Assembly (NCBI GenBank): GCA_027487685.1
Contig: JAIYDC010000070.1
Location: 1-40,547 of the forward strand
DNA: 40,547 nucleotides
Direction: 5' to 3'
Origin: Pseudomonadota bacterium
Lineage (GTDB): Bacteria; Bdellovibrionota; Bacteriovoracia; Bacteriovoracales; Bacteriovoracaceae
The first letter of the stretch is position 1, and each line of letters begins with the position of its first letter. Made by a program: the position numbers and the translations under genes. The notes under the pieces were generated by a model. That model ran no database searches. It was not told the origin of the DNA and was given only the letters and a program-made list of their open reading frames with translations. Below are positions 1-40,547 of the stretch, in pieces.

Positions 1-159
1 CGCTCTGACAACTTCACAGTCTTCAAGACTTGGGAAGAAGCTGAAGCTAACTGCTTCTACCCAGACTATGTCCAGGGTGTTCTTGGCCGTCGTTTCCGTC
101 TCATCGGTTACTCTTGCGCCCCTGTTACTGATTCTAACGGCGGCAATGGCGGAAACTAA
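1..159 (+). CDS. C-terminal end of an unknown protein (cut by window edge)
   Basis: An open frame runs from the first base to a TAA stop and gives 52 residues, ending in a Gly/Asn-rich tail (NGGNGGN). The piece has two cysteines and several aromatic residues and matches no family I recognise. Codon choice is strongly biased (TCT, GCT, CGT, CTC, GTT), unlike the neighbouring genes, which suggests a highly expressed protein. A strong hairpin with a T-rich tail follows directly, so this is the last gene of its transcript. The start and most of the gene lie outside the window. Confidence 0.75.
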   Translation, partial: RSDNFTVFKTWEEAEANCFYPDYVQGVLGRRFRLIGYSCAPVTDSNGGNGGN

Positions 160-187
160 TCTTTCCTAAGTAACGCTTTCAAGTATG

Positions 188-216
188 CCGGCCGGGTTTA
201 TCCTGGCCGGTTTTCG
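188..216 (+). terminator. Rho-independent terminator of the leading partial gene
   Basis: CCGGCC at 188-193 pairs with GGCCGG at 205-210, with further pairing towards the loop, followed by TTTTCGTTT. It lies 28 bases after the stop of the partial gene and before the convergent histidine kinase. Confidence 0.8.
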
Positions 217-241
217 TTTGGGGGGGGCATGAGAAATAATG

Positions 242-1555
242 CTAGGATTTTTGGTGAGTGAGCTTTAATACAAATGCTGTTCTGCCAGCATCCTTCTCAA
301 GAGTCAGATCTCCACCCATGTCTGTCATGAGAGTCTTTGAAATACTGAGCCCCAGACCAGTCCCTTTTCCAACTTCCTTCGTGGTAAAGAAAGGTTCAAA
401 AAGCTTCTCTTTTATGGCGTCGGGCACTCCGGGGCCTGAATCAATAACCTTGAGGTAGGTAAAATCCCCGGCCACAGTACTCTTTATCCAGATATTCCGC
501 TGACCTTCAGGCAATTTACTGAGTTCGTCTACACCATTGTTCAGGAGGTTGATGATAACCTGGGAAAGGTGAGTGAAGTTTCCTTGAACGTGGATATTTG
601 GATCAACTTGAGATAGATCAAGATTGATCGAGTTATTTCTGATGCGCTCATTCACAAGATTTAATACGTCTTCAATAACTCCTGAGAGGCCCAAGTTCGT
701 GAGCTCAGCATTGTCAGAAGATTTGGCGACCTTCCTCATGGAGGTCACAATTTTCGAGATCCTGTTCGACATTTCCGAAACTTTAGTGACCGTCTTCATG
801 ACCTCCCGGTCAGAAGCAGTGCCGTCTGTAATTTGAGAGAGAAGAATTTCGCATCGGCCAACGATGACAGCGAGTGGATTGTTTATCTCGTGGGCGAGTC
901 CTGCCGCCATTTCTCCAAGAGAAGCTAGTTTTGATGACTGAATTGTCGAAAGTCTTTCTTTCTCCAGCCGCTGAGTAAGATCTTGAAGGTTATCAACGTT
1001 CCTCTGATAACTTGTATAGATGAAATAGATGAGGATAAAAAATGAGACTGCTCCTATGAGGGAGACGATAGCTGAGATGTAGCCGAACTGGATGTTTTGT
1101 TCGATGATACTTTGCTTCTTGAGTAAGTAGTTCTCAATCAGCGTTTGAAGATCAGACTTTAAATCCGTGAGAGTTCCCTGCATTTTCGAATCAAAAACCT
1201 TCATGTGGAGAAGTTTTTGAAACTCATTGTAGTTGGATGAGGAGGTCATCTTCTTAGCATGGTCAGGATGATCAGAGGTCAGTGCGAGGATCTCATTAAT
1301 GGAGTCATCCAGAGCATGCAGTTGAAGTCCAATGTGCGCCTGATCAACATCATGCTTTGTTATTGATTCAATCGACTCTGACATGAGCCTGGTTGCGGCA
1401 CAGGAGAGTTGAAGAACCGGGACATCGCTGGAGCTAAAGGATTTTATGAGTTCAGAAGTTCTTAAGACTGAAAACAGGCCGAACCCAAGAACCAGGCCGA
1501 TGAAGCCCAGAGCAAAAATCGTCAGACGTTTGGGAAAAACGCTGTACTGATTCAT
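242..1555 (-). CDS. Membrane-bound sensor histidine kinase
   Basis: Sensor kinase of two-component signalling, 437 residues from the chosen ATG. An N-terminal membrane helix (about residues 9-30), a periplasmic stretch of about 120 residues without a recognised fold, and a second helix (about 158-180) lead into a short coiled coil. The HisKA domain has the phospho-acceptor motif AHEINNPL. The HATPase domain shows the N box (NLLNNGVDEL), G1 (DSGPGVP), F box (EPFFTTKE) and G2 (GKGTGLGLS). No receiver domain is present. The ATG at 1555 overlaps the stop of the upstream porin-like gene (TAATG), so the two are probably translationally coupled; a GTG at 1573 is a weaker alternative. With the PstS-like gene it may form a sensing cassette. 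The cognate regulator is not obvious; the regulator at 3147-3947 is close but not in the operon. Confidence 0.92.
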   Translation of the reverse strand: MNQYSVFPKRLTIFALGFIGLVLGFGLFSVLRTSELIKSFSSSDVPVLQLSCAATRLMSESIESITKHDVDQAHIGLQLHALDDSINEILALTSDHPDHAKKMTSSSNYNEFQKLLHMKVFDSKMQGTLTDLKSDLQTLIENYLLKKQSIIEQNIQFGYISAIVSLIGAVSFFILIYFIYTSYQRNVDNLQDLTQRLEKERLSTIQSSKLASLGEMAAGLAHEINNPLAVIVGRCEILLSQITDGTASDREVMKTVTKVSEMSNRISKIVTSMRKVAKSSDNAELTNLGLSGVIEDVLNLVNERIRNNSINLDLSQVDPNIHVQGNFTHLSQVIINLLNNGVDELSKLPEGQRNIWIKSTVAGDFTYLKVIDSGPGVPDAIKEKLFEPFFTTKEVGKGTGLGLSISKTLMTDMGGDLTLEKDAGRTAFVLKLTHQKS

Positions 1556-2670
1556 TAATAAACAAAGGCCCACATTAGCGAATAGATGTCGAAATTGCCG
1601 TTGGGGGAAGAATTTATGAAAGTGCTCGCATTGGTTGTCGTTGGTAGGGGAGAGGCGAAGCCAGACGCGACAGTTATTTCTTTGTAATTAATATGCTCGA
1701 AACCAATCTTGATGACGTTATTCAGGTCAAACCGGTAATTAAAGTTGAGAGCATAAGTCGTCGTTTTGCTCGGACTTAGTCTCGATGCGACATCCAGGTC
1801 GCTGGAGAATGTGGCCGCGGTAGTCCAGGACTCGCTCAGGTCCTTTCCCAATGTGACGGAGGCCGCCTCGAGAGTTTCTACCACAGGGCTTGTCGAGCGG
1901 ATGAGGCTGTACTCAGAGATTAAGAAGAAGTCTTCAGGCTTGAGCTGAAAGCCTGCTGTGGTCCCGGTGATCCGTGGTAATGTATAATTTTGATTAAAGG
2001 TACCTTTGGTTCCCTCAGGGAATCCGGCCGACGATAGTGAACTCGGTGAACTAATATTAAGAGTGCCACTCCCGCGGTAGTGGTTAACAAAAGCCTCCAA
2101 GATTCCAGATATAAAATTTAACCTGGCCCCATACAAGTTTTGAGTCTTGAAGACATAATCCCCTGTTTCACCATCAAACTCGTCATCGGTATCACCAAAA
2201 TATCCATGAAGTCCAAAATACTTTCCCAGCTTCTTCTCGGCACTCAATCCGGTAAATGAGTAAATTGGGGCGCGACTATATATCTCTCTTGGAGCGTTCA
2301 ACCAAGGAAGCAAGGCCTGGACCTGAATATTTTCGGAGTGTAAGTTGTTGGGAAGTCTCTGCTTTCCTAGTCGGAGTAGCAATCCGTCTTGAGCAAAATA
2401 CCGCAGCTGTACGAGATCGACTCCAATGTTTTTATCGCTTTTTAAGATGAGCTGGGTCAAGACCTGAAATTTATCATTAAAGCTTGCGTCTGCGCTTATG
2501 CCGGCGGTCGTTAAGCGAGAGATGGTCGGTTGATTTGAAACCCGATCGAAGATAACGTCATCAGATTTTATTGTACTTTCTGAAGATCTAATACTTCCGA
2601 AGAAGTGAATGTTCTGGGCCAGCGCTGGTGCTGTCGTCAGAAGTATGAGAGCAATTAGATTTTTTAACAT
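1555..2670 (-). CDS. Porin-like outer-membrane beta-barrel protein
   Basis: 371 residues with a clear signal peptide (about residues 1-18, cleavage after ALA). The mature chain alternates polar and hydrophobic residues in short strands and ends in an aromatic residue (MWAFVY), the usual barrel-assembly signal. A segment containing LRLGKQRLPNN resembles the periplasmic-side strands of porin-like families, but I cannot name the substrate. Its stop overlaps the start of the histidine kinase, so the two form an operon. The divergent neighbour encodes a PstS-like periplasmic protein. Inference: the barrel may admit or help sense the ligand monitored by the kinase. A Shine-Dalgarno sequence is weak. 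Confidence 0.8.
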   Translation of the reverse strand: MLKNLIALILLTTAPALAQNIHFFGSIRSSESTIKSDDVIFDRVSNQPTISRLTTAGISADASFNDKFQVLTQLILKSDKNIGVDLVQLRYFAQDGLLLRLGKQRLPNNLHSENIQVQALLPWLNAPREIYSRAPIYSFTGLSAEKKLGKYFGLHGYFGDTDDEFDGETGDYVFKTQNLYGARLNFISGILEAFVNHYRGSGTLNISSPSSLSSAGFPEGTKGTFNQNYTLPRITGTTAGFQLKPEDFFLISEYSLIRSTSPVVETLEAASVTLGKDLSESWTTAATFSSDLDVASRLSPSKTTTYALNFNYRFDLNNVIKIGFEHINYKEITVASGFASPLPTTTNASTFINSSPNGNFDIYSLMWAFVY

Positions 2671-2719
2671 ATAGATATTTTCTTGGTTACAGTTTGTTCA
2701 AATGGAATATCATTTAGTA

Positions 2720-3157
2720 ATGTACAAAAGTATTATTGCTTCCCTTATTATTGTCCAGTCAATTCTTTCCAACGTCGCAGCCGCAGTAGTATACGTATCC
2801 GTCAGTAAGCGTAACCTCGCCACCATCGACAGAGATTCTGTTAAGAAGTTTTTAAGAGCTGAGCAATTGACTTGGGATAACGGGAACTCTGTTGTCCTGA
2901 TGATCGATGACCTTCAGTTGATTTCGTCTGAGGATTTTTCAGAAGTTCTCAGTATGAGCAAAACCAAGTTTATGGAATTCTGGAGGATTAAATTCTTCTC
3001 CGGACGTGCCTTGCTACCTCGGCAGATTAAGACTCCCTCGGCAGTGATTGACCTTCTGAATGAAAACCCTAGCGCCATTTACATCCGCATCGGACGACCA
3101 CCGGATAAGAAGATCGAGGAAGACTCAAACATCAAGACAGTTTCAGTTACGTTTTAG
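2720..3157 (+). CDS. Small PstS-like periplasmic ligand-binding protein
   Basis: 145 residues with a signal peptide (hydrophobic core IIASLIIVQSILS, cleavage near VAA). The rest follows the pattern of short phosphate-ABC-transporter-like periplasmic proteins: a DSVKKFLRAEQLTW segment (family pattern: Leu/Ile-Lys-Phe-Leu...Trp), then FMEFWRIKFFSGRALLP, then an LLNENPSAIYIRIG segment near the end (family pattern: NPGAIGY). At this length it has one lobe's worth of sequence, so it is a single-domain relative and not a full transporter binding protein. The ATG at 2720 has a GGAAT 11 bases upstream and fits the signal peptide; an ATG at 2702 would add six residues. It is divergent from the porin/kinase operon. 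Its end overlaps the convergent regulator gene by 11 bases. Confidence 0.72.
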   Translation: MYKSIIASLIIVQSILSNVAAAVVYVSVSKRNLATIDRDSVKKFLRAEQLTWDNGNSVVLMIDDLQLISSEDFSEVLSMSKTKFMEFWRIKFFSGRALLPRQIKTPSAVIDLLNENPSAIYIRIGRPPDKKIEEDSNIKTVSVTF

Positions 3158-3947
3158 TCTTAGATCTCTCTTCTACTAGAAATTGGGTCGTGTCCTCAAG
3201 CCTTGCCGCGATGGTTTCGAACAACATTTTAAACCACTTCGGTTGATCACAAAAAATTTGATCGAATTTGTCTTTCGGTATGGGCACGAGTTCTGTGTCT
3301 AAGACTGCGACCACGCTGGCGGATCTGGGCTTGTGTAAGAGAAAACCAAGCTCGCCGACAATCTCTCCGGCCTTCACGGTGCAGATTGTGACTTCCGTAT
3401 TATTAGAACTTTTCTTCGTGACTTTGAGCTGACCCGATTTTACATAAAAAATATCTGTACTGAGGTCGCCTTCCCGCATCACATATTCACCGGCGCTGAG
3501 CTTAACACTATCAATTTGAGAATCTTTGCTTTGAGAACCTTTAAGCACTTTCCTTACAATTCTCAAGGCTTCAACTGGCCTAAAGGGTTTTGCGATGACT
3601 TCAATGTTGGCCAGGCGGTCTATGGACTGACGGTAGTCATCTATTGAAGCGCTGATGAGAAAAATAGGTATGCTGACAAAGGAGTTCCCAGGCACATTTT
3701 TTTTTTCAGTCTCGAGGTTGCGAATCTCCTCAACGAACTTTAAACCATCTTTCTTGGGCATTTTGATATCTGTAATGACGGCATCAAATTCCTGCTCGCC
3801 ATACTTTACCCAGGCATCAAGGCCATCGGTGGCCGACACAACATCCATTCCATCTGAGGTAAAGATATCGACTAACATTTCAAGAAGATCCTTATCATCG
3901 TCGGCGATAAGGACCTTTAACTTCTTGCCTGCTAAGACTTGTGCCAT
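3147..3947 (-). CDS. Response regulator with receiver and cyclic-nucleotide-binding-like domains
   Basis: 266 residues. The N-terminal receiver domain shows the acidic pocket (IADDDKD), phospho-acceptor Asp in DAVITDIKMPKKDG, a switch Ser in FLISAS, and the conserved Lys in VIAKPFRP. The C-terminal half is a cyclic-nucleotide-binding-type beta-roll, with GELGFLLHKPRSASVVA matching the phosphate-binding cassette (Gly-Glu-Leu...Arg-Ser-Ala). No DNA-binding helix-turn-helix follows, so output is likely by protein contact or by ligand gating. The ATG at 3947 is preceded by GGAGAG at good spacing; an upstream start at 4004 has no ribosome site. Whether the fold binds cAMP, cGMP, c-di-GMP or nothing cannot be read from the sequence. 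Confidence 0.88.
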   Translation of the reverse strand: MAQVLAGKKLKVLIADDDKDLLEMLVDIFTSDGMDVVSATDGLDAWVKYGEQEFDAVITDIKMPKKDGLKFVEEIRNLETEKKNVPGNSFVSIPIFLISASIDDYRQSIDRLANIEVIAKPFRPVEALRIVRKVLKGSQSKDSQIDSVKLSAGEYVMREGDLSTDIFYVKSGQLKVTKKSSNNTEVTICTVKAGEIVGELGFLLHKPRSASVVAVLDTELVPIPKDKFDQIFCDQPKWFKMLFETIAARLEDTTQFLVEERSKTKT

Positions 3948-4063
3948 TTTAAATTCTCTCCAGTTACCTATGCGGTATCGGATTTCTGGAAAATTATGTG
4001 ACATTTTTGCATTTACTTAAGATGGCACGGAAAAATGTAAAATGACTTCTGGGGAATGACGGA

Positions 4064-4103
4064 TCACCACGGTCGGGCTTTCGCCGGCCGTGGTGAGATT
4101 TTG
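4064..4103 (+). terminator. Strong hairpin, terminator-like
   Basis: TCACCACGG (4064-4072) pairs perfectly with CCGTGGTGA (4088-4096), with a GC-rich inner stem, and is followed by TTTTG. The T tract faces the + direction although no + gene lies directly before it. A second GC-rich inverted repeat (GGGGCCC...GGGCCC, about 4119-4143) follows and could end the minus-strand gene at 4152, but it lacks a T tract. Confidence 0.5.
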
Positions 4104-4151
4104 ATATCCGAAATGGGTGGGGCCCAGCTCGGCTTGGGGCCCGCCTATTTA

Positions 4152-4511
4152 TTAGTCAACTAAATCGCAACGGACATACTGGACCGAATAGGAGCCCCAA
4201 TCTTTTTCAACATGGTCATAATGGTCGGCATACTCGGAGAGGATAGAGATTCTGTAGTTATCTGAAATACCCTGATCGATGCGCCTAACGGCCGAGAGTA
4301 TAGTTCTATATTTTACGTCTCGAGTCCCTTGATCGATTTGTATGACTTCTTCTTCAGATGAAACAAGAACGTAGTCAAATAAGTAACCGCAATTATTAAT
4401 AATTGCGCGATCGAGGGCCTTGATGTGTCGCTTAGAGTAATCTGACCCTTCAATCTCAACAGCGAATGCGAGGTTTGTGATAAGGGCGAGCATCATAATC
4501 ATCAATTTCAT
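4152..4511 (-). CDS. Small secreted protein of unknown function
   Basis: 119 residues with a signal peptide (MKLMIMMLALITNLAFA) and a mature part of about 100 residues with two cysteines (NNCGYLF and YVRCDLVD, near the very end), which could form a disulphide. No family recognised. The chosen ATG is preceded by GGAG at 7 bases; an in-frame upstream start at 4571 would add 20 residues and spoil the signal peptide. It is transcribed divergently from the ccoI operon, so the 250-base gap between them holds both promoters. Confidence 0.7.
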   Translation of the reverse strand: MKLMIMMLALITNLAFAVEIEGSDYSKRHIKALDRAIINNCGYLFDYVLVSSEEEVIQIDQGTRDVKYRTILSAVRRIDQGISDNYRISILSEYADHYDHVEKDWGSYSVQYVRCDLVD

Positions 4512-4673
4512 TGGAGACTCCTTTTTGTTATTGGTAATCACGCGGGAACTTACACCTGATTCTGATTTCAATAAAGTTAAGACTTCGTCAGCTGGCGTGT
4601 CATTTTTTCAGGGCTCAAAGAGTTACTTCTTCATCGGTCTTGATGAATAGGCGAAGAAAGATCGCATCATAAC

Positions 4674-4713
4674 CTGACCTACATCACACTCGGTCTTTCT
4701 AGGAAGTGATAAA
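4674..4713 (+). promoter_or_regulatory. Candidate FNR/CRP-family operator and promoter of the cbb3 operon
   Basis: CTGACCTACATCAC (4674-4687) keeps the TGA-N6-TCA core of FNR-family boxes (consensus TTGAT-N4-ATCAA). A TGATAA element at 4707-4712 could be the -10 region, giving a start near 4720 and placing the box close to -40, as in class II activation. The ccoI start codon lies about 40 bases further on. FNR-type control of cbb3 operons is well known; this site is a sequence match only. The core alone is expected by chance several times in 40 kb. Confidence 0.45.
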
Positions 4714-4761
4714 CTTCTTTTAATTATTAAATGACAATTCAGATATTTGCGGACGATAACT

Positions 4762-7110
4762 ATGGAAACCTGCACTCATTGTGACGAGATAGCGCTTCCT
4801 GCCGTCTATGGTGATGGGGATGAGATGCACGCGAGGCCTTTCTGCTGCGAAGGGTGCATTGCGGTCTACAACGTCCTTCACCTGAAGGGTTTCGAAGCCT
4901 ATTATGACATCAAAAAGAACTCTGCCATTTTTAAGCGCCGCTCACCCGTAGAGCTCAGGCCCACTCGCTTTGATTTTCTAGATGACGTGGAGGTTCGGAA
5001 GGAGTTTTCTTACGCTAACTCCGATGGTCTTACGACGATGGAGTTTTATCTTGAGGGCATTCATTGCCTCGCTTGTCTGTGGCTTATTGAAAAGCTTCCT
5101 GAGTTCCTTTCCGGTGTGTATAGTTCGAAGCTCGACCTTGAACGCTCCGTGGTCACCGTTGAGCTTGGGGAGCACGGTAAGTTTTCGCTCGTGGCGAAGG
5201 AATTCCATCAGCTTGGATATCGGCCACATCCTCTGAAGCGTAACCAGGATGTAGCGAATCTCAAGACTCGGGAAGAGCGCGCCTTCCTGGTCCGGATCGG
5301 CATCGCCGGTGCGGCCACCGGAAATATTATGATCTACGCCGTTTCACTCTATGCAGGCGCGGACGGAGGTTTTGGACAGCTCTTCAACCTGCTCACGGTC
5401 GTGTTTGCAGTCCCAGTGCTTACCTACTGTGCGTATCCATTTTATCACAACGCCTGGAGTGCCCTTAGAAATAAGACCCTCTCAATCGACATCCCGATTT
5501 CCCTTTCTCTCATTGTCGGCGGTGTCATGGGGCTCACCAACCTCTGGCTTGGCGTTCTTGATAACTATTTTGATTCCCTCACTGCACTCGTTTTCCTGCT
5601 ACTTATGTCCCGCTACTTTTTGCAAAAAATTCAGGAGAAGGGTCTCTCTGCAACTGACCTACACTTTTTCTACCAGTCCGACAGTGTCCTGCGAGAGGAG
5701 AGAGGGGAGTTTCGTGAGATCCATCCCCGCTCCATTAAGAGCGATGACGTGCTTCAAATTCTCCCTGGACAGTTTATCCCGGCCGATGGAATCGTTCTCC
5801 GAGGCGCCTCAAACCTCAACAACTCTCTTTTGACCGGAGAATCACTGCCCGTCAAAGTCACAGCTGGTGACTCCGTTTTCTCAGGCACCGAGAACCTGGA
5901 CCAGGAACTAGTGATCAAAGTCCAGAACGTGGCCGAGGATTCACGGATTGGACGGCTTCTGAAAAACGTTGAGAACGGTTGGGTGAACAGATCGAAGATC
6001 ATTAACCTCACCAACAGAGTTTCAAAGTATTTTACACTAACAGTTTTTCTACTGGCCGGGATTCTGTTTTTTAAACTCCTGCAGGCCCATGACTTCAGGC
6101 ACGCTTTCGAAGGGGCCCTTACGCTTCTCATCGTGACCTGCCCTTGCGCATTGGCACTCGCTGTTCCACTGACTTTCACCCGGGCCCTGGCCACGGCCGC
6201 AGAGCAGGGGATCATCATCAAGAGTGACGAGGTGATTGAGAAACTCGCGGAAGTGAAGCATGTCTTCATCGATAAGACCGGAACGATCACTCTAGGCAAG
6301 CTTGCGATAACGGACTTCCAGGCGATGGGCACTTCCGTCGTACCGTTGAAAGACGTCATCCATAACCTCGAGGTCCGGTCTCGTCATCCTGTGGCCTTAG
6401 CTTTGAAAGCTTTTATCAAAGGTTCTGAACAAAGCTCGCTTCCGGTCGTTGAGTATCGGGAGACCCTCGGGACAGGAGTGTCCGGGACGATTGAAGGACA
6501 TTTTTACGAAATCAAAAAAGAGCGTATATTCCAAGATGGGGTTCCCGTAGCAGAATTCCAAGTTGCAGATACGGTGCGGCCTGACTCGGCAGGATCAGTG
6601 GCGGCACTTACGCAGAGGGGTTTAGGCGTGAGCATCCTTTCTGGTGACCGAGTAGAAGTTGTTGAGCGGATTGCGGCGCAAGTATCCCTGCCGATGACTC
6701 AAGCGTTAGCTGAGCTGGGCCCAGAGGCCAAGAGTGAGCTAATTAAGAAAACTCCCGGCTCGATGATGATAGGTGATGGCGCCAACGATGCCATTGCTTT
6801 GGGTAATGCTCACGTCGGAGTTGCCGTTCACGGGGCGATGGATATCTCTCTGCGAGCGGCCGATGTCTACCTGACGACCCCGGGTCTTGTTCCGGTGGAG
6901 AAGCTTCTGATCCTGGCCAGTGAAACGATGCGAGTCATCCGCCGCAATCTTGTTCTTTCTCTTTGCTATAATTCTCTTTCAGTTCTTGCGGCCTTCCACG
7001 GTTACATATCACCGCTCGTTGCAGCGATTATCATGCCGGTAAGCTCGCTGACTGTCTTGCTCTCGACTCTTGCTGGGACGAAGAAACTGAGGCGCCTATG
7101 GAAATATTGA
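4762..7110 (+). CDS. ccoI: Copper-transporting P1B-type ATPase for cbb3 oxidase assembly
   Basis: 782 residues. It moves copper across the inner membrane for the CuB centre of cbb3 oxidase. Domains in order: an N-terminal cysteine-rich metal site (CTHC, then FCCEGC) typical of CcoI/FixI; a heavy-metal-associated domain (GIHCLACL); paired membrane helices; actuator domain (LLTGES); the metal-translocating CPC motif (TCPCALAL); phosphorylation motif DKTGTIT with Asp near residue 504; the P1B His-Pro motif (SRHPVALAL); and the hinge GDGANDA. The nucleotide-binding domain is short, as usual for this subfamily. ATG at 4762 is preferred over an in-frame TTG at 4747; a weak GGA lies 8 bases upstream. 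It is the first gene of the operon and overlaps ccoS by 13 bases. Confidence 0.95.
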   Translation: METCTHCDEIALPAVYGDGDEMHARPFCCEGCIAVYNVLHLKGFEAYYDIKKNSAIFKRRSPVELRPTRFDFLDDVEVRKEFSYANSDGLTTMEFYLEGIHCLACLWLIEKLPEFLSGVYSSKLDLERSVVTVELGEHGKFSLVAKEFHQLGYRPHPLKRNQDVANLKTREERAFLVRIGIAGAATGNIMIYAVSLYAGADGGFGQLFNLLTVVFAVPVLTYCAYPFYHNAWSALRNKTLSIDIPISLSLIVGGVMGLTNLWLGVLDNYFDSLTALVFLLLMSRYFLQKIQEKGLSATDLHFFYQSDSVLREERGEFREIHPRSIKSDDVLQILPGQFIPADGIVLRGASNLNNSLLTGESLPVKVTAGDSVFSGTENLDQELVIKVQNVAEDSRIGRLLKNVENGWVNRSKIINLTNRVSKYFTLTVFLLAGILFFKLLQAHDFRHAFEGALTLLIVTCPCALALAVPLTFTRALATAAEQGIIIKSDEVIEKLAEVKHVFIDKTGTITLGKLAITDFQAMGTSVVPLKDVIHNLEVRSRHPVALALKAFIKGSEQSSLPVVEYRETLGTGVSGTIEGHFYEIKKERIFQDGVPVAEFQVADTVRPDSAGSVAALTQRGLGVSILSGDRVEVVERIAAQVSLPMTQALAELGPEAKSELIKKTPGSMMIGDGANDAIALGNAHVGVAVHGAMDISLRAADVYLTTPGLVPVEKLLILASETMRVIRRNLVLSLCYNSLSVLAAFHGYISPLVAAIIMPVSSLTVLLSTLAGTKKLRRLWKY

Positions 7111-7277
7111 TTATTCTCCTTCCTTTGGCACTTCTCCTCGGGGCGACATTCATTGGGGCCTTTATCTGGTCTGCACGTCAAGGGCAGTACGACGACCTTG
7201 AAACACCACGCTTCCGTATGCTGCTTGAAGAAAAAAATATCAACCGCTCATCAACGCCAAGAGAGGATAGAAAATGA
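7098..7277 (+). CDS. ccoS: cbb3-type oxidase assembly protein CcoS
   Basis: 59 residues (MEILIILLPL...). One membrane helix covers about residues 3-24, followed by the CcoS signature region WSARQGQYDDLETP (family pattern: Trp...Gly-Gln-Phe/Tyr-Asp-Asp-Leu-Glu), then a short basic tail. CcoS is needed for cofactor insertion into cbb3 oxidase. The ATG lies inside the end of ccoI, and its TGA overlaps the ccoNO ATG as ATGA, so translation is coupled on both sides. It is easily missed because of its length. Confidence 0.92.
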   Translation: MEILIILLPLALLLGATFIGAFIWSARQGQYDDLETPRFRMLLEEKNINRSSTPREDRK

Positions 7278-9460
7278 GTTCCACCCACACGAGTCCTCCG
7301 ACCGCAAACCGGCGGTTAGAGACTTTTTCCTATGATGACCAGATCGTTAAGTCGTTTGTCATCGCGACCGTCCTTTGGGGGGCGGTGGCGATTCTTCTGG
7401 GGGTGGTGATCGCTTTCCAGTTGGCCGAATGGCGGCTTAACTTTGGGGTTCCATGGTTAACCTTCGGCCGGCTGCGCCCACTTCACACCAATGCAGCGAT
7501 CTTCGCCTTTTGCGGGAATGCTATTTTCGCTGGGATCTATTACTCCCATCAGCGGCTGTGTAAGGCGCGGCTCTTTAGCGACCTCTTGTCGCGGATCCAT
7601 TTTTGGGGCTGGCAGGTTATTATTGTCCTTGCGGCAGTGACTCTTCCCTTTGGGATCACCACGGGTAAGGAATATGCTGAGCTTGAGTGGCCGATCGATC
7701 TTTTGATCACGACGATCTGGGTGGTCTTCGCCGTCAATTTCTTTGGGACTTTGGTCCGCCGCCGCGAGCGCCACATCTATGTCGCCATCTGGTTCTACAT
7801 TGCGACCATCGTGACTGTCGCTGTCCTTCATATCGTCAACTCGATGGAGTTGCCGGTTACGCTCTTGAAGTCTTACTCCCTTTATTCTGGCGTCCAGGAC
7901 GCGCTCGTTCAGTGGTGGTACGGTCACAACGCCGTGGCCTTCTTCTTGACCACCCCTTTCCTTGGTCTCATGTACTATTTCATTCCGAAGGCGGCCAATC
8001 GTCCGGTGTATTGGTACCGCCTGTCGATCATCCACTTCTGGTCCCTTGTTTTCATCTATATCTGGGCCGGGCCGCACCATCTCCTTTACACCACTCTGCC
8101 GGAGTGGGCGCAGACTCTCGGCATGGTCTTTTCCATCGCTCTCTGGATGCCAAGCTGGGGGGGAATGATCAATGGTCTCATGACCCTCCGGGGCGTCTGG
8201 GACAAAGTTCGCACTGAACCGGGACTGCGGTTCATGGCGACCTCACTTACTTTCTACGGTATGGCAACCTTCGAAGGCCCTCTTCTATCTATTAAGTCTG
8301 TCAACGCCATCGCGCACTTCACCGACTGGATTCCGGGCCACGTTCACTCTGGAACCATTGGCTGGAACTACATGATGATCGCCGGTGTTCTTTTCTACCT
8401 CGTGCCGAAGCTTTGGAATTCGGAGCTCTATTCCAAGAAACTTGCGAACCTTCAGTTCTGGTTTGCCACCATTGGACTCGTGTTCTACATCGTCTCCATG
8501 TGGGTCGCGGGCATCACTCAGTCTTTGATGTGGCGAGCGATGGACGACGCAGGTCGCCTGATCTACCCGAACTTCATTGAAACTGTAGTGAAGATCGTTC
8601 CGATGTACTGGGTCCGAGCGATCGGCGGAACTCTGGTTCTCGTGTCATTCTTCCTCATGATCTACAACCTCTACATGACTGCGAAACGCGGTAAAAAGAG
8701 GGGCGTTGAAGTTTATGAATCCTACGCGCTGGATGATTCTTCCCTCGAACCAGGTGCAAGCTCTCACCGGAAGCTCGAGGGCCTCCCGATGGTCTTTTCT
8801 GTCCTCTCGGTGGTCGCGATCCTCGTTGGCTCGGCGATTGAGATCGTTCCAAGTCTCATGGCGAAGAACTACATCGTTAAAATGGACGTGGTCAGGCCGT
8901 ATACACCCCTCGAACTTTATGGCCGCGATATTTACATCCGTGAAGGCTGCTACACCTGCCACTCTCAGACTGTTCGTCCGATGACCCACGAAGTCCTCCG
9001 CTACGGTAAGCCGTCCGAAGCCGCAGAGTTCGTCTACGACCATCCGTTCCAGTGGGGTTCCAAGCGTACTGGTCCTGATCTCGCTCGTGCCGGCGGAAAG
9101 TACCCGCACATGTGGCACTATAAGCACTTCTACGATCCACGCGCCGTGACTGCGGGCTCCATCATGCCACGGTATACCTGGCTCTTTGACAATAAGATTG
9201 ATTACTCTACGCTTTCGAAAAAACTCGCCGTGATGAAAAAACTCGGAGTTCCTTACGCGACAGAGGAAATCACCAACGCCGTTGCGATTGCTCAGGCACA
9301 GGCGGCAGAGATCTCGAAGGAACTCGTAGAGAATGGAGTTCCGGCCAAGATTGAACAGATGGAAGTGGTGGCCCTGATTTCTTACATGCAGCGCCTTGGT
9401 GTTGACTATGGCCAGCTGCCGGAAACACCGGTTGAACTCCCCAGCACGGAGGTGAAGTAA
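7274..9460 (+). CDS. ccoNO: Fused cbb3 cytochrome oxidase subunits I and II (CcoN-CcoO)
   Basis: 728 residues. Residues 1 to about 475 are CcoN, the haem-copper catalytic subunit with 12 or more membrane helices. Visible haem and copper ligands include HTNAAIFAF, WWYGHNAVAFF, HH in AGPHHLLY, and GHVHSGTIGWNY. A charged linker (AKRGKKRG...SYALDDSSLEPG) leads to one further helix and the CcoO monohaem cytochrome c domain: GCYTCHSQTV gives the haem c site and SIMPRY the axial Met. In most proteobacteria these are two genes; fused forms are known from some lineages including Bdellovibrio relatives. ATG overlaps the ccoS stop, and its stop overlaps the ccoQ start (TAATG). No frameshift or stop separates the halves. 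Confidence 0.95.
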   Translation: MSSTHTSPPTANRRLETFSYDDQIVKSFVIATVLWGAVAILLGVVIAFQLAEWRLNFGVPWLTFGRLRPLHTNAAIFAFCGNAIFAGIYYSHQRLCKARLFSDLLSRIHFWGWQVIIVLAAVTLPFGITTGKEYAELEWPIDLLITTIWVVFAVNFFGTLVRRRERHIYVAIWFYIATIVTVAVLHIVNSMELPVTLLKSYSLYSGVQDALVQWWYGHNAVAFFLTTPFLGLMYYFIPKAANRPVYWYRLSIIHFWSLVFIYIWAGPHHLLYTTLPEWAQTLGMVFSIALWMPSWGGMINGLMTLRGVWDKVRTEPGLRFMATSLTFYGMATFEGPLLSIKSVNAIAHFTDWIPGHVHSGTIGWNYMMIAGVLFYLVPKLWNSELYSKKLANLQFWFATIGLVFYIVSMWVAGITQSLMWRAMDDAGRLIYPNFIETVVKIVPMYWVRAIGGTLVLVSFFLMIYNLYMTAKRGKKRGVEVYESYALDDSSLEPGASSHRKLEGLPMVFSVLSVVAILVGSAIEIVPSLMAKNYIVKMDVVRPYTPLELYGRDIYIREGCYTCHSQTVRPMTHEVLRYGKPSEAAEFVYDHPFQWGSKRTGPDLARAGGKYPHMWHYKHFYDPRAVTAGSIMPRYTWLFDNKIDYSTLSKKLAVMKKLGVPYATEEITNAVAIAQAQAAEISKELVENGVPAKIEQMEVVALISYMQRLGVDYGQLPETPVELPSTEVK

Positions 9461-9657
9461 TGAAACAGGCAGTACTATCTCACTGGGATCTCCCGTGGCT
9501 TCCTCTGACTGCGATGGTGATTTTCATCGTCTGTTTCAGTGCCTACGTTTACTGGACGTTCCGCACGGATAACGAGTCGTTTTACGAGGACGTTTCTCAA
9601 ATACCTCTTGAGGACCCTAAGACGGTGGGCCCTCTCTCGAAAGGACAATGGCAATGA
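9460..9657 (+). CDS. ccoQ: cbb3 oxidase small subunit CcoQ
   Basis: 65 residues with one membrane helix (about 14-33, LPLTAMVIFIVCFSAYVYW) followed by an acidic cytoplasmic tail (NESFYEDVSQIPLEDP). Size, topology and position between CcoO and CcoP match CcoQ/FixQ, which stabilises the complex. Both ends overlap neighbours: TAATG with ccoNO and ATGA with ccoP. Confidence 0.88.
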   Translation: MKQAVLSHWDLPWLPLTAMVIFIVCFSAYVYWTFRTDNESFYEDVSQIPLEDPKTVGPLSKGQWQ

Positions 9658-10283
9658 GCAATAACCCGCACGATCCAAATTCCAAGCTCGACGTTAAGGA
9701 CGACGAGAAGCACCTCCTGCTTGACCACTCGTATGATGGCATCCAGGAGTTGAACCATCCGCTCCCAAGTTGGTGGAACGCAATCTTCTACACCTGCTGC
9801 GCCTTCGCCACAGGTTATTTTGTCTACTACCAGTTCCTGGGCGGAGCGACGCTTCGGCAAGAATTCACCCAGAGCTATGCCAAAGTGCTGGTCGCTCAGG
9901 CGGAGTTTAAAAAGGCCAATAGCGCCTTTAATCAGGAGCACTACCAGGCGATCGTCGCAGACGGCGGAGTCAAAAAGGGGGCTATGGTCTATGAGGTGAA
10001 CTGTGAAGCGTGCCATAGTGAAAAGGGTAAAGGAGACATCGGGCCAAATCTTACAGATGATCATTGGCTGCTGGCCAAGGGAACACCTGGGACCGTCTAT
10101 AATGTCGTCTTTAACGGCTCAGAAGAAAATGGGATGCCAGCATGGGCCGAACTCCTGGCCAAAGACGAGATCTATCAGGCCGTGGCCTATGTGGCGTCTC
10201 TGAAGAACACCTTCGCCAAGGGTGGCAAAGAGCCTCAGGGCGAAAAGGTGATTGAGACATCGGAGACGGTGGTTGAAAAGTAA
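9654..10283 (+). CDS. ccoP: cbb3 oxidase cytochrome c subunit CcoP, single-haem form
   Basis: 209 residues. The N-terminus has the usual CcoP pattern (DGIQELNHPLPSWW) before one membrane helix (about residues 40-60). One cytochrome c domain follows, with the haem site CEACH, then GDIGPNLTDDHW and the axial-Met segment NGMPAWAELL. Canonical CcoP has two such domains in about 300 residues; here only the first is present and the chain ends in a charged tail. ATG at 9654 overlaps the ccoQ stop and has AAGGAC 8 bases upstream; an ATG at 9648 is possible but too near the ribosome site. The stop lies inside the start of ccoG. Confidence 0.92.
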   Translation: MSNNPHDPNSKLDVKDDEKHLLLDHSYDGIQELNHPLPSWWNAIFYTCCAFATGYFVYYQFLGGATLRQEFTQSYAKVLVAQAEFKKANSAFNQEHYQAIVADGGVKKGAMVYEVNCEACHSEKGKGDIGPNLTDDHWLLAKGTPGTVYNVVFNGSEENGMPAWAELLAKDEIYQAVAYVASLKNTFAKGGKEPQGEKVIETSETVVEK

Positions 10284-11670
10284 AAACATCTTCGAGCTAG
10301 ATCCAGAGCGCCTCGCGACCACCGACGAACAGGGGAATCGGATCTACTTGTATCCGGAGGACGTAAAGGGGAAGTGGAAGGATCGGCGCTCGCTTCTGTA
10401 CTGGCTACTGATTGTCATCTACTTGGTGCTTCCTTGGTTTAACATTAATGGGAGACCCGCGTTCCTGGTGGATCTGGCCCATCGAGAATTTACTTTCTTG
10501 GGGGGGACTCTTCACGGAGTCTTGCCCGTTCTTTTTTTCTTAATAGTTGCGTCTGGTCTTTTCTTCATCGGTTTTCTGACCAGCCTCTTGGGGCGTGTTT
10601 GGTGCGGCTGGGCCTGTCCGCAAACCGTTTTCATTCAGGCGATGTTTATGAAAATCGAAGTCCTTTTTGAGGGGAAGGCGCGGCAGCGTCGTGAACTCGA
10701 TAAGGCCCCATGGAGCTTGAGTAAGGGCCTGCGCCGAGCAGGCAAGTGGCTCGCCTTCGCTGTCATTTCCCTTCACATCGCTCACACTTTGGTCGGCTAC
10801 TTCGTAGGACCGCGGGAGCTCTTTCGAATCACCCTTCAAGCACCCGGAGATAACTGGACCCTCTTCGTTACGACGATGGTGATAACAGCGATCTTTCTTT
10901 TGGACTTCGGATGGTTTCGGGAACAGTTTTGCATCATCGCCTGCCCCTATGGGCGGATGCAGTCTGTGATGATGGATGAGAACTCCCTGGTTGTGGCCTA
11001 TGACGTGAAACGGGGTGAGCCCCGCCGAGATCCCGGAGTGATTGAGCGCTCCGCCGAGGGTGACTGTATTAACTGCTACAATTGTGTCAAGGTATGCCCC
11101 ACTGGTATTGACATCCGCCGGGGAACTCAGCTTGAATGCATCGCCTGCACCCAGTGCATCGATGCCTGCGATGATATTATGACCAAGGTCGGTAAGCCTA
11201 CTGGACTCATCCGCTACAGTTCCGAGAACGAGCTGATCGGGAAGCCGCGAAAGGTGGCCACTGTCCGGTCTGGGATCTATGTCGCGATCTCGCTAACGTT
11301 CGTTTCTCTGTTTCTTGTCTTCCTGAATGCAAGTACCAATCTGAACCTCGTTTTCTTACGTTCAAAAGTTCCGTTTACTCTGATCGATGAAGGCAGGACA
11401 GTGGTGAATCACTTTACGCTTAAACTCTCGCACCAAGGGAGTAAGACTTATAACATTGACCTTGTCGTGAACGATCCGGACATCGCTGCTGTCACTAATT
11501 CGCATCCTACGATCGTCAATGTTCCGGATAAAAAGATCGTTCTCTTTTTGAAGTTTCCCATCACAGAACTTGAAAGCGGTTCCCGGGTAGTCCAGGTGAG
11601 TGCGGTGGACTCTGAAACTCGAGCTATACTCGCGACGAAGGAGGTGACAATTGTCGGACCAGTTCGTTAG
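10273..11670 (+). CDS. ccoG: Cupric reductase / cbb3 assembly ferredoxin CcoG (RdxA/FixG family)
   Basis: 465 residues. It is an inner-membrane protein with several helices and two [4Fe-4S] sites (CINCYNCVKVCP and CIACTQCIDAC). Other conserved cysteines lie in WCGWACPQTVF and CIIACPYGRM. The C-terminal 110 residues form an Ig-like domain (FixG type). CcoG reduces Cu(II) to Cu(I) for cbb3 assembly. I chose TTG at 10273 because GGAG lies 7 bases upstream; an in-frame TTG at 10252 has no clear ribosome site. It overlaps ccoP by 11 bases and the next gene by 20. Confidence 0.93.
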   Translation: MKSKNIFELDPERLATTDEQGNRIYLYPEDVKGKWKDRRSLLYWLLIVIYLVLPWFNINGRPAFLVDLAHREFTFLGGTLHGVLPVLFFLIVASGLFFIGFLTSLLGRVWCGWACPQTVFIQAMFMKIEVLFEGKARQRRELDKAPWSLSKGLRRAGKWLAFAVISLHIAHTLVGYFVGPRELFRITLQAPGDNWTLFVTTMVITAIFLLDFGWFREQFCIIACPYGRMQSVMMDENSLVVAYDVKRGEPRRDPGVIERSAEGDCINCYNCVKVCPTGIDIRRGTQLECIACTQCIDACDDIMTKVGKPTGLIRYSSENELIGKPRKVATVRSGIYVAISLTFVSLFLVFLNASTNLNLVFLRSKVPFTLIDEGRTVVNHFTLKLSHQGSKTYNIDLVVNDPDIAAVTNSHPTIVNVPDKKIVLFLKFPITELESGSRVVQVSAVDSETRAILATKEVTIVGPVR

Positions 11671-12382
11671 TTTTCTTGCGGATCTTAAGAACTTCATTCC
11701 TTGGGTCTCGTTCCTCGCGGGTCTAGGCGGAGGTCTTCATTGCGTTGGGATGTGCGGGGGCCTTGTGAGCGCCAGCTGCGAGCGCGCGGGTGATGTATCC
11801 CGATATCAGCTGGGTCGCCTCTTAGGCTACCTCGCACTGGGCTTGGTCGCCGGTTTTTTGGGATCGTTCCTAAACATTGCGGGCCTTCCTGCTTGGGCGA
11901 CGCTGGCCCCTGGGCTTTTAATTGGGGCCCTTTTTGTCTTTTGGGGGATGCAGAACTTCCGGGGGCGCAAAGCTGAACTCCCGGTTCCGAAAGTTTGGTC
12001 TAAGGCGTACGCTCGTCTGTGGAGATTTCTGATTCAGAAAAATCGTACCTTCACCAGGGCGTTCTTCACGGGTTTCATTTCCATCATGCTTCCCTGTGGA
12101 CTTTTGTATGGCATTATTCTCGGAACGGTGGCGCTTCAGCATACAACTCTGGCACTTCTGTCCATGTTTTGCTTCTGGCTTGGCACAGTACCGAGTATGG
12201 TCATCGCTCCAGGGCTCATTCGGACAGTGTTATCGCCCCTCAGATCGAAGCTGCCGAAAACTTATGGGGCAAGTCTGGTTCTGATCGGACTTCTGACGAT
12301 CACTTTTCGTGTCGCGAAGCTTAATGAAATTCAGCGCGCTGAACGGTTTTCAGGTGCGCTGTCTGAGCGTTCCTGTCACTAG
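11651..12382 (+). CDS. SafE/TauE-like membrane transporter in the cbb3 operon
   Basis: 243 residues with about six membrane helices. The family signature GLHCVGMCGG near residue 30 and MLPCGLLYG near residue 142 place it in the COG2836 group (sulfite-exporter-like, related to DsbD and UreH-type membrane domains), which often sits in cbb3 operons. The conserved His and Cys in these motifs fit a role in metal handling or thiol transport across the membrane; the actual substrate is not proven. The TTG start at 11651 has an almost perfect ribosome site (AAGGAGGTG) 5 bases upstream, inside ccoG. Its stop directly abuts that of the convergent next gene. Confidence 0.85.
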   Translation: MSDQFVSFLADLKNFIPWVSFLAGLGGGLHCVGMCGGLVSASCERAGDVSRYQLGRLLGYLALGLVAGFLGSFLNIAGLPAWATLAPGLLIGALFVFWGMQNFRGRKAELPVPKVWSKAYARLWRFLIQKNRTFTRAFFTGFISIMLPCGLLYGIILGTVALQHTTLALLSMFCFWLGTVPSMVIAPGLIRTVLSPLRSKLPKTYGASLVLIGLLTITFRVAKLNEIQRAERFSGALSERSCH

Positions 12383-13645
12383 CTAGAAGAAGCTTCCTAA
12401 CGGGAAACCGATGGAAAGGCCGATCATTGCAGCTCTTCGATCATCTTGTCTCCAGTCGATATAATTGAGCTCCCAGAAGTAGCTTTTGCCATAGCGAATC
12501 CAGATGTTCTCATAATCATAGAGACCTGAAAAACTTGCGAACATTCCATAAGAAAATTTGTAGTTTAATTGTCCGAAGGGATGCTTGTAGATGAACTCAA
12601 GGCCCTGGGGGAGGATCAGGTCCGATTGTGTCGTCGCACCTCCGGCCGCACGAAACTCAACTCCTTGGGCACCAATCAGAGAAGTGAGAACGCAGCGCTG
12701 GTCGCAGAATTCCGCCAGGTCCCAGGCAAAGTAGGTCCCCCAATTATGAAACGTTGCTGCGTTCCTCGAGTAAGAGTCAAAGAAACGTAGTGATGTGGTC
12801 TCATTGAGAGCGAAGTTTCCGTACAGCATGGCCGTGGGAGCGATCTGGGAGCGCTTGTCACCGTTTTTATCTTTGGTCTCCAGCATATAAGGTCCAAGAC
12901 CTCCGGCCAAGCGAAGCCGCGGGAGTTTTGCAGGAACTCGTGCAGATATTTTTAAGACCTTCTCTTCACCCCGGTAGTTCACCAGGGAAATGTTGGCAGC
13001 ACCTGATTCATGAAATGCAACGAGGTAGGGGGGGCCTGACTGATCCTTCATTCGGTAAGCCGCGGAGCTAAGAAGCACTTCGAGGTAGGGTTTTTCTTCG
13101 CCGAAAAGGCCAGTTCGCTGGACTTTGCAACCTACGGAGATGAAGTCTTTATCAATTCCGGAGAGCTCGACGGAGTAGGGAGCACAGGAGTAATCGATCA
13201 GGAGTGCGCGCAGCTTAGGCGAGGGAAGAATGCGCACGACGCTCACGATCTTTTCCCCTTCCGTTAGTTGGAGAGGGAGTGATTCAAACAGCGAGATGAA
13301 AATCCGTGCGGTATAGTGCCCTCTGGTCTGATCGAAGAGAGGGATGATCTTTTGGTTGGCGTAGTTCCATGAGTAACGGTGAGTGAGTGGGGCGTTGAAC
13401 GAAACCTCTAAAAGGGCCCTGGGAAGGAGCAGAGAGCGATCCAGACGGACCCATTGGAGTGAGTCTCGGATCATGACCCCTTTAACTTGGTAGGTACCCT
13501 CGCTCTCAATGCCGAAGGCGTCGAGGTCAATAGGCATGCGCTCTTCAGCGAGTTTGACTCCCCCGAAAGAGATGGGATCGATTTTCTGTCGCTGGGCCCG
13601 AGCATCCATACAAAAGAGAAGACAGAGTATTGTGATCAGTTTCAT
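12383..13645 (-). CDS. Outer-membrane beta-barrel protein with periplasmic N-terminal domain
   Basis: 420 residues from the ATG at 13645, with a signal peptide (MKLITILCLLFCMDARA). The first half (to about residue 240) looks like a soluble beta-rich domain with few cysteines. The second half has short alternating strands rich in Tyr, Phe and Trp and ends in GSFF, as outer-membrane barrels do. I do not recognise the family. An in-frame upstream start at 13714 would place 23 residues before the signal peptide and is rejected. Gap to the upstream PhnA gene is about 75 bases, so they could be co-transcribed. Confidence 0.7.
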   Translation of the reverse strand: MKLITILCLLFCMDARAQRQKIDPISFGGVKLAEERMPIDLDAFGIESEGTYQVKGVMIRDSLQWVRLDRSLLLPRALLEVSFNAPLTHRYSWNYANQKIIPLFDQTRGHYTARIFISLFESLPLQLTEGEKIVSVVRILPSPKLRALLIDYSCAPYSVELSGIDKDFISVGCKVQRTGLFGEEKPYLEVLLSSAAYRMKDQSGPPYLVAFHESGAANISLVNYRGEEKVLKISARVPAKLPRLRLAGGLGPYMLETKDKNGDKRSQIAPTAMLYGNFALNETTSLRFFDSYSRNAATFHNWGTYFAWDLAEFCDQRCVLTSLIGAQGVEFRAAGGATTQSDLILPQGLEFIYKHPFGQLNYKFSYGMFASFSGLYDYENIWIRYGKSYFWELNYIDWRQDDRRAAMIGLSIGFPLGSFF

Positions 13646-13719
13646 GGATTCGCTTTGTTGGTTGGCGTGAACAAATAGTTTAGGGCAATGGCCACAGGAC
13701 GCCAATCTCGGCAAAGGGT

Positions 13720-14295
13720 TCAGCTCTTTTTGAGAAATGCTGCCACCAGAACGATTTGAATACCGTTCACCCGACCTTCAATGTTTTTTGGGTTGTCCCC
13801 AAGTTTAATATTCTTCACCAGAGTCCCACGTTTCGCTGTGAAGCCTCCCCCTTTCACCTCAAGGTCTTTGATGAGTGTCACGGAATCTCCCTCTTGGAGA
13901 CGAGTCCCGTTGCTATCCAGGGTGGGTGCATCAGTATCACCATCATTGGCCTCAAGGTCTAGACCTTCCCTGGCGAAGGCAAGGTCTTCGGCCTCTAGAT
14001 AGAGTTGGTCTAAAAGGTCTCGGGCCCAGCTGTTAACTCCTAGCTGTGTGAGGAGTCGGTAGCTCATGATTTTTACCGCCCTGTGCTCGCTCCAGATGGC
14101 CTCGCTGAGACAGCGCCAGTGATGGGCGTCAAGAGGGATTTCCCCGAGGGCCTGGACCCGGCAAGTTTTGCATAGGAGAAGAGCGCTTTCCGGTGTGGGC
14201 GGTGTCGTGAGACCGAAGGGGCTCGGGTCATTGGAATTTTGGCAGAGTTCGCACTGGTTATGTCCGCGAGCGGAGAGCGTTTGGTCGAGGTTCAT
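13720..14295 (-). CDS. PhnA-domain zinc-ribbon protein
   Basis: 191 residues. Two cysteine pairs, CELC (residues 15-18) and CKTC (42-45), form an N-terminal zinc ribbon. A middle helical segment of about 70 residues follows, then the PhnA domain: DSNGTRLQEGDSVTLIKDL, LGDNPKNIEGRVNGIQIVL and a final Lys-rich end. PhnA proteins are common, and despite the name are not proven in phosphonate use. It is longer than the usual 110-residue PhnA because of the middle segment. Start chosen at 14295, with AGGAGAAG 7 bases upstream. Confidence 0.85.
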   Translation of the reverse strand: MNLDQTLSARGHNQCELCQNSNDPSPFGLTTPPTPESALLLCKTCRVQALGEIPLDAHHWRCLSEAIWSEHRAVKIMSYRLLTQLGVNSWARDLLDQLYLEAEDLAFAREGLDLEANDGDTDAPTLDSNGTRLQEGDSVTLIKDLEVKGGGFTAKRGTLVKNIKLGDNPKNIEGRVNGIQIVLVAAFLKKS

Positions 14296-14379
14296 GAGCT
14301 CTTCTCCTGGTAAGTTTTCCACCGAATATAGCAGGCATTCCGTCGAAAAAGTATGATAAACTTTATCGGTGAGGTTATG

Positions 14380-14988
14380 ATGGACAAACCCTTTTCTGAG
14401 GCCTGCGAGCGAAACCGGATCCCGATTCTCAAAGTCCTGAAGGATGTCATTACGTCAACGGACACGAGGCTGCTTGAGGTCGGTTCGGGCACGGGCCAGC
14501 ACGCTGTTTATTTTGCGCCTCATTTTCCTCACCTCATCTGGGTGACCTCGGATCAACGAGAAAATCACCCGGGAATCCGAAGCTGGCTCGATGAGTCCGG
14601 TGCTCCGAATCTAATCGGACCGGGAATCTTTAAGGTCGGTGAGGATAATTTTCCCAATGGTGTCTTCGACGTTGTTTTTACCGCCAACACATTTCATATC
14701 ATGTCTTGGGAAGAGTGCCGCCTCTTGATGCGCGACCTCGGCAGGCACCTGCGGCCCGGTGCACGCTTCCTGACCTATGGCCCCTTTAACTATCAGGGGA
14801 ACTTCACCTCCGATGGAAATCGCACTTTTGATCGCTCGCTTCGGGAAACGGCACCGCACATGGGACTCAGAAATTTTGAAGACGTGACCTTAGGGCTCTC
14901 GGAGAATGGCCTTGGGCTTGTCCGGGATTATGAAATGCCGTCTAACAACCGACTCCTCGTTTTTAAAAAAAATGAACTCGTTCAATAG
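14380..14988 (+). CDS. SAM-dependent methyltransferase, DUF938 family
   Basis: 202 residues. It begins with the DUF938 hallmark DKPFSEACERNR, followed by the SAM-binding loop LLEVGSGTGQHAVYFA, a later motif VFTANTFHIMSW, and TYGPFNYQGNFTSDGN near the substrate side. The substrate is unknown for this family. The ATG at 14380 has GGTGAGG at suitable spacing; the adjacent ATG at 14377 and one at 14353 are alternatives. It is divergent from PhnA. Confidence 0.88.
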   Translation: MDKPFSEACERNRIPILKVLKDVITSTDTRLLEVGSGTGQHAVYFAPHFPHLIWVTSDQRENHPGIRSWLDESGAPNLIGPGIFKVGEDNFPNGVFDVVFTANTFHIMSWEECRLLMRDLGRHLRPGARFLTYGPFNYQGNFTSDGNRTFDRSLRETAPHMGLRNFEDVTLGLSENGLGLVRDYEMPSNNRLLVFKKNELVQ

Positions 14989-15054
14989 ACGATCGCTACC
15001 TAAAATCTCTGGCATAGAGTATGATCAGGGTATTCAAACGCCGGAGTACGAATC

Positions 15055-16314
15055 ATGGTCGCACTGTTTTCAGTTCCTTTTCTCCTTCTTCTCTCTTTGG
15101 CCCACGCCTCATCGGAGGAAACTCAGGGAAAGACCATTCTGGAGCTTTTGCAGAAAAATAAACCAGCACTCAAGTCCTTCTACATAGACTTACATGAAAA
15201 TCCAGAACTCAGCGGTGAAGAAAAACGAACCGCTCAAAAGTTTGGGGACGCCCTCCGTTTATCTGGCTACCAGGTCATAGATAACATCGGTGGCTTCGGA
15301 GTCGCCGGCGTTATGAAAAATGGTTCTGGACCTGTCACCCTCATCCGCGCTGAGCTGGACGGGCTCCCTCTGGTGGAAAACACAGGGCTCAGTTACCAGA
15401 GTAAAGTTCCAGGCAAAATGCACGCTTGCGGGCATGATTTTCATATGACCACCATTGTGGGCGCAGCTCAAGTCATGGCCAGTATGAAGGATCAGTGGAA
15501 AGGAACTCTTGTGGTGATTGGCCAACCGGCGGAAGAAACACTCAAAGGGGCAAGTGCCATGATCGAGGATGGGTTGTTTAAAAAAGTCCCTCGTCCCGAT
15601 CGGCTGATGGCGGTTCACACAAGTGGCAGGTACCCCAAGGGTACCATCGCCATTACGAATGGGTTTGCACTCGCCAATTCCGATTCTGTAGATGTGGAGT
15701 TCAGGGGTCGAGGCTCCCATGGATCGTTACCTGAAAAGAGCATAGATCCCTTTATGATGGCGGCGGAATTTGTGTTGAAGACCCAGACGCTGGTCGGTCG
15801 CGAGATTGATGCCCTCCAGCCAGCGCTGATTAGCATTGGTTCGATCCATGGCGGGACTAAGCATAACATCATCCCGGACAACGTTAAGCTTGAACTCACC
15901 ATGCGGTCCTATGATAAGGATGTCAGAGAGCACTTAAAAAAGCGCATCGTTGAAGTGGCCAATGGGATTGCTGCGACAGCTCGTGCACCAAAACCTGTGG
16001 TAAGTTTTCCTCACGGAGTTGAAGCAACTTTTAATGATCCTCAACTGGCCGATGAAACAAAAAACGTTTTAACGAAAAAATTTGGGGACAAGAAAATTCT
16101 TAAAGGTGAGCCGGCATTAGGCGGAGAAGATTTCGGGAAGTTTGGTCTCGCCGTCAAGGCGCCATCTCTTTTCATGTGGGTAGGGCAATTGGACGAGAAG
16201 GATCCGACGATCTCAGGACATTCGGCGAAGTATGCTCCTGAATTTGATCGGAGCTCTTCCCTGGCGATCGACGCCGTTGTTACAAGCCTTCTCCATTTTC
16301 ACGCCTTGCCATAG
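15055..16314 (+). CDS. Secreted M20-family amidohydrolase/peptidase
   Basis: 419 residues with a signal peptide (LFSVPFLLLLSLAHA), so it acts in the periplasm or outside. The metal-binding motifs of the M20 amidohydrolase group (IAA-amino-acid hydrolase, hippurate hydrolase, AmhX type) are present: RAELDGLPL, MHACGHDFHM, the catalytic Glu in GQPAEE, and a late His in ISGHSAKYAPEFD. The dimerisation domain includes GRGSHGSLPE. Family members release an amino acid from an N-acyl or amide conjugate; the substrate is not predictable here. Start ATG has GGAG 7 bases upstream. Confidence 0.9.
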   Translation: MVALFSVPFLLLLSLAHASSEETQGKTILELLQKNKPALKSFYIDLHENPELSGEEKRTAQKFGDALRLSGYQVIDNIGGFGVAGVMKNGSGPVTLIRAELDGLPLVENTGLSYQSKVPGKMHACGHDFHMTTIVGAAQVMASMKDQWKGTLVVIGQPAEETLKGASAMIEDGLFKKVPRPDRLMAVHTSGRYPKGTIAITNGFALANSDSVDVEFRGRGSHGSLPEKSIDPFMMAAEFVLKTQTLVGREIDALQPALISIGSIHGGTKHNIIPDNVKLELTMRSYDKDVREHLKKRIVEVANGIAATARAPKPVVSFPHGVEATFNDPQLADETKNVLTKKFGDKKILKGEPALGGEDFGKFGLAVKAPSLFMWVGQLDEKDPTISGHSAKYAPEFDRSSSLAIDAVVTSLLHFHALP

Positions 16315-16322
16315 GTCAGTTG

Positions 16323-17675
16323 CTAGTCGATCCACACCTTATAGCTACGACTTTCTATGGAAAGATGAAAGAGCTCTTGGGCAGCGTAGTCCGAGGCCTT
16401 AACTCTTACGATGAGGTCAGTGAGATTGAGGCCCTCCTGTTGGATTCGCTCAAGAACTTTGTCCGGCATGAGGCCTTCCATATTATCGAGGGCACTCATG
16501 GGGAGAGTCATGGAGACGACTTGCTTGCCGTCTTCTAGCACTTCGATATTGATGCCTGTGGCCTTCCCTGGGTCATTTATAACAGTCAGGTGTCGGGCGA
16601 TGACATCGCCCAAGGGAATTGGAACTTTGCGGTCCTGGTAGACACGGATCAGGGAGAAAAGACTACGCATCATCAGGAGGACCCACGGGTCCGTAAATTC
16701 CCGCAGACTTTTGATCTTATCACCATAGGTGTGCTGAAGTTCCTGCGAGTAGGCGAGGTCCGGCGCGATCGGTCGGTCGATCAGAGGACCAAAGAGGCGA
16801 TCTCGGAGCTCCTGCTCATGGCCTTTAAACGGCGTCGCCTCAAGACGGATTCCAAACTCAAGAAAGCCTGCCACGACATCATGGTTTTGGAGAAGCTTTT
16901 TAAGGCCATTAACACGGCGACCGGAGACGACCTGACTACAGCCATAATCATAGACCGCCACGACGTCATTTTGCCCTAGACCCCAGTTCCTATCGTTGAG
17001 GTCTCCGTGAAGGACTCCGTGCTCAAGGAGGGCGGTGAAGAAGAAGTCGAAGATGTGATGATGGGGGAAAGTTTTTAGATCTCGAGCGAGCCGTGCATGG
17101 ACGAGCTCTTGGGTGAGGAAGTCTGAGGAAGAGAGTTCCTCAATGACTCGAGGAACTTTGAAGCGTTGATCTTGATCAAAGATCCGGAGAAACTTTTCCT
17201 GGAACTGACCTTCGCGAGCGAGGTCCGTTTCCTCCTGGAATACTTCAGTCAGAAATCCCCGGAAGACGTCCCGGTTGAAGGTGAAACGGTTGGTCTTGGC
17301 GAAATAGCCTCCGAGGAGGAGGACATTATCGATCTCACTACGCAGTTTCTCTTTAATCCCGGGATGCAGGAGTTTGATCGCAAGCTCCTGGCCAGCGCGC
17401 CGGGCGAAGAAGACCTGGCCCATGGATGCCGCACACACCTCTTGTGAGAATTCCACCTCACCGGGAAATGCTTTGCGGAAGAGCGCCTCTGCTTTAGCAA
17501 CAGGAATAGAGGACTTCGGGAGTTCAGACTCTTTTCCTTGGGCCAGCACTTGCCCGAGCTTGGCCGAGAGTCCCTGGGAGTTTAAAAGCTCCTGGGCCCA
17601 GAACTTCTGGGCCTTGTCTGGGAAGTATTTGTACTTCGCCTTGAGATAGGGAATTTTAAGCAGCGTAGAAAACAT
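16323..17675 (-). CDS. ABC1/AarF/UbiB-family atypical kinase
   Basis: 450 residues. The family's N-terminal KxGQ-type motif appears as SAKLGQVLAQG, followed by an Ala-rich loop (AASMGQVFFA), the ATP-site Lys in LAIKLLHP, the catalytic loop HGDLNDRNWG, and DYG in place of the kinase DFG. Members act as ATPases in quinone or lipid metabolism; no quinone biosynthesis gene lies nearby. It follows ahpF on the same strand after 47 bases, and its stop is 8 bases from that of the convergent amidohydrolase. Confidence 0.85.
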   Translation of the reverse strand: MFSTLLKIPYLKAKYKYFPDKAQKFWAQELLNSQGLSAKLGQVLAQGKESELPKSSIPVAKAEALFRKAFPGEVEFSQEVCAASMGQVFFARRAGQELAIKLLHPGIKEKLRSEIDNVLLLGGYFAKTNRFTFNRDVFRGFLTEVFQEETDLAREGQFQEKFLRIFDQDQRFKVPRVIEELSSSDFLTQELVHARLARDLKTFPHHHIFDFFFTALLEHGVLHGDLNDRNWGLGQNDVVAVYDYGCSQVVSGRRVNGLKKLLQNHDVVAGFLEFGIRLEATPFKGHEQELRDRLFGPLIDRPIAPDLAYSQELQHTYGDKIKSLREFTDPWVLLMMRSLFSLIRVYQDRKVPIPLGDVIARHLTVINDPGKATGINIEVLEDGKQVVSMTLPMSALDNMEGLMPDKVLERIQQEGLNLTDLIVRVKASDYAAQELFHLSIESRSYKVWID

Positions 17676-17721
17676 AGCAAGAGCTTAGCACAAATATTTC
17701 AAAGTGCGCCAAGCCGTCACG

Positions 17722-19275
17722 CTACTTGAGCATTAAATCTTCAAAGGATGAAAGCCCTGCTTTGGCCCCTTCGCCCATGGCGATGATGATCTGCTTATAG
17801 GGAACTGTGGTTACGTCTCCTGCTGCGTAGATTCCCGGCACATTAGTCCGGCAGCGCTCATCAATGACGACTTCGCCGTAACGGTTAAGGTCGACCACAC
17901 CCTTTAAAAAGCTACTATTAGGAACCAGACCAATTTGCACAAACACGCCGGAGAGTTTGATTGAGTGGAACTCTCCCATTCCGCGGTCTTCATATTCAAG
18001 TGCGGTCACTTTTTCACCGTCACCGATGATCCGGTTTGTGCGAGCGTTCTTGATGACTCTCACGTTGGGCTGTGAGCTGAGCTTGTCGACTAAGACCTTG
18101 TCTGCCTTAAGTTCGGGTGCAAATTCTAAGAGTGTCACTGAGGCGACGATTCCGGCCAGGTCGATGGCCGCTTCGACGCCTGAGTTTCCACCTCCGACCA
18201 CCGCGATGTCTTTCCCTTTAAAGTAGGGCCCGTCACAGTGGGGACAAAAAGCGACTCCGCGGCCGAGGTACTCCTTTTCACCAGGGGCATTGAGCTCACG
18301 CCACTTGGCCCCGGTAGCAACGATGAGGGAGCGCGTTTCAAGATACTCCCCACTTTCGAGCTCTATTCTTTTCATTGTTCCCTGGCCAATGGCCTTCACG
18401 CGCCGGTGTTCGAGAAGCTTTATCTCGTAGGCGCCTATGTGCTGAAGAAGCTGTGCTGCGAGCTGCGGGCCCTCGGTATATTTGACTGAAATAAGATTTT
18501 CAATGCCTTTGGTATCCTGAACCTGGCCTCCGATCTTGTCGGCGATGATCGCCGTGCGAAGACCCTTTCGAGCAGAGTAAATAGCGGCCGATGCGCCTCC
18601 TGGCCCTGCGCCCAGAACCACCACATCGTAGAATCCCAGATTGGTATTGGCACCCCCGGGGGCAACTGATTCGTCCGTTCCGAGTAAGGCCTCGAGCTTG
18701 TTCAAAAGATCCCCGAGGCTTGTTTTGCCAGATGAGAGGAGTTTGTCTCCCACTACAACGCACGGGACACCCTGAATCCCGAGCCGCTTGACCTCATCCT
18801 GAAACAGGTCTCCATCGACCATGGCATGAGTGATTCCTGGATTCAGGAGGGCGACTAGGTTTAACGCCTGCACGACCTCGGGACAGTTCTCGCAGGTGAG
18901 TGAGACGAAGGTCCGAAGTTCAGCTGGTCCTTTGAGCCGACGGATGCGGTTTTGAATCGCCTCATCGGGAAGTTTTCCCTTACCGTCGGCATGGAGGATC
19001 GAGAGGACGAGGGACGTGAACTCATGGCCTCCGGGAACGCCGAGGAAGGTGACGCCAGTTGGTTCATCCTTGTAGTGGAGTGACAGTTTTGGAACCAGAG
19101 AGGTCTCACGACTTTGCCTGATGGTTATCTTGTCGGAGGTTCCGGCAAGGTCTTCCACGAGGGAGAGGAGGTCTTTCTGGTGTTCGCTGGGGCATTCTGA
19201 AACCTCGAGGATGATCGAATGCTCAAGTGCCTGGTAAACTGATTTTAGCTGTTCAAGGATAGACGAATCTAGCAT
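17722..19275 (-). CDS. ahpF: Alkyl hydroperoxide reductase subunit F (NADH:peroxiredoxin reductase)
   Basis: 517 residues, the usual AhpF length. The N-terminal double thioredoxin-fold domain carries CENC near residue 130. A linker leads to the FAD domain (GAGPGGASAAIYSARKG), the redox-active disulphide CPHC in AFCPHCDGPYF, the NADH site (GGGNSGVEAAIDLAG) and the final FAD motif AAGDVT. It passes electrons from NADH to AhpC, which reduces peroxides. Thirteen bases separate it from ahpC, with GAGGAAG before the ATG, so they form one operon. Confidence 0.97.
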   Translation of the reverse strand: MLDSSILEQLKSVYQALEHSIILEVSECPSEHQKDLLSLVEDLAGTSDKITIRQSRETSLVPKLSLHYKDEPTGVTFLGVPGGHEFTSLVLSILHADGKGKLPDEAIQNRIRRLKGPAELRTFVSLTCENCPEVVQALNLVALLNPGITHAMVDGDLFQDEVKRLGIQGVPCVVVGDKLLSSGKTSLGDLLNKLEALLGTDESVAPGGANTNLGFYDVVVLGAGPGGASAAIYSARKGLRTAIIADKIGGQVQDTKGIENLISVKYTEGPQLAAQLLQHIGAYEIKLLEHRRVKAIGQGTMKRIELESGEYLETRSLIVATGAKWRELNAPGEKEYLGRGVAFCPHCDGPYFKGKDIAVVGGGNSGVEAAIDLAGIVASVTLLEFAPELKADKVLVDKLSSQPNVRVIKNARTNRIIGDGEKVTALEYEDRGMGEFHSIKLSGVFVQIGLVPNSSFLKGVVDLNRYGEVVIDERCRTNVPGIYAAGDVTTVPYKQIIIAMGEGAKAGLSSFEDLMLK

Positions 19276-19288
19276 AACTTCCTCTCAA

Positions 19289-19855
19289 TTAAATTTTACC
19301 TACGAGGTCAAGGCCCGGCTTCAGAGTCTGTGCTCCAGGTTTCCACTTCGCCGGACAAACCTGATGAGGGTTGCTACGGATGAAGTGTGACGCTTGAACC
19401 TTCCGGAGAAGTTCGTCGGCGTTGCGGCCGATGCCATCATCGTTGATTTCTGCGAGCTTGATTTTTCCATCCGGATCGATCAGGAATGTTCCTCTCTGAG
19501 CAAGGCCTTCATTTTCCATATAAACGCCGAATGCACGGCTTAGGTGACCTGTAGGATCCGCTAACATAGGGTAGGTAATCTTTTTGATGGATTCCGAAGT
19601 GTCGTGCCATGCCTTGTGCGTAAAATGGGTGTCTGTGCTCACGGAGTAGACTTCCACGCCCAAGCGTTGAAGGTCCTGGTACTTCTCTTCTAAGTCCACC
19701 AATTCCGTTGGGCAGACGAAGGTAAAATCAGCTGGATAGAAAAAGAAGATGGCCCACTTGCCGGCAAGGTCTTTGTCTGTGATGGTTTTGAACTCGCCCT
19801 GGTGGTAGGCCTGAGCCTTGAATTCGGGTAATCGGGTGTTGATGATCGTTTGCAT
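19289..19855 (-). CDS. ahpC: Alkyl hydroperoxide reductase subunit C (2-Cys peroxiredoxin)
   Basis: 188 residues. The peroxidatic Cys is at position 48 in FTFVCPTEL and the resolving Cys in HQVCPAKW near residue 169; GVYMENEGLAQRGTFLIDP is typical of AhpC. It reduces hydrogen peroxide and organic peroxides using AhpF. ATG at 19855 has AGGAGG at 7 bases; an upstream in-frame start at 19894 is not supported. The leader region contains GATTATAATC (19994-20003), a perfect palindrome that also includes a TATAAT -10-like element on this strand. It might be a promoter or a peroxide-responsive operator, but it does not match a full PerR or OxyR site. Confidence 0.97.
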   Translation of the reverse strand: MQTIINTRLPEFKAQAYHQGEFKTITDKDLAGKWAIFFFYPADFTFVCPTELVDLEEKYQDLQRLGVEVYSVSTDTHFTHKAWHDTSESIKKITYPMLADPTGHLSRAFGVYMENEGLAQRGTFLIDPDGKIKLAEINDDGIGRNADELLRKVQASHFIRSNPHQVCPAKWKPGAQTLKPGLDLVGKI

Positions 19856-20033
19856 GATTCCTCCTGTTTTAGAATCTGTTGGTGAAGTCATCATCGTACG
19901 GAATGTCTTCTGGCGCCAATCTCGGTTTTCTATGGGGTGATAGGGCCGGTCTATATTGGGAAGGACCTATTTTAAAACGGGGCAAAGTCCATAGATTATA
20001 ATCACTCTTTCCTTCTTTCATAGTGACTTGATT

Positions 20034-20057
20034 GACCGTACGGTTAATGGAACCGTA
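20034..20057 (+). promoter_or_regulatory. Operator of the antitoxin gene: three AACCGTA-type half-sites
   Basis: TACGGTT (20039-20045) and AACCGTA (20051-20057) form a perfect 7-base inverted repeat with a 5-base spacer, and a further half-site GACCGTA (20034-20040) overlaps the first. The array ends 19 bases before the antitoxin start, where Phd/YefM antitoxins normally bind to repress their own promoter. Confidence 0.6.
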
Positions 20058-20076
20058 AGTATTGAGAGGTTATTAT

Positions 20077-20370
20077 TTGGAAAGAACCAATGCCGATGAT
20101 TTTCGCACTAACCTTAAGGACTGGATGGAGTCCGCAAGACATGAGCCGATCAAAATCACCCGCAAGACTGGTGAAGCCTTCGTCCTGATTAACGCTGATG
20201 AGTTTGAGAAGCTCCAAATTGAAATTGCCTCTCTTCGTGGAGTGGCACAATGTCTTAGTGATGTTGTCCCCGGCCGAGTGAAGAGATCTCAATTAAATTC
20301 AACTGACAGTGCAATTGAAAACGCCAAAGAAAGAGTTCTTGGCAAAAAAACAAAAAAAACCGTAGGCTAA
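20077..20370 (+). CDS. Phd/YefM-family antitoxin
   Basis: 97 residues. The N-terminal part follows the Phd/YefM DNA-binding fold (NADDFRTNLKDWMESARHE, PIKITRKTGEAFVLINADEFEKL). The C-terminal tail is charged and probably unstructured until bound to toxin. TTG at 20077 is chosen because GAGAGG lies 7 bases upstream; TTG at 20062 is an alternative. Its stop overlaps the ATG of the toxin reading frame (TAATG), the usual arrangement of toxin-antitoxin pairs. The toxin frame is broken, so this may be an orphan antitoxin now. Confidence 0.85.
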   Translation: MERTNADDFRTNLKDWMESARHEPIKITRKTGEAFVLINADEFEKLQIEIASLRGVAQCLSDVVPGRVKRSQLNSTDSAIENAKERVLGKKTKKTVG

Positions 20371-20710
20371 TGTCCCAATTCATAATCCAAGATTCTGACC
20401 AGTTTCTCACCGATGTGGAAGAAGCCGCTGTGTGGATTCTTGTATCAAATCTAGAACAATCTGAAGACCAAGCAATAAGGAAGTAGATTTTTTTCAAAAA
20501 GAAATTGAGTCGCTTTAAGAAAGACTGAGGAATTTTCCTGATTCTGGTGAGCAGGACAAGTTCAAAGGTATCCGCATGTTCCCCATCTATAACGGCCGCT
20601 ATTCTGTGAAATGGGTGGTTCAAAAATCAGAAATGCTTATTACTCTCATGACTCTTTCAGACTCAAAGTATCCCAAAGCTCTTCGAAATATTCTGCTCGA
20701 TGATTTATAG
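20370..20710 (+). pseudogene. Decayed RelE/ParE-type toxin gene
   Basis: The ATG overlaps the antitoxin stop. The first frame gives MSQFIIQDSDQF... for 38 residues and stops at a TAG near 20484. A second frame takes over between about 20463 and 20500 (KEVDFFQKEIESL), has a TAA at 20516-20518, and then runs on with toxin-like sequence (RLRNFPDSGEQDKFKGIRMF, PIYNGRYSVKWVVQ) to a TAG at 20708-20710. One frameshift and one further stop are therefore needed to break a gene of about 112 residues. The Arg/Lys and Tyr-rich C-terminal half resembles RelE/ParE ribonuclease or gyrase toxins. Sequencing error could explain one lesion but hardly both. Confidence 0.75.
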
Positions 20711-20983
20711 ACAATCTCCTAGCAACAGGAAAGGAGCCTTTACTCATGGGCCAGTCTATGACAGTAACGATGCCTAGGTTTCGTAACTGATTGCAGTAAA
20801 GTCTGGAGATTAATGCCCGAGCACTCCAGTCCTAAGGCTTGGGTTAAGATAAACAAAAGAGTCAGAAGTATAATGAGTGCTAGCATGAGACTATGCATTT
20901 TCAGCAAGTTTGACTCATTTTGAAGGCCGGCAAAGTGTTCTCGGTAGTTTAGATCTTGAGGACTACTTAGACAAAATCGAAAA

Positions 20984-20997
20984 ATGATAAAAATCAT
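20984..20997. promoter_or_regulatory. FNR-like palindrome in a 350-base gene-free stretch
   Basis: ATGATAAAAATCAT keeps TGAT-N4-ATCA, the full inner core of the FNR consensus. It lies about 70 bases before the GAF/HisKA gene. The stretch 20711-21059 holds no convincing gene: a minus-strand frame there (20740-21048) has no ribosome site and no family likeness. Confidence 0.4.
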
Positions 20998-21023
20998 GCG
21001 AATTAAAAAATAACGGGACGATA

Positions 21024-21046
21024 GGGACCTAAGAAATCTTAGGCCC
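21024..21046 (+). promoter_or_regulatory. Hairpin directly before the ribosome site of the GAF/HisKA gene
   Basis: GGG-A-CCTAAGA and TCTTAGG-CCC pair with a single bulged A and a two-base middle, so at least eight pairs form after loop opening. The Shine-Dalgarno AGGAG starts three bases after the stem. It could limit translation or stabilise the leader. No T tract follows, so it is not a terminator. Confidence 0.35.
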
Positions 21047-21059
21047 ACAGGAGACGACC

Positions 21060-21929
21060 ATGCTTAAAGCACCTACCCCATTAGTTGAATTCGAGCGCCT
21101 CAAGGCCCTCTTAGAATATGAAGTTCTTGATACGGTGTCGGAACAATCCTTCGACGATCTCGTCAAGATGGCCTCTCATATCTGTGGGACTCCTATTGCC
21201 CTGGTGAGTTTGATTGATAGTAACCGCCAGTGGTTTAAGGCCAAGCACGGTCTGGACGCTCCGGAGACACCGAGGGACGTCTCCTTTTGTGGCCATGCGA
21301 TCGTGAACCCGGGTAGCATTTTCGTTGTTCCCGATTCGTTTAAAGACGATCGCTTCGCAGATAATCCTCTCGTAGTCGGGGCACCGAACGTGCGCTTCTA
21401 TGCGGGCGCTCCCCTGGTGAATGATTCGGGGTTTGCTCTCGGAACTCTTTGTGTGATTGATCATCAGCCGCGGGAACTATCTGCGGATCAGTTAACATTT
21501 CTCGAGATCCTTTCAAGGCAGGTGGTGGCACAGCTTGAGATCCGTAAGGCGCTCCGGCTTGCCAAACAGAATTTTCAGGAGCTTCAGAACCTCTCCCAAA
21601 CAGTACTAGAACAGAAGGATGTTATCAGCTCTCACGAGAAGCTCGCGGTTATAGGTCACCTCGCTTCCGGTGTCTCCCACGAGATTAATAATCCTCTGGC
21701 GATCATCAGTGGAACCGTACACATTATGCGCTTTCTTCTCCAGAAAAATGAACCGTCAGATAAAATTATCGCTGAACTCGGGCGCATCGATGCCACAGTG
21801 ATCCGCTTAAACAAAATCGGTAAGGCCTTAAGAACTATCTCTGGTGATAGGGCGGCGAGCTTCAAAGACGCCAAGGAGATCGAAGAGACTTTCCTGAAGA
21901 TGATGGACGAAGCTAAGAAGAGTGCCTGA
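21060..21929 (+). CDS. GAF-HisKA protein lacking the kinase ATPase domain
   Basis: 289 residues, soluble. A GAF domain covers about residues 20-165 (EVLDTVSEQSFDDL, DVSFCGHAI, FYAGAPLV, GTLCVID). A coiled coil follows, then a HisKA dimerisation/phospho-acceptor helix pair with His207 in GVSHEINNPLAI. The protein ends about 80 residues later with an acidic, Lys-rich helix (EIEETFLKMMDEAKKSA). No N, G1 or G2 ATP-binding boxes occur before or after the stop. It therefore cannot phosphorylate itself; it may be phosphorylated in trans, act as a phosphotransfer or decoy partner, or be a truncated kinase. Next to two full kinases of related design. Start ATG has AGGAG upstream. Confidence 0.88.
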   Translation: MLKAPTPLVEFERLKALLEYEVLDTVSEQSFDDLVKMASHICGTPIALVSLIDSNRQWFKAKHGLDAPETPRDVSFCGHAIVNPGSIFVVPDSFKDDRFADNPLVVGAPNVRFYAGAPLVNDSGFALGTLCVIDHQPRELSADQLTFLEILSRQVVAQLEIRKALRLAKQNFQELQNLSQTVLEQKDVISSHEKLAVIGHLASGVSHEINNPLAIISGTVHIMRFLLQKNEPSDKIIAELGRIDATVIRLNKIGKALRTISGDRAASFKDAKEIEETFLKMMDEAKKSA

Positions 21930-21935
21930 TATGCT

Positions 21936-22133
21936 TTAGGACTGGAGATTAAGGTACCCGTACTGCCGGTCGTCCCGGAGCTCACGGTGCTTGGACTCGT
22001 ACTGTTTCCACAGTAGTTTAAGCTTCGTCTTTCTTCCTGTGTCTTCGCTGTAGGTTTGATCAAGCTCTCTCCTGAGTTCAGGGACGATCTTGGCCACTTT
22101 CTCGAGTTCGTTTTTCATCTCGTGAGCTTTCAT
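21936..22133 (-). CDS. Small charged coiled-coil protein of unknown function
   Basis: 65 residues, rich in Lys, Arg and Glu, with heptad-like leucine spacing (NELEKVAKIVPELRRELDQ), no membrane segment and no cysteine. A strong GAGGAGG lies 6 bases before the ATG at 22133 (an ATG at 22136 is directly adjacent), which supports a real gene. It ends 6 bases from the stop of the convergent GAF/HisKA gene and lies just downstream of the histidine kinase at 22214, about 80 bases away on the same strand. No family recognised. Confidence 0.6.
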   Translation of the reverse strand: MKAHEMKNELEKVAKIVPELRRELDQTYSEDTGRKTKLKLLWKQYESKHRELRDDRQYGYLNLQS

Positions 22134-22213
22134 CATGAACCTCCTCGTTCCTCCAGATCATCCACGAGTTGGGGACGGCGTGAAAAGGGTGAGGGCGCTG
22201 GCCTGAATGATGG

Positions 22214-23788
22214 CTACGTGTTCTGCTTTTTTGGAATTCGAATACGGAAGCGAGTGTTCGCAGCGTCGACGTCCAACACCAGTGCGCCTCGGTGGGATTC
22301 GATGAGGCCTTTGGATAGGCTTAGTCCAAGGCCAGTTCCTTGTCCCACTTCTTTGGTGGTAAAGAAGGGCTGCATGATCTTCTCCCTGATGGACTCGGGG
22401 ATACCAGACCCTGAATCTTCGACGATGATCTCCACCATGTGCTGGTCATTTTTAACTTCAAGTCGAACCCAAGGAGTCGGTTTTTGAATAACGGCGTCGA
22501 AGGCATTATTTAAGAGATTCAAAAGAACCTGGCTGATCTGCACTGAGCGGCACTCTAGCTCGAGGTCTTCCTCGAAGGGCTCGACAGTGAGGGTGACTCT
22601 GTTGTTCCTAAAGCGTGCCTCACAGAAACTGAGGGTTTCTTGGACGATACTCGCGAGGTTCGCCTTTTCAAATGGGTCCAAGGATCCGTCACGAGCAAAG
22701 GTCTTTATGCCTGAGATGATCTTTGCGATGCGCCCTACGGTAGCGTCGATCTTGGCACAGGCGTCTGTGATATCCTGAGGTCTTGCTTCGTCCAAAAGTG
22801 TGAGGTGCTTTAAGATTTTAGTATTGCCGAGGATAATCGTCAGAGGGTTATTGACTTCGTGAGCGACTCCAGCGGCCATTTCTCCGAGAGAGGACATCTT
22901 GGCGGCAGCGACAATTTTGGCCTGTTGATCACGGATGAGTTTTTCTTGATGCCTTTGGATGGAGATGTCTTTTCCAATACTGATGCAGTGTCCACTTGAG
23001 AGGCGCACGTTCATCCAAGAAGTCGGGATGACGGAACCATGCCTGGTATGGGTTTCAAAAGTCATCCATTCATTTTGCCGCGGTGAACTCATGAAGTTAA
23101 TGACCTCCTGACGCTTGACCGGATTAGGGTAGAACTCGGGCAAAAGATTATGGGCCTGCCCCTCAGAAACCCTCCAGCCTAGGACATTTTCGAACGCTGG
23201 GTTCGCCCATACGAAATGTCCTTGTTCGTCATAAATTGAAAGGAAAACAGGGATATTATTAACGATGGTTTCGAGTCTTTCCTTCTCCGGGCGGTGCCTG
23301 TCTGCAGCCACCCATTTGTCTTTGTTATTGGCCCTGTCTTGTTGCTCTCGGAGTGACTTAACAAGTTCGAGCTGAAGCATGATTTGGCGGGCCAGAAGAT
23401 GAAGGCCATCGAGCTGAGAGGTCTCGAGGCGTCTGGGGATAAGGTCGATGACACAAAGGGTGCCGATCTGGTGACCCTGGGGTGTTGTTAGAGGTACAGC
23501 GGCCAGGAATTGATGGTCGCTGAACTTGGCCTTGGTCTGTCTGAAGTGCTCGTGGGAAGCGAGATCTTCAATCATCAGGCCCTGAGGACCACAGAGAGCA
23601 TGGGCACAGATGGCCATGGCCTGGTTGATTTCGGAGGGGTCCAAACCGAAGTGGGATTTTACCCGTACCTGGTCTCCACCCACGAAGGAAATCAGGGCAG
23701 CGGGGGTCTGGCAGATCTGGGCCGCAAGCCGGGCAATATCGTTGTAGCTATCCTTTGGCAAACTATCCAGGGTTTCAGTATCGAGCAC
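22214..23788 (-). CDS. Soluble GAF-PAS sensor histidine kinase
   Basis: 524 residues. A GAF domain (about 1-150; SYNDIARLAAQIC, GTLCVIDLIPRRL) is followed by a PAS domain (about 170-285; IPVFLSIYDEQGHFVWANPA), HisKA with the acceptor His in GVAHEVNNPLT, and a complete HATPase domain: NLLNNAFDAV, EDSGSGIPE, MQPFFTTKEVGQGTGLGLS. No membrane helix and no receiver. The start is GTG, with GAGGGG 6 bases upstream; the frame continues upstream without another start codon as far as a stop, and the GAF domain seems only slightly shortened at its N-terminus. The GAF and HisKA parts resemble those of the ATPase-less neighbour at 21060, suggesting an old duplication. The gap to the upstream kinase gene is 66 bases. 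Confidence 0.92.
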   Translation of the reverse strand: MLDTETLDSLPKDSYNDIARLAAQICQTPAALISFVGGDQVRVKSHFGLDPSEINQAMAICAHALCGPQGLMIEDLASHEHFRQTKAKFSDHQFLAAVPLTTPQGHQIGTLCVIDLIPRRLETSQLDGLHLLARQIMLQLELVKSLREQQDRANNKDKWVAADRHRPEKERLETIVNNIPVFLSIYDEQGHFVWANPAFENVLGWRVSEGQAHNLLPEFYPNPVKRQEVINFMSSPRQNEWMTFETHTRHGSVIPTSWMNVRLSSGHCISIGKDISIQRHQEKLIRDQQAKIVAAAKMSSLGEMAAGVAHEVNNPLTIILGNTKILKHLTLLDEARPQDITDACAKIDATVGRIAKIISGIKTFARDGSLDPFEKANLASIVQETLSFCEARFRNNRVTLTVEPFEEDLELECRSVQISQVLLNLLNNAFDAVIQKPTPWVRLEVKNDQHMVEIIVEDSGSGIPESIREKIMQPFFTTKEVGQGTGLGLSLSKGLIESHRGALVLDVDAANTRFRIRIPKKQNT

Positions 23789-23854
23789 TTCGGGCCCCTC
23801 AAGGCAATAATGGTGAAAGATGAATATATTGTTTGGTACTGTCTTTGGGAATCC

Positions 23855-25078
23855 TTAAAAAACGACGGGCCCATTTATTAAGGGAAGCTCGATGATAAAA
23901 TTTGCCCCTTTGCCAGGTCCATCTTCAACCCAGATCTTCCCACCGTGAAAAGTCACGATTTCACGCGAAATGAAGAGACCAAGACCCAGCCCAGACGCTT
24001 CATTTCCTGTGGCCGCTCGCCCGAAGCGTTCGAAGATGCGGTGGTGAGCTTCTAGTGGGATTCCTGGTCCTTCATCATGGATGGCCAGGCGAACCTTGTC
24101 ACCAGGCCAACGAAAGAGCTCCAACGTTATGCGGGTTCCGGGGGCGTACTTGATTGCATTCATCAAAAGATTCCCTATCAACTGCTCTATCCTATATGTG
24201 TCCAAGAGGACTATGATGGATTCGCATCTATTGAGATTAAGTTCTCCGCCTTGTTCCAGAATCTGAGGTGTGAATCGTTCGGCCAATTCGCGAACAAGCT
24301 TCGCCAGATCTTGTGGATTCAATTGCAGTTTCAGATGTCCTTCCTGGATTCGGGAGGTATCCAACATGTCATCTACTAACAGGGTCAGTCGCTCGATTTG
24401 CTTATTAACTTTTTGCGTGAACTTGCGGAAGTCATCCTGACTCATAGGGTGATCACGGTCAAGCTTTCGCCCTTGCATCTGACTCACGAGTTTCAGAGTT
24501 GTAAGAGGTGTCTTAAGCTCGTGGGAGGCGATCGACAGAAACTGGTCCCGGGCCCGAACTGCCGCTTCAAGTTCGTGGGTCCGCTCCCTGACAGTCACCT
24601 CGAGTTTTTTTGTAAGCACCTCGAGATCAAGCCTGCGCTCATTGGCGAGTTTTGCGGCCTGGGCGACCAGCACGATGGAATGCCGAAGCTGCCAAAGGTA
24701 GATTCCTGTTCCCACAGAAGCAATGGCGGTGACGATCTTGATCCAGGCCGCCCACCAATAGTCGGCGTGCCAGAGGTTCCAGACTTCCATCAGATGCGTC
24801 AGACCGCAGGCGCCGATAAAGACTGCAAAAAATATAACCACTTGATTAAAAGGTACCCTAACGCGCTTGATGAGTGCGCAGAGGGTGAATGAAATTAAGA
24901 TGTAGGCAGAACCGATCAGCGTATCGGAGATTACGTGGAGTGAGACGAGGAGCGGTTTCCAGAGGTAACAGTGGCCATGTGGCATGAAGCCAGACTGCGA
25001 GAAGATCTCATGCAGACGCTCGGTGAGCTCAGGGGACCCCTTGGCAGCCGACGGTAATGGGTGCTGATGTTGTTCCAT
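23855..25078 (-). CDS. Histidine kinase with ethylene-receptor-like membrane domain
   Basis: 407 residues. Residues 40-130 form three membrane helices that align without gaps in the key spots with the ethylene-binding domain of plant ETR1. Asp52, Tyr59, Ile62, Ile88, Cys91 and His95 match ETR1 Asp25, Tyr32, Ile35, Ile62, Cys65 and His69; the ETR1 Pro36 position is Ser63. Cys65 and His69 bind the copper ion in ETR1. A coiled coil leads to HisKA with His186 (SIASHELKTPL) and a full HATPase (NLLMNAIKYAP, HDEGPGIP, GLGLGLFISREI). There is no GAF or receiver domain. ATG has AAGGAG upstream. Function in sensing ethylene, copper or another small molecule is inference. Confidence 0.9.
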   Translation of the reverse strand: MEQHQHPLPSAAKGSPELTERLHEIFSQSGFMPHGHCYLWKPLLVSLHVISDTLIGSAYILISFTLCALIKRVRVPFNQVVIFFAVFIGACGLTHLMEVWNLWHADYWWAAWIKIVTAIASVGTGIYLWQLRHSIVLVAQAAKLANERRLDLEVLTKKLEVTVRERTHELEAAVRARDQFLSIASHELKTPLTTLKLVSQMQGRKLDRDHPMSQDDFRKFTQKVNKQIERLTLLVDDMLDTSRIQEGHLKLQLNPQDLAKLVRELAERFTPQILEQGGELNLNRCESIIVLLDTYRIEQLIGNLLMNAIKYAPGTRITLELFRWPGDKVRLAIHDEGPGIPLEAHHRIFERFGRAATGNEASGLGLGLFISREIVTFHGGKIWVEDGPGKGANFIIELPLINGPVVF

Positions 25079-25220
25079 GGACTCCTTTCAGCGATCCGCT
25101 AGTTGAAGAGTCGTATGCCTGTCTCTTTTTGCCAAGGCGACCTTAGTTGATATTCCTCGACGCAGGCCTCCTCTTCTGTGGAGAGAAGTCTTGGTATCCT
25201 TGCGAGGGGAGGGTCATAGC

Positions 25221-26627
25221 ATGGTGAGTATTCACATCGACTTTGCGAGTGTTGCAATCATTGCAGCGTTCTACCTCAGCGGTCTTGGACTCGCTGTAAC
25301 CTCTGCCTTTCAGTCACGAACGCCTCAGGGGACGATGGCCTGGTTCATCGCGCTGACACTTTTCCCTTTTCTCGCCGTTCCGGCGTTTCTGCTTTTTGGG
25401 AAAAAAAAGATCGAAGACTACGACCAGTATGACCGGGAGCTACTGGACGTTCGACGGCAGATTGAGTCCGGCATTGCTCCCTTTCGTGTGACGAAGGAGA
25501 CGACACCTCTAGAGCGCTTTCTGGTGCACACCAATATTGATTTTCTCGGTGGCCATGAAGCCAAGCTCCTGCTCAATGGGAGAGAGACGTTTAATGAAAT
25601 GCTTACTTCGATCAATAATGCCCAAAGCTATATTTTTCTTCAGATGTATATTTTTCGGACGGATAAAATTGGGAGTGTGTTCGCTGAGGCCCTGATCACA
25701 AAGGCACGGGAAGGAGTTCGAATCTATGTCCTCTACGAGCGTCTTGGAATTCGCATGTCACGCACGATCCTGCAAAATATGAAAGACGCTGGAGTTTCAC
25801 TGGGAGAATTTTCACCCATACGACTCAATAAGCTCCAGTTGAATTTTAGGAATCACCGGAAACTTCTGATCATCGACGGCGCAACGGGGTTCTTCGGAGG
25901 AATTAATATCGGGGACGATTACCTTGGGTACTACCCTCATATCGGCGATTGGCGGGATACCAACGTGCGCATCCGAGGGCCCGTGGCCAGCCTGGCCCAG
26001 ATTGATTTCATCAAAGACTGGAGGTTCTCCCAGGGTGAGGCGATTGATTCGAGGCTGGCGCCGCCAGTTGCGCCGGGAAAATGTCAGATTCTGTTGGTGA
26101 ACTCAGGGCCTTCGCAGGAGCGTTCTTTGAATCTTCTGAACCACATTGAAATAATCAACTCAGCTTCCCATCGCCTCTGGATAGCGAACCCTTACATCGT
26201 TCCTCCCCAAGGAATTCTGGATGCTCTTTTTATCGCGGCGATCCGCGGGGTGGACGTCCGGATCCTGGTCCCCAGCAAGAGCGACAATCTCCTCGTCGCA
26301 CTGGCGATGGAAGTGCATCTCGAACGGTTGGTGAAGGCGGGTATACGGGTCTATAAGTATCGGCGCGGGATGATGCACCAGAAAGTGATCCTCCTCGACG
26401 AAAAAATTGCCGTCATCGGGTCGTCAAACTTTGATTTTCGTAGCATGTACATTAACTTTGAAAACTCCATCATCACCGACGACGGCGAGCTGATTAAGGA
26501 CATTGACCTCTACCTCCGGAGAGACTTTGATGCCTCAGTGGAACTTGATCGACTCGACTTTCGACGACGTACATTCCGTCACCGGCTGGCGAGTCACCTC
26601 GCCAACAGCCTCGCTCCAATCCTTTGA
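25221..26627 (+). CDS. cls: Cardiolipin synthase (phospholipase D family)
   Basis: 468 residues. Two N-terminal membrane helices (about residues 8-27 and 36-57) anchor the enzyme. Two phospholipase-D HKD motifs follow: NHRKLLIIDG...GGINIGDDY and MHQKVILLDEKIAVIGSSNFDFRS. It joins two phosphatidylglycerol molecules to make cardiolipin. ATG at 25221 has GGAGGG 7 bases upstream; an in-frame TTG or GTG-type start at 25191 is less likely. The stop directly abuts the stop of the convergent exporter gene. Confidence 0.93.
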   Translation: MVSIHIDFASVAIIAAFYLSGLGLAVTSAFQSRTPQGTMAWFIALTLFPFLAVPAFLLFGKKKIEDYDQYDRELLDVRRQIESGIAPFRVTKETTPLERFLVHTNIDFLGGHEAKLLLNGRETFNEMLTSINNAQSYIFLQMYIFRTDKIGSVFAEALITKAREGVRIYVLYERLGIRMSRTILQNMKDAGVSLGEFSPIRLNKLQLNFRNHRKLLIIDGATGFFGGINIGDDYLGYYPHIGDWRDTNVRIRGPVASLAQIDFIKDWRFSQGEAIDSRLAPPVAPGKCQILLVNSGPSQERSLNLLNHIEIINSASHRLWIANPYIVPPQGILDALFIAAIRGVDVRILVPSKSDNLLVALAMEVHLERLVKAGIRVYKYRRGMMHQKVILLDEKIAVIGSSNFDFRSMYINFENSIITDDGELIKDIDLYLRRDFDASVELDRLDFRRRTFRHRLASHLANSLAPIL

Positions 26628-27509
26628 TTAAGTTGTCGGCCTCATGACGTAGATTAATGATAGGATGACGACGAGAATCCATAGGCCCGTAGCGAAGAGG
26701 AAGGGGCGTGCCCCCACTTGACGCAATTTCTTGAGGTCAAACGTCAGACCCAAAAGGAACAGTGTGAGTGAAAAACCCAAGCGGGAGACTGCGACGAAGG
26801 AAGCCTTAAGGGGAGTGAGCGCTGGGAGGAAGGTGAAGGCCAGGGACATTCCAAGAAATCCTCCCACGAACCACGGAAACGAGGGCCTTCGGTCGGCCCT
26901 ACGGTAGAAGAGCGCAAAGGTGAGAGTCACCGGGATGATCCAAAGAGCACGAGTGAGCTTCACGGTCGTTGCGACCTCCAGCGCTCGAGACCCATACACA
27001 GATGCAGCGGCGACAACGGAGCTCGTGTCATGGATCGCTAACGCGGCCCAGGTTCCGAAGGCATCCTGGGAGAGTGCTAGGAGCGTCCCAAGAGGCGGAA
27101 AAATCAGGACGGCCAGCGCGTTTAAAAGGAAAACGATGGCGAGAGCGATGGCCATTACTGTTGCTTCAGCACCCAGTACCGGGCCCAGAGCACCTAGCGC
27201 GCTCCCGCCACAAATGGCGGTGCCCATCGTGATCAAGAGGCCCAGGGTACGATCGAGTCGGAGAACCGTGAGCCCAGCGTATCCCAAGAGGAAGACAGCG
27301 AGAATCGACACCAAGGTTACGAGGCCCCCGCGCGCACCGTCCTGGATGACGGTCGAAAAGTTAAGTGCGGCGCCAAGGAGGATGATGCTCGCCTGGAGGA
27401 GGTAGGTGCCCCAGGTTTTTGCCCGTGCCCTGATCGAAGGATCTGGGGAGCGCACCAACGCCAGCACCACTCCGGCCAGAAGCGTCCATTGGGGGGAGAG
27501 AAACGTCAC
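26628..27509 (-). CDS. YeiH/UPF0324-family putative sulfate exporter
   Basis: 293 residues, about nine membrane helices. The family's conserved stretches are present: TAICGGSALGALGPVLGAE, WAALAIHDTSSVVAAA, KLTRALWIIPVTL and LFLLGLTFDLKKLRQVGARP. E. coli YeiH has about 350 residues; the missing part corresponds to the first helix or two, so the protein is short at the N-terminus. Its ATG overlaps the rhodanese stop by four bases (ATGA), so translation is coupled. Sulfur-compound export is assumed for the family but not shown. Confidence 0.85.
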   Translation of the reverse strand: MTFLSPQWTLLAGVVLALVRSPDPSIRARAKTWGTYLLQASIILLGAALNFSTVIQDGARGGLVTLVSILAVFLLGYAGLTVLRLDRTLGLLITMGTAICGGSALGALGPVLGAEATVMAIALAIVFLLNALAVLIFPPLGTLLALSQDAFGTWAALAIHDTSSVVAAASVYGSRALEVATTVKLTRALWIIPVTLTFALFYRRADRRPSFPWFVGGFLGMSLAFTFLPALTPLKASFVAVSRLGFSLTLFLLGLTFDLKKLRQVGARPFLFATGLWILVVILSLIYVMRPTT

Positions 27510-27874
27510 GGTTTGTTTCCAGGCAGGTGTACCCGCAGGTCCTCATAGCCTCCCAGGTTCTGGGACTCGATGCCAGCTCCTTTCAGTATCTCCAGCACCT
27601 TGCCTGACCGATTACCACTGCGGCAGTAGAGAAAGATTTTTTTACCGGAGGTAAGGGCGGTTAAGTCTTTTTTCCAATTCTCATCCTTTTGGACGCGAGA
27701 GAGAGGAAACCAAAGGGCCCCTTTGATCATGCCAGTCTTTACTTCATCGGCTTCACGGACATCGATAAAAACCGCCTTGTTGACCTGGGTGTCTGCAAAG
27801 GCCTCGCGGGGAGTTGGGGTGGCCAGGAGGGAGGTTGTTAAGAGCGGGAGGAAGAAGATCAGAAAGAGTTTCAT
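27506..27874 (-). CDS. Periplasmic rhodanese-domain protein
   Basis: 122 residues with a signal peptide (MKLFLIFFLPLLTTSLLA). The single rhodanese domain shows VFIDVREADE, GALWFPLSRV and the active-site loop YCRSGNRSG with its catalytic Cys, so it may carry persulfide sulfur in the periplasm. It is coupled to a YeiH-like exporter, which suggests a joint role in sulfur handling. AAGGAG precedes the ATG. Confidence 0.92.
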   Translation of the reverse strand: MKLFLIFFLPLLTTSLLATPTPREAFADTQVNKAVFIDVREADEVKTGMIKGALWFPLSRVQKDENWKKDLTALTSGKKIFLYCRSGNRSGKVLEILKGAGIESQNLGGYEDLRVHLPGNKP

Positions 27875-28052
27875 GGTTTCTCCTTAGTTGCAGGTCACCG
27901 GATTATTCTGAAGGAAGGTCCCGGCGAAGACAAGTGTCATGGATCATCGGGCCAGGATAAACGCTGTTTAACGCAGGATGGCCTCTTCTCGGTTGGCGGA
28001 TGTACAAAGTCTTCATCACGGGCCATAATCATACTGCCAAATGGAGGCCTTC

Positions 28053-28517
28053 ATGCAGATAAAAGACATCCTCATCCCTGGACTTGCAACCATTTCTATC
28101 GACGCCTCCATGGTCGAGGCGGAACGGATCCTCAAGGAAAAGAATTTTCGCCACCTCCCCGTGAGCGATGGGACCAAGCTAGTTGGAATTCTCAGTGATC
28201 GCGATGTTCAGCGGGCGATGACCGTTTTCTTTTCTCCTGACAACCGGCCTCAGGGGCACATTCAGAAGCACAAGAAAGTGACTGAGTACATGTCTTCGCC
28301 CGTGCACAAGATGAAGCATACAGAAAAACTTGAGTTCCTTGTGCGCCAGATGGTTAACCGCAAAGTTTCCTGTTTCATTATAGAGGATGCTGCCACAGGT
28401 GAGGATCTTGGTATTGTCACGACAGAAGATCTTCTGATCCTTCTCCTCGATCTCCTTGAGGCCAAAATCGGCCCCCTAAAGATTCTAAAGCGGCTGTTGC
28501 TTGGTGGGTCTCGCTAG
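28053..28517 (+). CDS. CBS-domain pair protein
   Basis: 154 residues containing two CBS motifs (about 5-60: MVEAERILKEKNFRHLPVSD...VGILSDRD, and 75-140: VTEYMSSPV...SCFIIED...LGIVTTEDL), with no other domain. Stand-alone CBS pairs bind adenine nucleotides and often sense energy state or regulate partner proteins. The ATG at 28053 is chosen because GGAGG lies 5 bases upstream. The gap before it (27875-28052) contains no further gene. Confidence 0.9.
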   Translation: MQIKDILIPGLATISIDASMVEAERILKEKNFRHLPVSDGTKLVGILSDRDVQRAMTVFFSPDNRPQGHIQKHKKVTEYMSSPVHKMKHTEKLEFLVRQMVNRKVSCFIIEDAATGEDLGIVTTEDLLILLLDLLEAKIGPLKILKRLLLGGSR

Positions 28518-28530
28518 AGAGAAGTGGTTT

Positions 28531-29433
28531 TCAATCAAATTCTGGCACCACAAAAATGTGGTTAGGTGTATTGATGCCCTCTCCATATGTATCGACGAGC
28601 GTTCCTGTGAGCGTGATCTCGACAATGTGATTGGAGGTTGCGTCCAAGATCAAGAGATTCCCATTAGCTTTTTGCGCCATACCCCTCGGATTACCGAGGA
28701 TGTTCGTATTCGAAAATGAAGCTTCTGTCGCTGTGAGGTTTGCCGACCTTACCTGAATTGTATCCGTCGTGCCGTTCCAGCCGATTGCGTTTCTCCCGTC
28801 CGCCAAGGGAATCACCCCAAAGATATCCGTCGTGGAGGCGACGCCAGACCCCGCCGTCGTAGAGACTTGAACACCGGCATTGTTATAGATCCGTGCCTGG
28901 TCGGTGGTACTTGAGCCGACGATGTAGTTGCCGCTACTGAGTGTCATGACTTGCGTGTTTGCTGTCATATGAGTGATCGGCCACCCACCGGCCGTGATCC
29001 GAGCTCCAGTGTTGGTGTAGCGTTCGATGGCGTTTGTTTCAACGATCAAAATGTCTCCGCCAGGGAGTTGGGTAATACCGTCTAGTGTGCCAGACAAATT
29101 CGAGGTTTCGTTGATGAAATCGGTGACGGTCCCGTCATTTACAGAAATTCCCGCTATGCGATCTCCGCCGTCGACTGCCACCAGGATCTCTTGAGTGGCC
29201 TGATTGAAAGCTATTCCTTTAGGTGTATCGCTGACCCCTAGGTTGAGTAAAGTCGCCTTGAATACTCCGTTGGAATCGAGCAAAACAACATCCCGGTTTC
29301 CTCCGTTACTCACAACCAGGTCCCCGGGCTGGATTAAATAATCCGTAGTATCCGTGAAAGTCTCGGGCACCTTTTCGGATGCGAGACATCCAGCAGCGAA
29401 GCATAGAAGAATGAGGTGATTGAGACGAGACAT
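28531..29433 (-). CDS. Beta-propeller lipoprotein
   Basis: 300 residues. A lipoprotein signal peptide ends in the lipobox AAGC, so Cys16 or so would be lipid-modified and the protein anchored to a membrane facing the periplasm. The rest holds repeated blocks such as GVSDTPKGIAFNQATQEILV, LSGTLDGITQLPGGDILIV and GNPRGMAQKANGNLLILD, which are NHL or six-bladed-propeller style repeats. Ligand unknown. GGAG lies 7 bases before the ATG. Confidence 0.8.
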   Translation of the reverse strand: MSRLNHLILLCFAAGCLASEKVPETFTDTTDYLIQPGDLVVSNGGNRDVVLLDSNGVFKATLLNLGVSDTPKGIAFNQATQEILVAVDGGDRIAGISVNDGTVTDFINETSNLSGTLDGITQLPGGDILIVETNAIERYTNTGARITAGGWPITHMTANTQVMTLSSGNYIVGSSTTDQARIYNNAGVQVSTTAGSGVASTTDIFGVIPLADGRNAIGWNGTTDTIQVRSANLTATEASFSNTNILGNPRGMAQKANGNLLILDATSNHIVEITLTGTLVDTYGEGINTPNHIFVVPEFD

Positions 29434-29533
29434 TATGGATCTCCGATACTTATCATATGCGAATGGAATCTGGTCTCAAAGGGGCATTAATTTCCGCAGT
29501 AAAGATTGCTTTAATACACATTAAAATACTCTT

Positions 29534-30154
29534 ATGAATTCCCTGCTTCTCATTTTTGTAAGCCTTCTTATTTCTTCCCACTCATTAGCGAAACCCTTCA
29601 TCTACGGCGGTTACGGCATGTCCCGGTACGTGGATTCGGGAAAGGCCGAACGCGGATTTGGTGTCAGGAAGCAGCCGATGAAATTTACTATCGGTCAGAG
29701 GTTTGGCCACTTAGAGTTTGAACTTGGTTACCGCGTCGCAAATGGAGAAGCCGAATTCATCCACGATGATACGAAGAACTCGATTATTCATCGGAATTCT
29801 GCCGTGACTGCTGGCTTTGGGGTTTACACGATACCGGCGCTGAGAATAGGCGCTGGGCTCGCGTTTCAGAACGTGAAGGAAACTCTCAAGAACAACGTCA
29901 CTGCGGCCCAGGAAGCGGGGATTACTGAAGCCTATACTCTTACCAGCAATCAGGCCCTTGGGAGTTACGTAACCATAGATTGTCACTTATTCTCGATCTC
30001 GAAAGTACGCATCCTCTTTTCCGGGACTGCCTATTTTAATCCTGGCCTGAATAGAGGGAAAGAGTACGAAGGGGTGTTGGGATTTAAGTTTCCTTTCGGT
30101 GGAGGTGGGCGGTCTTCAGGTGCAAATCCGCTTCGTTCAATGTCTGAGCGGTAG
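29534..30154 (+). CDS. Outer-membrane beta-barrel protein of unknown function
   Basis: 206 residues with a signal peptide (MNSLLLIFVSLLISSHSLA). Strand-like stretches alternate with turns (FIYGGYGMSRYV, FELGYRVANG, AVTAGFGVYTI, YEGVLGFKFPFGG), in the manner of small eight-stranded barrels. A Gly/Ser-rich tail of about 20 residues follows the last strand, so the chain does not end in the usual aromatic residue. No ribosome site is evident upstream. Its stop abuts the flagellin stop. Confidence 0.65.
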   Translation: MNSLLLIFVSLLISSHSLAKPFIYGGYGMSRYVDSGKAERGFGVRKQPMKFTIGQRFGHLEFELGYRVANGEAEFIHDDTKNSIIHRNSAVTAGFGVYTIPALRIGAGLAFQNVKETLKNNVTAAQEAGITEAYTLTSNQALGSYVTIDCHLFSISKVRILFSGTAYFNPGLNRGKEYEGVLGFKFPFGGGGRSSGANPLRSMSER

Positions 30155-30994
30155 TTATGACTGCTTGAGAAGCTTAAGGGCGTTTGCACTGAAGTTATTG
30201 GCATCTACCATGACCTTGGCAGCAGCAGTTACTTTGAGCTTGCCCGCGATATTGGTTGCCGTCTCAACGGCGTAATCTGTGTCGGCGATCCTGCTTTGGG
30301 CACTTGCGGTCGTTTCTATTTGTGTTTCAAGATGCGCCATCGAAGACGAGAGTGATGCCTGGTACGAACCGATGAAGCTTCTCTGACTTGAGAGTTCATT
30401 GATCGCTTCATCGATAAAGGCCAGACCTTGTTGAGCGTCTTCTTTATTCCAGGTTGAAGTTGTGCTGATTCCCAGGTGATCATCGTCAGTCAGAAGATCT
30501 AAGGGCCCAAGGGTTAGCTGAGAAGAGGCCTCATGGTGAAGACCTATTTGAAAGTCACGGATTTTATAATCTCCATCGGTCGCAGCGAGGAGTTGCTCAT
30601 CGGCGTAGCGCGTGCTTTCTGCGATTCGCTGAATTTCGTCAGAGAGCTCTCGGTACTCGTATTCAATAATGTCTCTTTCCTCATTGCTCACAGTATCCGA
30701 TGCTGAGCGGAGTGCTAGTTCTCTCAGTCGTGGCAACAGATTTGCTTGCTCGGCCATGCCCCCTTCGGCGACCTGGAGGTAGGATACGGCATCGTTGGCG
30801 TTTCTATAGGCCTGGCGGAATCCCATCTTTTGGGCATTCAAATGGCTCGAGATCGCTAAGCCGGCAGCATCGTCTTTAGCGGAATTTATTCTACTTCCGG
30901 AGGCCAGTTTTGCGGACGACGATTCCACTGTCCGAGATGACTCGGACAAATTTCTTTGCGCGCGAATTGAAGCGATGTTAGTGTGAATCTTCAA
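30155..30994 (-). CDS. fliC: Flagellin
   Basis: 279 residues. The N-terminal D0/D1 region (KIHTNIASIRAQRNL, LASGSRINSAKDDAAGLAIS) and the C-terminal D1/D0 region (SRIADTDYAVETAT, ANALKLLKQS) match flagellins; the middle is short, as in small core-only flagellins. The gene starts with TTG: a stop codon lies directly upstream in frame, and this is the exact position where flagellins begin. The nearest good ribosome site (AGGAGG, 31013-31018) is 18 bases away, leaving space for a five-codon leader frame. A sigma-28-type promoter lies upstream at 31067-31093. No other flagellar gene is in the window. Confidence 0.95.
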   Translation of the reverse strand: MKIHTNIASIRAQRNLSESSRTVESSSAKLASGSRINSAKDDAAGLAISSHLNAQKMGFRQAYRNANDAVSYLQVAEGGMAEQANLLPRLRELALRSASDTVSNEERDIIEYEYRELSDEIQRIAESTRYADEQLLAATDGDYKIRDFQIGLHHEASSQLTLGPLDLLTDDDHLGISTTSTWNKEDAQQGLAFIDEAINELSSQRSFIGSYQASLSSSMAHLETQIETTASAQSRIADTDYAVETATNIAGKLKVTAAAKVMVDANNFSANALKLLKQS

Positions 30995-31018
30995 TCACTA
31001 TTCAACAAGTATCCTCCT
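30991..31018 (-). promoter_or_regulatory. Shifted ribosome site and five-codon leader frame before flagellin
   Basis: AGGAGG (31013-31018, minus strand) is 4 bases from a TTG that opens a frame of five codons (TTG TTG AAT AGT GAT) ending in TGA. That TGA overlaps the flagellin TTG start as TTGA. This could couple flagellin translation to a leader peptide, or reflect a start codon that has moved. Confidence 0.4.
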
Positions 31019-31066
31019 TGGATTACGTTCACCAATCCCTGGTGAAAGTGGTTAGTCTTAAGTTGA

Positions 31067-31093
31067 CTATCGGAATCCGGAAGGAAAAGTTAA
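31067..31093 (-). promoter_or_regulatory. Sigma-28 (FliA) promoter of flagellin
   Basis: Minus strand: TTAACTTT, 11 bases, TCCGATAG. The consensus is TAAAGTTT-N11-GCCGATAA; six of eight positions match in each half with exact spacing. The transcript would start about 65 bases before the flagellin start. Confidence 0.7.
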
Positions 31094-31136
31094 AAGATGG
31101 TTAATGGCGCACCAAAGTAGTCAGGTATCTGCTGTG

Positions 31137-31393
31137 CTAAGCTCTTGTCGGTGCGCGGCCGCGATTGAGTTCAAAGAGGGCGCGCTCGAGTTCATGACGG
31201 TGGTCAGGATGGGCAATGCTGATTAAGGCCCGGGCCCGCTCTCCGAGTGTTTTCCCGTAGAGATTCACATGGCCATATTCGGTCACGACATAGTGGACGT
31301 GGGCCCGGGTGTCGCCGCTCCGGCATGAACAAAGACAGTCTGGTGAGAACTAATAGAGGCGAGAGCTTCTGAGAGGTGAGTGCAGACTTTCAT
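31137..31393 (-). pseudogene. Internally deleted acetyl-CoA hydrolase/transferase
   Basis: From ATG at 31393 (AAGGA 8 bases upstream) a frame reads [18 protein letters not shown] then [12 protein letters not shown], the N-terminus of acetyl-CoA hydrolase/4-hydroxybutyrate CoA-transferase proteins. Near 31300-31312 (GGGCCCGGGT) the likeness jumps to the family's C-terminal end in a different frame: [20 protein letters not shown] then [20 protein letters not shown], ending at a TAG (31137-31139). About 340 residues of the middle, including the catalytic Glu region, are missing and the frames do not join. It lies 24 bases after the potassium channel gene on the same strand. Confidence 0.8.
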
Positions 31394-31417
31394 CGAGGTG
31401 TTCCTTGCGAAGAGAAG

Positions 31418-31810
31418 CTACCGGAAAAACTTATCTCGGTCCACGTCTTCCGGCGATTCCTCAGGGACCTGGTTTCTACTGGAGATAATAGTTTCGGCAA
31501 AGAGCGCCGTATACATGGAAAAGAGGGCGAGGCCAGCGAGCATGAGTAGAATGGAGAGGATCTTTCCCGCATCGGTTACCGGAGTGATGTCCCCGTAGCC
31601 GGTAGTCGTTGCCGTCGCAAAGCCCCACCAGATAGCGTCCATGTAGCGGTCAACCTTGGGATTCGCGTCGTGCTCTAGGGCCCAAAACAAGAGTCCTGCC
31701 AGGAAAATGAAGCCGTTGCCGACAATCGTCAGCATAATGAAGAATGGAGACTTCAGGAGGAAGCGAACCTCTCGGAAAAAGAGCCAGAAATGGCGGACCA
31801 TGGATCTCAT
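31418..31810 (-). CDS. Two-helix potassium channel
   Basis: 130 residues. Helix one covers about residues 23-45; the pore loop carries the selectivity filter TTTGYGD, and a second helix (KILSILLMLAGLALFSMYTAL) follows, with a short acidic tail. This is the KcsA/Ion_trans_2 layout without a RCK or cyclic-nucleotide domain, so no cytoplasmic gating module is fused. It would form a tetramer that passes K+. ATG at 31810; another ATG at 31801 is possible. Neither has a strong ribosome site. Confidence 0.88.
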   Translation of the reverse strand: MRSMVRHFWLFFREVRFLLKSPFFIMLTIVGNGFIFLAGLLFWALEHDANPKVDRYMDAIWWGFATATTTGYGDITPVTDAGKILSILLMLAGLALFSMYTALFAETIISSRNQVPEESPEDVDRDKFFR

Positions 31811-31929
31811 GAAAAGATAAAAGCATGACCCAGTGATTTATGTCATCTTTTATTCCGGAGTCGATCATTTTGATGAGATTTGAGCGGTGCTAAAAGCAAG
31901 TCATCGTTCATCATTCATCGGAGGTCAAA

Positions 31930-32127
31930 TTGAAAACTAATGTCCACCCTATGGAACGCATGCTTCGCATCACTGTTGGTCTTGGCATCTCCTTACTCGC
32001 CTTCATCGGGCCAGAGAACCGCTGGTTCCTTTTTGGCCTGGTGCCCCTGGCAACAGGTCTGAGTGGGTGGTGTCCGCCTTATCAGCTGCTGGGAATCAAT
32101 ACTTGTAAACTCAAACTTTGGTGCTAG
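31930..32127 (+). CDS. Small DUF2892 (YgaP-type) inner-membrane protein
   Basis: 65 residues. The pattern NVHPMERMLRITVGLGI, then FLFGLVPLATGLSGWCPPYQLLGINTC matches the DUF2892 domain found alone or fused to rhodanese in YgaP. It has two membrane helices and a conserved Cys after Gly-Trp. The TTG start has GGAGGT 5-6 bases upstream. A short GCAG-TTCG-CTGC hairpin after the stop (near 32132) could be a weak terminator. Upstream at 31833-31846 is GTGATTTATGTCAT, a second FNR-core match. Confidence 0.85.
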   Translation: MKTNVHPMERMLRITVGLGISLLAFIGPENRWFLFGLVPLATGLSGWCPPYQLLGINTCKLKLWC

Positions 32128-32210
32128 TCGCAGTTCGCTGCAGCGGTTGTTTTCCAATAGGCACTTCCTGGCTAGGATGAGATCGGCACATGTCATAAAA
32201 AACGAGGCGC

Positions 32211-34745
32211 ATGAATTCTGGATGGTTTGATACTGAGGAGGACCTCTCCCGAAATCTGGGAACGAATCTCCGAATGGGACTCACCGATGCCGAGGCCCTC
32301 CTCGCCCATACCCGTTTTGGCGACAATCTCATTTCTCAGGAGAAGGATGTCGGGCCTCTGACGATTTTGCTGCGTCAGTTTACTGAGCCCATGGTCTACG
32401 TTTTGGCGGCGGCCACCCTGACTTCGTTCATCCTAGGTCACGCTCTTGATGCCATCGTGATTCTTTGTATTTTACTGATTAATGCGAGCATCGGTGCCTT
32501 CCAGGAATTGAAGGCCCAGCGCTCGATCCATGCACTCCGAACGCTCTCTGTTCCAGAAGCGCGGGTCATTCGGGAAGGGGTCGTACGTCGAGTTTCCTCC
32601 TCGACCGTCGTTCCAGGGGATCTGCTGGTAGTTGAGGCCGGGGATTATATTACGGCCGACGCTCGCCTGACGGAAGCCTTTGGCCTCGGGGCCGACGAAG
32701 CTCCACTAACAGGGGAGTCACTTCCGGTTGAGAAGTCTCGCCAGCGCGTCCCACCCGAAACGCCGTTAGCGGACCGCTGTAACATGCTCCACGCCGGCAC
32801 CGCCGTCGTGACTGGCTCTGGCCGGGCGATTGTGACGGCCACCGGCATGCACTCGGAAATCGGACAGATTGCGGGACTCTTAAATGCCACCACGGTGAAG
32901 CCTACTCCACTTCAGGAGCGGCTGGCCGTCGTCGGTCAGCGTCTTCTCTACTTAGGCCTTATGGTCATCGCCATTGTTATTGTCCTTTACTACCTGCGGG
33001 GTGAAAGTTGGGGAGTCATCTTGATGTCGGCGATAGGACTGGCAGTTGCCGCGATACCCGAAGGCCTACCGACGGTTGTGACTCTTGCTCTTACCTTGGC
33101 GGTTAGACGTTTGACTCTGCGGAATGCGATCGTCCGGAACCTCGCCTCGGTGGAAACTCTGGGGGCGACGGACATCATTTGCTCAGACAAGACGGGAACG
33201 CTCACAACGGGAGTCATGCAGGTCCGAGACAGTTTTGTTTTAAACCCAGATTTACGCCGCGAATTCCTTGAGGCCATGGTTCTTTGCAACAACGCCTCCC
33301 TTGAGCACGGGGGAGCGGGAGATCCGACTGAGCGTGCGCTCATGGAATACGCAGCGGGAGAGGGCGTTGTTGTATCTGATTTAATTTCGAGATGCCCACG
33401 CATCCATGAGTGGAGCTTCGATAGTGACCGCAAGCGGATGAGCGTTGCCGTTCGACTCGGGGAAGAGCTTATGCTTGTCACCAAAGGGGCACCCGAGGCG
33501 ATGGTTGAGCGCTGTGACCTTGTGCCTTATGAGGCGGAGCGGATCCTGGCCGAGGTTGAACGGCTAAGTGCCAGTGGCAAACGGCTTCTGGCCGTTGGGA
33601 CGAGACCTGGAGCGATTATCGCCCCGGCTGATGAAGTCGAGCGTGGACTCCATTTTCTAGGTCTGGTGGCCCTCGCCGATCCCCCGAAGGCGGACACTGT
33701 GGCGGCGATTCAGGCGTGCCGTAGTGCGGGGATAAAGGTTGTGATGATCACCGGGGATCATCCGGTCACCGCGCGTGCTATTGCCCGAGAACTCGGGATT
33801 ATCGTCCCGGAGCTTTTGGATGAGGTTCTGACCGGACCGGAGCTCGCCGCTCTCTCTTCGGAGGAGCTGCGGCAACGGGTAGAACGGACGGCGGTCTACG
33901 CCCGCGTCGCCCCAGCGCAGAAGCTTCGAATCGTTGAGGCGCTTCAGGAGAGCGGGCATGTGGTTGCGATGACGGGAGACGGTGTTAACGATGCGCCTGC
34001 TCTTAAGCAGGCGCAGATCGGCGTGGCCATGGGAAAAGCGGGAACTGAAGTTGCACGACAGGCAGCGAGCATGGTCCTGACCGATGATAATTTTTCAACC
34101 ATTGTTTCAGGTGTGGAAGAGGGCCGGGCGATTTATGGTAATATCAAGCGTACGATTCAGTACCTCCTTTCAACCAATCTGGCGGAAATTCTTATCGTTC
34201 TTGGGGCATCGGTCCTGGGGCTTCCGATTCCTTTTACTCCTTTGAATCTCCTCTGGATTAACCTCGTAACTGACGGTGTTCCAGCACTCGCTCTGGCGGC
34301 AGAGCCGCTGGATCATGGGCTTCTGCGTGAAGGTCAAAGACCCTCCCCACGAAGTTTCTTCGACAGACCTTTCCTCTGGGAGCTCGTTCTGGTGGCCCTT
34401 CTTATCATGGTGCTCGTCCTCCTGACTTACAATGCAGTCCTTGGAACCCGGCCGGTGGCCGTGGCCCGAACCTTCGCCTTCACACTCCTTGTGTACGCGA
34501 CCCTTCTTCGCTCATTTTCTTGCCGGAGCGAGATGCGCAGCTACTTTGAACTGCCTCTGAATTTTTATCACCTCGGGAGTGTACTCGTTCCCATCGTGCT
34601 CCAGTTGGTTCTGCTTGAACTCGTTTTCTTTCGAGGGATCTTCCAACTGGCACCGCTCACATGGCATGAGCATCTCTTCCTCGCCCTCATTGGCGCCATT
34701 CCGGTGACCGTAGTCGAACTTATTAAAATCTGGAGAAGAATATGA
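32211..34745 (+). CDS. P2-type cation-transporting ATPase (Ca2+-ATPase-like)
   Basis: 844 residues with N-terminal cation-ATPase domain, actuator motif LTGES, phosphorylation motif SDKTGTLT (Asp near residue 326), KGAPE in the nucleotide domain, and hinge TGDGVNDAPALK. Membrane ligands fit calcium pumps of the SERCA/PMCA type: PEGLP in helix 4, NLAEI in helix 5 and NLVTDGVPALAL in helix 6. Na+ or Mn2+ transport is possible as well. It is probably an exporter from the cytoplasm. GAGG precedes the ATG. Its stop overlaps the ldhA ATG (ATGA), an unusual partner for such a pump. Confidence 0.92.
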   Translation: MNSGWFDTEEDLSRNLGTNLRMGLTDAEALLAHTRFGDNLISQEKDVGPLTILLRQFTEPMVYVLAAATLTSFILGHALDAIVILCILLINASIGAFQELKAQRSIHALRTLSVPEARVIREGVVRRVSSSTVVPGDLLVVEAGDYITADARLTEAFGLGADEAPLTGESLPVEKSRQRVPPETPLADRCNMLHAGTAVVTGSGRAIVTATGMHSEIGQIAGLLNATTVKPTPLQERLAVVGQRLLYLGLMVIAIVIVLYYLRGESWGVILMSAIGLAVAAIPEGLPTVVTLALTLAVRRLTLRNAIVRNLASVETLGATDIICSDKTGTLTTGVMQVRDSFVLNPDLRREFLEAMVLCNNASLEHGGAGDPTERALMEYAAGEGVVVSDLISRCPRIHEWSFDSDRKRMSVAVRLGEELMLVTKGAPEAMVERCDLVPYEAERILAEVERLSASGKRLLAVGTRPGAIIAPADEVERGLHFLGLVALADPPKADTVAAIQACRSAGIKVVMITGDHPVTARAIARELGIIVPELLDEVLTGPELAALSSEELRQRVERTAVYARVAPAQKLRIVEALQESGHVVAMTGDGVNDAPALKQAQIGVAMGKAGTEVARQAASMVLTDDNFSTIVSGVEEGRAIYGNIKRTIQYLLSTNLAEILIVLGASVLGLPIPFTPLNLLWINLVTDGVPALALAAEPLDHGLLREGQRPSPRSFFDRPFLWELVLVALLIMVLVLLTYNAVLGTRPVAVARTFAFTLLVYATLLRSFSCRSEMRSYFELPLNFYHLGSVLVPIVLQLVLLELVFFRGIFQLAPLTWHEHLFLALIGAIPVTVVELIKIWRRI

Positions 34746-35740
34746 AAGTCATCGTCTTTGATTCCCATTCCTACGAGCGCCTGGCCTTCAATGCGGCCAA
34801 TGTAAACTTTAATTTCGACCTTACGTTTCTGGACCTTCGGTTAACACCTGAGTCTGCCTTTGCGGCCAAGGGCTTCGACGCTGTCTGTGCATTCGTTAAT
34901 GATAAGCTTACACGGGAGACACTCCAGATTTTAAAATCTGGCGGAGTGGGCCTGGTCGCTCTGCGGTCGGCAGGGTTTAATCACGTTGACCTACCGGCGG
35001 CGCGCTCTCTTGATCTCCCGATTGTTCGTGTCCCGGAGTATTCTCCCTACGCCGTGGCCGAGCACGTGGTAGCACTCATTCAGACTCTCAATCGTAATAC
35101 CCACCGCTCATATAACCGCGTGCGGGAAGGAAACTTCTCCCTCCACGGCCTGGTTGGATTTGACCTCCATGGGAAAACCGTGGGAGTCGTCGGCGTCGGA
35201 AAAATTGGTAAAGTGCTGGCCCAAATCATGCGCGGCTTCGGTTGCCGTGTGCTCCTGTGCGACCGGACAACCGACGAACGTTTCGCTCGCACCCATGGCT
35301 GCCAGTATGTGTCTCGTGATGAGCTCTTCCGCGAAAGCGATATCATTTCTCTCAACCTACCGCTCTCACCGGAAACCCGCCACTGTATCGACGAGGCAGC
35401 ATTGGGCAAGATGAAACCTGGGGTCATGCTGATCAACACCGGCCGTGGTGCCCTTATCGATACCCAGGCCCTGATTCAAGGGCTTAAGTCGGGCCACATC
35501 GGAGCGGCGGGCCTCGATGTCTACGAGGAAGAGGAGGCAGTCTTCTTCCGCGATCTCTCAAGTCATATCCTGACTGATGACATCCTCGCCCGGCTTCTTA
35601 CGTTCCCGAATGTGATCGTTACGGGGCACCAGGCATTCCTCACACGTGAGGCGCTCCGAAACATCGCTGATACGACACTCGAAAACATCCGCGCTTTCGA
35701 GCGCGGGGCGCCGCTGGTGAACGAGGTTCCTTCGACTTAA
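34742..35740 (+). CDS. ldhA: D-lactate dehydrogenase
   Basis: 332 residues of the D-2-hydroxyacid dehydrogenase family. The NAD-binding loop is VGVVGVGKIGKVLAQ; catalytic Arg lies in NTGRGALIDT, catalytic Glu near LDVYEEEEAVFF, and catalytic His in GHQAFLT. The segment from YEEEEAVFFRDLS to GHQAFLTREAL closely follows E. coli LdhA, which reduces pyruvate to D-lactate in fermentation. Coupled by ATGA to the ATPase gene. Confidence 0.93.
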   Translation: MKVIVFDSHSYERLAFNAANVNFNFDLTFLDLRLTPESAFAAKGFDAVCAFVNDKLTRETLQILKSGGVGLVALRSAGFNHVDLPAARSLDLPIVRVPEYSPYAVAEHVVALIQTLNRNTHRSYNRVREGNFSLHGLVGFDLHGKTVGVVGVGKIGKVLAQIMRGFGCRVLLCDRTTDERFARTHGCQYVSRDELFRESDIISLNLPLSPETRHCIDEAALGKMKPGVMLINTGRGALIDTQALIQGLKSGHIGAAGLDVYEEEEAVFFRDLSSHILTDDILARLLTFPNVIVTGHQAFLTREALRNIADTTLENIRAFERGAPLVNEVPST

Positions 35741-35850
35741 TACTACTGGTCGGTCTAATCTGAAGGGAGGCTTATATTTACGAAGGCCCTTTGGGTGATG
35801 AAACTAGCTGCAAGAGAACTGATTCTCAAGGATTGAAACAGGAGGATTTT

Positions 35851-36267
35851 ATGAAGCAAGTTGACGAGCTGATCCGTGGAGAGATGTCGGCGGTTAAGAG
35901 CATCGACGCCATCTTAAGTAGAATCAAGGATGAAACTGAAAAGGGACAACTCTCTGCCATCCGCCAAGACCATGTTCAAGCGGTGGACAAGCTCAAAAGC
36001 TTCGCCGGAGCAGAGTTCCGGGAGAGCGCGCCTAAGACCCCGGGCCCGTGGGGAGCATTCGCTGCGGCCTTTACCAGTGGTGCGTCGTTCTTCGGGGACA
36101 AAGCAGCACTTCGGGCACTTAAGGTCGGTGAGCAGCACGGTCTGAGCGAGTATCAAGAGGCGATGAAAGATGTCTCTATGGACTCGAAGTTGCGTGAGGT
36201 GATCCAGAAAGATCTCCTTCCGATCCAGGAGCAGCATCTCCGGACCATCGATCGCTATCTTCAGTAG
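35851..36267 (+). CDS. DUF2383 ferritin-like protein
   Basis: 138 residues, helical, with regularly placed Glu and His (RQDHVQAVDKL, KVGEQHGLSEYQEAM, PIQEQHLRTIDRYL), as in the DUF2383 family of ferritin-like helical proteins. The middle Gly/Ala-rich stretch (GPWGAFAAAFTSGASFFGD) is typical of this family. Role unknown; members often turn up in stress-response settings. ATG at 35851 has AGGAGG 7 bases upstream; the frame continues upstream to 35791 but without a ribosome site. Confidence 0.82.
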   Translation: MKQVDELIRGEMSAVKSIDAILSRIKDETEKGQLSAIRQDHVQAVDKLKSFAGAEFRESAPKTPGPWGAFAAAFTSGASFFGDKAALRALKVGEQHGLSEYQEAMKDVSMDSKLREVIQKDLLPIQEQHLRTIDRYLQ

Positions 36268-36276
36268 ATACTGGCG

Positions 36277-36302
36277 GAAGGGAGGCCCTCGGGACTCCCT
36301 TC
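36277..36302. terminator. Hairpin between convergent genes
   Basis: GAAGGGAG (36277-36284) pairs perfectly with CTCCCTTC (36295-36302), loop of 10 bases. It lies 10 bases after the DUF2383 stop and 38 before the PilZ stop, so it could serve both directions, though neither side has a strong T tract. Confidence 0.55.
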
Positions 36303-36339
36303 TAGTATATGGACTATCTATCGGAGAGGGATGACTTAT

Positions 36340-37014
36340 TTAGGCCGGAAGCACTATCCGACATTGGCGTTGAAGATCGGCGAAAACATCCTCAGGGATT
36401 TCTCTGTCCAGGGAGACGCCGCACCTCAAATCGATAGAATCCTTAAAGCGCTTCTCGAAGCTGTAGACCACGTTCCCGAATATCGGTGACTCGAGCTCGA
36501 TGCCACCAATCTCACGAAGCCAAAGATGATCATTGCGCAAAATTCCGTCGACCTCTGGGTTCACCAGAAGGATCCCCAGACCATTCCTGGAAACGTCAAC
36601 CATCTGGACTATTCCTGCTAGTGAGCAGCCGCGCTTTTCCACACGGCGGATTGCTGCGTGAACCACCGCCGTGAGGGGAAAGGCGTACCGCTCGTTGTCC
36701 CGTACCGCAATCGCCCGAGCGACTCGAGGAACACGGCCGACCAGGACATCCCCTTGGATAGAAAACTCTTGGGGATCGACTTGAAAGGAGATGCTTCGGT
36801 AGCTCAGTCGGATTTCCAGCGGCCGCTCGCGCTCGATGAAGACATCGCTACTGAACGTGATGGTGAAGGTGTCGCGGTTAACACTCATCTGCGTTATCGT
36901 CGCGGGACGGCCTGAAGAGGCCGAGGGCTGAGTGACTCTACCCCCGAAGAGTGAAGCTTTTTCGATGAGGGAGGGTATCTGGAAGGAGGGGAGCTGGTGA
37001 AAAGGCTGGCCCAT
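36340..37014 (-). CDS. PilZ-domain (c-di-GMP-binding) protein
   Basis: 224 residues. The N-terminal part (to about residue 105) is beta-rich, like the YcgR-N domain. A PilZ domain follows with the RxxxR motif (RDNERYAF) and the DxSxxG motif (VDVSRNGLGILL), the two sites that hold cyclic di-GMP. Such proteins tune flagellar motors or secretion. ATG at 37014 with AGGAT about 10 bases upstream. No cyclase or phosphodiesterase lies in the window. Confidence 0.85.
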   Translation of the reverse strand: MGQPFHQLPSFQIPSLIEKASLFGGRVTQPSASSGRPATITQMSVNRDTFTITFSSDVFIERERPLEIRLSYRSISFQVDPQEFSIQGDVLVGRVPRVARAIAVRDNERYAFPLTAVVHAAIRRVEKRGCSLAGIVQMVDVSRNGLGILLVNPEVDGILRNDHLWLREIGGIELESPIFGNVVYSFEKRFKDSIDLRCGVSLDREIPEDVFADLQRQCRIVLPA

Positions 37015-37094
37015 AATGACTACATCCTGTTGGGTTAACTCTACCTGTCTGGATCAGTTTGATCGGCACTGCTTAAGGAAAAATCTAATTGAGC

Positions 37095-37481
37095 ATGGTG
37101 TCTGTTGGAAATCAGACCCTTAGAACGGCGGACGCTCTCTTCTTGAGCTGCTCTATGCTTAGTCCCAATGAGAGGGTGATCAACGGCCACGCACTTAAGG
37201 CCTACAAGGATATGCAGGTTAAAGCAAAGATCTCAAACAACGTTATATGGACTGAGAGGCTCAATCGCGTCGCACCTCGGATCGCGAAGGCTTCGGGTGA
37301 AGACTTTAATTGGGACTGGATCTTGATCGAGAGTCCTGAGGTGAACGCCTGGGGCATGCCCGGAGGGAAGATAGCGGTCTACACCGGGATCAAGCCGGTA
37401 CTTAAGACGGAAGCGGCCCCACTTTGGGACCGAATGGATGAAGTGGGAGGCGATGGAGACTTACTCGCGGGGCGCTGGTGA
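37095..37481 (+). pseudogene. Internally deleted M48-family metalloprotease
   Basis: The N-terminal two thirds match M48 (LoiP/Oma1-like) proteases: LNRVAPRIAKASGED, then WILIESPEVNAWGMPGGKIA, VYTGIKPVLKTEA. The zinc motif HExxH should follow within about 15 residues but is absent: sequence passes directly to EAAPLWDRMDEVGGD, which resembles the far C-terminal helix of the family (APFWQRM). The core with the active site, probably over 100 residues, is missing in frame, and the last 10 residues do not match. The N-terminal membrane or lipoprotein segment also looks worn (LFLSCSMLSP). It begins at ATG 37095 (or TTG 37089), with no clear ribosome site. Confidence 0.75.
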
Positions 37482-37503
37482 AATATGGGGTAGGGGAGAG
37501 TAG

Positions 37504-38160
37504 CTAGATGGCACGCTGAGACATACGACTCGATTCTTTTGAACGTTGGATTTCAAGCCGAAAGCTGACACCGTTTTGACTTAATCCTTTGAGAACAATG
37601 GTCTCATCGTTTTTGTTATCGAGGAGAATCCAGCGCTGGATCACTTTACGAGGAGGTATGATGAAGGGGCGGAAAATGTGCCGCTCAGGGAAGGCGCTTT
37701 GAAAGTCCACCCGGCGCTTTGTATCCTGGAAGCCCATCACGGCGAGGCCTGTCACGGCCCCGAGACTTACGATGGCGCCGGTCTCTGCCGTCCGTTGATG
37801 CTGAGAAGCTCCTGCAACAGCGGCCCCGCCTAAAGTTAATGTCGAGAGTGCAAGAGACCAATTGTAGTCAGAGACTTTCTTTTCGATCATTCGAGCATCA
37901 ATCCAGGCCGTGATCCTGCCGCCGACCAAAACCTCAATGTTTTTTCCCTCTTCAAGGAGAGCGCCGTCGAACTCAAGCCAATCGTCGGTTTCGTTCTTGA
38001 GTGAAATTTGCAGCATCTTGATGCGATTATCGCTCAAGACATCATCCTCCGTGACCGTAGCAGTGATCGCCTGTGAGCCAGTGTTTATCTGATGGCCGGG
38101 CATGGTAGAGGCGCAGGAATAGAGTAGGGCACTGGCCAAGATGAAGATCGTAAGTTTCAT
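37504..38160 (-). CDS. Lipoprotein of unknown function with an internal hydrophobic stretch
   Basis: 218 residues. The lipobox LLYSC at residues 12-16 suggests lipid anchoring. A hydrophobic Gly/Ala/Leu-rich run lies near residues 100-145 (ALSTLTLGGAAVAGAS, AIVSLGAVTGLAVMG) and could insert in a membrane. The C-terminal part has a beta-rich look (RKVIQRWILLDN). I do not recognise a family. GGGGAAAG precedes the ATG. It follows the FecR-domain gene by 32 bases and is probably in the same operon. Confidence 0.7.
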   Translation of the reverse strand: MKLTIFILASALLYSCASTMPGHQINTGSQAITATVTEDDVLSDNRIKMLQISLKNETDDWLEFDGALLEEGKNIEVLVGGRITAWIDARMIEKKVSDYNWSLALSTLTLGGAAVAGASQHQRTAETGAIVSLGAVTGLAVMGFQDTKRRVDFQSAFPERHIFRPFIIPPRKVIQRWILLDNKNDETIVLKGLSQNGVSFRLEIQRSKESSRMSQRAI

Positions 38161-38192
38161 AGCTTTCCCCTCGAACGGATAAAGAATGTTTG

Positions 38193-39032
38193 CTACCGCT
38201 GTTGATTCTGCTTACGGAGCTTATCGTTAAGTTTCTTCAGATTCTCCTTCCACTTTCCATCCTGTTCTTTCCGTGGAGATTCACTTCCCACCGGCGCCGT
38301 AGTTTGCGCTGCTGGGGTGGCCTCCTCGGTTATAAGACCATCGAAAGAAGAATAAGAGAGAAATGGCTTAACCTGGGTGTCTTCATCGATGCCGCGGGCC
38401 TCAAGTGTTGAGAACTCATCTGCAGTAAGTTTGCCATCTTTGTTGATGGTCTTCGCTTGCGCTTCGTTGTAGATCCGGGTCATGCGGTCACCGCGACTGA
38501 TGGGTGTTGTCCCCTGGGCATGGTCTGAGACCTCCGCATCGCCCGAGAGGAGTGCATAGTCAGTGAGGAAAAGGGATCCTCGCTCTTGGTGGTTCATCAG
38601 GATGTAAGTTCCTCGGATGCCCATGCTGCTGTAACGGGCCTTGAAGATAATGTCCCCAGGCTTGGCCTTATTCTTTACGTCCCCCGTGAGCTGACCCTTG
38701 ATGAGAGTGACTACGAGTTTTCGATTGTTCTTATCCATGAAGTCGAACTCGTCTAACCGGAGCTCGCTGGCAGCACCGACGGTTACGATCGTGTCGTCGA
38801 CGAGCTGGACCTTCGCGAAGGACTTCTCCGCCGTCAAGATGATGTCGCTTTTCCGGAAGCGCTCGCCGGGTGAGACTGGCACCTGCCCTTCAGGGGTTTT
38901 TTTGAAGACTTTTCCCTTCATGAGTTTAAGCTGGCCCGCGAAGGCAGGAACAGCTCGGCCTTTTTCTTTGTCGAAATTAAAGTCTTGGGCAAGGGCGGCG
39001 AAACTAAGAGAGAATAGTAGGAGGTATGTCAT
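38193..39032 (-). CDS. FecR-domain periplasmic protein
   Basis: 279 residues with a signal peptide (MTYLLLFSLSFAALAQ). The FecR core spans about residues 55-160: GERFRKSDIILTAEKSFAKV, TVGAASELRLDEF, KLVVTLIKGQLTGDVK, and YSSMGIRGTYILMN. The C-terminal 60 residues are Lys/Glu/Gln-rich and disordered (WKENLKKLNDKLRKQNQQR). No sigma factor or TonB receptor is adjacent, so this is the stand-alone FecR type and not the iron-regulation pair. No strong ribosome site is visible. Confidence 0.85.
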   Translation of the reverse strand: MTYLLLFSLSFAALAQDFNFDKEKGRAVPAFAGQLKLMKGKVFKKTPEGQVPVSPGERFRKSDIILTAEKSFAKVQLVDDTIVTVGAASELRLDEFDFMDKNNRKLVVTLIKGQLTGDVKNKAKPGDIIFKARYSSMGIRGTYILMNHQERGSLFLTDYALLSGDAEVSDHAQGTTPISRGDRMTRIYNEAQAKTINKDGKLTADEFSTLEARGIDEDTQVKPFLSYSSFDGLITEEATPAAQTTAPVGSESPRKEQDGKWKENLKKLNDKLRKQNQQR

Positions 39033-39184
39033 GCATTAAGCGTAGGGGAAAAGTCTACTAAACGCAACCAAAGGTGGAACCTCTTAGCGCGGGGTTTAAT
39101 CGTCGATTCTTTATGAGGGTCACTATAGGAGATAAGTGATCCCGTCAGATATCTAGCAAAACCTCGACAAGGTTAATCTTTCCT

Positions 39185-39439
39185 CTAGGGAAGGTGCGCT
39201 AGCGGCTGGGGCAAGGACTCCTGCTGCTCTGGACCTTTATCGTTCCGGTCAAGGGACTCTGGAGTCTCCTTCGGCAGGCGGTTCGCTTCCTCGTCAATTA
39301 TCGTCATGAATAGTGTTATGTCCATGGACTCACTATAGGCCTCTTTGATGATTGCCGTCCCGATTCTCTCCTCTGTCTAGCTCATTTCTAGTCTTAAGAA
39401 ACCGTAAAGGATGCCTCGAGCTTCAAATAAGTCGATTGC
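39185..39439 (-). pseudogene. Degraded remnant of an unidentified gene
   Basis: Within a 496-base stretch without an intact gene (39033-39528), one minus-strand frame reads protein-like sequence: AIDLFEARGILYGFLRLEMS, a TAG, then TEERIGTAIIKEAYSESMDI and IIDEEANRLPKETPESLD, ending at TAG (39185-39187). The frame has no plausible start and one internal amber. It could be the tail of a lost gene or a chance open stretch. The remaining bases show only a TCACTATAGG element repeated twice (39120-39129 and 39330-39339). Confidence 0.3.
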
Positions 39440-39528
39440 TTAATAAGAGGAGATCAGCGAGGACGGAGGACAGTGTTTATGCTGCGCGAATCGAGCTATA
39501 ATCAGAGGGTGTAGAAGGAGAGGTTTTT

Positions 39529-39702
39529 ATGGCGAGCATTGATTTGGGGGAACCCGTCCTGTTATTGATCATTGTTTTCTGGGGAGCTTTTGCCGTTTTT
39601 GCGGTCACCGCCACGTTTTTTAAGCGCGGCAACCTTGAGGACTTGAAGCGAACGGTACGAGGGTTCTTCGACGAGACACCCCATGAAAAGGGGTCCCATT
39701 GA
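39529..39702 (+). CDS. Small single-helix membrane protein
   Basis: 57 residues (MASIDLGEPVLLLIIVFWGA...). One membrane helix covers about residues 9-29, followed by a basic and then acidic soluble tail (FKRGNLEDLKRTVRGFFDE). The ATG has AAGGAGAGG upstream, 6 bases from the start. Its TGA overlaps the TTG start of the next gene (ATTGA), so they are coupled. Helix plus a Gly-Asn-Leu-Glu-Asp-Leu tail is faintly like CcoS, but the CcoS signature is not met. No family assigned. Confidence 0.75.
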   Translation: MASIDLGEPVLLLIIVFWGAFAVFAVTATFFKRGNLEDLKRTVRGFFDETPHEKGSH

Positions 39703-40178
39703 AGCGCTACTCTCCGGGACTTGAGCTCCCTCCCTACATATTCATTCCAGGGGTTAACCCCCACCCGAAGAAAACTGGGGGCCATATGGAAGGCGTACCG
39801 GAGCCAGTGTCACCGCCGCTGGACCCAGAAAAGCCGTGGGAGAGTGAGACCTTGCGGTATGGCCTGGATCTCTACAACCACGGCTATTTTTGGGAGAGCC
39901 ACGTTTATTTTGAGGCCCTTTGGAACGCGCATCTTCGATCGGGATCCGTAGCAGAGTTTTTGAAGGGAATGATAAAACTGGGGGCCATGGGTGTGAAGCT
40001 CCGGGCCGGCGCTGAGGATCCCACGGTCCTAGGGCACCGGGACCGGGCCCGGGAGTTATTTGAGACCGTCAGGACCCTGACGGGGGAAAAGTTTCTGGGG
40101 TTTGACATAGGGAAAATCATTCGGGAGCTTGATCGAGACGAGGTGGAGACCTTCGAGGTCCACCCTGAATGGGAGTAG
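39699..40178 (+). CDS. DUF309-domain protein
   Basis: 159 residues with TTG start; AAGGGG lies 5 bases upstream and the start overlaps the stop of the small membrane gene. The DUF309 core is clear: YGLDLYNHGYFWESHVYFEALW (pattern YNxGxYWExHExxExxW), then LKGMIKLGAMGVKLRAG. The family is a small helical bundle of unknown biochemical role. A Pro-rich 50-residue extension precedes it (LPPYIFIPGVNPHPKKTGGH). Confidence 0.88.
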   Translation: MKRYSPGLELPPYIFIPGVNPHPKKTGGHMEGVPEPVSPPLDPEKPWESETLRYGLDLYNHGYFWESHVYFEALWNAHLRSGSVAEFLKGMIKLGAMGVKLRAGAEDPTVLGHRDRARELFETVRTLTGEKFLGFDIGKIIRELDRDEVETFEVHPEWE

Positions 40179-40185
40179 GAGGTTT

Positions 40186-40374
40186 ATGACTAAACTGCAG
40201 GTAAAGATCGGAGAATTAAAGTTCGAACTCGTCATGCCGGCGGATGCCGAGGACATGCCGGTATTCGAGATTGAGAACCAAGCGAGCATGGTCTATGAGA
40301 CCCTCGATGTACCCGAGGCGCTACGCCTTCGGGGCCTCTTGGATCAATTCATCGAGGCCGCGGGGGACAGCTAA
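40186..40374 (+). CDS. Small hypothetical protein
   Basis: 62 residues, acidic (MTKLQVKIGELKFELVMPAD then IENQASMVYETLDVPEALRL). A perfect AGGAGG lies 5 bases before the ATG, and the gene follows DUF309 by 7 bases, so it belongs to that operon. An upstream in-frame start at 40129 would add a tail read from inside DUF309 and is rejected. After the stop, AAGGAT (40380-40385) and ATCCTT (40407-40412) could pair around a 21-base loop ahead of a T-rich run, a weak terminator. No family recognised. Confidence 0.72.
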   Translation: MTKLQVKIGELKFELVMPADAEDMPVFEIENQASMVYETLDVPEALRLRGLLDQFIEAAGDS

Positions 40375-40521
40375 AGGCCAAGGATCTCTTGAGTTACGAA
40401 TAAAAAATCCTTCTTTTCGAGGGGAATTTGCAATTTTTGTTTGTGTTTTAAGTCGGAATGGTAAAGAGTATTAGTATTAGCGTAGGAAAGTATTCCGAAT
40501 AACATCCTCTGGAGGATCATC

Positions 40522-40547
40522 ATGGCTAAGAAAGCTACGAAAAAAGC
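40522..40547 (+). CDS. Start of a Lys/Ala-rich protein (cut by window edge)
   Basis: ATG with GGAGGA 8 bases upstream opens MAKKATKKA, and the window then ends. Such starts are common in histone-H1-like or other DNA-binding basic proteins, but eight codons cannot settle identity. The T-rich region before it (40421-40500) may hold its promoter. Confidence 0.55.

Follow-up and report, generated by a model that had tools for sequence, protein, structure and literature searches.

Histidine kinases with an ethylene-binding domain (EBD) are already known in bacteria, where SynEtr1 (Slr1212) of Synechocystis and AzoEtr1 of Azospirillum brasilense both bind ethylene and SynEtr1 signals by phosphorelay (PMC11819568, PMC6682694). 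In the Arabidopsis receptor ETR1, ethylene binding requires seven residues (PMC11819568, PMC6682694), among which Pro36 is named (PMC6586836); replacement of the seven by alanine, Pro36 included, abolishes binding (PMC11819568, PMC6586836). We take the count of seven from PMC11819568 and the identity of Pro36 from PMC6586836. In ETR1 and AzoEtr1 Asp25 positions His69 and forms a pair with Lys91 (PMC11819568); a kink in helix 3 of ETR1 has been attributed to Pro110 (PMC6586836). Prediction of ethylene receptors in bacteria usually relies on the domain being present, and they are usually discussed in connection with cyanobacteria and plant-associated bacteria. In this work we describe an EBD kinase of a member of the Bdellovibrionota; the part that appears unfamiliar, judged from sequence, is the variant branch to which it belongs, in which the residue corresponding to Pro36 is no longer proline (hereafter Pro-less).

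Table 1. Features of the EBD kinase locus, in positions of the window (the whole stretch of DNA analysed, 40,547 nucleotides)
Feature	Positions	Strand	Basis
EBD histidine kinase, 407 aa, intact HisKA and HATPase_c	23855..25078	-	ORF list, Pfam, motif check
Ethylene-binding-type membrane domain, residues 44-133 (PF25487 ETR1_N)	24680..24949	-	Pfam E=8e-27
Helix 1 (predicted), residues 42-72, bearing Asp52, Gly56, Tyr59, Ile62, Ser63	24863..24955	-	AlphaFold2, pLDDT mostly >95
Helix 2 (predicted), residues 78-103, bearing Ile88, Cys91, His95	24770..24847	-	AlphaFold2
Helix 3 (predicted), unbroken into coiled coil, residues 107-173, bearing Lys114, Ser121, Gly125	24560..24760	-	AlphaFold2
Codon of Cys91 (= ETR1 Cys65, copper ligand)	24806..24808	-	Alignment
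Codon of His95 (= ETR1 His69, copper ligand)	24794..24796	-	Alignment
Codon of Asp52 (= ETR1 Asp25)	24923..24925	-	Alignment
Codon of Ser63 (position of essential ETR1 Pro36)	24890..24892	-	Alignment and domain collection
HisKA, dimerisation and phosphoacceptor, His186	24338..24553	-	Pfam, motif check
HATPase_c, kinase catalytic domain	23879..24199	-	Pfam
Second, soluble histidine kinase (weak GAF, PAS, HisKA, HATPase_c)	22214..23788	-	ORF list, Pfam

The protein is a true member of the EBD family, related to the ethylene receptor domain of plants: it scores 93.8 bits against the ETR1_N profile, for which the Pfam cut-off is 27, a match far beyond chance. The kinase part is that of a sensor histidine kinase, with His186 in an SHELKTP motif in HisKA (residues 176-247), HATPase_c at residues 294-400 and the N, G1 and G2 motifs all present. 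An AlphaFold2 model built from residues 1-174 and 49 relatives (mean pLDDT 90.2) contains the three transmembrane helices of the family, with the Cys/His pair in the second. By an ideal helical wheel, from which all our face assignments are taken rather than from coordinates, Cys91 and His95 lie one turn and 40 degrees apart on one face of the same helix. A first-pass annotation, made from the letters alone, had proposed an ethylene-receptor-like membrane domain with its copper ligands kept and three helices near residues 40-130; it had suggested a profile search as a check and asked whether the two ligands might fall on different faces. Both checks came out in its favour, and profile, alignment, conservation within the branch and model all bear the proposal out. 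The third helix runs unbroken in the model, which fits the presence of His133 at the position of ETR1 Pro110. In the PDB a sequence search brought up no relative, and nothing scored below an E of 0.98 in a fold search.

For the alignment we used what we take to be the ETR1 sequence, whose numbering agrees with the literature. The six residues listed by the annotation all pair with their counterparts (window/ETR1: Asp52/Asp25, Tyr59/Tyr32, Ile62/Ile35, Ile88/Ile62, Cys91/Cys65 and His95/His69), but the 'exact spacing' that it claimed is confined to each helix, as Ile62 and Ile88 lie 26 residues apart here and 27 in ETR1, the loop that joins helices 1 and 2 being shorter by one residue. The equivalents of ETR1 Lys91 and Ser98 are kept as Lys114 and Ser121. 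The annotation had, however, left out the seventh essential residue, Pro36, which is Ser63 here, so that six of the seven are present and by the seven-residue test the protein would not, on its sequence, be an ethylene receptor. Serine stands at this position in all readable homologues of the same genus, and Ser63 is not accidental; the loss of proline, as a fixed trait of a whole branch, leaves ethylene sensing less secure than the annotation assumed.

AzoEtr1 shares with the window protein an N-terminal EBD, the copper Cys/His pair, a bacterial histidine kinase, glycine at ETR1 position 29 and the lack of a GAF domain (PMC11819568), so the absence of GAF, correctly observed by the annotation, is not unusual, AzoEtr1 being a proven ethylene binder. 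AzoEtr1, read from the Sp7 plasmid as DYIPICH with Gly29, nevertheless has Pro36, a PAS domain and an overlapping response regulator gene, whereas the window protein has Ser63, no PAS domain and a second kinase gene adjoining. SynEtr1, whose output is a phosphorelay, is likewise an EBD histidine kinase, but its ethylene binding is demonstrated and, as a bifunctional receptor, it senses light as well (PMC11819568, PMC6682694), whereas the window protein is known from sequence. With ETR1 the protein shares the three-helix domain, the six essential residues, the Lys91 and Ser98 equivalents and the histidine kinase; it differs in Ser63, in the shorter loop, in having neither GAF nor receiver, and in glycine for Ala29 and Ala102.

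To place the Pro36 position in a wider setting we collected bacterial EBDs. Of 369 genomes surveyed in the same phylum, 60 have the domain above cut-off, and among 55 readable distinct domains of this Bdellovibrionota sample position 36 is Pro in 33, Ser in 15, Ala in 4, Leu in 2 and Thr in 1 (22/55 non-Pro). Among 195 genomes of Myxococcota it is Pro in none of 26 domains (20 Ser, 6 Ala). The whole collection, which is not random but centred on these phyla, one betaproteobacterial family and matches near the window protein, comprises 175 distinct domains, 102 with Pro and 73 without (50 Ser, 13 Ala, 10 other); the 13 natural alanine domains carry the very change that was scanned in ETR1. Both copper ligands are kept in 63/73 Pro-less and 101/102 Pro domains, and loss of Cys or His is thus commoner among the former (10/73 vs 1/102). 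In four Burkholderiaceae EBDs (L228, L229, L222 and L223) the copper Cys is replaced by Ser or Ala while His is retained. One EBD (L073) comes from a contig whose label, a Klebsiella pneumoniae metagenome-assembled genome, is probably wrong. No relative turned up when viral contigs were scanned; a predicted viral protein of 289 aa, BFVD A0A8E4UZR7, matches the EBD model at E=8.6e-5 with 23% identity and is possibly a virus-borne EBD.

In a tree of 125 domains the window protein falls into a group of 30, all Pro-less (24 Ser, 5 Ala, 1 Thr), drawn from Bdellovibrionota, Myxococcota and Betaproteobacteria (Noviherbaspirillum, Polaromonas), with moderate support (SH-aLRT 84) for a short domain. 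A single Pro-less clade is possible, the AU test failing to reject it (p 0.29), but for so short a domain it is not proved. Within the window branch the copper Cys is kept in 27/28, the copper His in 28/28 and Asp25 in 27/28 domains. Numbered as in ETR1, the branch differs from the Pro domains by glycine at 29, 63 and 102, by arginine at 109 and by tyrosine or tryptophan at 104; the glycines at 29 and 102 replace pocket-facing alanines of ETR1. On the ideal wheel Gly56 (ETR1 29) and Ser63 share a face of helix 1 with Asp52 and Tyr59, and Gly125 (ETR1 102) lies on the Lys114/Ser121 face of helix 3; much of the change is therefore clustered about the ligand site, with the copper ligands unchanged. 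Pro-less kinases of Myxococcota, Bdellovibrionota and some Burkholderiaceae (Myxococcus, Pyxidicoccus, Anaeromyxobacter, Polaromonas and Noviherbaspirillum) resemble the window protein: they retain the copper ligands, have serine or alanine at position 36 and mostly have Gly29 and Gly63, with Gly102 mainly in the first two groups. Gly29 tracks the loss of proline (39/43 Pro-less vs 5/79 Pro domains), yet independent contrasts yield one supported pair, too few independent changes, so this strong raw association may reflect one or two events. In the six genomes with this branch that we checked (four myxobacterial, two betaproteobacterial) its member is the sole EBD.

Many Pro-less proteins also differ in architecture. 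Among 80 named loci, an EBD-kinase-receiver-kinase layout (one with an extra receiver) occurs in 20/35 Pro-less against 3/45 Pro domains (Fisher p 8e-7, uncorrected for relatedness). Myxococcota and Burkholderiaceae Pro-less proteins hold these parts in one chain, whereas the window protein is a short EBD-kinase. Its gene is followed after 66 bases by that of the second kinase, with no terminator-like site on the same strand between them, and the closest relative (L040) has the same gene order, its second kinase being 77% identical over 367 aa. The notion that this kinase derives, by splitting, from the second kinase of the kinase-receiver-kinase proteins found no support, as it is no closer to their second than to their first kinase. 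No response regulator adjoins the EBD kinase in the window; a linked regulator, as in AzoEtr1, is usual in bacteria although not strictly defining. Among relatives a response regulator does follow the EBD gene, as REC-PilZ at L046 and a single REC at L050 (both with short EBD proteins) and as a single REC at L065 (long form). At L046 the receiver-PilZ protein (4897-5631) comes directly after the EBD kinase without a gap, which suggests a c-di-GMP-linked output there. Elsewhere in the window lie a 289-aa protein in which GAF and HisKA, but no ATPase domain, were recognised (21060-21929, + strand; 77% identity in L040) and a response regulator joined to a cyclic-nucleotide-binding domain (3147-4004, - strand), near another histidine kinase (242-1573).

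Between the window protein and L040, dN is 0.14 in the membrane part (residues 31-135; dS about 1.5), 0.24 in the kinase part and 0.50 in the N-terminal tail; as dS is near saturation, we use the ranking of dN only. By this measure the membrane sensing part is the best-kept part and under purifying selection. The gene is patchy, with a match in 7/26 genomes of the genus, the window's included. One same-genus EBD is split between two frames (L012, G009) and another has a TAG inside its open frame (L010, G020); either could be an assembly error.

We read the protein as an active membrane sensor kinase with a copper site, presumably loaded with copper, of a Pro-less variant branch. In the mechanism that we propose, with a probability of roughly 0.55, an EBD-family sensor histidine kinase embedded in the membrane would use a Cu(I) site in a variant pocket, and a ligand would shift helix 3 to control His186. 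The proposal builds on family membership, the kept residues, the predicted helices, the intact kinase, conservation and purifying selection. In a dimer of two chains, by analogy with ETR1 and AzoEtr1, Cu(I) within the membrane would be bound by Cys91 and His95, with Asp52 and its partner Lys114 setting their position; Asp52, His95 and Lys114 are all retained. Arrival of a small neutral ligand at the copper might then shift helix 3, which continues directly into the coiled coil, and so change autophosphorylation of His186, the direction of this signal being as much our supposition as the copper loading and the ligand. The phosphate would pass to a presumed partner, a response regulator encoded elsewhere, perhaps in cooperation with the adjoining second kinase. 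The ligand, or the affinity for it, is probably not that of the classical receptors, because Pro36 is replaced by Ser and two pocket-facing alanines by Gly.

The annotation's suggestion that the kinase may respond to ethylene, copper or some other small ligand is a possible one. Ethylene is the single most likely ligand, though not established, and we name it tentatively, at somewhat less than even odds. It would be sensed in the ordinary way if Ser63 were harmless and the rest of the pocket, Gly56 and Gly125, compensated for it, so that the protein were a conventional ethylene receptor. We lean against this but take it seriously: six of the seven essential residues and Lys114 and Ser121 are retained, Gly29 is associated with the loss of proline, and proven bacterial receptors exist (PMC11819568). 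Against it, Pro36 is indispensable in ETR1 and occurs also in AzoEtr1, which combines it with Gly29, so that Gly29 alone is no marker of compensation, and we found no ethylene-binding test of any Pro-less member in the EBD literature cited here. Caution about ethylene follows from the loss of Pro36 across the branch, natural alanines included, and from the commoner loss of copper Cys or His in Pro-less domains.

The same copper site could instead respond to redox state, to copper status or to a different gas or small molecule, CO or a larger alkene for example. Copper ligands that stay fixed while the ethylene-specific residue is lost across a branch, and small residues in place of larger ones on the pocket faces, speak for such a ligand, but nothing points directly to any other ligand and no copper-homeostasis gene is adjacent, which makes this reading rather unlikely. 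The CcoI-like pump gene (4747-7110) lies about 17-18 kb away, at the distance given by the annotation (18 kb), beside a cbb3 oxidase. This pump gene and a CcoG-like protein (10252-11670) neighbour a single 728-aa ORF in which COX1 and FixO (CcoN and CcoO) are fused (7274-9460, + strand). Very unlikely, in our judgement, is a degenerate membrane anchor whose kinase answers something else, for instance the partner kinase: although the gene is patchy, one copy is split and the copper Cys has been lost from some relatives in Burkholderiaceae, the copper ligands are near-invariant in the branch and the membrane part is under stronger purifying selection than the kinase part.

We found no description of a Pro-less branch in the bacterial EBD literature cited here; an earlier one is possible, as the surveys cited there lay beyond our coverage. 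A bolder reading, which we offer as speculation and consider unlikely, is that the branch forms a separate receptor class, with an ETR1-type copper site tuned to a different small ligand, serving Bdellovibrionota and myxobacteria (both groups with many predators) and often acting via a kinase-receiver-kinase relay. With 73 of the 175 collected domains, and the entire Myxococcota sample, lacking one residue defined in plants, either bacteria do not follow the seven-residue rule or many of the proteins predicted to be 'ethylene receptors' respond to something different, and the Pro-less domains raise the question of ethylene sensing by predatory bacteria.
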